From: Acarospora socialis
Lineage: Eukaryota > Ascomycota > Lecanoromycetes > Acarosporales > Acarosporaceae
Assembly: GCA_025617375.2 (NCBI GenBank)
Contig: JAMYGW020000005.1
Coordinates: 1,054,001-1,118,000 of the forward strand
Reading direction: 5' to 3'
Length of the DNA stretch: 64,000 nt
A program made the position numbers and the translations under genes. This document shows positions 1 to 64,000 of the stretch, in pieces; the first letter of the stretch is position 1; each line of letters opens with the position of its first letter. The notes under the pieces are model-generated. The model did not search any database, was not told the DNA's origin, and was given only the letters and a program-made list of their open reading frames with translations.

Positions 1-89
1 TTCTCCGCATTCATAGAGAACAACTGCAGTGAGTCCTACGACAACGTTATCTAGTCGTGTACGTGGTCTGGTAGAGTAGTCCGAGCACA

Positions 90-2762
90 ATGGCCGATTT
101 CAGTTTTGGCGGGACGGATGAGGAGAACGCGGAGCTCAAGAAGCTCAATGCAGAAGTGGTATGTCCTCGTCACATCTCTACTCTTGCTCAGAAATGAACC
201 ACTTACGTTCTGTATAGCTAGATGACCCGGATAACTTCGACAACTGGGAAAAGCTGGTTCGCGCAGCTGAATCGCTAGAGGGTGGCCTGAACCGTAATTC
301 CAGTCCACAATCGATTGCAGCAACCCGAGAGATCTATGATCGATTCCTCGCCAAGTTCCCACTCCTATTCGGATACTGGAAGAAATATGCAGACCTGGAG
401 TTCTCCATCGCGGGGACGGAGGCGGCAGAGATGATCTACGAGAGAGGAGTCGCCAGCATCACCAATTCCGTCGATCTCTGGACGAATTATTGCGCCTTCA
501 AAGTTGAGACAAGTCACGACTCTGATGTGATCCGAGAGTAAGTATAGGAAAAAGTGCTTTCCTTCCCATAACCGTAATGTCTGCAGCACGACTCTGGAAC
601 TCATAAAGGCAAAGTGGATCTTCGAGCTTGGCTCGTGGACGGGTGAGACAGTCGCTGCCAGCTACTAGACTACTTCTCACACTTGACACCCAGGTGCTTT
701 CTTTTCGTTCGCTACACACCTGACCACTTCCGAGAGATTATATTATGCGTTCGAGAAGACCACTTGGTGGACTCTTGCGGAGATCGATGATAGTCTGAAA
801 TCACTCGCACATGCTATGTTTGCTGTCCTCTCTGCCTTCCTCTTCTCTTGTCCTCCCTTCCCCCGGGGTAATATCATCACTAATCGCTTTTGATGTGCAG
901 GCTTTTCGAGAGAGGTGCGAGTAGCGTCGGCCTGGACTTTCTGGCACATCCGTTCTGGGACAAGTACTTGGAGTTTGAAGAGCGCCTTGAAGCCTACGAT
1001 AAGATATTTGCCATACTCGACCGCGTCGTCCACATACCTATGCATCAATATGCCCGGTACTTTGAGCGCTACCGTCAACTTGCCCAAAGCAGACCACTGA
1101 CAGAACTACTCCCGGCTGATATGCTGGCTCAATTCCGCTCAGAGATTGAGAACGAAGGCCCAGCCACGGTACAAGCGGGCTCGCAGCAAGTAAAGACCGA
1201 GAGAGGAGAGCTTGAGATCGAACGCGAGATGAGGACCAGGATAGACAATTTCCATCTTGAGATCTTCTCCAGAACCCAAACCGAGACCACAAAGAGATGG
1301 ACTTATGAGTCTGAAGTGAAGCGTCCCTACTTCCACGTGACCGAACTGGATGAAGGGCAACTGGTCAACTGGCGGAAATACCTTGACTTTGAAGAAGTTG
1401 AGGGCGACTACTCTAGAACGCAGTTCCTGTACGAACGATGCTTGGTGACCTGCGCTTACTACGACGAGTTCTGGTTACGGTATGCTCGATGGATGCTAGC
1501 CCAGCAGGGCAAGGAAGAAGAAGTTAGGAATATCTACCAGCGGGCAAGCATGCTATACGCGCCTATTTCCCGACCAGCTGTCCGTCTTCAATACGCTTAT
1601 TTTGAGGAGATGTCTGGTCGGGTTGAAGTGGCCAAAGACATCCACCAAGCAATCCTCGTGATTCTTCCCGGTCACATCGAGACTGTAATCTCCTTAGCAA
1701 ATCTATCACGTCGTCACGGTGGCCTTGATGCAGCGATTGAGGTATACAAAGCGCAGATCGATTCGCCACACTGCGATATCTACGCAAAGGCTGCTCTCGT
1801 CGCCGAATGGGCTCGTCTGCTCTGGAAGATCAAGGGATCGGTCGAGGAGGCTCGGCAAGTTTTCCAGAAGAATCAACACTGGTATTTAGACAGTCGGCCC
1901 TTCTGGATCAACTATCTCACTTTTGAGCTCGAGCAGCCTACCAGTGCTGAGACGGAGCATGTCCAGTACCAACGCATCAAGCAGGTCGTTGACGATGTTC
2001 GACGGAAGAGTCACCTCCCGCCGTTGGTCATCAAGGATTTGACGCATTACTACATGGTTTATCTGTTGGAGAGGGGGACAAAGGACGCTGCTAAGGAGTA
2101 CATGGCTCTAGACCGCGAAGTCAATGGGTAAGTAGTTCTTCGGACTACTCAACCTTGCAAACCCCACCTATTTCCTTTTCGTAGTACTTCCTTGGTAATG
2201 CCGTCCTCCCGCTGTCTTATATGCCCGACTAGTCAATGTCTCAGCCACTGTACCGCAATTCTATTTTCGGGCCTTTGCCACTATGTCTTCCTCAATTCAC
2301 TTCCAGAAATCAATAGGGCACGGTCCGTTCTGGAAGCGATGGACTTTTCTACAGTATCCTTCCTTTCCGTGGCACACCATAACGTCTAACTTGTCATAAC
2401 ACCACGCAACCCTTGCTTTCTCACTAGGAGATCTTATACTAACACATGTCCCCACTCGCCCCAACAGGCCCTTCTCAGTCCAGTCGGTCATGAAAGCCAA
2501 AGTCGCCGAAGACGGCAAAGAAGCCTCCACCAACCGACGACTGATGATGGAAAACGGTCACCCGGGTGTCGAGGTCGACGAAGCTGCCATCCGCCGAGGC
2601 GAGAATCCCTACACCAAGTACTATCAACAGCAAGGCGAGGCGCCCGTTCCCGCCAATGGACCGGTTAGTGTGCCCCCTTCCGCCCCCTTTCCGTGCGCCT
2701 TGAAGGCTGACTGATGTTGAAACCCCGACTAGGCACAGCCGCAGCCGATACGCTATCAATGA
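90..2762 (+). CDS. PRP39: Pre-mRNA-processing factor 39 (U1 snRNP, HAT repeats)
   Basis: Exons 90-158, 218-537, 901-2127, 2468-2663 and 2733-2762 join in phase to give 613 residues. Prp39 is a U1 snRNP component that helps bind the 5' splice site; it is built almost wholly of HAT (half-TPR) helices. The sequence shows the family signature, with DPDNFDNWEKLV near the N-terminus, LFGYWKKYADLEF, LFERGASSVGLDFLAHPFW across the second intron, and WRKYLDFEE and FWLRYARWM further on. The C-terminus has the conserved MMENGHPGVEVDEAAIR and ENPYTKYYQQQGE. Introns 2 (363 nt) and 4 positions (340 nt at 2128-2467) are far longer than the neighbours' 50-70 nt. I chose these joins because they restore VIRELFERG and REVNGPFSVQ. 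The function is known from the family; the exon model is inferred from phase and similarity. Confidence 0.9.
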
Positions 2763-3254
2763 TGCGGGGTAAATCCGTTTTTCGTCGGCCGATTTGATAC
2801 CCAGGAGAAACAGGATCGATGTGGCTGACGGTCGAGTGGTCCGTTTGGCCTAGTCGGTCGAACTCCAGGGCTGTACTACCATTCATCGATGCTCCCAGCT
2901 GTAAAAATCCACATTCACGAAGGAGTGGAAAGGAAAGGCGAGGAGGCGAAGGGCTGGGGGCGTCGTGTACTTTAGTTCAACGTCCATCTCAGTTTAGAAT
3001 AAGTCGGTCAGATGGTATTCGGTGGAATGGGATCTGTCATCAATGTTTGTACTAGAGTCTTTGGTCACAGAGATCACGAAGTGTAAGATTGCCTAAAAGC
3101 TCGATCATTCTCCAGGGCTAAGTGTAGTTCCGATCAACCTGCACCAGAAGCTCTATAGCAAGGTAGAAGTACGTGTCGCGCTGACCGTCGGTAGCAACTG
3201 CGTTCTCTCTACATGTGCAAATCTATCTCGAACTGCTGTTCTATATTCACAACC
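2763..3254. other. Convergent 3' intergenic stretch
   Basis: This lies between the stop codons of two convergent genes (PRP39 and the hydrolase). It probably holds both 3' UTRs and terminators. I see no coding signal or repeat. Confidence 0.5.
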
Positions 3255-4759
3255 TTAGCCAGAACCCCTCCAAAAGTCTCTAATAATCCCCACCACCTCC
3301 CCCGCCCTCGTAATCGGGAACTCGTGTCCCGCATCCACGATCCTGAACTCCACATTTCTCATCAGAACCCCCTTCGCATCCTCCATCAGCTCGTCCCTGA
3401 CGATGATCGCATCCTGTTCTCCACAGACAATCAGCACCTTCCCGTTCCGCAGGCCCGCATCTTCAACGTCCTCGTTCGTCGTCGCGTTCTGCGCCGCCAG
3501 TCTGTGGCCGATCCGCGCCCAGTCATGATGTTGCTCCGTGATGGGCCCGTAGCGAATGCTGGACATGAAGGCTTTGATGAAGCCGGAGTGGAACTTCAGT
3601 TGCCATTGCTGTGCGGGTTTGGTATTAGTGTGAGTGTTCATGGCGAGGCGGTGGGGTAGGTAGTGGTGCGGAAGGGGGGACGAACGACGGCTGCTGCGAC
3701 GGCGAGGTGGGGGCTAGCCTCTGCCAGGTGCCCTGTGGACTCCTGCTTCGGTAACTCCTCCTCGACCGCCGCCGGCGTCGCGCGGGCCGTGCTCGACGGT
3801 CTGCTTTCGAGCCTTCTCCTGACGAGATACTCGAGTAGGCTCTCCGGTACGAGGCCAGTGGAGTACAGCAGCTTGCTCGTCGTGCTGATGTGGCTCGGTC
3901 GCAGCAGACCGGAAGGGGCGAGGAGGATGAGGGACGAGACGAGGTGCGGGAAGGAGCTCGTGAAGGCTGCGGCTATCCCACCGCCTAGAGAGTAGCCGAT
4001 CAAGGCGAATTTGCCCGATGAGCTGCCCGTCCAGGAGAGCGGGGAGGAGGTCAGGGCGATGAGGAGCTCGCTGGCGTAGAGGCGCGCGTCGTGGGGGAGG
4101 TCGGTGGGGGTGTCGGAATAGCCCCTGCCGAATAGGTCTGGACTGTTGGTTAGGGTTCGGTCTTTTATGACCAATTCTTCGTAGAGACAGGCACAGATAT
4201 GCAGATAAGGAAGAGATGGGGCATTCGAGCATGCTGCGCTGGCCAACCGTGATGCAGTGCAGTGAACGGACCTACAAGCATCACGCGATGGCCCTTATCC
4301 ACCAAGCCCTTCCCAACCCCTCCTAACCAGATAACCCGTCAGTACGCCTCCCTTTCCACTTCGCCAACCATCAGATCAGATAACCCAACATAGATACGGC
4401 AATGGCTATAGACCTAACGCAACACAAGGCGTGCTGATCCCATGCACCAACAGAACCTTCTCCCCGTCCTCTGGACCCCACTCATACACCCGCACCGTGC
4501 TGTACGGGGATGTGACATCCCGCGCGCCAGGCAGGGCATCAGGTGGATAGGGTAGATTTGCGATCTCGTCTTCTGAGAGGGTTGGGAGGATCGTGGCTCG
4601 CGGCGAGCGGATGATGGACTGAGATTTATGTGCGGAGGCGGAGGAGGAATATCGGAGTACAAGGACGCAGGCTAGGGAAACGAGACCGGCGGCTAGGAGG
4701 GGGAATTGGTGATCGTAGCGGCGGAGGATGGGGGTAGGGAAGAGGGAGTCGAGGACCAT
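3255..4759 (-). CDS. Membrane-anchored alpha/beta hydrolase
   Basis: Reading down the minus strand, exons 4759-4414, 4322-4272, 4137-3686 and 3608-3255 give 400 residues. A hydrophobic segment (LLAAGLVSLACVLVL, about residues 20-35) probably anchors the N-terminus. The fold signatures are in order: LLVHGIS (oxyanion loop), LFGRGYSDTP, IGYSLGGG with the nucleophile serine in G-Y-S-L-G, GEQDAII (acid Asp), and DAGHEFP (catalytic His). The full triad is present, so an active esterase, lipase or epoxide-hydrolase-like enzyme is likely; the substrate cannot be told from sequence. The donor of exon 1 (GTCTAT) is weak, but the join restores the usual ISTPCVALGG. The third donor was chosen by phase and is the least certain. 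ATG 4759 is preferred over an in-frame ATG 30 nt upstream because it begins the hydrophobic anchor region. Confidence 0.82.
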
Positions 4760-5780
4760 GGTGAGTGGATGGTGGGTGGGCAGCCGCAATCGGCAATGCT
4801 GCAGTTACGCAGACGTGGGTGATAAGATAGGGTTTGAGAGGGTCGGAAGCTGCTGACGTAAGGTACCCTCCTACAGTCAAGCGCCTCACGATCTTGTTAT
4901 ACCTTCGTGCTACCTCAGGTATGACCATCGGCGGCACACCAGTTAAAGATCCATGTGATATCAAGAAGCTGCTTACTACATGTACGATGGTTTTCTAAGG
5001 GGAGTTTGTTGTGTAGTTTGCGTGGAGACAAGTCGAGTGGCTGAAACTTATGAACACACTCCGCATGGGCTTTCATCACTTCCCAGCCAGCTACTTACAT
5101 CTGTTTCGTGTTAGAGGACCAAGTAGGAGTCTTGATTCTCTATATCGTGTGCCCTTCTTTAACAGCATATATCTCTGACCTCTGGTTAGTTGGTGCTTGA
5201 CCAATTGACTCGTCGTCCTCGTCTGAGCCTTCTATGTCCAGAGTTTCTTTTGTGTAACGGTTGTGCCTGTTTCACACAGTCACTTAACGTTCTGGTTTAT
5301 CATAAGAGTCCCATCATCTGACCATGTCATACTATTGACTGTCGTCTTACGGCACTTGGGTCATCGCCAAGATGGTCCGTTCAATGTCTACATTCCTTAC
5401 TGCCACCACCGAGCCGGAAACGTAATTTCCATTCCCCGGCCTGCGCTCAGCTGTTTTCAGATATCGCACAATAATTTTCTTGATGGAAGCAGCTCGGTGG
5501 TCTCCTCGAGGCGTAATAGGGAAACACCACCGGAAACATTCGAAAGTCGTTCCTTTGTCTCTATTATCGTGCCCTAGCGTACAATGAGCGACTGATGGAT
5601 CGCCGCATTCGGCTCTCCTTCGAAGAGTAAGGAGCGGTCCGGATACTTCCAAGGAATAAAGAACTGACTCAACACCATTCGATCTCTCTTTCTTTAGCTA
5701 ACGTACTCCTCTCACACGCGGTACTAGCTTGCCGAGATCTACGTTTCTTCCACGGCGCTGGCAGAAGAGGCGGCGACGAA
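4760..5780. promoter_or_regulatory. Divergent intergenic region
   Basis: About 1 kb separates the starts of the divergent hydrolase and zinc-finger genes, so it should hold both promoters. Short open frames occur on both strands, but none shows a recognisable domain. I could not assign specific binding sites. Confidence 0.4.
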
Positions 5781-8700
5781 ATGTTACTCGCAATGAATCC
5801 CGGGAACGAGCAAGAAGGGTTTCCTCTCTATAAACCATTGGGGAGGCGCAAAAGCCATGATTCACAGAATTCGACCGCCAGTGCATCGAGACTAAAGAGA
5901 CTCATAAATGCGTTGAATCCATGGTCTTCGCAGTCACCAACTTCCACCCCTGCTCCAAGCGTGGGAGGTAACCGGCGTGTACGGAAGATCGGTCTCAAAC
6001 CACGATCCAAAGTCGCTCGGGATGCCGTCCAGAAACCTCGCCAACTTTACTATATGACCGAAATGGGCCGGCGCAGGCTCCCACGGAGAAGTTATCAGCT
6101 ACGTCCAACGGCAAAGATGATCCAAGATGCTCGCAGGGGCCATCTGACCAAGTTTCTCAGACAAGGCGATATCATTCGAGCCGACAGTTTTGGGGAAGAC
6201 ATGGTCAACCCCCGAACTGCCGAAATCTACCTTGACTACGACAACGATTTTGTGACCGATCACTTATCTGACGAGAGCGAAGACATGGATGACGAACTAA
6301 AAGACAAGTCAAACCTATACTATATTTCCGTGCACCAGGATGAGTTGCCAACCTATCATTTCTGGCAAAGGGAAACTGATCCGGATCCGCTCCGAGCCCG
6401 AAGACCGATCGACTGGGGCGCTGTTTTCGAAGAGCGTCTTCCAGCCGTTCTGGCTGAGGAGGAGCAAGAGGGACTACTGAATGGGGCTTCCTCTGGAGGT
6501 GTCAAGTCAAAACCTGCGAATAGAATGGTCGACAATGCGTGGCTGCCAGGAGGGAAGTATCATCGAGAGATAAATCCGAAACGCAGCGTTCGTCCCGCAC
6601 TGTCGAATCGGACAGCGAACAATGCTTCATCACAGCCTGGGTGGACTATTCAAGGATCTATCGCTGGCTTGGTCTGGAATTCAAGCAACAATGGAACCGC
6701 AGAGGGGTCGCGACAGTGCGGACCGCAACCGGGAGATCCTGAATGGGAAGCGGCCGAGGATGAATGGGAGGCCCGCCTTCGAGAAGCCAAAAGTTTGAAA
6801 GCCTTCTTAGCTCAATACAGACGGGATGATGGCGACAAGTATGCTGAGCTTACCGCGCCGCGAACTTCCCCAGTGCTTCGTCCTGTTCACGGAAATGACG
6901 CTGGAACTCAAAGACACAATGCAATATTGAAGACTGCCGTTCCAACGGTTGCCTTCAAGCTTACCCAACAGCAGTTCGGTCGTCCCGTCAGCCCTCTGCA
7001 AGGTAACGAGCCTCTGTGTAGGGGTGAAGATCCAAGCAACTGGAAGGTGGGGGAGAATCCATATGAGAATTCTTGGTTCGCTGGAGGCAGGCTTGTATAC
7101 CACAAGGATGAACCTCTTGAGTTTCTAGATTTCTACGACCGGCAGAGTTATGGGCAGCCTATGATTCGCTGTGAGTCTCTCGTCGTCCCGGTTAGGCTAA
7201 TTTCTAGTTTTGGCTCACAGCGATATAGTACGCAAGCCAATACCCGAAGAGTACATACACCGGGAGCCGCCTTATCGGACCGGAACTATAGACAATCTGG
7301 ATGTGGTGGGACTACTAAATGACGACCCATTGCCGCAAGCAGAGCCTTGTGTGGGCTTGAAGAATGCGTTTGCTGCATCTAAGCAGTCTCAGACCTCGGC
7401 ATCCGCAACATTACTTCAAGGTGATGCTGGTGGACTATACGTTCACGAAAGGTCTTATGAGTCATTCCTCGCAGTAGCTAGGAGACTGCTACCGAACTCT
7501 GTCGACAAAGGTGCAAGACTAGTTTTCTGGGTTGACATTCTGAAAGCCGACGCTGCTCAAGTGGAGCCAGTCAAGATTGATATGGTAGGGGGCCGAACGA
7601 CGTTTGAGGCGAGGATCATGCCACTGCTGGCAACACCAACCTGTGACTTCCGAATCCGCCACAGTGGTGATCCAAATTCACCTTTCAAAAGAAGTAAATA
7701 CACAGGCAGCAGCATCCGACTAAACCATGAGAGCATTGGCTATGCGTACGTCGCCGTTGAATGGATCGACGAACCTGCAGGACACGTCGACCTCAAATAC
7801 CCGAGCACCGTGATGACCGAAGCCATATCGTTCCTATTCCCCGACGCAAGCCGCAACGGCATGAGAGTCACGTTGGTGATACCGGATGAGGGTTCTCACG
7901 ATGTTGACTTTCGTAACGGTGCAGATGCAGCGGTCAAAGCACGGTTACAAGCCATACTTCGTGGCGCGACAGAGGCAAACAAAGCTAATGCGAGCCCTCT
8001 TGAGGTTCAGATCTATGAAGCCGCTTATCCGCCATTCGATGTGAGTGTTTACGTACCCTTCCGCAGTGCTGATACTGACTCATGAAGGTTTCTACTCCAA
8101 AACGTCCTAGCTCAGGTCCTGTGGTGAAACCTGCGCCCAGTGATCCTCCGACCGGAACTTCCGGACAAACTGGTCAGCCTCCTCAGCGTCCACCCGTAGC
8201 CCCCGTGGCTGGTCCAACACAGCCTCCTCGGCGTCCAACCGTAATTCGTCCAACCCAGCCTCCTCCGAATCCCACCGGGCCATCCGTACCTCCATACTCA
8301 CCCTCAAAAGTACTGCTGCCTAGACACGGAGTTAACGTGAATACGGTCACCTTGATTCGACCAGCTAGAGGGGGTGCTGCCGAGCTGACAGCACCATTCT
8401 CGGCGCAGAGATTCCTAGATCAAGTTCAGGAACTGTATCGGCCGTTGGGCCATGATTGGACTCTTCGAGTGTTCCCGACGGAAACAGCCTGGATCAACAA
8501 CCAGTACATTGAGGTCAAAGCGGACATTACTAGGGATCCGCAGGCTGCCCAAAGGTTTGTGGAAGCGTTCCAACACGGGCTCCAGCAAAATGGATTGGTC
8601 TACATCTACAAAGAGCTGGTAAGCTAGTACCCTACCTTGGTATGATAAGAACCTAACCTAATGGTCCTCGTGTAGCCGGGTCCAATCCGCATCAACCACG

Positions 8701-11013
8701 GCACAGGTGCAAGTCGAACTTCTGAACTCTGGGACCACAAATCCGATGCGACTGGTACGAATTTTGCCAGAGTCGCATCAATCTTAACACGCATGCAGCC
8801 AGAGAGGAACACCAGCGGGATCAGAATTAGGGTGCATAAGCATACCTTGGAGGGGGAAAACCTATACTGGAACAACTTTATGAGCGAAGACCAATTCCGC
8901 ACATATGTCTACTACAAGATTGATGATCCTGAAATCGACATTTATCCTACTAGTCTGGTAAATATGACCGCACGGAAAGCTTTGCGCTTGTGCTGACGAT
9001 GTGACAGGTGCCTGACGGACGTACTTTCGATGAGGTGCGTATAGACGCCGAGAAGCTACCGCTGAGGACACCCGAAGAACGTGCCCAAATCCAGAAGGAC
9101 CAAGAGGGTGTGTTCTACCTCGTGTCTCTAATCGTTCAAATCTCGCTGACATCTCCAACCAGAGAATGATGCTCGGTGGCTAAAGGAGAGCGAAGAGAGG
9201 TACAGAGAACATGATGCGAAGCTCGCTGCTCGACTAGGGCCCGAGTCAATCTACGGTAAAGATTCGGGCGAAATCAAGGTTCCAAAATATGGACCAAGCC
9301 TTGAACCAGAGATTCGGGGCGGGCTCGACTTGCCATCTACATACGGCCGCGTCCTCACTCTCTCCGAGATTGATCGGCTGCAGATCAACCAGCAGCGTGC
9401 CGAGAACGAGCTCCTGCAGCGGGAAGCGTCTTGCCGCATCTGTGATATCAAATTCCGGCCCGGCGTCTCAGACGTATGGTTCAGTAACAACTCTACGCTC
9501 GGGGTGATGCTAACTCTGTGCAGATTAAGGCTCACTATGTCAAACATAAAGAAGATCAAGTGCAGCGGTGTCCATTCTGCGAAAGGAATTGGACCACTTG
9601 GACGATTGAAGTATGAAGCATAGGATTTGTTCCCGATAGAGTGCATACGATACTGACTGACTCCTATCAGGAACGAACGAGCCACCTCCGCGACGCTCAT
9701 TTCACCGGAGGTGGCGTTGCTGAACGAGAGGTCTGTCCAGACTGCGGAATCGATGTCAGCGATGTTTCCGCTTTCCCGAGTTTACAGGTAAAGTATCTCC
9801 AACAACTTCTTCCCGTTCCATTGCTGACTAGAAGCAGGCCGTCATGAAACATGTGAAGAAGCATCATTCCAGTCCTCCAGCCCAACTCCCTGAAGTCATC
9901 TGTGATTATCCCAATTGCGGGTTTGACATGTCACACTTGAGCGATCAGGTAACTATCGGCTAAGCTTACACCGAAGACAACACTAACTTCTGTAGGGGCG
10001 CATTGACCACGCAAAAACCCATCCAAAGCGCAAGCCTGGTTCGGCTCCAGGTGGCGATGATGGCGGTGATGGCGGTGGTGGCGGAGATGGCGGTGATGGT
10101 GGCGGCGACAATGGCGGCGAAGGTGGCCAGGAAGGTGATCAGGAAGGTGGCCAAAGAGGTGGCCAGGACGGTGGCCAGGACGGTGGTGAGGAGGGTGGTG
10201 AGGAAGGTGGTCAGGAGGGTGGTCAGGAGGGTGGTCAGGAGGGTGGTGAGGGAGGTGGTGAGGAGGGTGGTAAGGAAGGTGGTGAGGGAGGTGGTGAGGA
10301 GGGTGGTAAGGAAGGTGGGGAGAAAGGTGGGGAGAAAGGTGGGGAGAAAGGTGGTCAAGCGCCTGGGAAAGGTAACGACCCGAATAAGCCAACAGGCGGC
10401 AAGGGCACTGGCAGGGGTAACAAAGGAACATCACGGTACGGACACTGGATGTACTGCCCGACTTGTGCCGTACGATATAGCTCCAAAGATCTTGAGGTAA
10501 GGAATCCACTTCAAGCGGGATTGTCAAGTACTGATACTTCTCCTGCCATAGTCGATGCGCAAACACGCAAAGATACACAACATCGAGCCAAAGGCGTTCA
10601 AGAGACTTACACCAAAAGAGGCCCAGGTCATCAGAGCCAGGTTCAAGAAGCATGGAGGAACCGGCAATGAACCCCAGCCAAAAGACGATAGCAATAAGGG
10701 GACTAATGGTAAGGGAAAAGCTGGCAACGGCAAGAATGACAACGGCAAACAGGGCGGTGGCACGCCAGTCACCGGTAAAGGTGGAAACGAGAAAACGGGA
10801 ACAGACAAGGGGACCCCAGGCCGCAAAAAGCGCACACGGTCCCAAGACGACGATGACGACGATGACGGCGATGAGGAGGACGAGCTCCTGAATCCTCCGC
10901 ATTTGCGCTCTCCGAAAAGAAAGCGAGCAAAGACAGCAGCAGGTGATGGTCAGCCGCAGAGGCAGTCGAAACGGCAGCGGCGTGCCCCTGTCCGGACCTC
11001 GACCAAGGCTTGA
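5781..11013 (+). CDS. Large five-finger C2H2-like zinc protein with Gly-rich tract
   Basis: Eleven exons join in phase: 5781-7170, 7229-8040, 8088-8618, 8676-8957, 9008-9107, 9163-9473, 9524-9610, 9671-9787, 9838-9948, 9996-10496 and 10552-11013. They give 1,567 residues. I do not recognise the N-terminal two thirds; it is basic at first, has two similar W-x-x-G-G-K/R stretches (NAWLPGGKYH and NSWFAGGRLVYH), and a proline-rich linker near residue 760. The C-terminal third has five C2H2-like fingers: CRIC..HYVKH, CPFC..HLRDAH, CPDC..HVKKH, CDYPNC..HAKTH and CPTC..HAKIH. A Gly/Glu/Gln tract lies between fingers 4 and 5. The tail is an acidic run followed by basic clusters (PKRKRAK, KRQRR) that look like nuclear signals. 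Every finger is cut by a phase-0 intron just before its His half. A nuclear nucleic-acid-binding role is an inference. ATG 5793 is an alternative start. Confidence 0.75.
10050..10357 (+). repeat. Coding minisatellite (Gly-Gly-x-Glu tract)
   Basis: The reading frame encodes roughly 100 residues of GGQE, GGEE, GGKE and GGEK units in the zinc-finger gene. At DNA level a 36-nt unit occurs twice without change (10242-10277 and 10278-10313), followed by three copies of a 12-nt unit GGTGGGGAGAAA (10314-10349). Such tracts usually vary in copy number between strains. Long open frames on the other strand here are by-products of this low complexity. Confidence 0.9.
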
Positions 11014-11327
11014 TTTTGATTTGGCTATGAGTTGAGACTGGGTTTGGTGTCTTTTGCTGATTTGGGAGTGGGTTGGCGTTGGCATATAATAACTATCTGA
11101 GTGAACGATAAGCGGAGTTATTTAGTTTTGAGTGCAGAGGAATAACGTCGAATAACTCTAGTACTTCATAATCCCAAGGCTGAATTGATTCCGAGATCCT
11201 CAAGCGCGCCTTAATAGCACCTTTCGCGTTGAAGGACTCTTTCACGAGAGCGGAATCTGCCGCCCTCCCTCAAAACCCTATGTATAGATGACACAGGCCC
11301 TAGACCAATCAGCTGGATCTCAATGTT
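11014..11327. promoter_or_regulatory. Intergenic, 3' end of zinc-finger gene and JIP5 promoter
   Basis: Both flanking genes are on the plus strand, so this 314 nt holds a terminator and the JIP5 promoter. I see no distinct motif. Confidence 0.4.
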
Positions 11328-12648
11328 ATGTTCGACACAATCTGCACCTTCCCTCTTACATCCGACCTCTTTACTCAAGCCCTTCATCCTACCGAGCCCA
11401 TCCTCTCCGTGGGCCTCTCCTCCGGCCATGTCCACACCTTCCGCTTACCGGCCGTAGCCAGCGACAGCAGCGAGGACGGCACGTCGGCGTCGGAAAACGG
11501 GTTCGGCCAGATCGAGACGACATGGCGCACTCGAAGGCATAAAGGGAGCTGCCGATGCGTAGACTTCAGCCATGATGGCGAGGTCCTGTTCTCGGCTGGT
11601 ACGGACGGGCTGGTCAAGGCGGCGTCGACACGAACGGGGCAGGTGAGTTCCAAGGTAGCTATTGTGCGTGATCGGTATGTGTATTCAAACAGTCGTTTCA
11701 ACCGAGTGTACGATGCATTGATGCTGATCGATGTCTTACAGTTCCGGTTCAGACATCGACGCACCGTCCCTTCTTCATGCCCTCACGCCCCAGACTATGC
11801 TCCTCGCAACCGACTCGTCTGCACTGCACCTCTACGATCTTCGCGCGAACGCTTTTTCTGGCTCGAAGCCGCAGCAGACGCATCATCCGCATGACGACTA
11901 TGTCTCTTCACTTACCCCTCTGCCACCAAGCGGTACGAGCACAAGTGGCTTCAGTAAGCAGTGGGTTACGACGGGCGGTAGTACGCTGGCGGTCACAGAC
12001 TTACGGAGAGGGGTACTGGTGCGTAGCGAGGATCAGGAGGAGGAATTACTCAGCTCCGTTTTCGTGGGAGGACTTTCTGCCAAACCTGGGCGCAGCAAAG
12101 GGGAGAAGATGCTGGTGGGCGGGGCGGGGGGCGTCTTGACTTTGTGGGAAACAGGAGTGTGGGACGATCAGGATGAAAGGATCATTGTCGATCGTGGTAC
12201 TGCGGGAGGAGAGAGTCTTGATACGATCACGGTTCTGCCTGATGGTGTTGGGCCGGGAGGAAAGATGGTGGCGGTTGGGTTGGGAGATGGGAGGGTGAAG
12301 TTCGTGAAGTTAGGGTCGAATAAGGTCGTTGGAGAAGTGCGGCATGATGAGGTGGAGAGTGTGGTGAGCTTGGGTTTCGATGTAGGGGGGAGAATGATCA
12401 GCGGTGGCGGTCAGATTATCAAAGTATGGCACGAGAAGTATGAAGACGAGGATGAAGACGAAGGGGATGGTGTTACTGCAAAGCGCAGTGTCGGCAGTGA
12501 TAGCGACAGAGATGAAAACGACGAAGCTGATAGTGATGGTAGCCAAGATCAGCAGAAGGATCGAAGGAGGAAGAAGAGGAGGAAACGGAACAGGGGCAAG
12601 GATCAAAATGGGCATCAGGATGTTTTGGCGTTCAAGGGCATGGACTAA
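11328..12648 (+). CDS. JIP5: WD repeat protein JIP5 (ribosome biogenesis)
   Basis: Two exons, 11328-11674 and 11742-12648, give 417 residues. JIP5/WDR55 proteins are nucleolar WD-repeat proteins needed for large-subunit rRNA maturation. Visible repeat elements include [59 protein letters not shown] and [16 protein letters not shown]. The C-terminus is an acidic stretch followed by a strongly basic [13 protein letters not shown] cluster, as is usual for this family, and likely serves nucleolar targeting. The intron donor after VRDR and acceptor before [14 protein letters not shown] are supported by phase and by the conserved junction. Length and order fit fungal orthologues. Confidence 0.9.
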
Positions 12649-13985
12649 GCATCTATGTCCCGATGTAACATAATTAGATAGAATGCCTACACGGGTCACA
12701 TTGTGCACTCGTTGAGCCCAATGGTATGGCGGAAAGCAGCCATTTCGTACCATAGCGAGGAGGAGAAGCTCGAAAACTAGGTCGAAAACGAGACCACGCG
12801 GGAAGTCATCCATGACGTGCTGTGAACCGTGAACGCAGACCACAAGGGCTGAAAGGAGAAAGGCCGTAGACATAATGACATGCTGTAGTAGCGAACCGAA
12901 GAACGTAAAGAGTCTTGTCCTTGTATATAGTCATCCCAAACCAATAAGACAACCATGAGCGGGCGTCTTGGAGGTTCGCCGTCCACTACCAGCTTTTGAG
13001 ACCCGATTGAAAGGGCCACTTGGGACGGTAAAGAACGAAGACAAAGCACAACAACAGACACGCACAACGAAGCTCTCTCCTAGCATTACTGCATCACAAT
13101 ACAAGAGACGTACATCAGACCCTCAACCCACTGCTCTAGATTTATTCGTTCAAACGTTTGCACTCCTTAACAGGCTTCCTACCCAGTAACTCACAACAAA
13201 CAACACCATGAAAAGGGCTTCAGAAAGTGTCATGTCGAAATCAAGCTCCCCTCACACGGAGGCGAGCATTCATTCTCTTCCTATTATATTGTAAACTCAT
13301 TCATCACCAGCCCATTCTTTTTCCAGAATCCCAAACCGCTCCTCAACTTTTTCCCACCACATCTCTTCCCTCGCACTAGATTAGCGCCGCAAAATCCTTC
13401 TTCCAGCCCACCGGAATCTCCCGCAGAGCCCCACTCCCTCTCGCTTACGCAACGCTATATCAGCCAGCTCCTGAAATTCTCTTTTCTCTTTTCCCTTCTT
13501 TTCTTCTTCGTGCGGCGGCGCGACTTTACAAACATACCCGTGTTGCCTGGACATCCGGTCAGTGATGTGTCTCCCAAGTGTCAGTCGCGCCACAGATGGA
13601 TGAAATTGCACGCTGGACGTGCCTTTCCTCTGCTCTTTTTCTCCATCTCTTGTCCTCGCCTTTGTGTGGGGGATGAGGGAAGGCTGGCCGCAAGGTCGGT
13701 GACGGGGATTGGGCTGGAAAGGGGGGTCTGGACAGATTGTTTTCTGGGTCGGTAATAATTGTAGAAGGGCTTTCAGTAGGCTCTGGGGTTTGGGGTGTGT
13801 TGGTCTGATTGTCCGTTATCGAAGGGTACTGTTTGCTTTCTACTTTGGGATCGCTTATTAAGTGGAAGTCATAACATGAGCTTTCTATCTATGGAATAGA
13901 TGAACGCCTGTTTGTGCTGCTCTATCGTTACGAGTCTTGTAGCATCAGCTGTGCAGCTTCTCGTCGTCGCTGCATTCGCAATGCT
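12649..13985. other. Convergent 3' intergenic region
   Basis: This 1.3 kb lies between the convergent ends of JIP5 and the thioredoxin-PITH gene. It holds a pyrimidine-rich stretch near 13480-13510. Several short frames occur but none has a recognisable domain. I see no RNA gene. Confidence 0.45.
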
Positions 13986-15220
13986 TCACTCCCCTTGCTC
14001 ATCACCTATCTTTTCCAGCTTCCCAAGTTCCCTCTTCTCACCCGTCTCGCCAATGATCCTAAGCCGATCCACCCGTACTTTTTCTCCAGTTCCGTCACCG
14101 TCAACAACGAATATGACCAGCGACGTAACGTTCTGGAACTTCACGAACCGCAGCTCGATCTTCGCCGTGCCCGTCTTCTCGTCCCAATCCCGTGGACCAA
14201 GCGTGACTCTCTGAGTTGCCGGGATGTCCTCTGCCTCTTCGAAACCAAGCACATGTGCGCGATTAGAGTAGACCTGGATCGTCTTCGGCCGCATCGGCAC
14301 CTCGTCGTCTCCACTTTCCTCCGATGGTCTCGGTGGTAAGGACGTGATCTGTATCGTATGGACCTTCAGCGTTGACTGGAACGGCACGTAGAGCATAAGC
14401 TGCTCATCCGTGTCGCTCTCGACCCAATCAGATTTACTCCCCCCACTGTCCCCAGTCTTACCCTTGCCCTTCCCCTTCCCCTCCTCAGCCGAAGCTCCTC
14501 CGCTCCCAGAAGGCTTGCTCGCATCAAACAACGTCCTCGCGTCGCCAAGCTCGCTATCCGAGTTAAGTAGATCCAACCCCTTGACATCCACTTGATCCGT
14601 TACGTCCACGTAGCCCTTCGGCAGAGCCATACCCAACCACGTCGCGCCAGCGCTCCCGAACCCGCCTGATGTCGCCGAGCCGTTGGACTCCGCTTCGGCG
14701 GCTAGTTTCTGCACGGCTTCGGACAGCTTTCGAGGGTCGGCACCGCGGATCGTCGAGACGATCTGAGTGTTCTTAAAGATCATGAAAGTGGGCATCCTGT
14801 GGCGAGGGTCGTTAATGTTCTGGTTCAGTGACGAGAGACAGACACAGAAAGGATGAGGAGAGGAGAAGAATACTCACGCCGTAATGCCATATTTCTTAGC
14901 GACCTCTTGCTGCCTGTCCACGTCGACCTTCGCGAAGGCGATCTTGTTAGGGCGCGAGAGCCGCGCGGAGAGTTGTTCGTAGACGGGGGCGATCTGTTTG
15001 CATGGCCCGCACCAGTCGGCGTAGACTGTATTGTGAGATCCTCAGCTTTGCCATCTCGTGATAGCCACGGTGACGGTTCTGTGCGCATCGAAGCACGTTG
15101 GGAAGGGATGGTGGGGCAAGGTGGGGTCCGGTGCAACTCACAGTCTGTCACTACTATGGTCGATAACTGGATGAGCTCTTGGAAGTGTGATGCCGAATTG
15201 ATGTGGATGGTCTTGGACAT
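13986..15220 (-). CDS. TXL1: Thioredoxin-like protein with C-terminal PITH domain
   Basis: Minus-strand exons 15220-15142, 15025-14878 and 14796-13986 give 345 residues. The N-terminal thioredoxin fold has the active site YADWCGPCKQIAP (both cysteines present), then KVDVDRQQEVAKKYGI and the cis-Pro strand AMPTFMIFKN, which is restored across the second intron. A linker rich in Gly, Ser, Lys and Glu leads to the PITH domain (from about residue 180: DEQLMLYVPFQSTLKVHTIQI, VLGFEEAEDIPATQRVTL, LRFVKFQNVTSLVIFV). In fission yeast and human, TXL1/TXNL1 binds the proteasome 19S lid through PITH, linking redox state and proteolysis. The same role is inferred here. Confidence 0.92.
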
Positions 15221-15800
15221 GTTGATATGACGAGATTGTTCTGATATGGAATATTTACACGCGGCGATGCTCTACCGTATTAGGATGTCTTGGCACGGTC
15301 GGTTCGCGCACCCGCATCTCAATTTAACTGGACATCCACTAGGGGTAGTAGCGCCCACCCTCAACGTTCAGCTCAACTCATCCCCATATTCGAGGACGCA
15401 GCAGAGCGCCGCGCAGTCGCTCTCATCTACGGTCGAGATGATCTCCAAGATCGGGTACAGAGGACGAGGTGTGCTGCCAATCTTGGTACCAACCTTCTGC
15501 ACCACCCTGTCAACTCTCAACTCTTGCCCTTATTTACAACAACAATATCCAAATGGATTTGAGTTCTAAAGCTTCTCCTGCTGCAAAGTTTACTCTGATG
15601 AACAGCTGTTCATACTGTCAGCATCATAACTTCAAGGGTCAGAAAGGCCCTGAGTTTGCTGCTGCTGCTGTTGTTGCAAGCATCCAGCATCCAGCAATCA
15701 GCAATTGCAAGAGCCCTCATTCATGGCCAGTGCGGAACCTGCAGAGACAGCACTGTGCTGGGTCTTCTGTTCCCCATCATCTAGACATCTAATGCAACAG

Positions 15801-15842
15801 GCCCTGCCCGCCCCTGCCCTAGCCCTGCCCTTCCCCTGCCTT
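15801..15842. repeat. CCCTGCC-rich low-complexity patch
   Basis: Imperfect short repeats of the type CCCTGCC run for about 40 nt. There is no sign that they belong to a larger element. Confidence 0.6.
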
Positions 15843-16916
15843 GCTCACGCTCAAATACGCAACCTGAGAGTCCTGTTTCCACCATACTGCGCAAGAGCAC
15901 CGCCAAGATCCCATCATGGATCACAAGTACATTAACTTGTCATTCAACAACTAGTGCCAGCCGACCATTAAGCTCGCCTTTGGCCATTTGACCCTCAGCC
16001 AGTCAGACAATAGCCATCTTCGCTACCTCCAGTTTGTTCTCGAAAGCCTCCACAGTCGGCCGTCACACCCGTTTCTGCTAGCCTTGAATTTGGTCTATTC
16101 AGACCAAGTTTACTGCTTCGTACTACGAAAAGAGTGCTCAGCCATCCCGATAGAGCTCTTACCTTTTCTACGTCCTTTGGGGAGCCCTAGCCTACCGAGC
16201 AAATCTTATTGTCGGTGTTAGTACTGGCAAGCCAATGGATTTATCTCCATTGGGAGGACGTATGCGACACAAATAACGGCCGCTGTGCATGGGTCGCCGA
16301 AGCCTTCCTGGATTAACTTAAGGTTGAGTCGACAAGGAGCAGCCGGATGATTCTTCGAGATGGCCAGAGCACCTTCTGGAAAATACGTTTCTATGCCGGC
16401 ATCTCGCATCGAGGAGTTCAAGTCATTGTCCATGTTCGGATTCCTTGCCGCTGAGTACAATGCAACTCTCTAAAACTGCTTGCCAAAATGACTGCATACC
16501 CCATACTACGCTGCAACCCTCACTAAGAGCGAGCAACGTGGATCTCTTCCGTTCAGAGACACTATCCGTCGGGTATCAGCGACTCTGTCCCGGACGTTTG
16601 ACTTTGCTACCGGATAAGGGCAGTCCAATGCCTAATATGGAATTCAACACAATGCACATGAGAACGTTGAGGTCGTCGAACATCTCCCGGCCTGCAGTAG
16701 CGCTGAGGCTTGATTTGACAGAGTAGGGGAGAAACCCGACAACAACCGTACTCGTCGAGTACGTCAGAATTATAAAACCCACCATAAGGTCCAATAATAG
16801 GTTCTCATAATCCAGTCAGAAAACACTTTCATCCAGGCAAAATATGAGGTACAAGTACCTATGACGTTCTTCCCGGACGACCCTTTGCCTAGCCACCAGT
16901 CGAGGACTTTGTCATC

Positions 16917-16987
16917 GCCAAGAGTCTTGGCCCCTTGCTACGTCAAATCACGGGACTACCAACGGTCGGTACCAAGGCTGAGCCAAG
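16917..16987 (+). promoter_or_regulatory. Cluster of three GCCAAG (PacC-type) sites
   Basis: Three GCCAAG cores, one inverted (16926-16931), fall within 71 nt, about 360-430 nt upstream of the Na+-ATPase start. PacC is the ambient-pH regulator, and ENA genes are known pH and salt responders in fungi. Binding is an inference. Confidence 0.4.
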
Positions 16988-17348
16988 CTATCCAGACTAT
17001 ACTCGAGAGTACAACGATCGTGTGACAAAAACATTCTTCTGCTTCTCCTCGAATCAATTATTCGGCCCCACGCACCATTCACAGGCAAAATTGCTCTGGA
17101 CTCTTTATCATGCATATCCATTCAACAAAGTTCGTTGAGGTGGGGAAACCATGCAACATGTGCACCCTATATGAGGGGCATGGTCCCTATTGTCGGAGCA
17201 GTCACATTGGAATATTCTCTCAAAGAGCTTCTCACCTGATTCATAGCAGCGAACATCATTACTGCTCATCTATTGTTCATTGTTCATCACTATCTTCTTT
17301 CACATTGAGAACAGCCTTATATCTAAGTAATTCTTTCCAATTGTTATC

Positions 17349-20300
17349 ATGCCTTCCAAAGATGGTACGAGTACGAACTTGAACTATCCGAAGCACCCCT
17401 TCCGACTTTCTGTTGAGCAGGTCAAGAATCATCTACAGACTGACCCAGATACTGGCTTGAGTCCGGCAAATGTCAAGGATATCCGAAGCAGATGCGGCGA
17501 GAACAAACTAGCGGGACAAGGAGGCGTCCAATGGTATACTGTACTGTTGAAGCAGGTCAGCAATGCTATGATATTGGTATGCTTTCACCCTAGATCTATG
17601 CGGGCATACACAGAGCACTAATGACAGTCTCCAGGTTTTGATACTGGCAATGGCAGTTTCGTAGGCTTACGCATCCTACTTTTCACATATTGAAGTTTTG
17701 GGTTGACGTGCTATAGGTATGGAGTCATGGACTACATTGAGGGCGGCGTTATTACGGCAGTCATCATACTAAATGTCCTCATCGGATTCTACCAAGAGTT
17801 CCAGGCAGAGAAGAAGATGGACTCTCTCCGGGCGTTATCGTCACCGTCGGCCACTGTGCTGCGAGATGGCAACCTCGATACAATACCTTCAGCTGAGTTG
17901 GTCCCCGGTGACATTGTCTACGTCAAGACTGGGTAAGCAGCTCAACGCTCAGGAGTTATTTCTCGCACTAACGATTCTGACAGCGATACAATCCCTGCCG
18001 ATCTCCGCCTCTTCGAAGTGATGAATCTCGAATGCGACGAGAAGATCCTTACTGGCGAAGCGGTACCCGTAGCCAAAGATACCCGGACCGATTTCTCCTC
18101 CTATGATGAACTGCACCTCGGTATCGGTGACCGGCTTAACATGGCGTACTCCTCATCCACCGTCACTAAAGGCCGTGGTCACGGTATCGCTGTATTCACC
18201 GGCATGCAGACCGAAATTGGGAAGATCGCAGAATCCATGCATGCTAAAGAGAGATTAGCCAATCGCTCTATGTCCCGCAAAGACGGCCGATTGCAGCCTG
18301 CCAAAGGTTTGGTCCTCCGCATATGGGATAGCGTTGGCAAGTTCCTTGGGTTGACAGAAGGCACACCTCTTCAAATCAAGCTTTCCAAACTGGCATACCT
18401 GCTCTTTGGCTTTGCTATACTGTTAGCAATTATCGTTTTTGGCGTGAACAAGTTCAACGTAACCAACGAGGTTGCGATCTATGCTATCTCAACTGGTAAG
18501 TAACCCTTCCCGAAGCGCCCCCGGGAAGTCGCTCCTTCGTCTGATGCTGACGTCCTCAGGCATTGCAATGATTCCGGAGTCCCTTATCGCCGTGCTCACG
18601 ATCACTTTCGTGACAGGTATGACGCAGATGCGGAAGAGAAAGGTCCTGACTCGAAACCTGAGTGCTCTGGAAGCTCTTGGGGGGATAACTAGTAAGTCGT
18701 AGACTCAATATGTGCAAGATTCTTCTAACACGTCGCCAGATATTTGCTCCGATAAAACTGGCACGCTTACTCAAGGACGGATGGTTACCCGTAAAGCCTG
18801 GGTGCCGGGCGCAGGCATCTATACCGTATACAACTCTGATGACGCTTCCGACCCTACTCGCGGTACCGTAAGCCTGGGCACCGCAAAGTCCAAGGCCGAA
18901 GCGGATGCCGAAAAATCGGCACGAGTAGAGCAGCTCGACCGGCTGCGAAGCTCTGCTGCAATCAAATTTGACACGCCGGATGAAAAGACCCAAACCGTTC
19001 AACGTCAGGCTGACTTTGACGATTCGGCCGATGATGAGAAAGACGAGAAGGCAGATATGACATCCGAGCTCGAGGCATTCCTTCACTCGACCGCTTTGTG
19101 CAACCTCGCCTCTGTGAATCGCAACGAAGAGACGGGCAAATGGCAAACGAGGGGTGACCCTACCGAGATTGCACTACAGGTATTCGCGTACCGCTTCGAT
19201 CACGGCAAGAAGTCACTCGAGAAGCAAGGCTGGGAACAGCTCGCCGAGTATCCATTCGACAGCTCTGTCAAGCGGATGTCGGTCGCCTACAGCTCACCCA
19301 AAGATGATACTGTTGCCATTTTCACAAAGGGCGCTTTTGAGAGGATAATCGATCTCTGCGTTGAGGTTGGCATAGGGAATCATAGACAACGGATGACTGA
19401 TTCTGTCAAAAGATTCATCGAAGAACAAGCGAGCGTATTCGCGGATCAAGGATTGCGAGTCCTCGCGGTTGCGCGCAGAGACTGGCAAGGAGATATCAGC
19501 GAGAAGTCAAACGTCTCCAGGTCGGAGGTTGAGAAGGATCTGACTCTACTGGGTCTAGCTGGCTTATATGATCCGCCTCGTCTTGAGACTAAGGATGCCG
19601 TGAAAAGTATGCTATGTTCCCGCTACATACTCTCCAGCATGTACTGATGATGTGTATAGAGTGTACAAGGGCCGGGATTCGGGTTCATATGCTGACTGGC
19701 GACCACGCTCAGACGGCAGCTGCGATTGCCAGAGAAGTCGGTATAATCCCGAAAGATCCAGGCACCCTGCCCAAAGATGTGGCCGATTCAATTGTCAAGA
19801 CCGCAGCGGAGTTCGATGGCATGACCGACCAGGAGATCGATGCATTGCCGGAGCTCCCCCTCGTCATCGCGCGGTGCGCGCCCAAGACGAAAGTAAAGAT
19901 GATCTCCGCACTCCATCGACGACATCGTTACGCTGCAATGACCGGCGACGGAGTAAACGACGGACCATCCCTCCAAGCTGCAGATGTGGGTATAGCGATG
20001 GGTCTTGCAGGCTCCGATGTTGCCAAGGGCGCATCCGACATCGTGCTTACAGACGACAACTTTGCGAGCATTATCAACGCCATCGAAGAAGGACGACGCA
20101 TGTTCGACAATATCCAGAAATTCGTCCTGCATCTTCTTACCTCCAACGTCGGCGAAGTTGTGCTGCTTATCTGCGGACTCGGCTTCCAGGATCGTTCAGG
20201 CTTCTCTGTCTTCCCGCTATCGCCGCTCCAGATTCTGTGGATCAATATGGTCACGTCTGGATTCCCGGCTTTCGGGTTGGGTAAGGTGAAAGCGGCGTAC

Positions 20301-21040
20301 AACATTATGAATCGCAAGCCACATGACAACAAAAAAGGTGTCTTCACATGGCAGATCATCGTGGACATGATTGTTTATGGCATCCTCATGGGTGTCCTTA
20401 CGCTGGTAACCTTCATCATCATCGTGTATGGTCCGGGTAACGGCCGCCTCGGCCATGACTGCAACCGAGCATATAACAACCACTCCTACGCGGAGAGCTG
20501 CGACGTCGTCTTTCGAGCACGCGCAGCCGTCTTCGCGGAGCTGACATGGTTGATCCTGATCGCTGCGTGGGAGATCAAGAGCATCAGGAGAAGCATGTTC
20601 AGGCTCGATCCGCTGTCCGAGAGCAGATTCCCGTTCTTTAAGGATATCTATGAGAATCGGTTCCTGTTTTGGGCCGTGGCTGTTGGTGCACTGGTAGTGT
20701 TCCCATGCATCTACATTCCGGGTCTGAACACAGCAGTGTTCAAGCACAAGGGTAAGTCTGGGCGCATGTACAGTTCAGTCACGGGCTAATGAAATACGTA
20801 GGCATCTCCTGGGAATGGGCTCTCTCGGTTAGCGCCGTGATCATCTTTGTTCTGGGTATGGAGGTCTGGAAGCTGACAAAGCGGACTTTTGGGTGGTTCG
20901 CGGCGGAGGAGAATGAGGATGATGTGGAAGCACGGAAGAAGGGCTCATTGAGTCTCAGGCAAGGGTTCTTCTCGTTCTCGAGAGCAACATCGCTGGTTAA
21001 GGAGACTCCACATCCTGATTTGGTGGTGCGGAGTGGGTAA
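17349..21040 (+). CDS. ENA1: ENA-type P-type ATPase (Na+/K+ efflux, type IID)
   Basis: Eight exons (17349-17576, 17635-17660, 17717-17932, 17984-18495, 18560-18691, 18740-19606, 19660-20751, 20802-21040) give 1,103 residues, the usual length of the family. Hallmarks in order: the N-terminal HPFRLSVEQV region, actuator loop LTGEAVPV (Ala where many P-type pumps have Ser), TM4 IAMIPESLIAVLTI, phosphorylation site CSDKTGTLTQG with the aspartate present, KGAFERI in the nucleotide domain, MLTGDHAQTA, and the hinge TGDGVNDGPSL. It pumps Na+ (and K+) out across the plasma membrane and is needed in salt and at alkaline pH. Exon 2 is only 26 nt long, yet encodes part of TM1, and phase supports it. The upstream GCCAAG sites suggest pH control. 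Confidence 0.93.
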
Positions 21041-22690
21041 ATGTTCAGCGGGGACAGGTCAGCGTGAGAGGGTCCTTTCGTTCCAGATGTTCGAATACGG
21101 TTCACGATGGGTTCTGTCGGATTGTGTCTTTCTCGAGCTGAATGAAATTCATTCATGATCGCAAATTGGGTTGAAAAGAATGGGTTGGCGAGTATCGGCG
21201 GTGAGTCTGCTAGCACAGACGCATATGCTCTGTAACTCCTATAGCTTCTACGGGAGAGGAGCCACCGCGGTCCGATTTATGGCTTGCTTTCGAGAAAAAG
21301 CTAATACGGTTCTAGGAATACACTGAGTCAGCTCAGAAGGCTATTCTGACCCGCGGCCATAATTTTCGGATTTCCTCCGGATTTATTAGGCAAAGCCATG
21401 CTGGATAGCTTCACCGAAGCACGTACCCACCTACAGAGGAGCACAATCGCTCCCCATAGGGGTTCGACGGCCATTTTCGGAGGCACATGTCTAGCCGGAT
21501 ACGAAGGAATGTGAACATTGAATGTTGCAGTAGGGGTAAAGCCGTTACCCGAACAAGTGCTGGAAAAGCGTTGCCAGTTGGCGCCGAGTCACGGCCAGCA
21601 GGACTCAGCTACGAGCGCGGATCTCAGCATCAGACATAACAAACGCAGAATACGCGAGGAAGACCCCAGGGATCAGAAATAGGTATTGGGGCGCTAGGAG
21701 ACTTAAGGTAGGTGCTGCAAACACTTACTCGAGCCTGATCATAGACGTACGCCTGAGCAGCCGAGTTGAGGCTCGAGAGAGTTGGTAACGGTAGTGCGGG
21801 TGGCCACCGTCGAACACTTCCTTCGCTTCCAGTCCTTCTCTGAACACAAACCAGAGAAATAGCAGATCAGGAAGCAGGTGGCAGAGATCATGAAGGATTC
21901 AGATCGCTAGTAAAACATGGGGATGTTAGAGTGATTTGTTTGGGCTGCATTGCCATGTCAGGGTTGGATTGGGTTGTGAGGCAGGCCTGCATCTCGGAAC
22001 TCGGCGAAGTGCAAGGGTCGAAAGTGAAGATTGTAGACGGCGTTATTGCTGGGGGGTTGTTGTTGGACTCTGGCTTGAGGTCCGACTTAGGTGGGAAGTA
22101 ACAGTCAAGCCTCAGCATATTCTCCAGCAATGTCCAGATCAATACAGAACGGGGGAAATTGTTGGATAGCGTATCTTTACAGACATATGCCAGCTTACCA
22201 AGTAAAAATTTCCAATAGTACACATCGATTCAACAGTCATTCTCGAATCAAACAAATGGAGAAGATTGAGGTATAGAACTGACTCCGCCCCACATTCGTC
22301 TCCTCCCACTCAGCTTCGGTAACTGCAGTCGATAGTGGATCCTAAGACGACTGCTCGTATATCTATGCCGCAGGCTACCTTAAAGAGTATGACCACCCAA
22401 TCTCTAATGTTATATGGGGTGTCGTCCGCGCTAGAAGTGGTCAGCGAACCGCGACTAATATATCGTACAAATACTAGCCCTACCATTTAATCAGTCGCCC
22501 TCGTTCATACGTGACATCTCTCGCGGGACAGGAAGAGTCCTTGCTGACTGTTGCAGCCGAGCAACATACTCCTCCGTTAATCATGATCCTACATTTCTAG
22601 GATGATGAGAGTAGACTCGCTGTACTCGCAACACCGAACATGTCGACCTGAGCGTTCGGACCGCTCCATTGGGCTTCATCTGCTGCTTCT
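21041..22690. other. Convergent 3' intergenic region
   Basis: This 1.65 kb lies between the ends of the Na+-ATPase and DPH4 genes. I find no coding domain, tRNA-like cloverleaf or obvious repeat. Short frames on both strands look accidental. Confidence 0.45.
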
Positions 22691-23215
22691 CTACGCAACC
22701 TGGAATAGAACCTTCCGCCATAAACTGCAGCCGCGGCAACCCGTCACCACTTCGCCGTGCTCTTTCTCCTTATCCAGCTCTTCCTCCGTGACGGTGAATC
22801 CACGGGCTTCCCCACATCTGCATCCCAGATACCATACATTCTGTCCTTCGTCGTAGAGCAAATCGTCCAAGTCGACCGTCTCAAGCCCTGTTTGGACACT
22901 CGAGTCTGCGGCCTTGATTTGCGGTACTTGCTGCTGTAAACGTAGTCCGCGGTCGTACTCGGCTCGAGCTCTTGGATCTGAGAGAGTTCTGTAGGCTTGG
23001 GAGATGTCATCGATTGTATACTTTGCCGTGCTAGTTGACGAGTGCACATCGTTGCTCCGTGGTACATTCAATTTGTCCAGCTTGTCCGGGTGGTGCTGTA
23101 GAAGTGCCCGGCGGTATGCTCTCTTGATCTCCTCGCTGGTGACATGGTGTCTAGACAATAGGCTGGATAAGTTCAAGACTCCGTAGTGGTTGGAAGGAGA
23201 AGAAGGCACTGCCAT
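22691..23215 (-). CDS. DPH4: Diphthamide biosynthesis protein 4 (J-protein with CSL zinc finger)
   Basis: A single-exon gene of about 174 residues from ATG 23215; a longer in-frame start exists at 23293 but its extra residues are not conserved-looking. The N-terminal J domain runs from HYGVLNL through IKRAYRRALLQHHPDKL, with the HPD motif intact, to ISQAYRTLSDPRARAEYDRG. The C-terminal CSL (DPH-type) zinc finger shows LDDLLYD, CRCG and GCRGCS, giving the four cysteines. Dph4/DNAJC24 supports the Dph1-Dph2 step and electron supply in making diphthamide on elongation factor 2. Function is inferred by family. Confidence 0.9.
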   Translation of the reverse strand: MAVPSSPSNHYGVLNLSSLLSRHHVTSEEIKRAYRRALLQHHPDKLDKLNVPRSNDVHSSTSTAKYTIDDISQAYRTLSDPRARAEYDRGLRLQQQVPQIKAADSSVQTGLETVDLDDLLYDEGQNVWYLGCRCGEARGFTVTEEELDKEKEHGEVVTGCRGCSLWRKVLFQVA

Positions 23216-23863
23216 CCTGCGGTACCGTTCGAAGACTTGGTGAGACCGAGAGATAACCACTGGGCTGAAAAGCCACTGTGGCGCTGACTCCACAGAGTCT
23301 TAGCGCAATATTCCAAAAGGCGTTCGATTGTGGCGCAGTACGTCGTTCATTACGTCGTGCCAAGACACAGCCTAAAGTAGCATATATTCTCCGTAAGATA
23401 GACATAAGAGATTTCAGATTCCGCTGCTTGCGGGATCTCTCATGATTCGTATGCATTGTCCAGCTATCGAATGCAGTCAGTTCAGCGCCGCCACGTTGGA
23501 CACTTCAATGTCGAGGACAAGGATATGACGTGGGGCTGAAAGCAAGTTACCTAAAGTTACCCGGTAGGTTACTCGACTGGAATTGTTTCGAGGCAAGCGC
23601 ATCAGCAAGCCGGTTTCCAAACATTTTCCGCCCAGACTTGAGCTTGATTCTGGCGATTTGAGATTCATTACCTGTACATAAGAGTGCCATTAACATTAAC
23701 ATGTTCATTCTTGCTATAGATTTTATTGCAGTTGCCAATCACTGAGAGACTTATGCGACTTGACCGATGCTAACAGCCATGTTTTACTGCAGTTCTGCCT
23801 GAAGCATTATAGATCCATGAACGGGGTCACACGACTTACCCAACACCTTGAACCTGAATCGAG
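23216..23863. promoter_or_regulatory. Divergent intergenic region
   Basis: This holds the promoters of DPH4 (minus) and the SMP-C2 gene (plus). I see no clear motif. Confidence 0.4.
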
Positions 23864-26800
23864 ATGGCAACTACTCACCAAGATGACACGGATACGTCTC
23901 AGAGGAGATTCGGAGGTCCCTACACTTCACATCATCCAGTGCCAACGATCCAACGCTATGAGCAACATCAAGAGGAACGTAAGGCACAGCCAACCGTGCC
24001 GGACGGTAGTCGGGACAATGAGGTTGGCGGACTGCCATACGAGGGGAAGAATCTCAATGCTGAGGAGACGAATGGGGACGGCCATGCTTACTCCTATCCT
24101 AATGGGCCCAATGAGGACGGCCAGGCGAGGCATGGCGGCGGAGGTGATAGAGGGGGAGAACAGCGAAAGGGCAACGATCACCCAACACCTCAGAGCATGG
24201 CAGCCGAGCAGGACCCGAGACAGAAGCGAAGGACTATGAAGCATCGAAAGGAGGATCATGCCGGGCGGGAGGTCACAGATCCGGTCACCCATCTTCCAGT
24301 CACCATCCACGACTCCAACAAGGGCGAGCTCAATAATGCCCCCGAGAACCTGGCCCCCGCCGGATCGGAACTTCGATCGTCGACGAGAGCGACGAAGAGC
24401 GAAAGCCAACTGGTCAAGGAGGCGGAGGAGGAGCAAAATGCCCATAGAGGCATGGAAAAGCTCTTTCCTCCTCCCAAGTTCGATATAATGTGCGCTGAGC
24501 TTGCCAAGACATACCAAGTTGCGGCCACGGTGGGACTAGGCCTTGTTCTGGCCCTTGTGCTCTTGGTCTTGGTTATGAGCCAGATACTGCTGCGGCCAAC
24601 TCATGGGGATCTTGAACATCGAGCAGAGTCATGGTCACAGCTCCTGCTACCATATCTTGCTGTGGTGGTTGTCGGATCAGGCCTCGGCACTGCTATCATC
24701 TGGGGTCTGCAAGGGTGGTTGAAACACAAAGTTAAAGATGTGTGGGAGGACGAAGTCTGGGAAGCGGCCCGGCCACCGGACAGTGAGGGCGTGGATGAGC
24801 CCACGCCTGAATCCACGCAATGGCTAAACTTTCTTTTGGCTTCAATCTGGCCCTTGGTGAATCCTGATTTGTTTACTAGTCTGGCAGATACTTTAGAGGA
24901 CGTTATGCAAGCATCCTTGCCCAAATTTGTTCGTATGATCAGCGTGGAGGATCTTGGACAAGGGAGTGAAGCGGTCCGGATTCTAGGTATACGGTGGTTG
25001 CCAACAGGTACTTGAAAGCATGTCAAAGCTAAGGGTATTTCACTAACGTCCTTGCAGGCGCTGCCGCGCAGTCTGTCTCGGTAGACGGGAAGCTGAAGTC
25101 TGGCGAACAGGGGCAGGATAGCGGTCGGATGGGGACCGGTCGAGGTGAAGTCACTGATGATGCGAAATCGAGTAATTCAGGTGAAGGAAACTCGAACAGT
25201 GGGCATGGAGAGTCCAAGGGAGACGAACAGAAAGAGGAGGGAGAAGATGAGAACATCGCAGAAGGCCTAGAAGCGGAAAAAGGTGACTTCGTGAATGTTG
25301 AGGTAGCCTTCGCATATAGAGCGAGAACCACTGGGGCGAAAGATTTGAGAGATAAGTCCAAGAATGCGCATCTTTTCCTGGCCTTCTATCTACCAGGGGG
25401 TATAAAATTTCGTAAGTCTAGCACACTTTCTTACTATACTATCAGTCACTTTGATCACAGCTTTATATACAAGTTTCTACCATTGCAGTTGCTCCTTCGC
25501 ATGATAGTTCTATTGCTGGCTCGCAAAAGCCAAGCAATTGGTGTAATAGTGGATGTTGCTCTTCACTCATGATCTTGCCACACCACTTTGTACAGCGCCC
25601 TAATTTGCGACGAAGTTGACGAGTTGTAGCTGTTTGGGTTGAACTTCGTGGCATTGTCGGGACGCTTCGTATGCGCCTCCAGTTGATCCCGGATCCTCCA
25701 TTCATCGCACTCTGTACCCTTACTCTTTTGGGCCAGCCCAAGACCGATCTATCTTGCGTGCCTCTTACAAAGCGCGGGCTCAACATTATGGACCTTCCGA
25801 TCATATCCGGCTTCGTACAGTCTAGTGTTGATGCAGCCATGGCGGAGTATGTAGCCCCAAGGAGTCTGACACTGGACCTCAAGGACATGCTCGTCGGAGA
25901 TGACTTCAAGAAAGATACCAACGCTCGCGGAGTGGTTGTGGTGAGAATCATACGGGCCAGAGGCTTCAAAGAGGGAAGCGGAAATCTTGGGCCTTTGAAG
26001 AGAGGCTCATCCGATCCATATGTGACTGTCGGTTGGGCTAAGTTTGGAAAGCCTCTATGGTCAACGAGAGTTATCCTCGCGGATATGGAGCCTTTCTGGG
26101 ATGAGACCACGTTTGTGCTCGTTGGACCGGAAGAGGTGAACGCCGAAGAGCGCCTTCGAATACAACTGTGGGATTCTGATCGTATAACTGCCGACGACGA
26201 TCTTGGTCGGGTTGAGGTGGACCTGAAAGAGCTGATGAAAGATCCCCGCTCCAATGGAAAGATGTGGGATCGGCAAGACGGGTTCATGGCTATGGATGCT
26301 GATGAAAAAATGCCCGGAACCATCGACTGGAGCGTAGGTTATTTCTCCAAGACAAGGATCCAGCCAAAGCAGTTGCAAAGGCAGCAGCAAGATCCAGACG
26401 TGAAAACGGTTGAGCAGCTTGAGGACAAAGTAACGCGGGAAGCGCAACATAAACTACGGGAGGCTGCGGGTAGAGATGAAAGCGATGAAATCGAGAAGCA
26501 GAAAGCTGGGGATCTCAAGAATAGAGAAGGTCAATTCTGGCCCTGTAATTCTACACCACCGACTAACTCAGTGCCTGCACAGATCAGCTGGTTATATCAC
26601 AACCTCCGCCCGAGGGTTACCCTACTGGGATTTTCTCCATCCAGATTCATCAGATCACTGGATTAGAATATGAAAAGATGCAGAAGCATCAAGACCAAAG
26701 TAAAGAAGACGAAGATGAAATCGAAGATGGGGGCGATCTGCCCTCAAGTTATTGCACCATAATTCTGAATCAACAGAACATTTTCAAAACTAGGGTAAAG

Positions 26801-27925
26801 CCAAAGAATGGAAAACCCTTCTTCAACGCCGGCACAGAACGACCGATCCGTGACTGGCGGAACACCGAAGTGATAGTCTCAATACGAGACCGCCGCGTCC
26901 ATGAAGACGACCCATTACTCGGCATCGTCTATCTTCCCCTGGGACACGTCTTCCGGGAACGCTCCCAGATTAACGCGAACTACCCCCTTGTTGGCGGGAT
27001 AGGATACGGTCGAGCTCGCATCTCGATGGTCTTCCGAGCCGTACAACTTCAAGCACCACTAGAACTCCTCGGTTGGGACTACGGCACCCTCGAAATCACC
27101 GGTCCCATCAAATCGACCGACCTCCCTGGCTCTCTTCAGAACCTCCGCCTCAAGCTCCGCACAGCCGTCGGCAAAGGCAAAATGACCGCCAACAACGACG
27201 GCGCCTGGACCGGCAAAAAAGACCGCAAGGTGCGGATCGCGGTGCGCAAACGCTACAGCTCGTGCCTCGTCATCGAGTTCCGCAAGAACGTCAGCATGTC
27301 TTTCGACAAAACCTCAGCCTTTGCCGTCCTCTGGCTCAAAGACATCGCCGACGAAGACGACCGCACCCTCACTCTGCCTGTCTTCTCCGGCGACGCCGAA
27401 ATGAAGCGTGCCGAAGCCAACTGCCTGTCCGCCGACGGCGAGCTCGCCGACCGCGTCGTCGGCCACATCGACGTCCCCGTCCGCTTCTGGCACGGCCTCA
27501 GCGAATACCACAAGAAACTCGCGTCCAAGAACCGCAACATGCAGGACGTCCTCGAGATCCTCGAGACTGCCAACGACAACAAGGAGATCCGCGACGAGAT
27601 GGCCGGCAGCGACTCCGACTCCGACTCTTCTTCGTCAAGCAGGCACAGTTCCGCCTCGCACGGCAGCGACGTCGGGTCCCGCATCCTGTCGATGGGGAGC
27701 AGCAGACACAATCAGGAACATGGTTCCCGTGGACCGTGGGACCAGCTTAAGGAGTATAGCGATCATAAGAGCCAGTTGCATCGGCAGCACCGGGGGCTGA
27801 TGCAGTGGAAGGGAGCCCGTACGGCGAGGTGGGTCAAGACGAAGATCGAGCACGGGAAGGAACATGTTCTGGAGAAAGTCAAGCATAACCATGACCGGGA
27901 TCCTGGTATCGAGACGGAGGTCTGA
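23864..27925 (+). CDS. SMP- and C2-domain membrane protein (tricalbin/Mug190-like)
   Basis: Exons 23864-25007, 25058-25411, 25630-26529 and 26583-27925 give 1,246 residues. A long charged N-terminal region (to about residue 210) precedes two hydrophobic segments (VGLGLVLALVLLVLVM and YLAVVVVGSGLGTAIIWGL). The SMP lipid-binding module starts at STQWLNFLLASIWP and ends at GLNIMDLPIISGFVQSSVDAAMAEYV; a disordered Gly/Ser/Glu insert of about 60 residues lies inside it. C2 domains follow: the first has VVVVRIIRARGFKE and SSDPYVTVGWAKFGKP with Asp ligands (WDSDRITADDDLG), the second GIFSIQIHQITGLEYEK. A Ser/Asp-rich stretch and a basic tail end the protein. Tricalbin-type proteins tether the ER to the plasma membrane and move lipids. 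The closest architecture I recall is fission-yeast Mug190. The 218-nt third intron is long but restores PVWVELRGIVGTLRMRL. Confidence 0.85.
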
Positions 27926-28802
27926 GAGACGTTGAGCTTGGTTAAGCATTGCGAGTTTGGTTTGGGATTGTTGGGGTTTCGGGATCTCCTAACTCTTCCA
28001 TACTTTGGATGGTTCTGGGTTGGGTTGGGGTGGTTACTCCGAGTCGGACATGCATAGGTGCTAGTTCGATTCTTTAAAGGGTGGAACAAACTCACATGTC
28101 CACTCTTCATCCGGGCAGGGTAACGAAAGCTGAAACGCCGACACCAAGACGAAGGGATGCTAATTGATAGATCGTAATGGGAAAGCATCATTGCTTTTCG
28201 CACCTAGTTCTTTCGGCTTACAGCATCATCTGTACATAGCTTACTACACATACTACTTACAGTACCATAAGAACTCGTACCTTTCTTACCGTACAGGCTT
28301 CAGACGTCAGTACGTAACATTGCGATGGCCTGAGCCGAGAGCGAGCCCCCCTTTAAGTCACAGGGAAGGCACTGCACAGCTGTCTGTCAGTGGCTCTCGA
28401 TACCTTGATGGTAGCTGCCTGCGTAGTCGAGACTGATTAGCTTTCAAAGCTATATACCCAGTTGCAGCCAGGACCAGCCGTCTGAATCTATCATAAGGAA
28501 CGGGCAGCCAATCCGAGCTAAGCACCCAATACGGGGGCCAATTCGGGGTGCCAAACATCTGCAGAGTAGGTCTGTCCGATCCGCGGGCGGCCGAGAAACC
28601 TACAGATGGCGTCTTTCGGTCATCGTGGTTCGAAAAACGTAGAACGGAACGTCTTATCAAGTCGGAACAAGCACCTCCTTCCCGCCTATGAGCAAGGTAC
28701 TGGACTGCGAGGGCGCAGCTAACGTCAGGGGACTAAGCACAGGCTTGCCCTCCCGTGCCGTAAACCAATACAGCCCTTTCAGTCGCCGCTGCTTAGCGTC
28801 GC
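27926..28802. other. Convergent 3' intergenic region
   Basis: This lies between the ends of the SMP-C2 gene and an unrecognised minus-strand gene. I see no gene or repeat in it. Confidence 0.45.
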
Positions 28803-29801
28803 CTATACCTCCTTCCCGATCGACGGCTCCGCAGAGACACAGTACGCCCTGCCAGTAGCCGTCGCAAAGCGAAACAGCCCAACGACTTCCCCATCTTCTG
28901 TCAGGACAGATCTTCCCTCATAGCCTGCGGGCACCGGCAGCTCCCGTCCGTTGCCGACGTAGAGACCGAGAACGAGAACCCAAGGCAGCTCTCTTCCCTC
29001 CGGACCGTGTGGAATGCGTTGCCATATCGCATCAGTGAAGACGCCTTCACAAGATCCGGAGATCGCGTCCTCCACCGTCAGGAGCTCTCCGATCTGCAAG
29101 CCGGCCGGCTTCCTGAGAGATGGAACCTGCGTCCCTGGCTTGGTATCTCCGACGACTGCTGTCGGAGGAACGAGTCTCTTCGCGCCCTCGCGATCTTCGG
29201 GCACGACACTGGTGGTATCGTAGAGCGCCAGGAGTCCTCCAAGCTTAAACGGCAGAGCTGCGATCTGCGCACCATCGGGGATTCTGAGACGGAGCAGTAC
29301 ACCGCTCCACATGATCTCCGAGATAAGAATACCAAGTTCCTCCGCAAAGTACTTCGCTATCAAAACGAAATCCTCACCGGACGGACAACTGACTTTCGAG
29401 AGTCGTAGATCGTGCAAGGCGGGAGGAGCACGTCCGGTCCTGCCATCCGCCATGGGCGTGTCGGTGGCGCTGTTGGTCAGCCATAACGGAATCCCTCCAA
29501 CTGTTAGGGGCCAGGGCTTGGGTGGTAGGGTGCGGCAGCGCACGATCATGAAGGTGGTGTTCACGGAGACTTCGAAGACACCGGGGAAGATTTTGCGGAT
29601 GAGGTTGATCACTTCTTTGGATGGTACGCGAGGGGGTCTTGATTTGTCCTTGATCGGTGGGAATCCTTCTAGGATGATGTGTCTTGATGTTGTCGGATTT
29701 GCGGTGGACGGAGGTGTTTCCTGGGAAGGAATGTGTGCTGGACCAGTGAGTGGGAACTCACTCAGCGGCTTCTGGGAATCCTGTGAAGTCATGTCTTTCA
29801 T
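28803..29801 (-). CDS. Unrecognised protein of 332 residues
   Basis: A single open frame with no introns required. I do not recognise the family. The N-terminal 45 residues are rich in Pro, Ser and Thr and look disordered. The rest alternates hydrophobic strands, for example NTTFMIVRCR, VGGIPLWLTN, GVLLRLRIPDGAQIAALPFKLGGLLALYD, and ends with PWVLVLGLYVG and DGEVVGLFRFATATG. A short SGSCEGVFTD patch followed by an exposed-loop region and a GEVVGLFRF strand vaguely resembles the nucleophile region of trypsin-fold proteins, but I cannot identify His or Asp partners, so this is only a thought. There is no signal peptide or transmembrane helix. Coding status rests on length and codon-like composition, so extra 5' exons are possible. 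Confidence 0.55.
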   Translation of the reverse strand: MKDMTSQDSQKPLSEFPLTGPAHIPSQETPPSTANPTTSRHIILEGFPPIKDKSRPPRVPSKEVINLIRKIFPGVFEVSVNTTFMIVRCRTLPPKPWPLTVGGIPLWLTNSATDTPMADGRTGRAPPALHDLRLSKVSCPSGEDFVLIAKYFAEELGILISEIMWSGVLLRLRIPDGAQIAALPFKLGGLLALYDTTSVVPEDREGAKRLVPPTAVVGDTKPGTQVPSLRKPAGLQIGELLTVEDAISGSCEGVFTDAIWQRIPHGPEGRELPWVLVLGLYVGNGRELPVPAGYEGRSVLTEDGEVVGLFRFATATGRAYCVSAEPSIGKEV

Positions 29802-30484
29802 CGCCTTGGGTGGGAATTGGTCAGAGTTTTGCGAGCTTGGTGGTGGGAGAAGCAGCTTTCTTCAGTTAAAGGGATTGATTGGCAATGGCAGGACGCACAT
29901 GAGTAAGAAACGGCGAGTGACAGCGAAGTGAAACAGAAATCGAGCAGTGGGTGGACTGGACGGGCAGATGTGACAAAGACTAATTCAGTCAAGGGTATGA
30001 GCAAAGCAACCGGGCTGACCAACCGGTCCAGATGGGAAGATGAATTCTTTGAATCGTTAGGGTATGTATATTTTGGAAAACGAGCTATACTCACAGAATT
30101 CCTTATGGAATAAGCCTTGGAATTAAAGGTGTCCCTGTACTCGTTCGTTCAATTTATCCTATTCATTTTCAAGCTAATACACAGCCATCGCGCCATCCAA
30201 TGCCTCCTCCTCGAACAGTCTCATCACAGACCACCAGTTGCGGATATCAAATCTGCTAAACAGTCTATGGATTGGAGTGACAACGTCCCCACAGAGGAAT
30301 CAGGAGATTATAAGAAAGGAAACAAGCGCCGTTGTGAATCCATACATAGGACGACTGAGGATCTATAGAGTGGATTGATAGAACGCGTTGGGAGTTGCAT
30401 TGGGACGCTGTTCAACTCTATTTTTTCTGGGAATTTTATGAGGGAGATATTAGGGCGTACACCGTTCCAAACTCTCAAACAATA
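29802..30484. other. Intergenic region
   Basis: This lies between two minus-strand genes: the start of the unrecognised gene and the end of the transcription factor gene. It is moderately AT-rich. No gene is supported. Confidence 0.4.
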
Positions 30485-32946
30485 CTACATATGCTTAAGT
30501 TCTCTTATAGGTATCTCCTTCTCGCTACGCGTAATCTTTCCTGGCCAGAAAGTACGTAGGGTACGTGTCGACGGATGCTCCACATGCGCATCTTGGTCCG
30601 AGATCAGACGGGCAACGACTCCGAACGTATATATTATATGGATCCGTAACTTGGGTGACCTATTGTGCTTCCAGGGATATTTCGCCCAGCGGCTGAAATC
30701 AGCACCTGCCGTGGAGTCAGCTGAAGGCCGATTTGGGAGATAATGGCCATGATGTCGAGATATACCATCATGTTCAACCCAGATCTTCAGCTCATTCCGG
30801 AGCAACCATGCGGCCTCGTCTGACTGTGCAGGTATAGATTGATTGGGAGAATCAGCTCGAGGGTGGTAATAACCTCTATATGCAGCTGTGTAAAGACCTA
30901 GAAGCACGTTCCACCCGTTTTCGATCTTGCTCAATCGACCCTTTAAGTTTTGGTTGGAGTTGGAAGGGACCCACTTCCCTGCAGTCATGAATAAGACAGT
31001 CATGGCGCTGACAACAACCGCCCAATCAGTACGGTATCGTTGCAGAAGGAGAGTTTGCAGTCGTGGCAGAAGTTTAGATAAAATCTGCTCGATGAGTGAC
31101 ACAACACATGACTTGTGTACAAGACTTTTGCGAGCAGAGACGCTTCTGTACTGATCTACACTCTCCTCCTCAGAAGTGTACGTGTTTCGTGTACTGATGC
31201 TGGGATTCTCGAGGAGGTATAACAAGAGCAGGATCTTCAAGGCGTCTTTGACTACCGGAGGCTGTTAAATGTCAGCTATTGTAGTATGATAGTAGGGACT
31301 AGGAAATCTTACCCGAGCTCGGTCAATAAAAATTTGCAAGATTGTCTCGAGAACACGCATCCCTTGGGCAGAGTGGTGAAAGTAAACAAGATCAACTTTG
31401 GTAATGCTTTCATCTATGGCATTGTCGGCCCAAATGTTCAGAGCTTCTTGGGCACTCAACGACATTATCTCATCGTCAGAATCCAAGTGCGAGAGGATCA
31501 TAGGTAGAGAAGTCAGAGAGTGGTGCCGAGCCTGAAGGGAATACATGTAAGTAGATGAAAGGGGGGGTAGAGTGAAATTTGGAAGGGGAATCGCTAACAT
31601 CAATTAGTGCATCGCCGGACCAATGTCATTGGTGATACTCACACGGGACGAATGCAGCTGTCAGATCAGCGAGAGGAGCACGAATGCACGGTAACAGGGT
31701 TGGCTGACTTCTCGCTCTATATATGCACCGTTTGCATGGCGTCCCAGGGTCACACTGTCTTCGATCAGTATGACAGACTCGGGTAATGCTGACGGAGACT
31801 TGGTACATCTTTCTTCTTCATCCTACACAAGAGGCAAGATTTCAATTGTCGCATCTCAGCGATTTTCTTGCGCTTGGTTTCCGTCAACGGCTCACGTCTC
31901 CCTCGTTTACGATTGCCAAGAAGGCTGCAGGTCTGGACAGGTCTCGGAGCTATGGTGTTGTCGGTGAAGGAGCTCTGATCGTAGCTTATCCATCCAAGAT
32001 AGGGTTGGTTTCGATCCTTCTCATTGTTGCCAAGGGGTCTGTCATCCAGAGTAAGGTTGCGCGTAGATTGAGTGTCTTCCAAAACACTTATCGTACCCTT
32101 TGGATATCCCAGCAGAGGATCTCGGTTGGATCTTCGTGTGTTGAGAGCGGATAGTGAGGTCGGGGAGGTCAACTCTGCCAGGCCGGCAGACTGTTGAGGG
32201 CAGTCATCGGCGCTGTCCGCATGCGAGGGATCAAAGATTGTCTTAGAGATCGTTGACGTCAAGCAGTTAGCTGCAGTGGACGAATTTACAACGTCTTCCC
32301 AGGTCTCCATCATTGCCGTCTCATGGCATACATCACTCCGTAAACTGTTGATGGTGCCATACTCGGAGAAGCTCAGGTTGGTTCCGTCCGTTTGCGTGCC
32401 CCAAGATGGTTGGGGCTCGAAGTTCGTATTCTGGGTTGGTTGCGTTTGAAGGATAGTCGGGCCTGTAGTCTCGAGATGAGATAGGTGAAACAAATATTCG
32501 TCTGTATATCCCATGTGTGGTGGCAGACCGGGGTCTGTCGGCGCAGGCACTGACAAGGGTCCAATGTCGTATGTCAAGGCACCTTGATAGTTTGCACTAT
32601 CGTCAACATGATTCAATGGTTCACCACCGACATTAACATCAACCCTGGTTAGGAAGTCGTCGAGTAAAGTTGACGGACCAACACCAAGGGTCACATCGGC
32701 CGCATTGAGATAGTCGTCGAAAAGATTGGATGGACCAACACCCACATCCAGGTCTGGCCCGATGGGAAAGTCGTCGAATATTTTGGATGGAGCATCACCG
32801 ACATTCAAGTCAGTCCCGTCAGGGAAGTCGCCAAAAAGACTCGGAAACTCGTCGCCCGTCCACTGGGCGAACGGATCATCCCAATCCTCAGGAAAAATTA
32901 AGGGCTCCTGTACTGGGGAATCCGATCCAGGTACGGAGGTGGCCAT
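30485..32946 (-). CDS. Zn-cluster transcription factor with central DNA-binding domain
   Basis: Minus-strand exons 32946-31807, 31754-31643, 31593-31313 and 31261-30485 give 769 residues. The first 115 residues are acidic and hold four tandem 19-residue repeats with I/L-F-D-D-F/Y cores. The Zn2Cys6-like cluster lies near residues 370-405: SCLLCRMKKKD joined to CDPGTPCKRC across the first intron, then a Cys 12 residues later. It is preceded by a basic region (GNRKRGRREPLTETKRKKIAEMR). A central cluster instead of an N-terminal one is found in one fungal subfamily that shares CDPGTPCxRC. The C-terminal half is helical and has no domain I can name. It likely acts in the nucleus as a regulator with an acidic activation domain; targets are unknown. 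ATG 32946 is chosen because it opens the acidic domain; an upstream ATG at 33126 is in frame but lies next to the transposon end. Confidence 0.78.
32611..32838 (-). repeat. Four tandem 57-nt repeats encoding acidic 19-residue units
   Basis: Residues 37-112 of the transcription factor form four units, each beginning with a hydrophobic pair and Asp-Asp (LFGDF, IFDDF, LFDDY, LLDDF) and ending near VGxGPS. A partial fifth unit (HVDD) follows. The units have diverged, so the expansion is not recent. Confidence 0.85.
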
Positions 32947-33128
32947 GACGGGCAATGCGTGAACGAGTGTAACGGAACAGACTGGATGGAAGTTGCTGAA
33001 GCGAGGACGTGCTGGCAGAACATCGTGGGCAACTTTTCCACTGTTTATATAGTTGTTGTTGCGCTGGTTGAGATGAGGCTGCAACGCGCGGTGAGCATAA
33101 GTTACCTGGTACCTGAGGTAGATCATTA

Positions 33129-33173
33129 ACGCATTTCCCTGTTACTCGAGCAACCCCCCCTGTCGGGCCACCT
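33129..33173. repeat. Left terminal inverted repeat of the pogo element
   Basis: It begins ACGCATTTCCCTGTTA and ends CGGGCCACCT. It matches the reverse complement of the right arm at 36 of 45 positions without gaps. Confidence 0.85.
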
Positions 33174-33239
33174 CGCTGTCGCTTAATTTGGGATGTCGAA
33201 ACAGCTAGAATTATTGAAATATCCACACCACTAGACTAA

Positions 33240-34844
33240 TTACATGAAAACTGAATACTCCATGGCCATTTCCTTCCAAACCAACTTCGCAAATCCAACT
33301 TTACCCCTTAATGCATGATACCTAGCTGATTTAGTAGCCAATTCCTTCGCCCTATCCTCTTCTTCCTGCATCATGGCCCTACCCTCATTGACTGTAAGGA
33401 CTCGGGCACCGCCAGCAGCCTTTTGTGACTGCTTCTTCCGTCGCTGCTGCTGCTTCTCAAGGAGTTCTTGATTAGTCTGTCGTAAGACTGCTCTATCCGC
33501 CACAGCTGTTAGGGCTGTGTCCTTTAGGCCTAAGACATGTGAATGCAATGAAGGAGTCATACCAGCAAGAACCTCATCCACAAACTGGTTGATTCGGGTA
33601 GCTGTATGAGGTGTGACGGTGATGTTGACCTGAACTCCATTGGAGTTTGTAAAGGACGCAAAGGGAGGAGTTGTTGGCCGAGAAAGATTTGAAGTAACGA
33701 CAGAAGGATCATATGGAACAAGTCCAGCAGCTCTCCATGCACTAAGAACATTCCTAGTCGTGATAGCTGTTGACCTAGCCTTCTGGTAATAGTGCAGGAA
33801 GTCCACCTTACTGATGGTGACAGCACCATAACGGGAGTGCTCATGCACTAGTTTCTTGTAGGCCTTGGCCAATGGGCTGAAGACTCCAACATCCAGTGGC
33901 TGTAACAAATGGGTCGAATGAGGAGGAAGACACAAAGCAATGATGCTGTGGTCACAGCAGTACTGAATAAAGTCGCTAGAGACATGACTTTCATGGCCGT
34001 CCAGTATTAACAGTCGATGGGTTCCTCGAGTTCGAGCCCTAGTGTGTAGATCAAAGGTCTCTAGCCATTGAAGCCCTAGTTCATTGGTGGTCCAGCCGTT
34101 TTCACTGACTGATAGGACAGTCTTATCATCCTTAATAGGGTCTAGCCAGGCATGCTGTATGCTCTTGCCCTTGAAAATGAAGTAGGGGGAAAGGACATCG
34201 CCATTCGAACACACACACTCAATAAGGGATACCCAGTCCTGGTTACCAGCTTGAACACTGAAGGCTTGTCTTTCCGTGCGTCGTATTAGGACTTTGGAGC
34301 TGTCGGCGATGCCCATAGCAAATCCCTTTTCATCCATGTTGTATATATCTGACTCCAAGATACCATGCTGAATTCGAGTGAAGTTGTATAGATCAAACCA
34401 TTCCTGGATGGTTTTGAGGTTTCCAGCATCCTTTCGATCCTGATTGAGGTTTCGACTATATCGAGTCTTAAAGCCTGGATGTCGAGACAGAAAACCCAGA
34501 TACCAGTTGTGTCCTAGGGGTTTCCGATCACCCTTAGCCTCCATAAGCTGTCTGGCCATGGATTCCAGCTGTGCAATTTGTGGAGGCCACCCCCAGGCCA
34601 TCATAGTATCAATCCACCGAATCAGAGCATCCTCCTCATGCACTGACAGCCGCTGTTGGGTGATGTGGAAGGTCTTTGCTGATCGTCTTCCTTTCCATCG
34701 AGCTTGTAGGGTAGATCGAGGTAGGCCGTAGATTCGAGCGATTTCGCGAAGGGAGACTGCTGAATTACTATTCAAATCAGCTAAGGCTAGGGTATATTGG
34801 GTGTCAATGTCAGGAATTGACTTATTCAGTTCATCTGAAGTCAT
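33240..34844 (-). CDS. Pogo-type transposase (CENP-B HTH plus DDE)
   Basis: One exon, 534 residues from ATG 34844. A longer in-frame start at 34952 lies outside the inverted repeat and is rejected. The N-terminal psq/CENP-B-type helix-turn-helix is visible in SLREIARIYGLPRSTLQARWKG, followed by the second HTH (LSVHEEDALIRWIDTMMAWGWPP and GHNWYLGFLSRHP). The catalytic core shows three aspartates in the pogo DDD arrangement: IYNMDEKGF, LLILDGHESH and LLQPLDVGVF. It is about the usual length for Fot1/Pot2 transposases. All core motifs are intact, so activity is possible but not shown. Confidence 0.9.
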   Translation of the reverse strand: MTSDELNKSIPDIDTQYTLALADLNSNSAVSLREIARIYGLPRSTLQARWKGRRSAKTFHITQQRLSVHEEDALIRWIDTMMAWGWPPQIAQLESMARQLMEAKGDRKPLGHNWYLGFLSRHPGFKTRYSRNLNQDRKDAGNLKTIQEWFDLYNFTRIQHGILESDIYNMDEKGFAMGIADSSKVLIRRTERQAFSVQAGNQDWVSLIECVCSNGDVLSPYFIFKGKSIQHAWLDPIKDDKTVLSVSENGWTTNELGLQWLETFDLHTRARTRGTHRLLILDGHESHVSSDFIQYCCDHSIIALCLPPHSTHLLQPLDVGVFSPLAKAYKKLVHEHSRYGAVTISKVDFLHYYQKARSTAITTRNVLSAWRAAGLVPYDPSVVTSNLSRPTTPPFASFTNSNGVQVNITVTPHTATRINQFVDEVLAGMTPSLHSHVLGLKDTALTAVADRAVLRQTNQELLEKQQQRRKKQSQKAAGGARVLTVNEGRAMMQEEEDRAKELATKSARYHALRGKVGFAKLVWKEMAMEYSVFM

Positions 34845-34892
34845 TGTGGATGTGTGACGACAGCAAGGTGAGTGGCAGTGTTTGCTGCGACA

Positions 34893-34937
34893 AGGTGGCC
34901 CGATTAGGCGAGTGGCTCGAATAACAGGGAAACTCGT
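34893..34937. repeat. Right terminal inverted repeat of the pogo element
   Basis: Read on the minus strand it begins ACGAGTTTCCCTGTTA and pairs with the left arm. It is flanked by TA. Confidence 0.85.
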
Positions 34938-35246
34938 TACCGGATTCGGCACACCGCGGTGCGGGCGGTGAAATCATACAGAGCTGGCCAATCAATCGAG
35001 ACGAGACATAACTCACTCATTGGAAAGATAGCAGGGACGAAACCTCTTGTTGTACACCATCTTTCTAAGACAGTAGGGTATGGTTGAAATACAGCTGGAC
35101 GAAAAAAGCACTGAACATTTTCAGCGAAAAGACCTAACCCCGCGGTACTTCGAAAAGAGATCTAGTCTAATTCTAGAGCCATGACGCTGCCGCCGAGAGG
35201 ATGGAACAGAGATCTATGTTCATGGATACATCAGTATTACTGTCGT
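34938..35246. other. Gap between transposon and CCP1 3' end
   Basis: This 309 nt holds the CCP1 3' flank. Nothing else is recognisable. Confidence 0.4.
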
Positions 35247-36543
35247 CTAGGCGCTGGGCTGGAAAGTCATTCGGTCCTCCTCTTTCGAAGTAAACGGTAC
35301 TCCAAGCTCGAGGAGCTTGACCATGACGTCGCGAAACTCGGAGAAGAAGACTTGATCGTCCTTCGCGTAGCGCTCGACGTGTTTCTTGAATTCCTTATCC
35401 TTGATGAGCGCCATGTCGGTTGGTAGCATCATGAGCGATTTGGAAGTGCCGTCCTGGTACTGCTTGGGACCGTCCCACTATACATGGTCAGTGAAATTTG
35501 TCTCAGAGCTCATGATCATCAGGCAGCTTCTACCTTTCGGAAGTTCCACTTCTCGTCCATCAAGAGGCGGAAGTAATCGTTCGACATGACTGTGGGACTG
35601 AAAGTCCATGGTCCATCGAAACCGCTTCGGTCAGTGTGACACCGCCCAAGAGCGTGTGCACCGCTCAACGCCACAATTTCCCGGTCGTCAAAGCCCATGC
35701 GACCGAATATAGCACGTAAGTGGCTCTGCTCCTTTGCTCCATCCGGTAAACGACCGTCGGGAGTACACATCGACACGTCTCTATCATTGCGGCCCGGCCT
35801 CCATGGAATGACAGGACCTTGCATTTCCTGGATGGCGCAGACACCGGCAAGCGTCCAGAGATCGGAGTACGTAATCCATGGAAATTGCTCTGTTTCTCAT
35901 CTCAGTCAAGTCAAAGCGAACGAAAACTGGGTTTCACTCACGCTTGATAGGCTCCAAGAAGTCACGAGCAGCCTTAAGCCCTGCATTCGCCCCATGATCT
36001 CCTTCCGGCGCAAACCTCATCGTAGCACCATTCGAACCTCCCGTGCCAGTCTCCTTATCATACCTATCCGACCATCAGCCCCAGAACCTTTAGTCCACCT
36101 GCACCATACGGAGGCACTCACGTCCCACTACAATGCCACGCCAAGCGCAGAATCACCGGCCCATAGCTCCCATCGTCATATTCATCCTTCTCCTCCAACG
36201 CCTTCGCAATCGCATTATACACCTTCTGATAATCCTCCTTCGTCGGCGTGAACACACCACGGGTCTCGCCGGAGCTGCTTTCCTTCAGGTGGGTGACCCC
36301 ACCGTTGTTGAGGTAGAACCACGCCCCGGCACCGCCAACGGTGGCGACACCTAAACCCCAGTATAATCCTGCTCTTGATGATCGTGGAACAGAGGAGTCG
36401 GCATAGCCACGGCGGGACGAGGTTTGAAAGGTCTGCCGTGCGAGGGACGAGCGTGCGTTGCGGGTGGCGGTCGTTTTGAATGTTGAAGGAAGCGGCGTCG
36501 AACGGGTGAATGCGCGGGTAAAGCTTCGCGCTGCAGTAGCCAT
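35247..36543 (-). CDS. CCP1: Cytochrome c peroxidase, mitochondrial
   Basis: Minus-strand exons 36543-36122, 36063-35942, 35889-35534 and 35477-35247 give 376 residues. The enzyme uses ferrocytochrome c to reduce hydrogen peroxide in the intermembrane space. The N-terminus is a bipartite import signal: a Ser/Thr/Arg-rich presequence, then a membrane segment ([19 protein letters not shown]) that fits stop-transfer sorting. The distal haem site is [11 protein letters not shown] (Arg, Trp, His all present), followed by [11 protein letters not shown]. The proximal ligand region is [12 protein letters not shown], and the radical-forming Trp is in DGPWTF. All key residues are kept. The downstream neighbour is a transposon inserted 309 nt past the stop, with no damage to the gene. 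Confidence 0.95.
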
Positions 36544-37883
36544 TGCGTCAAACGTGTATGAGACAGATATTAAGTTAATTGTGTATGTTATTCAACTACT
36601 CAAATGAGCCGTAAGTTCAACAGGTAAGGATCGTGGGTGATGTATCGACCGAGTTACTTTTTCACAATCCCTCTGACTCAAGGCCAAGAGAGTGAAGTAA
36701 GCACAGAAAAAGTGATTACTAATATTCGTTCCAAACCCATTTCACACACGGGCCGGAGACCAGAGCCAAGATATCGAAAGCTCGAGAAATAATAATGTAC
36801 GACATTCTCAGATACATACGGGAATTATGCTTTCCGCTGTCTACTTGTATAATACCCATCCCCTCAGAATAAGAGCCAGTAGACTCTCCCTTATGATCCC
36901 ACTCCCATATATCCCGCATCCAGAACTGCCGCAGGTCCTCCCTCTGAAAATAGTACAATCTCTCAATTCCCGTCCCTACCTCGATCTACCTAGGTACTGT
37001 AAATATAAAAGTTCGAATGTCGACGTCAACGACTTTTCCCGCAAATAGACTTTGGCGCGGACCGATGACTTCCCCTGCGTCATGTTTCGGTGCACACTTA
37101 TGCACGAATCATGGGAAGCGATTGGTTTAGTAGACTCGCCAATCTGATGATCGTCGACGGCGGGTTTTCTGGGTGGGAGGGGCTTGTTTAAGTGTTGGAA
37201 CACGTACAATAAGGCTGAGCGAGGGGCTCGTATTTTACAAAGTTGGGGTTAAGGTAGCCTTCCGAATCATCGAGCCGGGGACGAGATCTGCGTTGGTGTG
37301 ACTACTGAGGACGGTCGCCAATCTAAGTATATATGGTTTCATTGAACGTATTGGACTATCTGCTTGATGTCTCGTACCAGAGACGTACGGACATGTTCCA
37401 TGTAGACATCCACCCTGGAAAAGAGACCCGAGATCGGGCCCATATGGGCGGTAATGTGGGAAGCATTTCTCGAATATTCCGAGTAATATGACAGGAGCAA
37501 CGTAGCAAAGATTGAGTGCAAGACCGAAGCCGAATATGTAAAGGGATGGAAAGAGAAGTTGTAGGGACTCTGGTACGTCGTAAGACGAGATCGAACATAG
37601 ACAAGTGTTGTCTTCGCAGGAATACATTGCTCTCGCAACTCGCGTTGTAGAAGAGACGCGTGACTGTGGGGTACGGGATCATAGAAACGTGACAGTAGCA
37701 GCGCTGACAGACCATGTGCCTCGTTCCATCACCTTGGGGTATCATCGGGCCGCCGTGAACGCTATGCAGTAAGCGACAAAGGAAAAATGTCTGATGGATG
37801 CTCAGACTAAATCGACGCCCGAAGCGTAGCGGTGTTACAGGACTCGGAACTCCACCTCAAATCGTCATGGGCGTGAGAGATAC
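36544..37883. other. Intergenic region
   Basis: This 1.3 kb lies between the CCP1 start and the end of the F-box gene, both minus strand, so it includes the CCP1 promoter. A minus-strand frame of 130 codons at 37235-37627 has a hydrophobic stretch (LYIFGFGLALNLCYVAPVILLGI) but no family match I can name. I leave it unannotated. Confidence 0.4.
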
Positions 37884-40745
37884 CTAATGGTACTCCGGAC
37901 GTTCCGACAGCATATTCGCGACAGGAGCTTTCAAGAAATATCGCAACGTCGGGTCTAGTAAGTGCTCCTCGCGGCGTGGGAAGAGCTTGTTGAAGATATC
38001 CATAGCAGAGTCCATGTCGGGCTCGGTCAAGGCAAGCCAGAGCTCCGACTCGCTCGGCAAGACCAACATGTCGGAAACCCAGGAGAGATGGAAGTGATTA
38101 GCCTTGAAATGGTTTGCCAGTTCTCCGAAAGGCTGGCATTTGTTAACGAATTTATTGTTTCTCGCCGGTTCTGGGGTGTCGCAGCACGCTTTGCAACGGA
38201 AATTGTCGAACAGGGGATAGTTGCCGGTACGAATGCGAGCCAAGTCCAAAAGTGCAAGGTCTTCGGTGGTAGGTGGCTCGTCTGTAAACTCGGCTGACTT
38301 GTCGACCGCAAACCTAAGAGCGATCTGCGTCTGATACTTCGCCATGAGAGGTGTGTGGCGGAGGAGAGTAGCTGCGTAGATAATGTTATCGACAAAATTA
38401 CCGTGACCCGAACCAGCAGTCGCAGATACTGAACGCTGCTCAAAGGCAGATATCAGCGTGGATGCTGTGGCTGGCTTCGGTGGTGCTAGGACATAGTCAG
38501 ACTGGTCATGTGGATTCCACCGCCCAGTGGAGTTGTGGTGCTCAGCCAGTATCGGCAAGTTGAGCGGCCATTCGAGTCGACACCACGGGAAGCGAACGCC
38601 AACGGGTAGCTGCAGCTTTTCGGCTCGGAGAACGCTGAAGTCGCCTATTTGTCCAGCATGCTTCTCGTTCAGATGGCAGAACAACTGTCCAAATGTGTAA
38701 CGAAGGTTGATGTCGGTACGTGTGCAGCCTGGACACTTGAAAAGTCTCGCCGCCTTGCTCCGCACAGGATCTTTCCAATTTTCGATTGTGGGTGAGATCT
38801 TGAGTTCATAGACCATTCTTGCATCGTCCAACAATAACTGATGCTTTCCACCTTTGCCATACGCATCTGGTCTCTCCGACTCATTCAGGCCATAATACTT
38901 CTCTCTTACTGCACGCAGAACGAGGAGAACGAAGTCTGCGTCATCGATAGGATCAATTGGGATTTCTGTGTTTAGGTTCGAGAGAACGTCATCCGCTAGC
39001 TTAAGAACCAGCTCCTGCTCTAACGAATCGTCGGTGCTCCGATGGGTCATGATGTTCGTATATTCCACAGAGAGTTTCTGGTTGAGTTCCACTCTCTCAA
39101 GGCGCTCTTGCTCATCCCGAACCAGTTTCTCTGCTGCGGCCCTTTCTTCCATGAGCTTAGGGAGTAGAAGTTGCCATGAGCGCTCGCTTGGAGCTCTGGG
39201 GATGTTGGCGGCTCGTTGGTAGGCTGGAATGTGCACCAGAGCTGCGGCTTGGAGAGGTGGGTCCATTGACAAGGCATGGGTCTTGTAGAACTTTTCTCGC
39301 TCCAACTTCTGATTACCGGCTCCCCTTACTTTCTCGCGGCTGTTCTTTTCAAACCAGTTCTCCACTTTCTCAACTGTTTCCATGAGTTCCTGGTTGGCTT
39401 TAATCCTTGGAGCATACCACGCGTCGATCTCTTCTTCCGACTTGACCTTTCCGTCTTCTGCTGAGTCCAAAAACTTCTCGATGTCTTGCAGCTGCTTGGT
39501 GATCGCCGCTAACTCGTATCCTCTCTGCTGTCCATGACCACTACGATGCCATCCGGTGCTGGAGTAACGGGCAGTGCTTTCATAGTGGCCCCAGGAATCA
39601 AACATGCCATGAGGAATACACTCGTGGATTTTCGGATGCTTCGTCAAGATGTTGCTCGACGCGCTCTCCTAGTGCCAGCATAAGTCAGGACTGATGGCAA
39701 TGCAATAGAGTGACAATGACCGTGTACTTACGAGAATAGTGTTCTTCACCAGACACTTAGCACACCATCTCTTTTGAAAAGCCCAATAAGTCTTTCGAGT
39801 CCTCTTATTCTGACAACTCATACAACCAAGGCCTTCAACAAGGTTTGCGTAGTCCCACTCCTTCATACCCGGAAGAGGATCCGGCATATCCGTGCCATAA
39901 TTTTGAATGCGGCACTTCTTCCAAAGAGAATTGTATGCAAGGCGCTCTCGAAAAAGCTTGTTGACGTTTCTTGCGGTGAATAGGAAACGAAGTGGACAGT
40001 ACGGTAAGATCAACTCCCAGATATCCATGTGGACGTCAGCCACCACCGGCTTATTCTTCCGCAGTCTCGTAGGTCCCACAGGCTTCTTCTGCTTAGGCGG
40101 AGCGGTCCTGGGACGACCACCAACGTTACGTTTCACCGCAATGGCGCCAACTTGTGATTTTCTAGAATTCGGTAGTTCTTGTACGATGACCTGTGAAGGC
40201 TGAGTTGTCGGAATGCTGCCATCGTTGAGTACTGATTGCTCCGTTGTAAAGGCTGTGTCCATGGCCTTGATTCTCTTAAGGGTCTCCATGATTGGAGTAT
40301 CAGGCCCGGTGTCAGCTTTGCGTTTGAACGAATGTTGTGTCATCGCGTGCGGATTTGAACGAGAGTCTGCCTGGTCAAGTGTGTTATGTGCTGGGAACAT
40401 ATCTACCGCCGAAAACGTGTTGTTGAAGGGCGAATATGCTGCTCCAGACGTACTCTTGAGCTCGCATGAGCTAGCAGGAGAAGAAGGCTTCGCGGTTAGA
40501 GAAACTTGGTAGAAGTCATTCGATGCGTTGAAGCTCCTGGCGTTAGCAGTACTGCTGGGTTGCAAGGTTCCCAGAGACGCCTGATATGTGGTGGTTGACG
40601 CCATGTTAGTGTCGTTCAAAGGAGTGTTATAAGCTGTTGAAGCTGTGCTAGCAAGCCTGCTTGCAGGTGAAGTGTTAAGCTTGACATTGAGGTTGGCTGC
40701 GACCGGAAGCGGGCACCCATTCGACACCTGCTCCTCCGCAGCCAT
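37884..40745 (-). CDS. F-box-like protein with AT-hook-like motif and zinc-binding regions
   Basis: Exons 40745-39732 and 39668-37884 give 932 residues. The first 170 residues are Ser/Thr/Ala-rich. A basic stretch with VGGRPRTAPPKQKKP resembles an AT-hook. An F-box-like helix follows (DIWELILPYCPLRFLFTARNVNKLFRERLAYNSLWKKC), then two Cys pairs (CMSCQNKRTRKTYW and CAKC) as often seen after fungal F-boxes. A charged coiled-coil-like region covers about residues 380-530. Two further Cys/His sites are FKCPGCTR..HLNEKH and FRCKACC..HFKANH. The domain set suggests a substrate receptor of an SCF ubiquitin ligase, possibly nuclear, but this is inference. The single intron lies directly after the zinc pair and is phase 0. 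Confidence 0.72.
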
Positions 40746-41678
40746 AGTGAAGGGTAATGAACTGTTCTTTCATGCAAGAAGAACGATCGTTGTTGAAGAA
40801 GGGGACCCGTCAGGTATCAGGAAAGGGCGTGTGTACCTATAGGCTGACTGAAGGCCATGAATTTGAGAATGAGGCCCAAAAGCTCGAGCCATCTCGGATA
40901 AATCGTTCGGCGTTAGTAGCGTCACCGGACCCCCGGCCTCCGCCCTACCAGTACCTACGGCGGGCCATCATTTGCCTTGTCTCCGCGCCCGGTTTCTCTG
41001 CATCGAGCCAGGCAATCTGAACCTTAGCATATCATTTTCAAAGTTCCACTTCAAAGTTCCATTTTGCTCTCTCACCAATAGACCGAATCCTAATTCATGT
41101 TTAAAGGTGTAGGTGCGGGAGTCTATAAACGTGCAATCCAGACCATTAATGCAGTTCGCTTACTCAGCAACGGCACCTTGAGATACAGTGCTTTGTACTA
41201 CCTAACAAAACACCTGCCAGCTCTCTTATGCTTGGTAATATGATTATCGATTTTTAGAAAGGCCAAATTCCATGGATGGGATCTCTGATACAAGAGTATC
41301 AAGAGAGCAGCCAATCAGCCTCATTGCTTGGCGAACGCCAGCTTACCCCACCAATCCACATTCGGTCCCAGGCTGAGGGAAATCTGACTAAATTCGTGTA
41401 ACGTTATCACCACGTTACCTTATAACTTACCACCTTCGCTCGTTGCTGCAAGACGCCGAAACTTCTTTGTGCCGAATGCCCGCGCCGCACTCAGCATTAT
41501 TAAGGAAAGCCACTTACCCAACACCCCATTATTTCATCTTCAGTCGTTCCGCTGTCTACATGTGAAAGTCCCTGGTCGGCAAGTCAATGATCTCACAGAA
41601 GTGTCGACTTTATCTGAGTACTTGACAGAGCAATCTGCGTTGATTTGGAGCAAACAAAGCGCTGGAAGGAGCCCCAAC
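40746..41678. promoter_or_regulatory. Divergent intergenic region
   Basis: This holds the promoters of the F-box gene (minus) and the MFS transporter (plus). I see no specific site. Confidence 0.4.
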
Positions 41679-43687
41679 ATGCACCATCACGAGAGTAAGT
41701 GCTAATGTCTACGGTTGTGGTCGGATACTGACACTTTACTTCAACAGAAGCCACAGAGTCCCCAGAGTCGTCGTTGGGTCATGATCAGGCTTATGGAAGC
41801 AATTACTATGATCCCGACATCGCCCACGCCGGCGCCGACTACGACGAGGATCTTCACGTTCCATGTCCATCGCATACCACGGAGCGGAAGTTGATAGCCA
41901 AGATCGACCTGCGGGTCATTCCAATCCTCAGCATTCTATACCTCCTGGCTTTCTTGGATCGGTATGGAAAGCCAATGCTAGCCATTCTTCTCAGTTGATA
42001 CTCTTGATGTGTTGGAGTGCTCCAGGATCAAATTATTGGCATTCACTGAGGAACCTCGGACCTGACTATAACATCAGCTCTGATGCTGAGGCAGGGCAGC
42101 TAGTCTCATGCAAGTGCACAGTGGTTCCTCGGTGAACGCCAATAATTTGATCCTGGAGCACTCCAACACATCAAGAATATCAACTGAAAACTGAGACACA
42201 TGTTCGAGCGTTTCTGATATTCTGATATTAGGACCAACATAGGGAATGCTGCTATATTCGGCCTACAACAAGAACTGCACCTTGGAGCTCTTCAATACAA
42301 CAATGCCCTTACAATCTTTTTTATTCCTTATATTCTCTTTGAAATCCCATCCAATATCTTCTTGAAGAGATTACGACCACACGTCTGGTGTGAGTCCTTC
42401 ATGATTCCTCGAATTGACTGACGCTTACTGATCATGCTACAGTATCGGCATGTATGTTCCTCTTTGGCTTGGTGACTGTGTGCCAAGGCCTGGTACAGAA
42501 CTATAGTGGTCTTCTGGCAACGCGGTTCTTCCTTGGTCTTGCTGAGACTGGAATGTTTCCCGGATGTAAGGCAATGTCTTTGCATCGGATGATTCAGCTG
42601 GCTAAGATGTACATACATCAGGCTTCTACCTTATTGGCATGTGGTACAAACGATCCGAAGCGCAACGTCGGTTCTCCTTTTTCTTCAGCTCTACTACACT
42701 CGCAGGTGCGTTTGGAGGCCTACTCGCTAGCGCCATTGGCAAGATGAGTGGTATGCGGGGCTACCTGGGGTGGCGGTGGATCTTCATCCTGGAAGGTACA
42801 CTAACTTGTGTGGTCGCCTTTATCTTCTTTTTCGTTATCCCCGATTTCCCCGAAGATGCCAAATGGCTGGGGGAGGAGGAGCGGGCGTACGTCAAAGCTC
42901 GCCTTCGAGCGGATCAAGGCCGATCCGCGGCAGAGCGCAAGATCACTGCGCGCGATGTGGGCAATATCTTCAAAGACTTTAAGATATTCGTAGGGGGATT
43001 CATGTACTTTGGTCTCATTGTGCCGGCTTACGGGTTAGTACTCCACTGCCCGAAGAGGGAGGTTGTTACCTATCTTAACATCTAAACCGCAGTTATGCCT
43101 TCTTCGCGCCGAGCATCATCAAAACCTACGGTTACTCCGCGATCGGCACACAACTCCACTCGGTGCCACCGTGGGCCGCGGCCTTCGGCTTCGCGATGCT
43201 AATTGCTTATATTTCTGATAAAACACGGCACCGTTTCATGTTCACTCTCATCCCCATCGCCATCGCCATTGCCGGCTTCGGAATCCTCCTCGCCGTTCAC
43301 AACCGGCCCAGTCTCCAATACGCAGCCCTGTTCCTCGTCGCGATGGGCTGCTACTCGGCCATGCCCGTTATCGTGTGCTGGTTCAACCTCAACCTGGGCG
43401 GGCACCACCGCCGGGCCGTCGGCACCGCGTGGCAAGTCGGCTTCGGCAACATCGGCGGCATCATCGCCACCTACGCCTTCCAGGCAAGGGATGCGCCGCA
43501 GTATAAGCGCGGTTACAGCATATGTATCGGCTTCGTATGCCTGAGCGCGGTGAGCTGTTGCATTTATTTCGTGGCATGCTGGGTGCAGAACCGAAACAGG
43601 GATCGGAGTCCGAGGGATTTGAGTCTGACTGAATTCGAGAAGACGGAGAAGGGAGATATGAGTCCTGACTATCGGTATCTACTGTGA
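41679..43687 (+). CDS. MFS transporter, anion:cation symporter family (Dal5-like)
   Basis: Six exons (41679-41694, 41748-41961, 42232-42389, 42443-42565, 42622-43033, 43093-43687) give 505 residues with about 12 membrane segments. The family signature is clear: ERKLIAKIDLRVIPILSILYLLAFLDRTNIGNA, YNNALTIFFIPYILFEIPSNI, ATRFFLGLAETGMFPG, FYLIGMWYKRSEAQRR and GWRWIFILEGTLTCVVA. Members carry allantoate, nicotinate, biotin or other organic anions; the substrate here cannot be told. Exon 1 is only 16 nt. The second intron is 270 nt instead of about 55-60 because it contains a 197 bp inverted-repeat element, and the exon junction still reads FLDR-TNIGNA in phase. Confidence 0.9.
41991..42187. mobile_element. 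MITE-like hairpin element inside an MFS intron
   Basis: Two arms of 67 nt (41991-42057 and 42121-42187) are reverse complements at 63 of 67 positions, around a 63-nt spacer. The arms start TCAGTTGATA and include GGAGTGCTCCAGGATCAAAT. No protein is encoded. Size and structure fit a miniature inverted-repeat element or foldback transposon. I see no clear target-site duplication, and its arms are unlike those of the pogo element in this window. Its removal would leave a 73-nt intron of normal size. Confidence 0.85.
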
Positions 43688-45339
43688 GGGCTGATAGCTT
43701 AGAGTAAAGTTGTCGGTGTTCTCGATAGACTGAAGGAGGATCGCTTTATTGTATATACTGCATCGCGCCTCTTTTATCGATATAGGAAGCTCATGGATCA
43801 TTAGAGAGTATGGTCAACAGGCGCCATTCAGGAGTGAGGTGCAAAAGCTTCTTACAGACACAATGTAGTCGACTGCTCACGAAGCGAACGTCTTAACATG
43901 AGGATGGCTCTGACCTCGTTTGCAAAAACGGAACACGTTAATCGGAACTGAAGCACTGGGCGCACATCACGCACACCATTACGAGGCATTGCAGCATCAC
44001 GCATGAGCACAATGCTTGATAAGATGAGTACACCGAGAGACTTATGCCACTCAAAACAAAAGCTTCTGTCCGTCCGAAAAATAGTCCTACGGCTCCACCG
44101 AGAACAGTAACGGTAGGGTGGAGTAGACGCGGTCCTGCTAAAAACCTGTTTCACTCTTCCACAGACGTAGATAAAGTATGCCTCGGGACCATGTAGAGAG
44201 GCGCAAGAGGTAGGCAAAGTCGTGGTTTGGTGGACAAGAAGGAAACGGGGGAGCTGAATAGCATCCACTGTAGTGAAGAGGGTGCTGGCGACGCCATTTG
44301 AGATGGATAACCTTAATGGAAATGATGGAAATTGAGATGGACTGCAAAGCAGCAGGAGTATTGTGGACTATCATTGAAGCCCTGATTGTCAACGCCGGTT
44401 TACGCACCATTGTATCCATCAGGAGCATTGAGAGCGTCGAACAGGAAATGCAGATCTGAGGAAACCGAAAACAAAGCTTTTTCCCCTAGTGCGGCGTATG
44501 ACTAAGCAGCTCCGCAGCCCCGGCTCTGATATCGCAGAAAGAGCTCCTGTTCTTCCTCAACACACTTCATAACCTGAACGCATAATCAACCGCCATTTCT
44601 TTCTCGCCTTCTGGCGAACTCATAGGCTGGACGGTCATATTGGCGTACTACAATGACTTCACAACGAGGTACCATTAAGGCTTCTTTGCCAGATCATCTA
44701 TTGTATGCTCAGTGGCATTGAGAGTCACCTGCGTGCCGGACATTGATATACTCGCGCCAGCTAAGATTTGGATGTAACCCAAGGTAGAGGAGTGAAGAGT
44801 TTGCATAGGAACAGACTTCTTTGTCGTCCAGGACTTGGTTGCCGATAGAAAAGGGGAAGGGGTTTCGCAACACGCAACACGCAATTAGGGCTCGATAGAC
44901 GAATGATATTCTTATAAGGCTGTACTTTCCGTAGAGATGAAATCGCTTCAATCCTCATTTGAGCCATCGTTACACTTCATTGATCTCCACCACTTCTAAT
45001 CTTTTTTCGGCACTTTGATATCGCCTCGAACTAAAGAATTGCTACCCAACCTAAGAGGGTACTAACAGTAATCTCTCCGCCGAGTCAAGCCACAATGCGG
45101 AAGCGAGGCTCACGGACCGTCATCATCTCTCCTTTCCATGCTCTGCACCACGTTCCTTGATACCCATACACTAGGTCCTGTGCGCCATGCAACTTCTTTG
45201 TCTTTCCTTCTGATATTCAAGTTCTTTCTGTGCTGCTGCGCTTATTTGATTGTTGTCGGCGCTCTTGTCGCATCGCTTAAGTAGATACGCTTCAACGATT
45301 GCGCTCGGTCAGGCTATACCCATTTCGTCAGCGTCGAAG
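43688..45339. other. Intergenic region
   Basis: This 1.65 kb lies between the end of the MFS gene and the start of the ArfGAP gene. Short frames on the minus strand (for example 43852-44268) show no domain. I see nothing to annotate. Confidence 0.4.
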
Positions 45340-47523
45340 ATGTCTGCGACCATCAGCAAGCGCTCTCAGGCGCGCAATGAGCGAGCTATCCAGGAGTTGA
45401 TTCGAACGGTGCCTGGCAACGACCGTTGCGCGGACTGTCAGGCTAGGAATCCAGGTGGGCCATTGCAGTGCTCCCATCATGAGGACTTGGCTGACAACTT
45501 TTTCGCTTTAGGATGGGCCAGTTGGAGCGTAAGTCTGTACCTCTGCGTTCTCGAGGGTGTTTCGATCCTATAAAAGGGATGCATTCAGGATTACAATCCG
45601 AGTTCATGCGGAGCTGACGTGATAGGTGTGCACAGTTAGGGATATTCTTGTGCATGCGATGCGCGGCCCTCCATCGGAAGCTTGGGACACACGTGTCGAA
45701 GGTGAAGTCACTGAGCATGGATAGCTGGTCTAATGAACAAGTTGAAGTTCGTTTCGATGATCCGATTGAGGAAGACTGCAGCCTAACCTTGCTCACAGTA
45801 TATGAAGCGCAATGGCAATGTTACCACGAATTGGACCTTCAACCCTCAAAATGCAAAGCCACCGATACCGATCGATATCGACGAGGTAGATTCTGTCATG
45901 GAGAAGTTCATACGACAGAAGTATGAACAGCGACTATTTTCTGGCGGGGCGGGGAGGCCCATGGTTCACCATAACACCGGCAGCACAAGGAGTTCGGAAG
46001 AACAACCATCACCACTTCCACCTAAACCGAGCAAGCGCTTTGGTTTTGGCTTACGTGCGGCTTCCTCGACATTCCCTCTTTCTAGGACCGCGCGAATGTC
46101 GCCATCAGAGACCCCTGAAGGGAACCCGAGATATGCTGCTCCGCCCTCTCCGATACGAGTGAATAAACAATCCAGGGTTTTTGGAGCATCCATTGGTGCT
46201 ACGGATGCAACATTCGAATCGAAGCTTGGGACATTGAAAGACATGGGTTTCCCAGACGAGAAGCGAAACTCAGCAGTGCTCAAAGGCTTGAGCGGCAATC
46301 TTGAACGAGCCGTGGAAACACTGGTAAGGCTAGGAGAGGGCAATGCTCCGCCTTCAAGAACCCGGACGCCAATGCCTTCAAGGAGTCCAAGTTACCAGGA
46401 CTCTGCCACGGTGAACGAAGCAGCAAGGGCGGCCTCTCCCGTAAGGTCTCATGATCCCTTTGATCAAGTTACAGCAGGGCTCTCAATAAGCAATCAGCCC
46501 ACCGCATCACTAGCGCCCCAAAATGGTCATAGTATTGGTGGTTTCGTCTCCAACAGTCAAGGTCATTCAGGTTCATACAATCCCTTTGATGCGCCTACCC
46601 AGGTTACAACTTTGCCACAGGAACTTGAGCAGAGCTTTCAACAACTACAGGTCTCGCAGCCTCTGTTCCCAAACGCAACTGGTGGATACCCTAGTCAACA
46701 GCAGCAATTGCAACAAACACGGTACCAGCAGTCCATGACTCCACCTGTGCCTCAACTGCCTCAACAGTACAGTTTCTCAACCTACACACAGCACCAACAA
46801 CCGGCGCTCGGAAGTTACAATCCATTTTTCCAATCAGGACAGCAGCCTTTGTCGAATCCCTATAGCGATCAACAGCAATCATCTACATCTAGCAATCCTT
46901 ATGCGGCCTATTCTTACAGCAATAATACCGTTCCCATTCCGAGCCAAGGGTTCCCGGCCCAGCCTCAACCACAGCCACAGTCGCAACAGCAGAACCGACA
47001 GCAACCTTTTTCGGGTTATACACAGCAGTACCCACTTAACGACAGACCTCAACCGCCCTACCAACAACCCAAAGCACAACTACAACCACAACCTCTCGTC
47101 CCCCAACCCACCGCCCGCTTTGACAAGACCAGCATCCTAGCCCTCTACAACTACCCACAACTCGCCCCTTCCCCACTACAACAACCCTCCAGCAACATCG
47201 ACCCGTCAAACATCACCACAGACCAACCAGCAATGCCGAAACTCGCACCAGGCATACCCGCACCGGGACATCCCCACCGGAGCGTCACGATGCCGGCGAC
47301 GCTCGCGGCAGGAAGTCGCAACCCTTTCCTCCCCAACGGGGTGTTTGGGGCGTCGGACGGTGGTGTTACTAGTAATGGTGGTGACTTCGGTGGACGACCG
47401 ATACCGCAGGCGAACGGCGAGTCGAGGCATGTGAGTCAGGAGAGTGTCGACGTGGGGGGTTGGCAAAGTGGGAGGCATAGTCCTGATGCGTTTGCTAGTT
47501 TGAGTGCCAGGTTTGTACGATAG
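45340..47523 (+). CDS. ArfGAP-UBA protein with Gln-rich tail (Gts1-like)
   Basis: Exons 45340-45454, 45512-45528, 45636-45746 and 45799-47523 give 655 residues. The N-terminal ArfGAP zinc finger is rebuilt over three exons as [24 protein letters not shown], with C-x2-C-x16-C-x2-C spacing and the catalytic arginine in [17 protein letters not shown] domain follows near residue 225 ([38 protein letters not shown]). The long tail is rich in Gln and Pro and has NPF tripeptides ([21 protein letters not shown]) that could bind EH-domain endocytic proteins. ArfGAPs turn off Arf GTPases in vesicle traffic; Gts1 in yeast has the same ArfGAP-UBA-polyQ layout. Exon 2 is only 17 nt but is needed for the zinc finger. 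ATG 45340 is favoured over an upstream in-frame ATG at 45250 because [15 protein letters not shown] starts the conserved part. Confidence 0.9.
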
Positions 47524-47859
47524 GATTTTGGGGTTTCGGGATTCGGTGAAGGATGCAAGGGGGGCTTTTTGGTATGTATGAATGTATCCAGGAAGAAGAG
47601 AATACCGGTAGTGGGGGGCGGGCATATGGATGCTTGTTGATGACGAAGTGGAACCGACGGCGGTTGGTATGGTAGCGTTCAACGCACCTACTCGATCTGT
47701 GGATTGTACAAGTAGACAACACGTGAAACAAGTAATCTCAGATGGGAGAATCAAATTTGACATATGTTCGGGAGAGTCCATCTCGCACGCACTTCAGTTT
47801 TCAAGAGAAGAATAATAAACAAAACCCAACAAACCCAAATCTCACTCCAGCCATTTGAC
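47524..47859. other. Convergent 3' intergenic region
   Basis: This 336 nt lies between the stops of the ArfGAP and aminotransferase genes. Nothing is recognisable. Confidence 0.4.
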
Positions 47860-49434
47860 TCAATTCTCCACCCCAATCCTCACCCCCTTCTCCTCCCCCG
47901 GCACCACCCTCTCCTCCCTCTCACCCTTCAACCCCGGCAACTCCTTCAACGCCTCACCAATAATCCTCAACGCCGTCGCGATCTGCTCCTCGCTAATCAC
48001 CAGCGGCGGCGCCAAGCGGATGATATTCTGATGCGTCGGTTTAGCCTTCACCGCATCGTCAGCAACACTTTCGGAACGCGACGTCGACGTGACGTGGGCG
48101 ATTTTGAGAGCTCTGCCCACCAGTAGACCCTTCTGTTTGAGCAGCATGCACAGATCCCAGGCGCTGTGGCCGCCGGTGCGGGACTCGTCGATGACGATGG
48201 CGTTGAGGAGGCCCTTGCCGCGGACGGTGGCGATGATGGGGCTGCGTAGGTCGTGCAGACCCTGTCGGAAAACGTGGCCAAGGTGTTGGGCGCGGGCGAC
48301 GAGGTCCTCGTCGCGCACGATCTCGAGCGCGCGGATGGCGACGGCGCAGCCGAGCGGGTTGCCGCCGTACGTGGAGCCGTGCGTGCCGGGCTCGACGGTC
48401 AGCATGACGTCGCGGGCGCCCAGCACGCACGAGACGGGGTACATGCCGCCGGAGATGGCTTTGCCGAGGAGGACGAGGTCGGGCTTGATGGCGCTCCATT
48501 CGTGGCAGAGGAGCTTGCCGGTGCGGGCGATGCCCGTTTGGATCTCGTCGCAGATGAGGAGGACGTTGTGTTTGGTGCAGAGGGCGCGCGCTTCGGCGAG
48601 GTAGGTTTCGGAGGGGACGACGATGCCGGCTTCGCCTTGGATCGGCTCGACGAGGAAGGCGGCGGTGCGGGGGCCGTGCGCTTCGAGGGCGGCGGTTAGG
48701 GTGGGGATGTCGTTGTATGGGATCCGTTGTTTGGTCGAGGGGCAGGTGGAGCCGATGTTGGGGAGGTAGGGGCCGTAGTTGTCGCGGGACTCGGGGTCGG
48801 TAGACATGGAGATTGCGGCGAACTGTTCCGTTCGAATATCAGCCAGCATTGGGATCTATGTGCTGCGAGGAAGAAATACCGTTCTGCCGTGGAAGTTCTC
48901 CGAGACGCTCATCACTATCGCCTCGTTCTCCGGAATCCCTTTGACCTTGTAGCCCCATTTCCGCGCAATCTTCACCGCCGTCTCCACCGCCTCTGCTCCC
49001 GTGTTCATGGGCAAGACCATGTCAAACCCAAAGAACTTGGTCACGAATTCGGCGAACCTTGGGAAGACATCGTTGTAGAATGCCCGAGAGCTTAGCGTTA
49101 ATCTGCCCGCTTGCTCGGTCAGGGCTTTCACTAGCTCTGGATGGCAATGGCCCTGGTTGACCGCGCTGTAGGCACTGAGGAAGTCGAGATATTCGCGCCC
49201 TTCGCAGTCCCATACCGAACAGCCGGAGGCGCATGAATAGCAAACGGGGAGTGAGTGGTAGTTGTGCGCTGCGTACGTGTGCTCACTCTCTATGGCTTCT
49301 TCGGTCGAGCTGGAGTGATAGCGGGATGGATCTGGTTTGCCGGTGGGATGGAAGGAGGGTGTGGTGGCTTTGAGGGTTGTGCTATTGGTGCTATTGGTAT
49401 GGCTTGGAGAGGTGGGTGTTGCTATTGGAGCCAT
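47860..49434 (-). CDS. CAR2: Ornithine aminotransferase
   Basis: My preferred model has minus-strand exons 49434-48880, 48822-48121 and 48045-47860, giving 480 residues. It is a PLP enzyme of arginine catabolism that turns ornithine and 2-oxoglutarate into glutamate semialdehyde and glutamate. Visible landmarks: [76 protein letters not shown], the PLP lysine in [14 protein letters not shown], and [17 protein letters not shown]. The second intron (48046-48120) is 75 nt, has no stop and keeps the frame, so it can be misread as coding; removing it restores [19 protein letters not shown]. It has GTGGGC and AAG ends and a CTGAC branch-like site. Without a peroxisomal or mitochondrial signal, the enzyme is probably cytosolic, as in yeast. 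Confidence 0.92.
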
Positions 49435-49909
49435 GATGACAATGCTGCTGTATCCTCTGATGGGAATCCCTCTTCAGTTTTCTTGAGTCTCTAGTTTACG
49501 GTGTGCAACGTGGACGGATCATAGGGGAGATTAAGTATTGGAAAGCTGCTTCGCATCTAAACCTCTAAGTGCAAGTCCATCCACCGCATGACCACAAGCG
49601 TTAAAAAGCGTTCCCACCTGCCGTTAGAGTTACACGGCTCTACACGATATGATGAAAGTGACTCTGATTAACCAATCGCTATAGACCCGATTGGAAAAAA
49701 TCCAGACCTTTCCTCGACTGGACTTGCGCTTAACGGTTCGATGCGTGGCGGGGCAGTCTCTTCTCGTGGGGCCTGCAGGTGGCATGCGTTAATTAGTAAT
49801 CAATCGGCATCGATTCAGTTTTACCGCAGTAAGACTAACGGAACACTCGGTCATCCAGCCTTACGGCTCGTTACCTTGATTCAGGGTCAGAGTAAACATT
49901 CAATGGACA
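49435..49909. promoter_or_regulatory. Divergent intergenic region
   Basis: This holds the promoters of the aminotransferase (minus) and GPI10 (plus). No motif stands out. Confidence 0.4.
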
Positions 49910-52142
49910 ATGTCGACCATGGCAGAAACGGAGGGTGCAACCTCTGTTGATAGAGAAGCAGTCATACTTCAGGATGATAAGAGATCAAAGCGACGAAGAG
50001 CTGTTCGGGACGCCGTGCAGTCTGCTACGTCGCGGGATATCTTACTGTTCCTGGTCGCCTTCCGAGTGCTGAATGCACTGTGCATCAGGACGTTCTTCCA
50101 GCCGGACGAATACTTTCAATCGCTGGAGCCAGCATGGCACATAGCATTCGGAAAGGATAGCGGTGCATGGATCACATGGGTACTTCATACTCGATTCTCC
50201 GATGCTTCTGTCTACACCCTACTGATATGCGAAAAGGAGTGGAAACTTCGTCTGCGGTCTGCGATACACCCTCTAATCTTTGCCGTGGTGTATTACATTG
50301 CTTCCACCTTGTCGCAGATATTGCAGTTGTCTCCAGCCTATCGGGCGGATCTTTTGATCGCAGTGCCGAAGGTCTTGCAAGCAATATTCGCAGCTTTCGG
50401 CGATCATTATACTTGGAAGTTGGCGGAGAAAGTCTACGGGCATGGCAGCAATGAGGCTTGGGCGGCTGTACGTAGCATCCTAGCTAGAGTCAATCTTGAA
50501 ACCCTTTCATACACACCCTGAGGCTGATGTATAGTCCGAGGCGATCTATAGCTTGCATTGACTGTCTGTAGCCCTTGGCAGTGGTTCTGCGCGACCCGCA
50601 CATTTTCGAATTCTTTGGAAACGACATTGACAGTCATAGCCTTGAAACTGTGGCCCTTCAGATGGACAAAAAACACTGTAGAAGATGGAGCAGATAACAA
50701 TGTGCCCGTACAGGCATGCAAAGAGGGCACCAACGGGTACGGTGTGCTTCAAGATTTTGCTCAGTTCGTGGCTACATCCCCTATTCACAACTACAAGCAG
50801 CTGAGTTGAGATCGTTTGACAGGCTACGGATAGCGCTGCTGCTAGCGGCTCTGGCTTCTATACTTCGTCCAACAAATCTCCTTATTTGGCTATGTATCGG
50901 TCTGTTCTCCTTCGTCAATGCAAGTAAGAAGGAGCGGACGATTCTGGTTCGTGAAGCCTTGCTGTGCGGGTACGTGCTCTATACGGCTTTGTACATATGT
51001 CATTGTTGGTACTGACCCTTACTAGTTCTTCAGTCCTGATCCTCTCGTCTTTTCTTGATAGACTATACTACCACACCTGGACCTTCCCTCCACTCCGCTT
51101 CCTCTACTTCAATATCGCCCAGTCGCTTGCAGTCATCTACGGGAAGAATGATTGGCATTACTACCTCACGCAAGGATTCCCTGCCCTTCTCACCACCTCT
51201 ATACCATTCGCCGCCATTGGTCTATACAGAGCCCTAACCGTGCCGTCACGAACTTCCGCCCTCAACAGCATGAAAACCTCTGCTACGACGGCGATTAAAT
51301 ATGAGCTTGCCGTCACTGTTATCATAGTCCCTACAGTTCTCTCGTTTGTCTCCCATAAAGAAATGCGCTTCATATATCCGCTGCTTCCCATCCTACATGT
51401 TCTTGCTGCACAACCTTTCACTACATACTTTCTTCCTGCTGTCTCTCCTGCATCCGCTGTTCATAATACCCTGGCATCGAGACTGAAAACAGCTCTTCTG
51501 GTTTTCATCCTCGCTCTCAACGCCTTTATCGGTCACTACGGAACATCCGTCCATCAAGCCGGCGTCATCTCCGTGCACGACTATCTCCGGCACCAACATG
51601 AGCAGCATTACTTGACACAGCCGCCCTCACTCTTGCACATAGTACCAGCCGATACGACCATGACCGTTGGTTTCCTGATGCCCTGTCACTCGACCCCATG
51701 GCGAAGTCACCTCGTCCACCCAGGGATCAAAGCATGGGCACTCGAATGCGAACCGCCCGTCAATATGAACGCAACCGAAAGAGCAGGATACGTGGACGAG
51801 GCCGACAGATTCTACGCCAACCCCATCGCCTTCCTCTCGCAGGAAATGGGGCCACAGCCACGGGAGCGATCGAGCTTGGGCTTCAAACTCCCTCGCCTAG
51901 GCTTGGGTCAAGGTGCTGTAAATATGGGCGATAGCACGGATGGGACGAGAGACAAAAAGCAGTGGCCGGAGTATCTCGTCTTCTTCGAGCAAGCGGAAGG
52001 GACAATCCGGACGTTTCTGAAAGGCAGTGGGTATAAGGAGTGTTGGCGTGGGTTCAATAGTCACGGGCACGACGACTGGAGGAGGAAAGGGGATGTGATC
52101 GTGTGGTGTTTGAGAAAGAATTCGGAGACCAAAAGTGTATAA
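49910..52142 (+). CDS. GPI10: GPI mannosyltransferase 3 (Gpi10/PIG-B, GT22)
   Basis: Exons 49910-50179, 50237-50467, 50552-50741, 50801-50969 and 51026-52142 give 658 residues. The enzyme adds the third mannose to the GPI anchor precursor in the ER lumen, using dolichol-phosphate-mannose. GT22 features are present: [37 protein letters not shown] (first loop with the catalytic-type acidic residues), [18 protein letters not shown] restored across intron 1, then [49 protein letters not shown] and [20 protein letters not shown]. It has about nine membrane segments. ATG 49910 or 49919 could both start the protein; neither affects the conserved region. The exon 3 donor is the weakest join. Confidence 0.9.
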
Positions 52143-53007
52143 TATAGGGGGCTTTACTGGAGGTAGATGTGATCCACATGGTGATAGCTGGTTGTCTGGA
52201 CGAAGTACATCACCATCAGTGTATAGAGGCGTCTCGTATATGGAGATCTGCACTTTTCTGTATAACAAACAAGGAGAGCATACTTTTAGCTCGTACAGAT
52301 TTCCCATCAAACTTATTCACGTTGACGCATACTCTGCAAACACGCCCACGCTTTTGCGTCAAGTAAAGCTCCGTACCAAGGTCGGAGAGACAAAATCCGT
52401 CGGCGCAATCCAGGACGCGAGTTCCGTATTACTCATCCTTTGAGCATAACAACGACCGGAACACACGGCATCCACATTTTCTTGAACAAAATTTATTCAG
52501 ATAGTTTTGACTGAAGTCAAGGTTAGAGCATTCAAGAGGGCATATATTCTAAAATGTCACTAGCATCAGCTTGTTGTCCTATATCTTCGACGTCACATCT
52601 CGGGGTTTCCACCTCAAGAAAATTGTCGTCATAACTAAATCGCAAGTCCCTCGGCCTCATGATTACTGATATCTCCGACAGCACTAAGATACCCTACTTT
52701 AACCCCGTAGTCCGCGATCAAGCATCTCACCTTTCCGATCGCCTTAGCCGCATCAGCTGCCCAATTAGATCATCGATCACTTGCCTACCCTAAGATCGAT
52801 GAGTAACTTTATGCAAAGTCTTTGAATTCGTCCGCCTTAGTCGGCAAATGATCCTGCCTACTCTACCTAAGTCCATGGGTGTGCTTGCTAATCCATAGAG
52901 GCAACGGTCACTTACGACACCGCTTATATTTCCCTTGTACGAGCCTGCAATCTGTTGGAAACTCGAAAATGTTGAGTTGACGGAGTACCGAACCAAAACG
53001 TTCGAGA
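52143..53007. promoter_or_regulatory. Intergenic region upstream of the ABC transporter
   Basis: Both flanking genes are on the plus strand. The 865 nt is AT-richer than the genes and should hold the GPI10 terminator and the ABC transporter promoter. I find no gene. Confidence 0.4.
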
Positions 53008-56000
53008 ATGATGGCGGGTCATGGTGAAGAGAAGGAGCTGCGGACTACCGACCCAGTGGCAGCTACAAATGCTACCAACTCCAGTGAGCCTGTCGCCACG
53101 GAGCCTCTGCAATATGTCGTCTCCGAGAGCGAGTCGTCCATCTCGGAGCGGGAGAAAGACCCAGAGAAGAGGGTGAGGAGGACGACGACCGCTCGAACGA
53201 TAAGCACTGCTGGCGCATCGGGTCTGTCAAGTCAAGGCGATGAAACTAAGAGCGTGGACCGCACATCAACGAAGAAAGCTTGGTACAAGAGATTGAATCC
53301 GTTGAAGCGAAAGCACAAGCCGCCAGTGCCGAAGGAGAGGGTTGTGTCGAGGGAGTACGAGGCCGGGCTCTTTAGCCGACTAACCTTCCAATGGATGTCA
53401 CCAATGATGAGGGTATGTGATCTAACATCTTACTGCTAGGAAACAGACTATTAACTGGTATGGCTCACGCAGGTCGGATATCAACGGCCACTCGAACTCA
53501 ACGACATCTGGCTGGTTAACCCTGACCGGAGTGCGGAAGTACTGTCAGCAAAGCTCACCTCTTCCTTTCAGAAACGTGTTGAGAGGGGAGATAAATATCC
53601 ACTACTATGGGCCATGCACGAGACGTTCAAGGTCGAGTTCTGGATAGGCGGCTTGTGTCAACTCTTCGCCAGCGTCTTCCAGGTCATGTCACCTTTCACA
53701 CTCCGTTACCTCATCTCGTTCGCCACCCAAGCATACTACGCTCAACATGGTGGGAGTGCAGGTCCTCACATCGGTAAAGGACTTGGGTTGGTATTCGGTG
53801 TTACGATCATGCAGGTCTTGCAAAGTCTGGGTACAAATCACTTCATATATCGAGGGATGATGGTCGGTGGGCAGTCCAGGGCAGTGCTCATAACCGTCAT
53901 CTTCGAGAAAGCAATGAAGTTGTCAGGTCGAGCAAAAGCTGGAGGCAAAGCTATCGAAGACGCCCTTGCACCTGATCAGACTTCACCTGACAACGAGCAC
54001 GGTACACAGCAAGATGGATGGTTGAAACGAATGATAAAGAAGAAAACCCAACCGAAGGGAGGACCTCAAAGTACACCTGACAAGGCTCGAGGCATATCTG
54101 GAGATGGCGCTGGCTGGGGAAACGGCAAAGTCATCAACCTTATGTCCACGGATACCTATCGCGTGGACCAAGCATCTGGCATGTTCCATATGGTGTGGAC
54201 ATCTCCGGTCGCTGTCATCATCACCTTGGTTGTGCTTCTCATCAACTTGACATACAGTGCCCTAGCCGGTTTCGCACTACTTGTTATAGGTGTTCCTGTA
54301 TTGACCGAAGCGGTGAAGAGACTTTTCGTTCGGCGGAGGGCGATCAACAAGGTCACCGATCAGAGGGTATCATTAACTCAAGAAATCTTGCAGGCAGTCA
54401 GATTCGTAAAATACTTTGGATGGGAGAGCAGTTTCCTTGAAAGGCTCGGGGAGATCCGAAAGAGGGAGATCCGATCAATACAGATCCTGCTCTCTATTCG
54501 AAATGCGATCAACGCCGTTTCCATGTCTCTTCCAATCTTCGCGTCCATGTTAGCTTTCATCACATATTCTCTTTCCAAGCATGAGTTGGATCCAGCTCCG
54601 ATCTTCTCCTCGCTCGCCCTTTTCAATTCGCTACGTATGCCACTCAACTTGCTTCCGTTGGTTATTGGGCAGATTATCGACGCATGGGCCTCGCTCGGAC
54701 GTATTCAGGAATTTCTGACGGCGGAGGAGCAAAAAGACGAGTTCAACTGGGACTTTGAAGGCAAAAACGCAGTCGAAATGAAACACGCCGATTTCACCTG
54801 GGAACGGACCGCCACGCAGGAATCTGACATGAAACCTACTGACCAGCAGGGCAAGGATCCAGTCAAAGAAGCCATGAAGGCTGAGAAAGCCGAGGCGAAA
54901 GCCAAGAAACTCGCCTTGAAAGAAGCCAAGGCTGGTCGACCAAGTGTCTCCGGAGATGGCACGGACAGTGCAAGCACTCTCACCGAGGTCGAACCGTTTA
55001 AGCTCCAAGACCTGGACTTCACCGTTGGAAGGAACGAACTGCTCGCCATTATTGGAGGTGTTGGCTCTGGGAAGAGTTCTGTCCTGGCTGCCCTTGCAGG
55101 AGAGATGCGGAAGACCAACGGCGAAGTCGTCATGGGAGCATCAAGAGCTTTCTGTCCGCAGTACGCTTGGATCCAAAATGAGACGGTGAAGGAAAACATA
55201 CTCTTCGGCAAAGAATACAACCGAGAGTGGTACGAGAAGGTCATTGATGCCTGTGCGTTACGGCCGGACTTAGAGATGCTACCAAACGGCGATCAGACAG
55301 AAATCGGTGAACGAGGTATCACCGTGTCCGGAGGGCAAAAGCAGCGATTGAACATTGCAAGGGCAATTTATTTCAACTCGGACATTGTATTAATGGATGA
55401 CCCTTTGAGCGCAGTCGAGTAAGTCCTCTGGATGTTTCCTTAGCATCTATTGCGTGATTTATGCTTACCTTAATCAGTGCCCATGTTGGACGTCACATCT
55501 TTGACCATGCCATCTCCGGATTACTGAAGGACAAATGCCGGATTCTTGCCACCCATCAGCTTCATGTTCTCAATCGTTGCGACAGGATTATCTGGATGCA
55601 AGAAGGCCGCATCGAGACCATTGATACCTTTGATAATCTCATGCGGGACAATGAAGCCTTTCGGAGGTTGATGGCCAGCACGGCACAGGAAGAGGTCGTT
55701 GAGGATGAAAAGAATGTAAACGAGGATGAAGTTGAAGACGAGAAGAAAGACTCCAAGAAGAGGAAGCGCTCCAAGCCCGGAATGGCACTGATGCAACAAG
55801 AGGAACGGGCCGTGAAAAGCGTGTCCTGGAGTATCTATACTGCTTACATTCGGGCTTCTGGAAGTATCTTGAACGGTCCACTCGTCCTCTTCCTTCTTGT
55901 TATTTCTCAGTGTGCGAACATTGCCACCAGCTTATGGCTGTCTTACTGGACGTCGAACGAGTTTGGACTTTCGTCGGGCCAGTACATCGGCGTCTACACT

Positions 56001-57636
56001 GCGCTCGGCGTGGTGCAGGCTCTGCTGATGTTTGCGTTTTCGGTCACACTGTCAATTCTAGGAACGACTGCCAGCAAAGTCATGCTTCAGCGAGCCATGA
56101 CTCGAGTATTGAGGGCACCTATGTCGTTTTTCGATACAACCCCTCTCGGAAGAATTACCAACAGATTCTCAAAGGACATTGACATCATGGACAACACCTT
56201 AACGGACGCGATGCGGATGTACTTCTTTACTCTGGCCATGATCATCTCTGTCTTCGCCCTAATCATAGTCTTCTTCCACTACGTAAGTTGTTCCGTGCTT
56301 ATGGCGCCGTCTGTAAGGATATATGCTAACAAAGAGGTAGTTCGCGATTGCCTTGGGGCCTCTATTCCTAATGTTTCTCTTTTCAGCCAGCTACTATCGA
56401 GCGTCAGCTCGAGAGATGAAGCGGCATGAGTCTGTCCTTCGATCCGTGGTGTTTGCTCGCTTTAGCGAGGCAATCTCGGGCACAGCATGCATTCGCGCCT
56501 ACGGTCTCCAGGATCGTTTCACCGCAAGCATAAGGGACTCTGTCAACATGATGGATAGCGCGTATTTCCTGACCTTCTCGAACCAACGTTGGCTTAGTGT
56601 CAGGTTGGATTGCATCGGCAACCTCCTCGTATTGACCACTGGTATTCTGGTTGTTACATCGAGGTTCAATGTCTCCCCGAGCATCGCTGGGTTGGTGCTC
56701 TCTTACATCTTATCGATTGTTATGATGATTCAATTCACGGTACGACAGTTGGCGGAAGTGGAGAATGCAATGAATGCCACGGAGAGGTTGCATTATTATG
56801 GGACTCAGTTGGACGAAGAGGCACCTCTGCATCTGAAGGAGGTTAGGAAGAGCTGGCCGGAGAAGGGAGAAATAGTCTTCGACCAGGTGCAGATGCGCTA
56901 TAGGGAGGGTCTTCCATTGGTTCTCCAGGGCTTTGACATAAAAGTTGAGGGCGGAGAACGCATCGGTATAGTAGGACGCACTGGTGCTGGGAAGTCCAGC
57001 ATCATGTCGACACTTTTTCGTCTTGTTGAGCTTTCCGGAGGTACAATCAGTATAGACGGAGTCAACATCGCCACCATCGGACTGTACGACTTGCGATCCC
57101 GTCTGGCCATCATCCCCCAGGATCCAACGCTCTTCCGAGGCACCATTCGATCCAACCTCGACCCCTTCAACGAGCACACCGACCTTGAGCTCTGGTCCGC
57201 GCTACGACAATCCGATCTCGTCGACGCTGACGCCAAGCTCGAAGACAAAACGCACGGACGCATCCACCTCGACGGCGTCGTGGAAGAAGAAGGTCTCAAC
57301 TTCTCCCTCGGCCAACGACAACTCATGGCGCTCGCGCGCGCTCTCGTGCGCGGCTCGCAAATCATCGTCTGCGACGAGGCCACGTCCTCCGTCGACATGG
57401 AGACGGATCAGAAGATCCAGAAGACGATCGCGACAGGTTTCAAGGGCAAGACGTTGCTGTGCATTGCGCACAGACTCAAGACGATCATCAACTACGATCG
57501 CATCTGCGTCATGGATCAGGGCCGGATCGCAGAGCTAGACAAGCCGATCAATTTGTATGATCGTGGAGGCATCTTTAAGGGTATGTGCGATCGCAGCGGG
57601 ATCAGGAGGGAGGATTTCTTCGCCGAGGATTTGTAA
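53008..57636 (+). CDS. YOR1: YOR1-type ABC transporter (ABCC family)
   Basis: Exons 53008-53412, 53473-55418, 55478-56282 and 56341-57636 give 1,483 residues. After a hydrophilic N-terminus of about 120 residues come two TMD-NBD halves without the extra TMD0, as in Yor1. NBD1 has Walker A GGVGSGKSS, signature VSGGQKQRLNIARA and Walker B IVLMDDPLSAVD, where Asp replaces the catalytic Glu. NBD2 has Walker A GRTGAGKSS, signature NFSLGQRQLMALARA and Walker B IIVCDEATSSVD with Glu. One degenerate and one full ATP site is normal for ABCC exporters. The linker after NBD1 is strongly charged (EDEVEDEKKDSKKRKRSK) and may be phosphorylated. Yor1 exports oligomycin and other organic anions from the cell; the substrate here is unknown. 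Confidence 0.93.
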
Positions 57637-58112
57637 TGGATGTGTTGGGCATAGATAGTCGGTTCGGTGGATTTCTCCACTCAACCTTCTTGGCATCAGC
57701 TAGAGGGCACGCATGGTATGGGCGTTATCAGAGGTAGGAAGGGTCAAGGCATGGTACGGTATATACACAGCGAGCGAGCGAGCTAGAAATGTGATTACGA
57801 AGTTATGTTACCTACTTACTGTACCTACAAGCCTACTTCTAACGCAATATCTGCCCTCCTTTTGCAACGGTTGCCTTTCCTGTTCGGCCGATTTACAGTC
57901 ACCGCCCAGGTAGCCTGTGGTTAGGGTAAACTCGCGCGAGCTGGGTGAGTTCTTGGTTGTCCTTGCTTATTTAGACATTTACTGGACCTTGAACATATCA
58001 GTGGAACTCGTTCAGCTTCAAGTAGGTGACGTCAGTAGTGAATCATCCTTCTTCCGCTGCACCCTTAAAGCTCAAAGCTCCTCTCCGTGCTTGTTGCTGC
58101 CTTGTCAAAGCC
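57637..58112. promoter_or_regulatory. Intergenic region between two transporter genes
   Basis: Both genes point right. This 476 nt has a small GCGA-rich patch (about 57771-57784, AGCGAGCGAGCGAG) and otherwise nothing recognisable. Confidence 0.4.
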
Positions 58113-59600
58113 ATGCCCATGATGACCGAATTGCCTGCACAGCAGGACGTCACAGAACAGCTTCGGGAACAGCCATTTGAGGTAGGCCTTAATCCTGATG
58201 GTCAAGCGGTGGAGGAGAATTACACTCCAGTGGCTTCAGCGGTAGCGGAAAGTCGACGGACCGCTATCGTGGTTGCTCTTGGTGCCTGGTGTGCCCTGTT
58301 TCCTGTCGCGGGGCTCTTGAATACACTTGGGACGTTCCAAACATACGTCGTGCAGCATCAGCTTCGCGATTATTCTGAATATGAAGTCGGCTGGATCTTT
58401 TCCATGTACCCCTTTCTGCTGGCCTTTGGTGGAGGACAAGTCGGTAAGTTACGAAACCTTGCTCCTTAATACCGACGTCAATACTACCATAACATCATCA
58501 AAATATTACTGAAATACTGACTCTTTAATTAAGGGCCTATCTTCGATGCGTACGGACTCAGATGGCTTCTGATACCCGGCTATCTTAGCTTTGTCGTCGC
58601 ACTCGTGGCGTTTTCCTTCTGCACCAGTAAGTCAACAACGTCTACGGAGTATATTGATGCAATACTTAAGCTAATCCGTACTACTGAAGAATACTATCAA
58701 TTCTTTCTGAGCTTTGGCATTCTCGGAGGCGTCGCCAGCGCCTGTGTATGGACCACCAGTCTTGCTACGACTGGGCACTGGTATTTCCATCATCGTGGAA
58801 TCGCCACTGGCGTGGTGACGTCTGCAGGTCCCTTGGGTGGCATCGTCTTTCCTCTCTTGTTCGAACACCTCGAGCTTCAGATCGGATTTGGCTGGACGAT
58901 CCGTGTCATCGCCCTTATTTGCTTGGTCATGGGCATCCTTGCTATCGCTCTCATGCGCACCCGCCTCCCATCCTCGAATCATATTAGATGGAATGCCAAC
59001 TTCACGATTCTTACCGATACCCGCTTCGTCTTGACAATCTTTGCGATGTTCTTCATCGACTTTGCCTGCTTAATTCCAGCGGCATACATCACACCGTACG
59101 CCATATCCCAAGGTATGGACAGCCGCATGGCATATCGGCTGCTCGCCATCATGAATGCGGCCCAAGTTCCTGGTCGCATGATACCCGGCTGGCTCGCGGA
59201 TCACGTGGGAAGGTTCAATGTGAAGGTTCTCAGCAGCTTGCCATGCGCTATGGTCATTTTGATTCTTTGGCTGTTTGCCACAAATACAGGCACCATTGTT
59301 GCATTTAGCGTCTTGTTCGGCTTATTGAGCGGGACGGCCAACAGTCTCACACCAGTTTGCATCTCGCAGCTATGCCGTACCGAGGATTATGGGAGTAAAT
59401 ACGGGACTGCATATCTGTTCCTGAGCCCGGCGACTCTGATAGGTATTCCCGTTGCAGGGGCGGTTCTGGATAGTGACGGAAAAGGGGCCAATTTTCGAGG
59501 CCTTGTTCTACTTTGTGGATTCACCTATCTTGCTTCATCGGTTTTCTTTATACTTGCGCGGATTGCTGGAGCAGGCTTAAAGGTCAGGAAGGTCTTTTGA
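58113..59600 (+). CDS. Monocarboxylate-transporter-like MFS protein
   Basis: Exons 58113-58443, 58534-58626 and 58690-59600 give 444 residues with about 12 membrane segments. Fungal MCT-like features include GAWCALFPVAGLLNTLGTFQTYV with YSEYEVGWIFSMYPFLLAFGGGQVGPIFDAYG, the SFGILGGVASACVWTTS stretch, GHWYFHHRGIATGVVTSAGPLGGIVFPLL, and VPGRMIPGWLADHVGRFN. In yeast, related Mch proteins (Mch5, riboflavin) do not carry monocarboxylates, so the substrate is open. It sits directly downstream of the ABC exporter on the same strand, but no biosynthetic gene is nearby. Confidence 0.88.
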
Positions 59601-59748
59601 TAGATAGAGGGATATATTCGAGAACCACGGCTCTCTTGGGCCACATATATAAATCTAGAATGAGACATGCCTCTAGTACCTCATGATATTTGTGCTCGGC
59701 GGGAAACCTCTAGTCTAACTTTGCTCCGCGAATAAAGAAACGCACAGC

Positions 59749-59964
59749 ATGTCGAGCCAACATTCTCTTCGAAGACGTAAACTCCTTAGTTTGCCTGCGG
59801 AGACCCTGATCGAGATAGTTTCATCGGTATGCTATGCTCAGTCCACATTTAATTGCGTATTAACCAAATCCTAGACGTCGCAGGCATTGAAAAAATGTCT
59901 TTGTTTGACTTGTATAGGACTTCGACTGCTATCACGGCCCGCCTTAGGGCGAGTATCAGCATAA
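59749..59964 (+). pseudogene. Truncated F-box protein relic
   Basis: The ATG at 59749 opens MSSQHSLRRRKLLSLPAETLIEIVSS. A likely intron (59827-59874) joins to TSQALKKCLCLTCIGLRLL and then SRPALG, a recognisable fungal F-box pattern (LPAETLIEIV, then CLTC-x-GLR). The frame stops at 59964 after about 55 residues, and no leucine-rich or other substrate domain follows. It is probably a decayed end of an F-box gene. A short expressed F-box peptide cannot be excluded. Confidence 0.45.
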
Positions 59965-60368
59965 AACTGCCAGTCTATGAGGGCGATCCTCCGCAATCAA
60001 TGCTTACGTGCGTACTTCGATCAGATTACGCTTCTTGAAGGGGCAAAGGAGACTCGATAGTATGAAGGTGATAGGTAGAGATGCAAATGGAAAATATGAG
60101 GCATGATTCTCGGGGACTTTTGGCGTGAAAGGTATTCTATACGTGGTGTTAAGTTCTGCTGTCCATATAACACGTTTACGAGTAGGACCATCGAAGTCTT
60201 TCCTAAAGTGTTGGCGACCATTCGAAGTCTTTCATGCAGTACATGGACGAGCCGAGTCTTTTACCCTACATCTAAAGCAAATCCAAGCTCATAAGGTATT
60301 CATTCTAATACCACAAACTGGCATAATCTATCCTATAGCTCTTTAGCACGCTCCATCTCAAAGTCCCC
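59965..60368. other. Intergenic region
   Basis: This lies between the F-box relic and the end of the Fig1-like gene. No feature is seen. Confidence 0.35.
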
Positions 60369-61123
60369 TTACTCGTCATCTGTCAACTTATCAAGCTCAG
60401 AAATTGACCACACCATGTACCAAAGAAGCACGAACACTGCAATCACCGCCAGGACAGAAACCCATGCTAATACAACCGCCGCAGTACCAACATGTGGCAC
60501 CATCTCGCCCGGCGCAACATTCTCGACGACGTATGCAGTCGAGACTGCTGCAGCGTGTTGCCAAATGGCAGAAATGAGCATCAAAAGCGCTGATACGCCC
60601 GCCGCTAGCGTTGAGGAATATGATATATGCCTTGCTGAAAAGGGTTTAACTTCGACAATGGAACCTGTTTCATCGTTGACTTCCTCATACCAGCCTGGGA
60701 ATGTACAGAGAGCTCCGAATATTATGGACAGAAGTGTGATGGAAGCAAGCCTAGGACATCTTTTTAGTATGTCTACCGTCTGGGCCACTCGGCACTCACA
60801 TCAAACCTGGACATACGACGTGATCCTTAAAATCAGCCTGGATCGTGAGCAGGTTCTGGGGGTCTTGGTAGACTCCCAGAGCAGAGGCTAAGCTGTGAAC
60901 GTCTTTCTCGCAATGCCAGCTGCTATTCGCTTGTCGCGCACATAGCCCGAAATATCCTGCTCGGACAATCAAGGATGGATCTTCGGCGAGATCTGAAAGG
61001 GATAAGAAAAGGCGATCAACCCTCAATTTTCGAAGCAGGTGGACATGACAACGTCATACCTGACTCGCGGTATGCAAGAGATAATCCTAGGGAAGGATTT
61101 GGCGCAGCTAGCGAGTACGAGGC
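60369..61123 (-). CDS. Fig1-like membrane protein, 3' exons (5' end unresolved)
   Basis: Three minus-strand exons fit in phase: 61123-61060, 60992-60800 and 60750-60369. They encode ASYSLAAPNPSLGLSLAYRES, then DLAEDPSLIVRAGYFGLCAR..WHCEKD and QADFKDHVVCPGLM, then LASITLLSIIFGALCTFPGWYEE and two more hydrophobic segments (TLAAGVSALLMLISAIWQHAA, VVLAWVSVLAVIAVFVLLWYMVW). The GYFGLC-x(n)-WxC pattern and the helix ending in FPGW are typical of Fig1, a membrane protein with a claudin-like fold that supports Ca2+ influx and cell fusion during mating. The N-terminal membrane segment should lie in an upstream exon; PILVAVLFS near 61217-61240 is a candidate but I cannot find a start codon in phase. 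It could be a full gene with a split N-terminus or a decaying copy. Confidence 0.6.
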
Positions 61124-62393
61124 CTATATAGCAGAAAGTTTTTCACCCGAAGCTTGAGAGTTATAAGGGGCAGAAGACTGTCAACAGCGATGATATAAAA
61201 ACAACCTACCTGAGAAAAGCACGGCAACTAATATTGGTCCGAAACAAATGCCCGGAAACTCAATTAAATCTAGTAAGGACTCGAATTAGCCACAATACTC
61301 GAGGTCGCTTGCTGTCATTGTGGCCCGCCCAAGACATTTCAGAGACGTCTCACCCCGGAATGACCACATGGCTAGACTCAAAGGATATTCAAAAAGGCTA
61401 CTTGGGGAAGAGCTGCCTTCACAAGATATTCGGGTTCGCAAAGGGTGTAATAAACCCTATAACCGAATTGCAATGACCGCTGAGGTAGGTGGAAAACTTG
61501 GATCGAAGACAGTCCTCCTGATGGAGGATTTCAGCCTTGTACGAGTACTCTTCTTCAGCTCCTGGGTATCACAGTACATTCATGCTTATTAAGTTCTCGA
61601 CTAAATAACAAGGGTAGCCCGCTCGGCCTGAGCCTCCTTGACATTGCAACCCCAGGCGTCTTGGCTGACCTATTGTGGGAGAATATCAATACTCTTCTGC
61701 CCTAACCTACGTTTTGATCAATCAGCTCCTTAGAGTCAAGTGTTTCAACCTTCTGCCTTCGGTCGATTACAAGCTGGATTGGCCAAATCGCCTCTTCAAC
61801 CTTCCTCTTCAGCTTTTGATGGGCTTTGAGAGTACGCGCAACGGGACTGTGGCGCTTGTCTTATGAATGATTTCGTATTCATACCGTGTTGTTGTCCTTG
61901 GTCCAAAGCTACGTCTGTCTACTACGAAGTTGTCGTCAAAACATCGACACAATGGCAGAAGTGACACCGATACCCAGTGACAGACGGAGAACCGCCTCTT
62001 CACTAAACCTTGATGTCCATCCCACGGTTCCTGTACAGCGTCTACTTCGGCGGACATGCAGTTTTAGATATGCAATGCAGCCACACAACTCTCTTGGAGG
62101 TGAACAGGATCCTCAAGAGACGCCTTCGGCGGCTTCAGAGGCTATCGAACCAAATGCAGACGACCTGCAAATCAGACCTCAACGTGGGAGTCTTTCAATC
62201 AGATCCGAACAGTTCGATCATTGCAGGAGAGTTTCGTCGCCGCCGACTACTAGGAGCGCAGGAAGTATTGGCCGCTAGGTAACAGCCCTAGCACCTTTGA
62301 CCTAGAAGAATATGCGGGAATATTGATAGACTATCTTCGGACCTTGACCATCTCATTAATGTTCGCAAAGTTGGCCGACGCTCTGCCGGGTGC
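61124..62393. other. Unresolved stretch between Fig1-like and CorA-like genes
   Basis: The 5' exon of the Fig1-like gene probably lies in the left part. On the plus strand an open frame of 108 codons starts at ATG 61952 (MAEVTPIPSDRRRTASS) and stops at 62278; its composition is Ser/Arg-rich without a domain. It may be part of the CorA-like gene's 5' end, but I found no intron of plausible length that joins the two. Confidence 0.35.
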
Positions 62394-64000
62394 ATGTATT
62401 CATTCTTCGAAGGTACTCAGGCAGATATGAGCGAGTGCTTCAAGGACCAAGTCCTGATCAGAGGGATCTTGGGGAAAACGGCCAACTCTTCCGACCGAAT
62501 TCTCAACGCACAACCCGAAGACAGTGTACGAACGATTTTCATACAAGATCTAGATGCCAGCGCCCTCAAGGCATTAGGCTTCTACTTCCAGTTGAACCCT
62601 GAATTCTTCGAACAGCACCTGAATAGGTCTGGGTATCATGAAGCATCTTATCAAGACCCTTTACCACACACCTGGAATACTAACTCCGCAGTAAAGGATT
62701 ACTTCTCACTCCGCTGGTTCAGACCGGTATTACGACACAGGGAGGCCCCTCCAAAAGGAAGTGACAGAATGGCACTGCTTCGCGGAGATTGGATCACATG
62801 GGATGAATCCATACCTTCCAAGCGCAGAGATCGATCTCGCTTGAGAGACGTAACTCATCGAGTACGCTCTGGAAACAACATACTCCGGCAGGAATGGAAT
62901 CTCTCGACTGATCCAGCAGCCCAAGACGTTACTTTGGACAAGTATGTGCCGTGCTGCTGGGAGGAAAGAGCAATTGTGTATCATACAGCGGCACCGGGGA
63001 ATAGGAGGCTTGGTAGGTCCCCATGCAGCCGCATCCTCAATATCATGTGTACACGGCATGCTAACATATCACAAGATTTTTGGTTGCTAGACCCACTACC
63101 AAACTTTATCCATGAGTTGAAGGAAGAAGACGCGTTAATCTTCTCCGGCAGCGTCTTTCCTACGGGAGAAGGGCAATGGAGGAGAGCAGAGCTGTTACCT
63201 TATAACCCACCTTCCTCGCGGCTTCCACCACCTTCGGTTGGCTCTTTGTACCAAGGCACCTGCACAGGTCTCATCTCCGCCTTGGAACTGAGCGATCAAC
63301 TTAAGTCTCTCAGATCTACCCACGCTGACTTGCACGACTGGATGAAACACCTTGCTGATCAAGGAGACGAGTCGCAAATAGACCCTTGCGTAGCACTGCT
63401 CAACATCGTGTCGTTGGACACGCATCGGCTCCTCCGCGTGATTGAGGCAGCTCTGGATGAGGTCAGCGTCAGCTCTATGAATGATTATCTATTGCAAGAG
63501 CGACTACTGCATTGGCAAACGCTAATCAACAAGATCCTCATCGAACTACCATTGATAATGTCTTCTATCGAAGGCCTCGTCCATTACTATTTCCAGGGAA
63601 CTCCAGTCCCAGCTCAAGTGCAAGACATCGTGGACAAGCTGCGTCGCGGTACTGGGAAGCTGGTGAAAATGACCGAGAAGAGCCACATGTCACTGCGTGC
63701 CGACGTCGCCATTCTCGAGAGCAAACGCCAAATCGCCGAAGCAGAGGGTGTCTCGCGATTAACGGAACTGGGCTTCATTTTCCTCCCGCTGTCCTTCGCA
63801 GCAAGCGCTTTCAGCATGCCGATCAACGAGCTGGAAAATCGGGTTCCGCTGTCCACCTTCGTCGTTGTGGCCATCCTTCTCGCAGCGATTGCGTATGGCA
63901 CCCGGCTCCTGATTCGCAACTCCTTCGTGAAGAGCATCAGGCGCACATGCCTCAGCAAAGCCCGAGCGTACGGCGAAATTTCTCCTGAAAGCGAGATCCC
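62394..64000 (+). CDS. CorA-like Mg2+-transporter-domain protein, cut by the window edge
   Basis: Exons 62394-63012 and 63076 to beyond 64000 are in phase. Coding potential may begin upstream of ATG 62394. The sequence has the motif FIQDLDASALKALGFYFQLNPEFFEQHLNRSGY, then SLRWFRPV, typical of a large fungal group of CorA-like proteins. Further on come a long helical region (ELSDQLKSLRSTHADLHDWM, LESKRQIAEAEGVSRLTELGFIFLPLSFAASAFSM) and a last membrane helix (STFVVVAILLAAIAYGTRLLI). True CorA channels have a GMN motif after the first helix; here AFSMPINE takes that place, so Mg2+ transport is doubtful and the physiological role is unknown. The C-terminus lies outside this window. Confidence 0.78.
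   Translation, partial: MYSFFEGTQADMSECFKDQVLIRGILGKTANSSDRILNAQPEDSVRTIFIQDLDASALKALGFYFQLNPEFFEQHLNRSGYHEASYQDPLPHTWNTNSAVKDYFSLRWFRPVLRHREAPPKGSDRMALLRGDWITWDESIPSKRRDRSRLRDVTHRVRSGNNILRQEWNLSTDPAAQDVTLDKYVPCCWEERAIVYHTAAPGNRRLGRSPCSRILNIMCTRHANISQDFWLLDPLPNFIHELKEEDALIFSGSVFPTGEGQWRRAELLPYNPPSSRLPPPSVGSLYQGTCTGLISALELSDQLKSLRSTHADLHDWMKHLADQGDESQIDPCVALLNIVSLDTHRLLRVIEAALDEVSVSSMNDYLLQERLLHWQTLINKILIELPLIMSSIEGLVHYYFQGTPVPAQVQDIVDKLRRGTGKLVKMTEKSHMSLRADVAILESKRQIAEAEGVSRLTELGFIFLPLSFAASAFSMPINELENRVPLSTFVVVAILLAAIAYGTRLLIRNSFVKSIRRTCLSKARAYGEISPESEI

Follow-up and report, generated by a model that had tools for sequence, protein, structure and literature searches.

Why should each of five zinc-finger-like units in one protein be cut by an intron at nearly the same place, between its Cys pair and its His pair? 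This question is raised by a predicted, probably fungal gene in the window analyzed here, by which we mean the whole 64-kb stretch of DNA (Table 1). The gene has ten introns, eight of them in phase 0, so that exons 3 and 4 are frame-neutral in addition to the finger exons 7–10, and frame symmetry is a property of the whole gene rather than of the fingers alone. The introns of this gene span 37–60 nt, and those that cut the fingers (introns 6–10) are phase-0 introns of 47–60 nt with GT...AG ends and a branch-like site. We compared each finger intron with local GT/GC..AG candidates of 38–130 nt that keep the frame open, using a simple consensus score of our own. The intron listed in Table 1 had the top score at all five sites and was the sole candidate at two of them (9611–9670 and 9949–9995); at the other three, the runner-up trailed by only 0.5 point. 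Retention of any one of the ten introns would truncate the protein, leaving 513 to 1478 of its 1574 residues. The initial annotation, made from the DNA alone, had placed five phase-0 introns at these coordinates and had described exons 7–10 as multiples of three, each pairing the His half of a finger with the Cys half of its successor; the splice signals, the candidate scores and the exon lengths confirm both statements. The start codon is a less certain part of the model.

Table 1 Predicted features of the five-finger gene, with positions counted from the first nucleotide of the window
Feature	Position	Strand	Length	Description
Host gene	5781-11013	+		11 exons, 10 introns, 1574 aa; splicing gives a single open frame
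Intron 1	7171-7207	+	37 nt	Less certain than the rest of the model
Finger 1, Cys half	9432-9473	+		End of exon 6
Intron 6	9474-9523	+	50 nt	Phase 0; cuts finger 1, 10 residues past Cys2 and 3 before His1
Exon 7	9524-9610	+	87 nt	0-0; finger 1 His half, 7-residue linker, finger 2 Cys half
Intron 7	9611-9670	+	60 nt	Phase 0; cuts finger 2, 10 residues past Cys2 and 4 before His1
Exon 8	9671-9787	+	117 nt	0-0; finger 2 His half, 11-residue linker, finger 3 Cys half
Intron 8	9788-9837	+	50 nt	Phase 0; cuts finger 3, 14 residues past Cys2 and 4 before His1
Exon 9	9838-9948	+	111 nt	0-0; finger 3 His half, 12-residue linker, finger 4 Cys half
Intron 9	9949-9995	+	47 nt	Phase 0; cuts finger 4, 10 residues past Cys2 and 4 before His1
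Exon 10	9996-10496	+	501 nt	0-0; finger 4 His half, Gly/Glu-rich minisatellite linker, finger 5 Cys half
Intron 10	10497-10551	+	55 nt	Phase 0; cuts finger 5, 10 residues past Cys2 and 4 before His1
Exon 11	10552-11013	+		Finger 5 His half, acidic stretch, basic C-terminal tail

The fingers are five units within the last six exons, each consisting of a Cys pair, 13–18 residues and a His pair. The classical C2H2 pattern (PF00096 and PROSITE PS00028) has 12 residues between the second Cys and the first His. None of the five fingers shows this spacing (13, 14, 18, 14 and 14 residues, respectively), and all five have the Cys pair 2–4 apart and the His pair 3–5 apart, as in the classical pattern. 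Pfam scans of residues 1–1270 of the host protein, of fingers 1–4 and of finger 5 reached no gathering score for any model. The best C2H2 models were zf-C2H2_9 for fingers 1–4 (16.5 bits versus a cut-off of 29) and zf-C2H2_3 for finger 5 (19.7 bits versus a cut-off of 27), and PF00096 itself was absent among the matches up to an E value of 1. A PDB sequence search with fingers 1–4 returned six weak matches, the best to ZNF524 at E 0.006; five of the six are animal C2H2 proteins and the sixth is LAP2 alpha. By their spacing and Pfam scores, we term these units C2H2-like rather than standard C2H2 fingers, and they would presumably bind zinc. The linkers between successive fingers, counted by hand on the spliced translation, are 7, 11, 12 and about 144 residues long. 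The last of these, in exon 10, contains an in-frame 12-nt minisatellite of about 20 copies (10119–10355), immediately preceded by a 9-nt array (10052–10099), and its length may vary between strains. The basic C-terminal tail looks like a nuclear localization signal.

In the classical helix numbering, the first His is position +7, and positions of the recognition helix contact bases. Counting back from this residue, the cut in fingers 2–5 presumably falls between helix positions +2 and +3, and that in finger 1, by the same assumption, between +3 and +4. By this numbering, the cuts lie within the recognition helix, flanked by positions that make base contacts in classical fingers, and not directly before the helix as first annotated; the start of the helix is uncertain in these fingers, because 13–18 residues rather than 12 separate the Cys and His pairs.

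Measured from the first His, all five cuts agree to within 3 nt. The initial claim that all fingers are cut at one point holds for fingers 2, 3, 4 and 5, at four residues before this His, and fails by one residue for finger 1. We scanned both strands of the whole window for a Cys pair, an intron with a branch site and a His pair in succession, with limits chosen after the fingers had been seen. The scan returned eight rows on the plus strand and none on the minus strand, and all eight lie at the five fingers; three of them are other splice choices at finger 3, two with the Cys pair in another frame. Six shuffled copies of the window (mononucleotide shuffling in 200-nt blocks, one strand each) gave no matches.

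We then modeled the alignment as the outcome of placing five introns randomly in the finger-bearing coding sequence, excluding the spacer between fingers 4 and 5. The probability of so close an alignment was 3.2e-7 by exact summation and rose to 4.6e-7, 1.4e-6 and 3.3e-6 when sites after AG were preferred 5-, 20- and 50-fold, with a lesser weight also given to sites after or before G; these values are somewhat weakened by the post hoc definition of the coincidence. In each of two simulations, one leaving the spacer out and one keeping it, none of 400000 sets aligned so well. The alignment of the cut sites is thus non-random. AG precedes the intron at only three of the five insertion sites, so a shared target motif explains the alignment poorly.

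The array probably arose by ancient, repeated duplication of a single exon with both ends in phase 0. The copied unit would be an exon that starts midway through one finger and stops midway through the following one. Each tandem copy would add one whole finger with the fold undisturbed and leave an intron at the matching place, and the frame would be preserved because the exon starts and ends in phase 0. Such a history is the most likely joint account of the matching cuts, the frame symmetry and the half-and-half exons. The copies would be old and since diverged, and their introns would now be removed constitutively, one at a time, by intron definition, giving a single five-finger protein that is probably nuclear. 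We infer this origin, the constitutive splicing and the nuclear location from the features described above.

Residual similarity among the fingers bears on this history. Holding Cys and His fixed, we compared all 10 finger pairs with 500 shuffles and found likeness beyond these residues for fingers 3 and 4 (z 4.5) and fingers 3 and 5 (z 3.7), neither of which was reached by any shuffle. Together with fingers 2 and 5 (0.042), these make three pairs at the nominal 0.05 level, two of which survive correction; the other seven pairs are above 0.05, and fingers 1 and 2 are unalike (0.384). Among the finger introns, two of 10 pairs have z above 2 (6–8 and 6–9), and intron 6 is more like introns 2 and 3, which lie outside the fingers (z 3.4 and 2.8), so the comparison reveals no likeness specific to the finger introns. 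Because the finger similarity is partial and the finger introns are not specially alike, any exon copying must have happened long ago. Counting against duplication, finger 1 is cut one codon off relative to its His, and finger 3 is cut four residues later than the others relative to its Cys. Both boundaries of each of exons 7–10 are phase 0 and fall within a finger, as in the repeated exons of teleost piccolo b (PMC3484663). The intron alignment, the similarity of finger 3 to fingers 4 and 5 and this exon logic together support the earlier suggestion that the array is a fossil of exon duplication. Searches further afield returned four pattern matches in viral contigs for fingers 1–4 and 13 in bacterial and archaeal genomes for the exon-1 protein (not the fingers), none of them confirmed, and Rfam had no match over 5500–11300.

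The alternative that fares best, though it is unlikely, is parallel intron gain: the fingers would first have shared one exon, and five introns would then have been inserted at the same helix site, either because insertion favored that site or by means of an introner-like element. Such elements are on record in fungi, to judge from a title cited in PMC6142364, and the weak likeness of most finger units (8 of 10 pairs fail correction) is compatible with this order of events. Against it, the probability of the alignment stays at or below 3.3e-6 even under the 50-fold preference for sites after AG, no motif is common to the insertion sites, and the finger introns lack the special likeness that recent introners would be expected to show.

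It is very doubtful that the introns serve as a retention switch that shuts the protein off, any one of them, if retained, ending the frame early and perhaps triggering decay. Of the alternative splicing events in fungi, intron retention is described as the most common (PMC3925392; PMC2397502), and the truncation noted above follows from each of the ten introns. However, it follows from all ten alike, including the five outside the fingers, and leaves the matching cut sites unexplained; the finger introns also have good consensus signals.

Regulated splicing that varies binding specificity is a highly improbable reading. Here, in-frame exons 7–10 would be skipped conditionally, so that the Cys half of a finger, with its first helix residues, would be joined to the remainder of another finger's helix. 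A frame check on the spliced model confirmed the initial claim that omission of any one of exons 7, 8, 9 and 10 preserves the frame, and related behavior is on record: skipping of finger exons alters finger number in animal Ikaros (PMC12896614), and a twin intron leads to exon skipping in rtnA of two filamentous ascomycetes, Aspergillus niger and Neurospora crassa (PMC6616335). Skipping exons 7, 8, 9 or 10 here, however, would require introns of 197, 227, 208 or 603 nt, unusually long for a gene whose own introns span 37–60 nt, and fungal splicing is thought to proceed by intron definition (PMC3925392; PMC6616335). In a survey of 42 eukaryotes, the cassette fraction averaged 3 percent in fungi and protists combined, with values for single fungi, based on small counts, lying between 0 and about 0.2, and retained introns outnumbered cassette exons 37 times in the same combined group (PMC2397502); a second, later survey reports comparatively low exon skipping in fungi (PMC6142364). 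The half-finger exons of piccolo b, moreover, are mostly included (PMC3484663). A working splice code, as proposed at first, is therefore not supported, and splicing variation of the fingers, if found, would be a surprise given the rarity of exon skipping in fungi.

A broader form of this idea has scarcely any likelihood either. In it, the exons would act as a natural finger-recombining cassette, in which skipping or recombination at the in-helix cuts re-pairs base-contacting residues of different fingers to give hybrid specificities; this would happen through splicing inside a single cell or through unequal crossover from strain to strain. A more modest variation is easier to picture: intron 8 closes with the tandem acceptors TAG AAG CAG (9829–9837; possible intron ends 9831, 9834 and 9837), all in the same frame, and use of the alternatives would lengthen finger 3 by one or two residues beside the cut.

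That part of the five introns is unreal and the fingers partly illusory is extremely improbable: no finger passes a Pfam gathering score and a second-best candidate comes close at three introns, but five matches to a Cys pair, branch-site intron and His pair fall in one gene and nowhere else on either strand of the window or in the six shuffled single strands, each intron beats its local candidates, and retaining any of introns 6–10 truncates the protein.

A second exon-wise repeat set in exons 2–4 is not claimed, as it contains no significant sequence pairs: in local alignments of the exon 1–6 proteins, none of the 15 pairs exceeded the 95th percentile of shuffles. When the terminal parts of exons 2–4 were compared, none of three pairs reached 0.05, with the same result for shorter stretches (best 0.08). 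Exons 2 and 3 were modeled in part with AlphaFold from single sequences, at low confidence (mean pLDDT 39 and 57); in these low-confidence models, the ends of both exons (7423–8957) have a strand-helix-strand-strand-helix-strand order that stops just before a phase-0 intron, and exon 4 appears similar to them by eye. Across the window, we scanned 20 of 41 stop-to-stop frames at least 200 aa long with Pfam, and the matches include PRP39-like, Mug190-like, PITH, ABC transporter and DDE_1/Tc5 transposase; a WDR55 match is below the cut-off. Taken with the short introns, these matches point to a filamentous ascomycete as the probable source. A DNA transposon at 33127–34939 has 47-nt terminal inverted repeats that are 81 percent complementary, with TA at both ends, and encloses a long minus-strand DDE_1/Tc5 transposase frame that is uninterrupted; we take it to be of the Fot1/pogo kind. 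The long minus-strand frame 37887–39668 matches DUF7892 just above the cut-off (31.1 versus 27 bits).

Xenopus TFIIIA and Drosophila CF2 are possible further cases beside the systems compared here. In the fungus Ascochyta rabiei, 13 of 61 C2H2 genes are reported as intronless and 13 as having a single intron, most commonly of phase 1 (PMC5470089). A search of the open-licence literature for fungal examples of split fingers or matching introns found none, which is weak evidence of absence. The tandem fingers of animal poly-C2H2 genes have likewise grown by duplication, but 78 percent of their long arrays in human, and 11 percent in zebrafish, lie in one exon, whereas the array described here is split; the authors of that study read the single-exon arrangement as speaking against exon shuffling in those genes, with the reservation that introns may have been lost (PMC1553488). 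In the plant IDD genes described in PMC1586020, which names ZF2 of maize ID1 and sorghum SbID, one or two fingers are cut per gene, compared with every finger, at a matching site, in our gene. Ikaros (IKZF1) has skippable finger exons that change finger number, as seen in human cells, whereas the finger exons described here are predictions from the DNA sequence (PMC12896614).

The closest parallel is piccolo b, in which a frame-0 central exon bridging two successive zinc fingers has been amplified 8–16 times (PMC3484663). There, too, a conserved frame-0 intron cuts the finger, and the repeated exons each combine a finger's C-terminal part with the N-terminal part of the finger that follows. 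Every copy tested is spliced into mRNA; a minor product lacks one exon, and other tissues show some skipping. Finger number changes by single-exon duplications and losses, according to the same report. The two systems differ in that piccolo b is a vertebrate synaptic protein whose fingers have four CxxC motifs rather than Cys2His2, its repeats are still recognizably alike with a common central motif, and its exons in zebrafish measure 702–1350 bp against 87–117 nt (one of 501) here. If the exon-duplication origin is correct, the segment that was copied is offset from the protein domain, yet every copy gives whole domains, and the order and age of the finger additions should be readable from intron positions in related fungi. 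The array would then be a probably fungal, Cys2His2-like counterpart of piccolo b.
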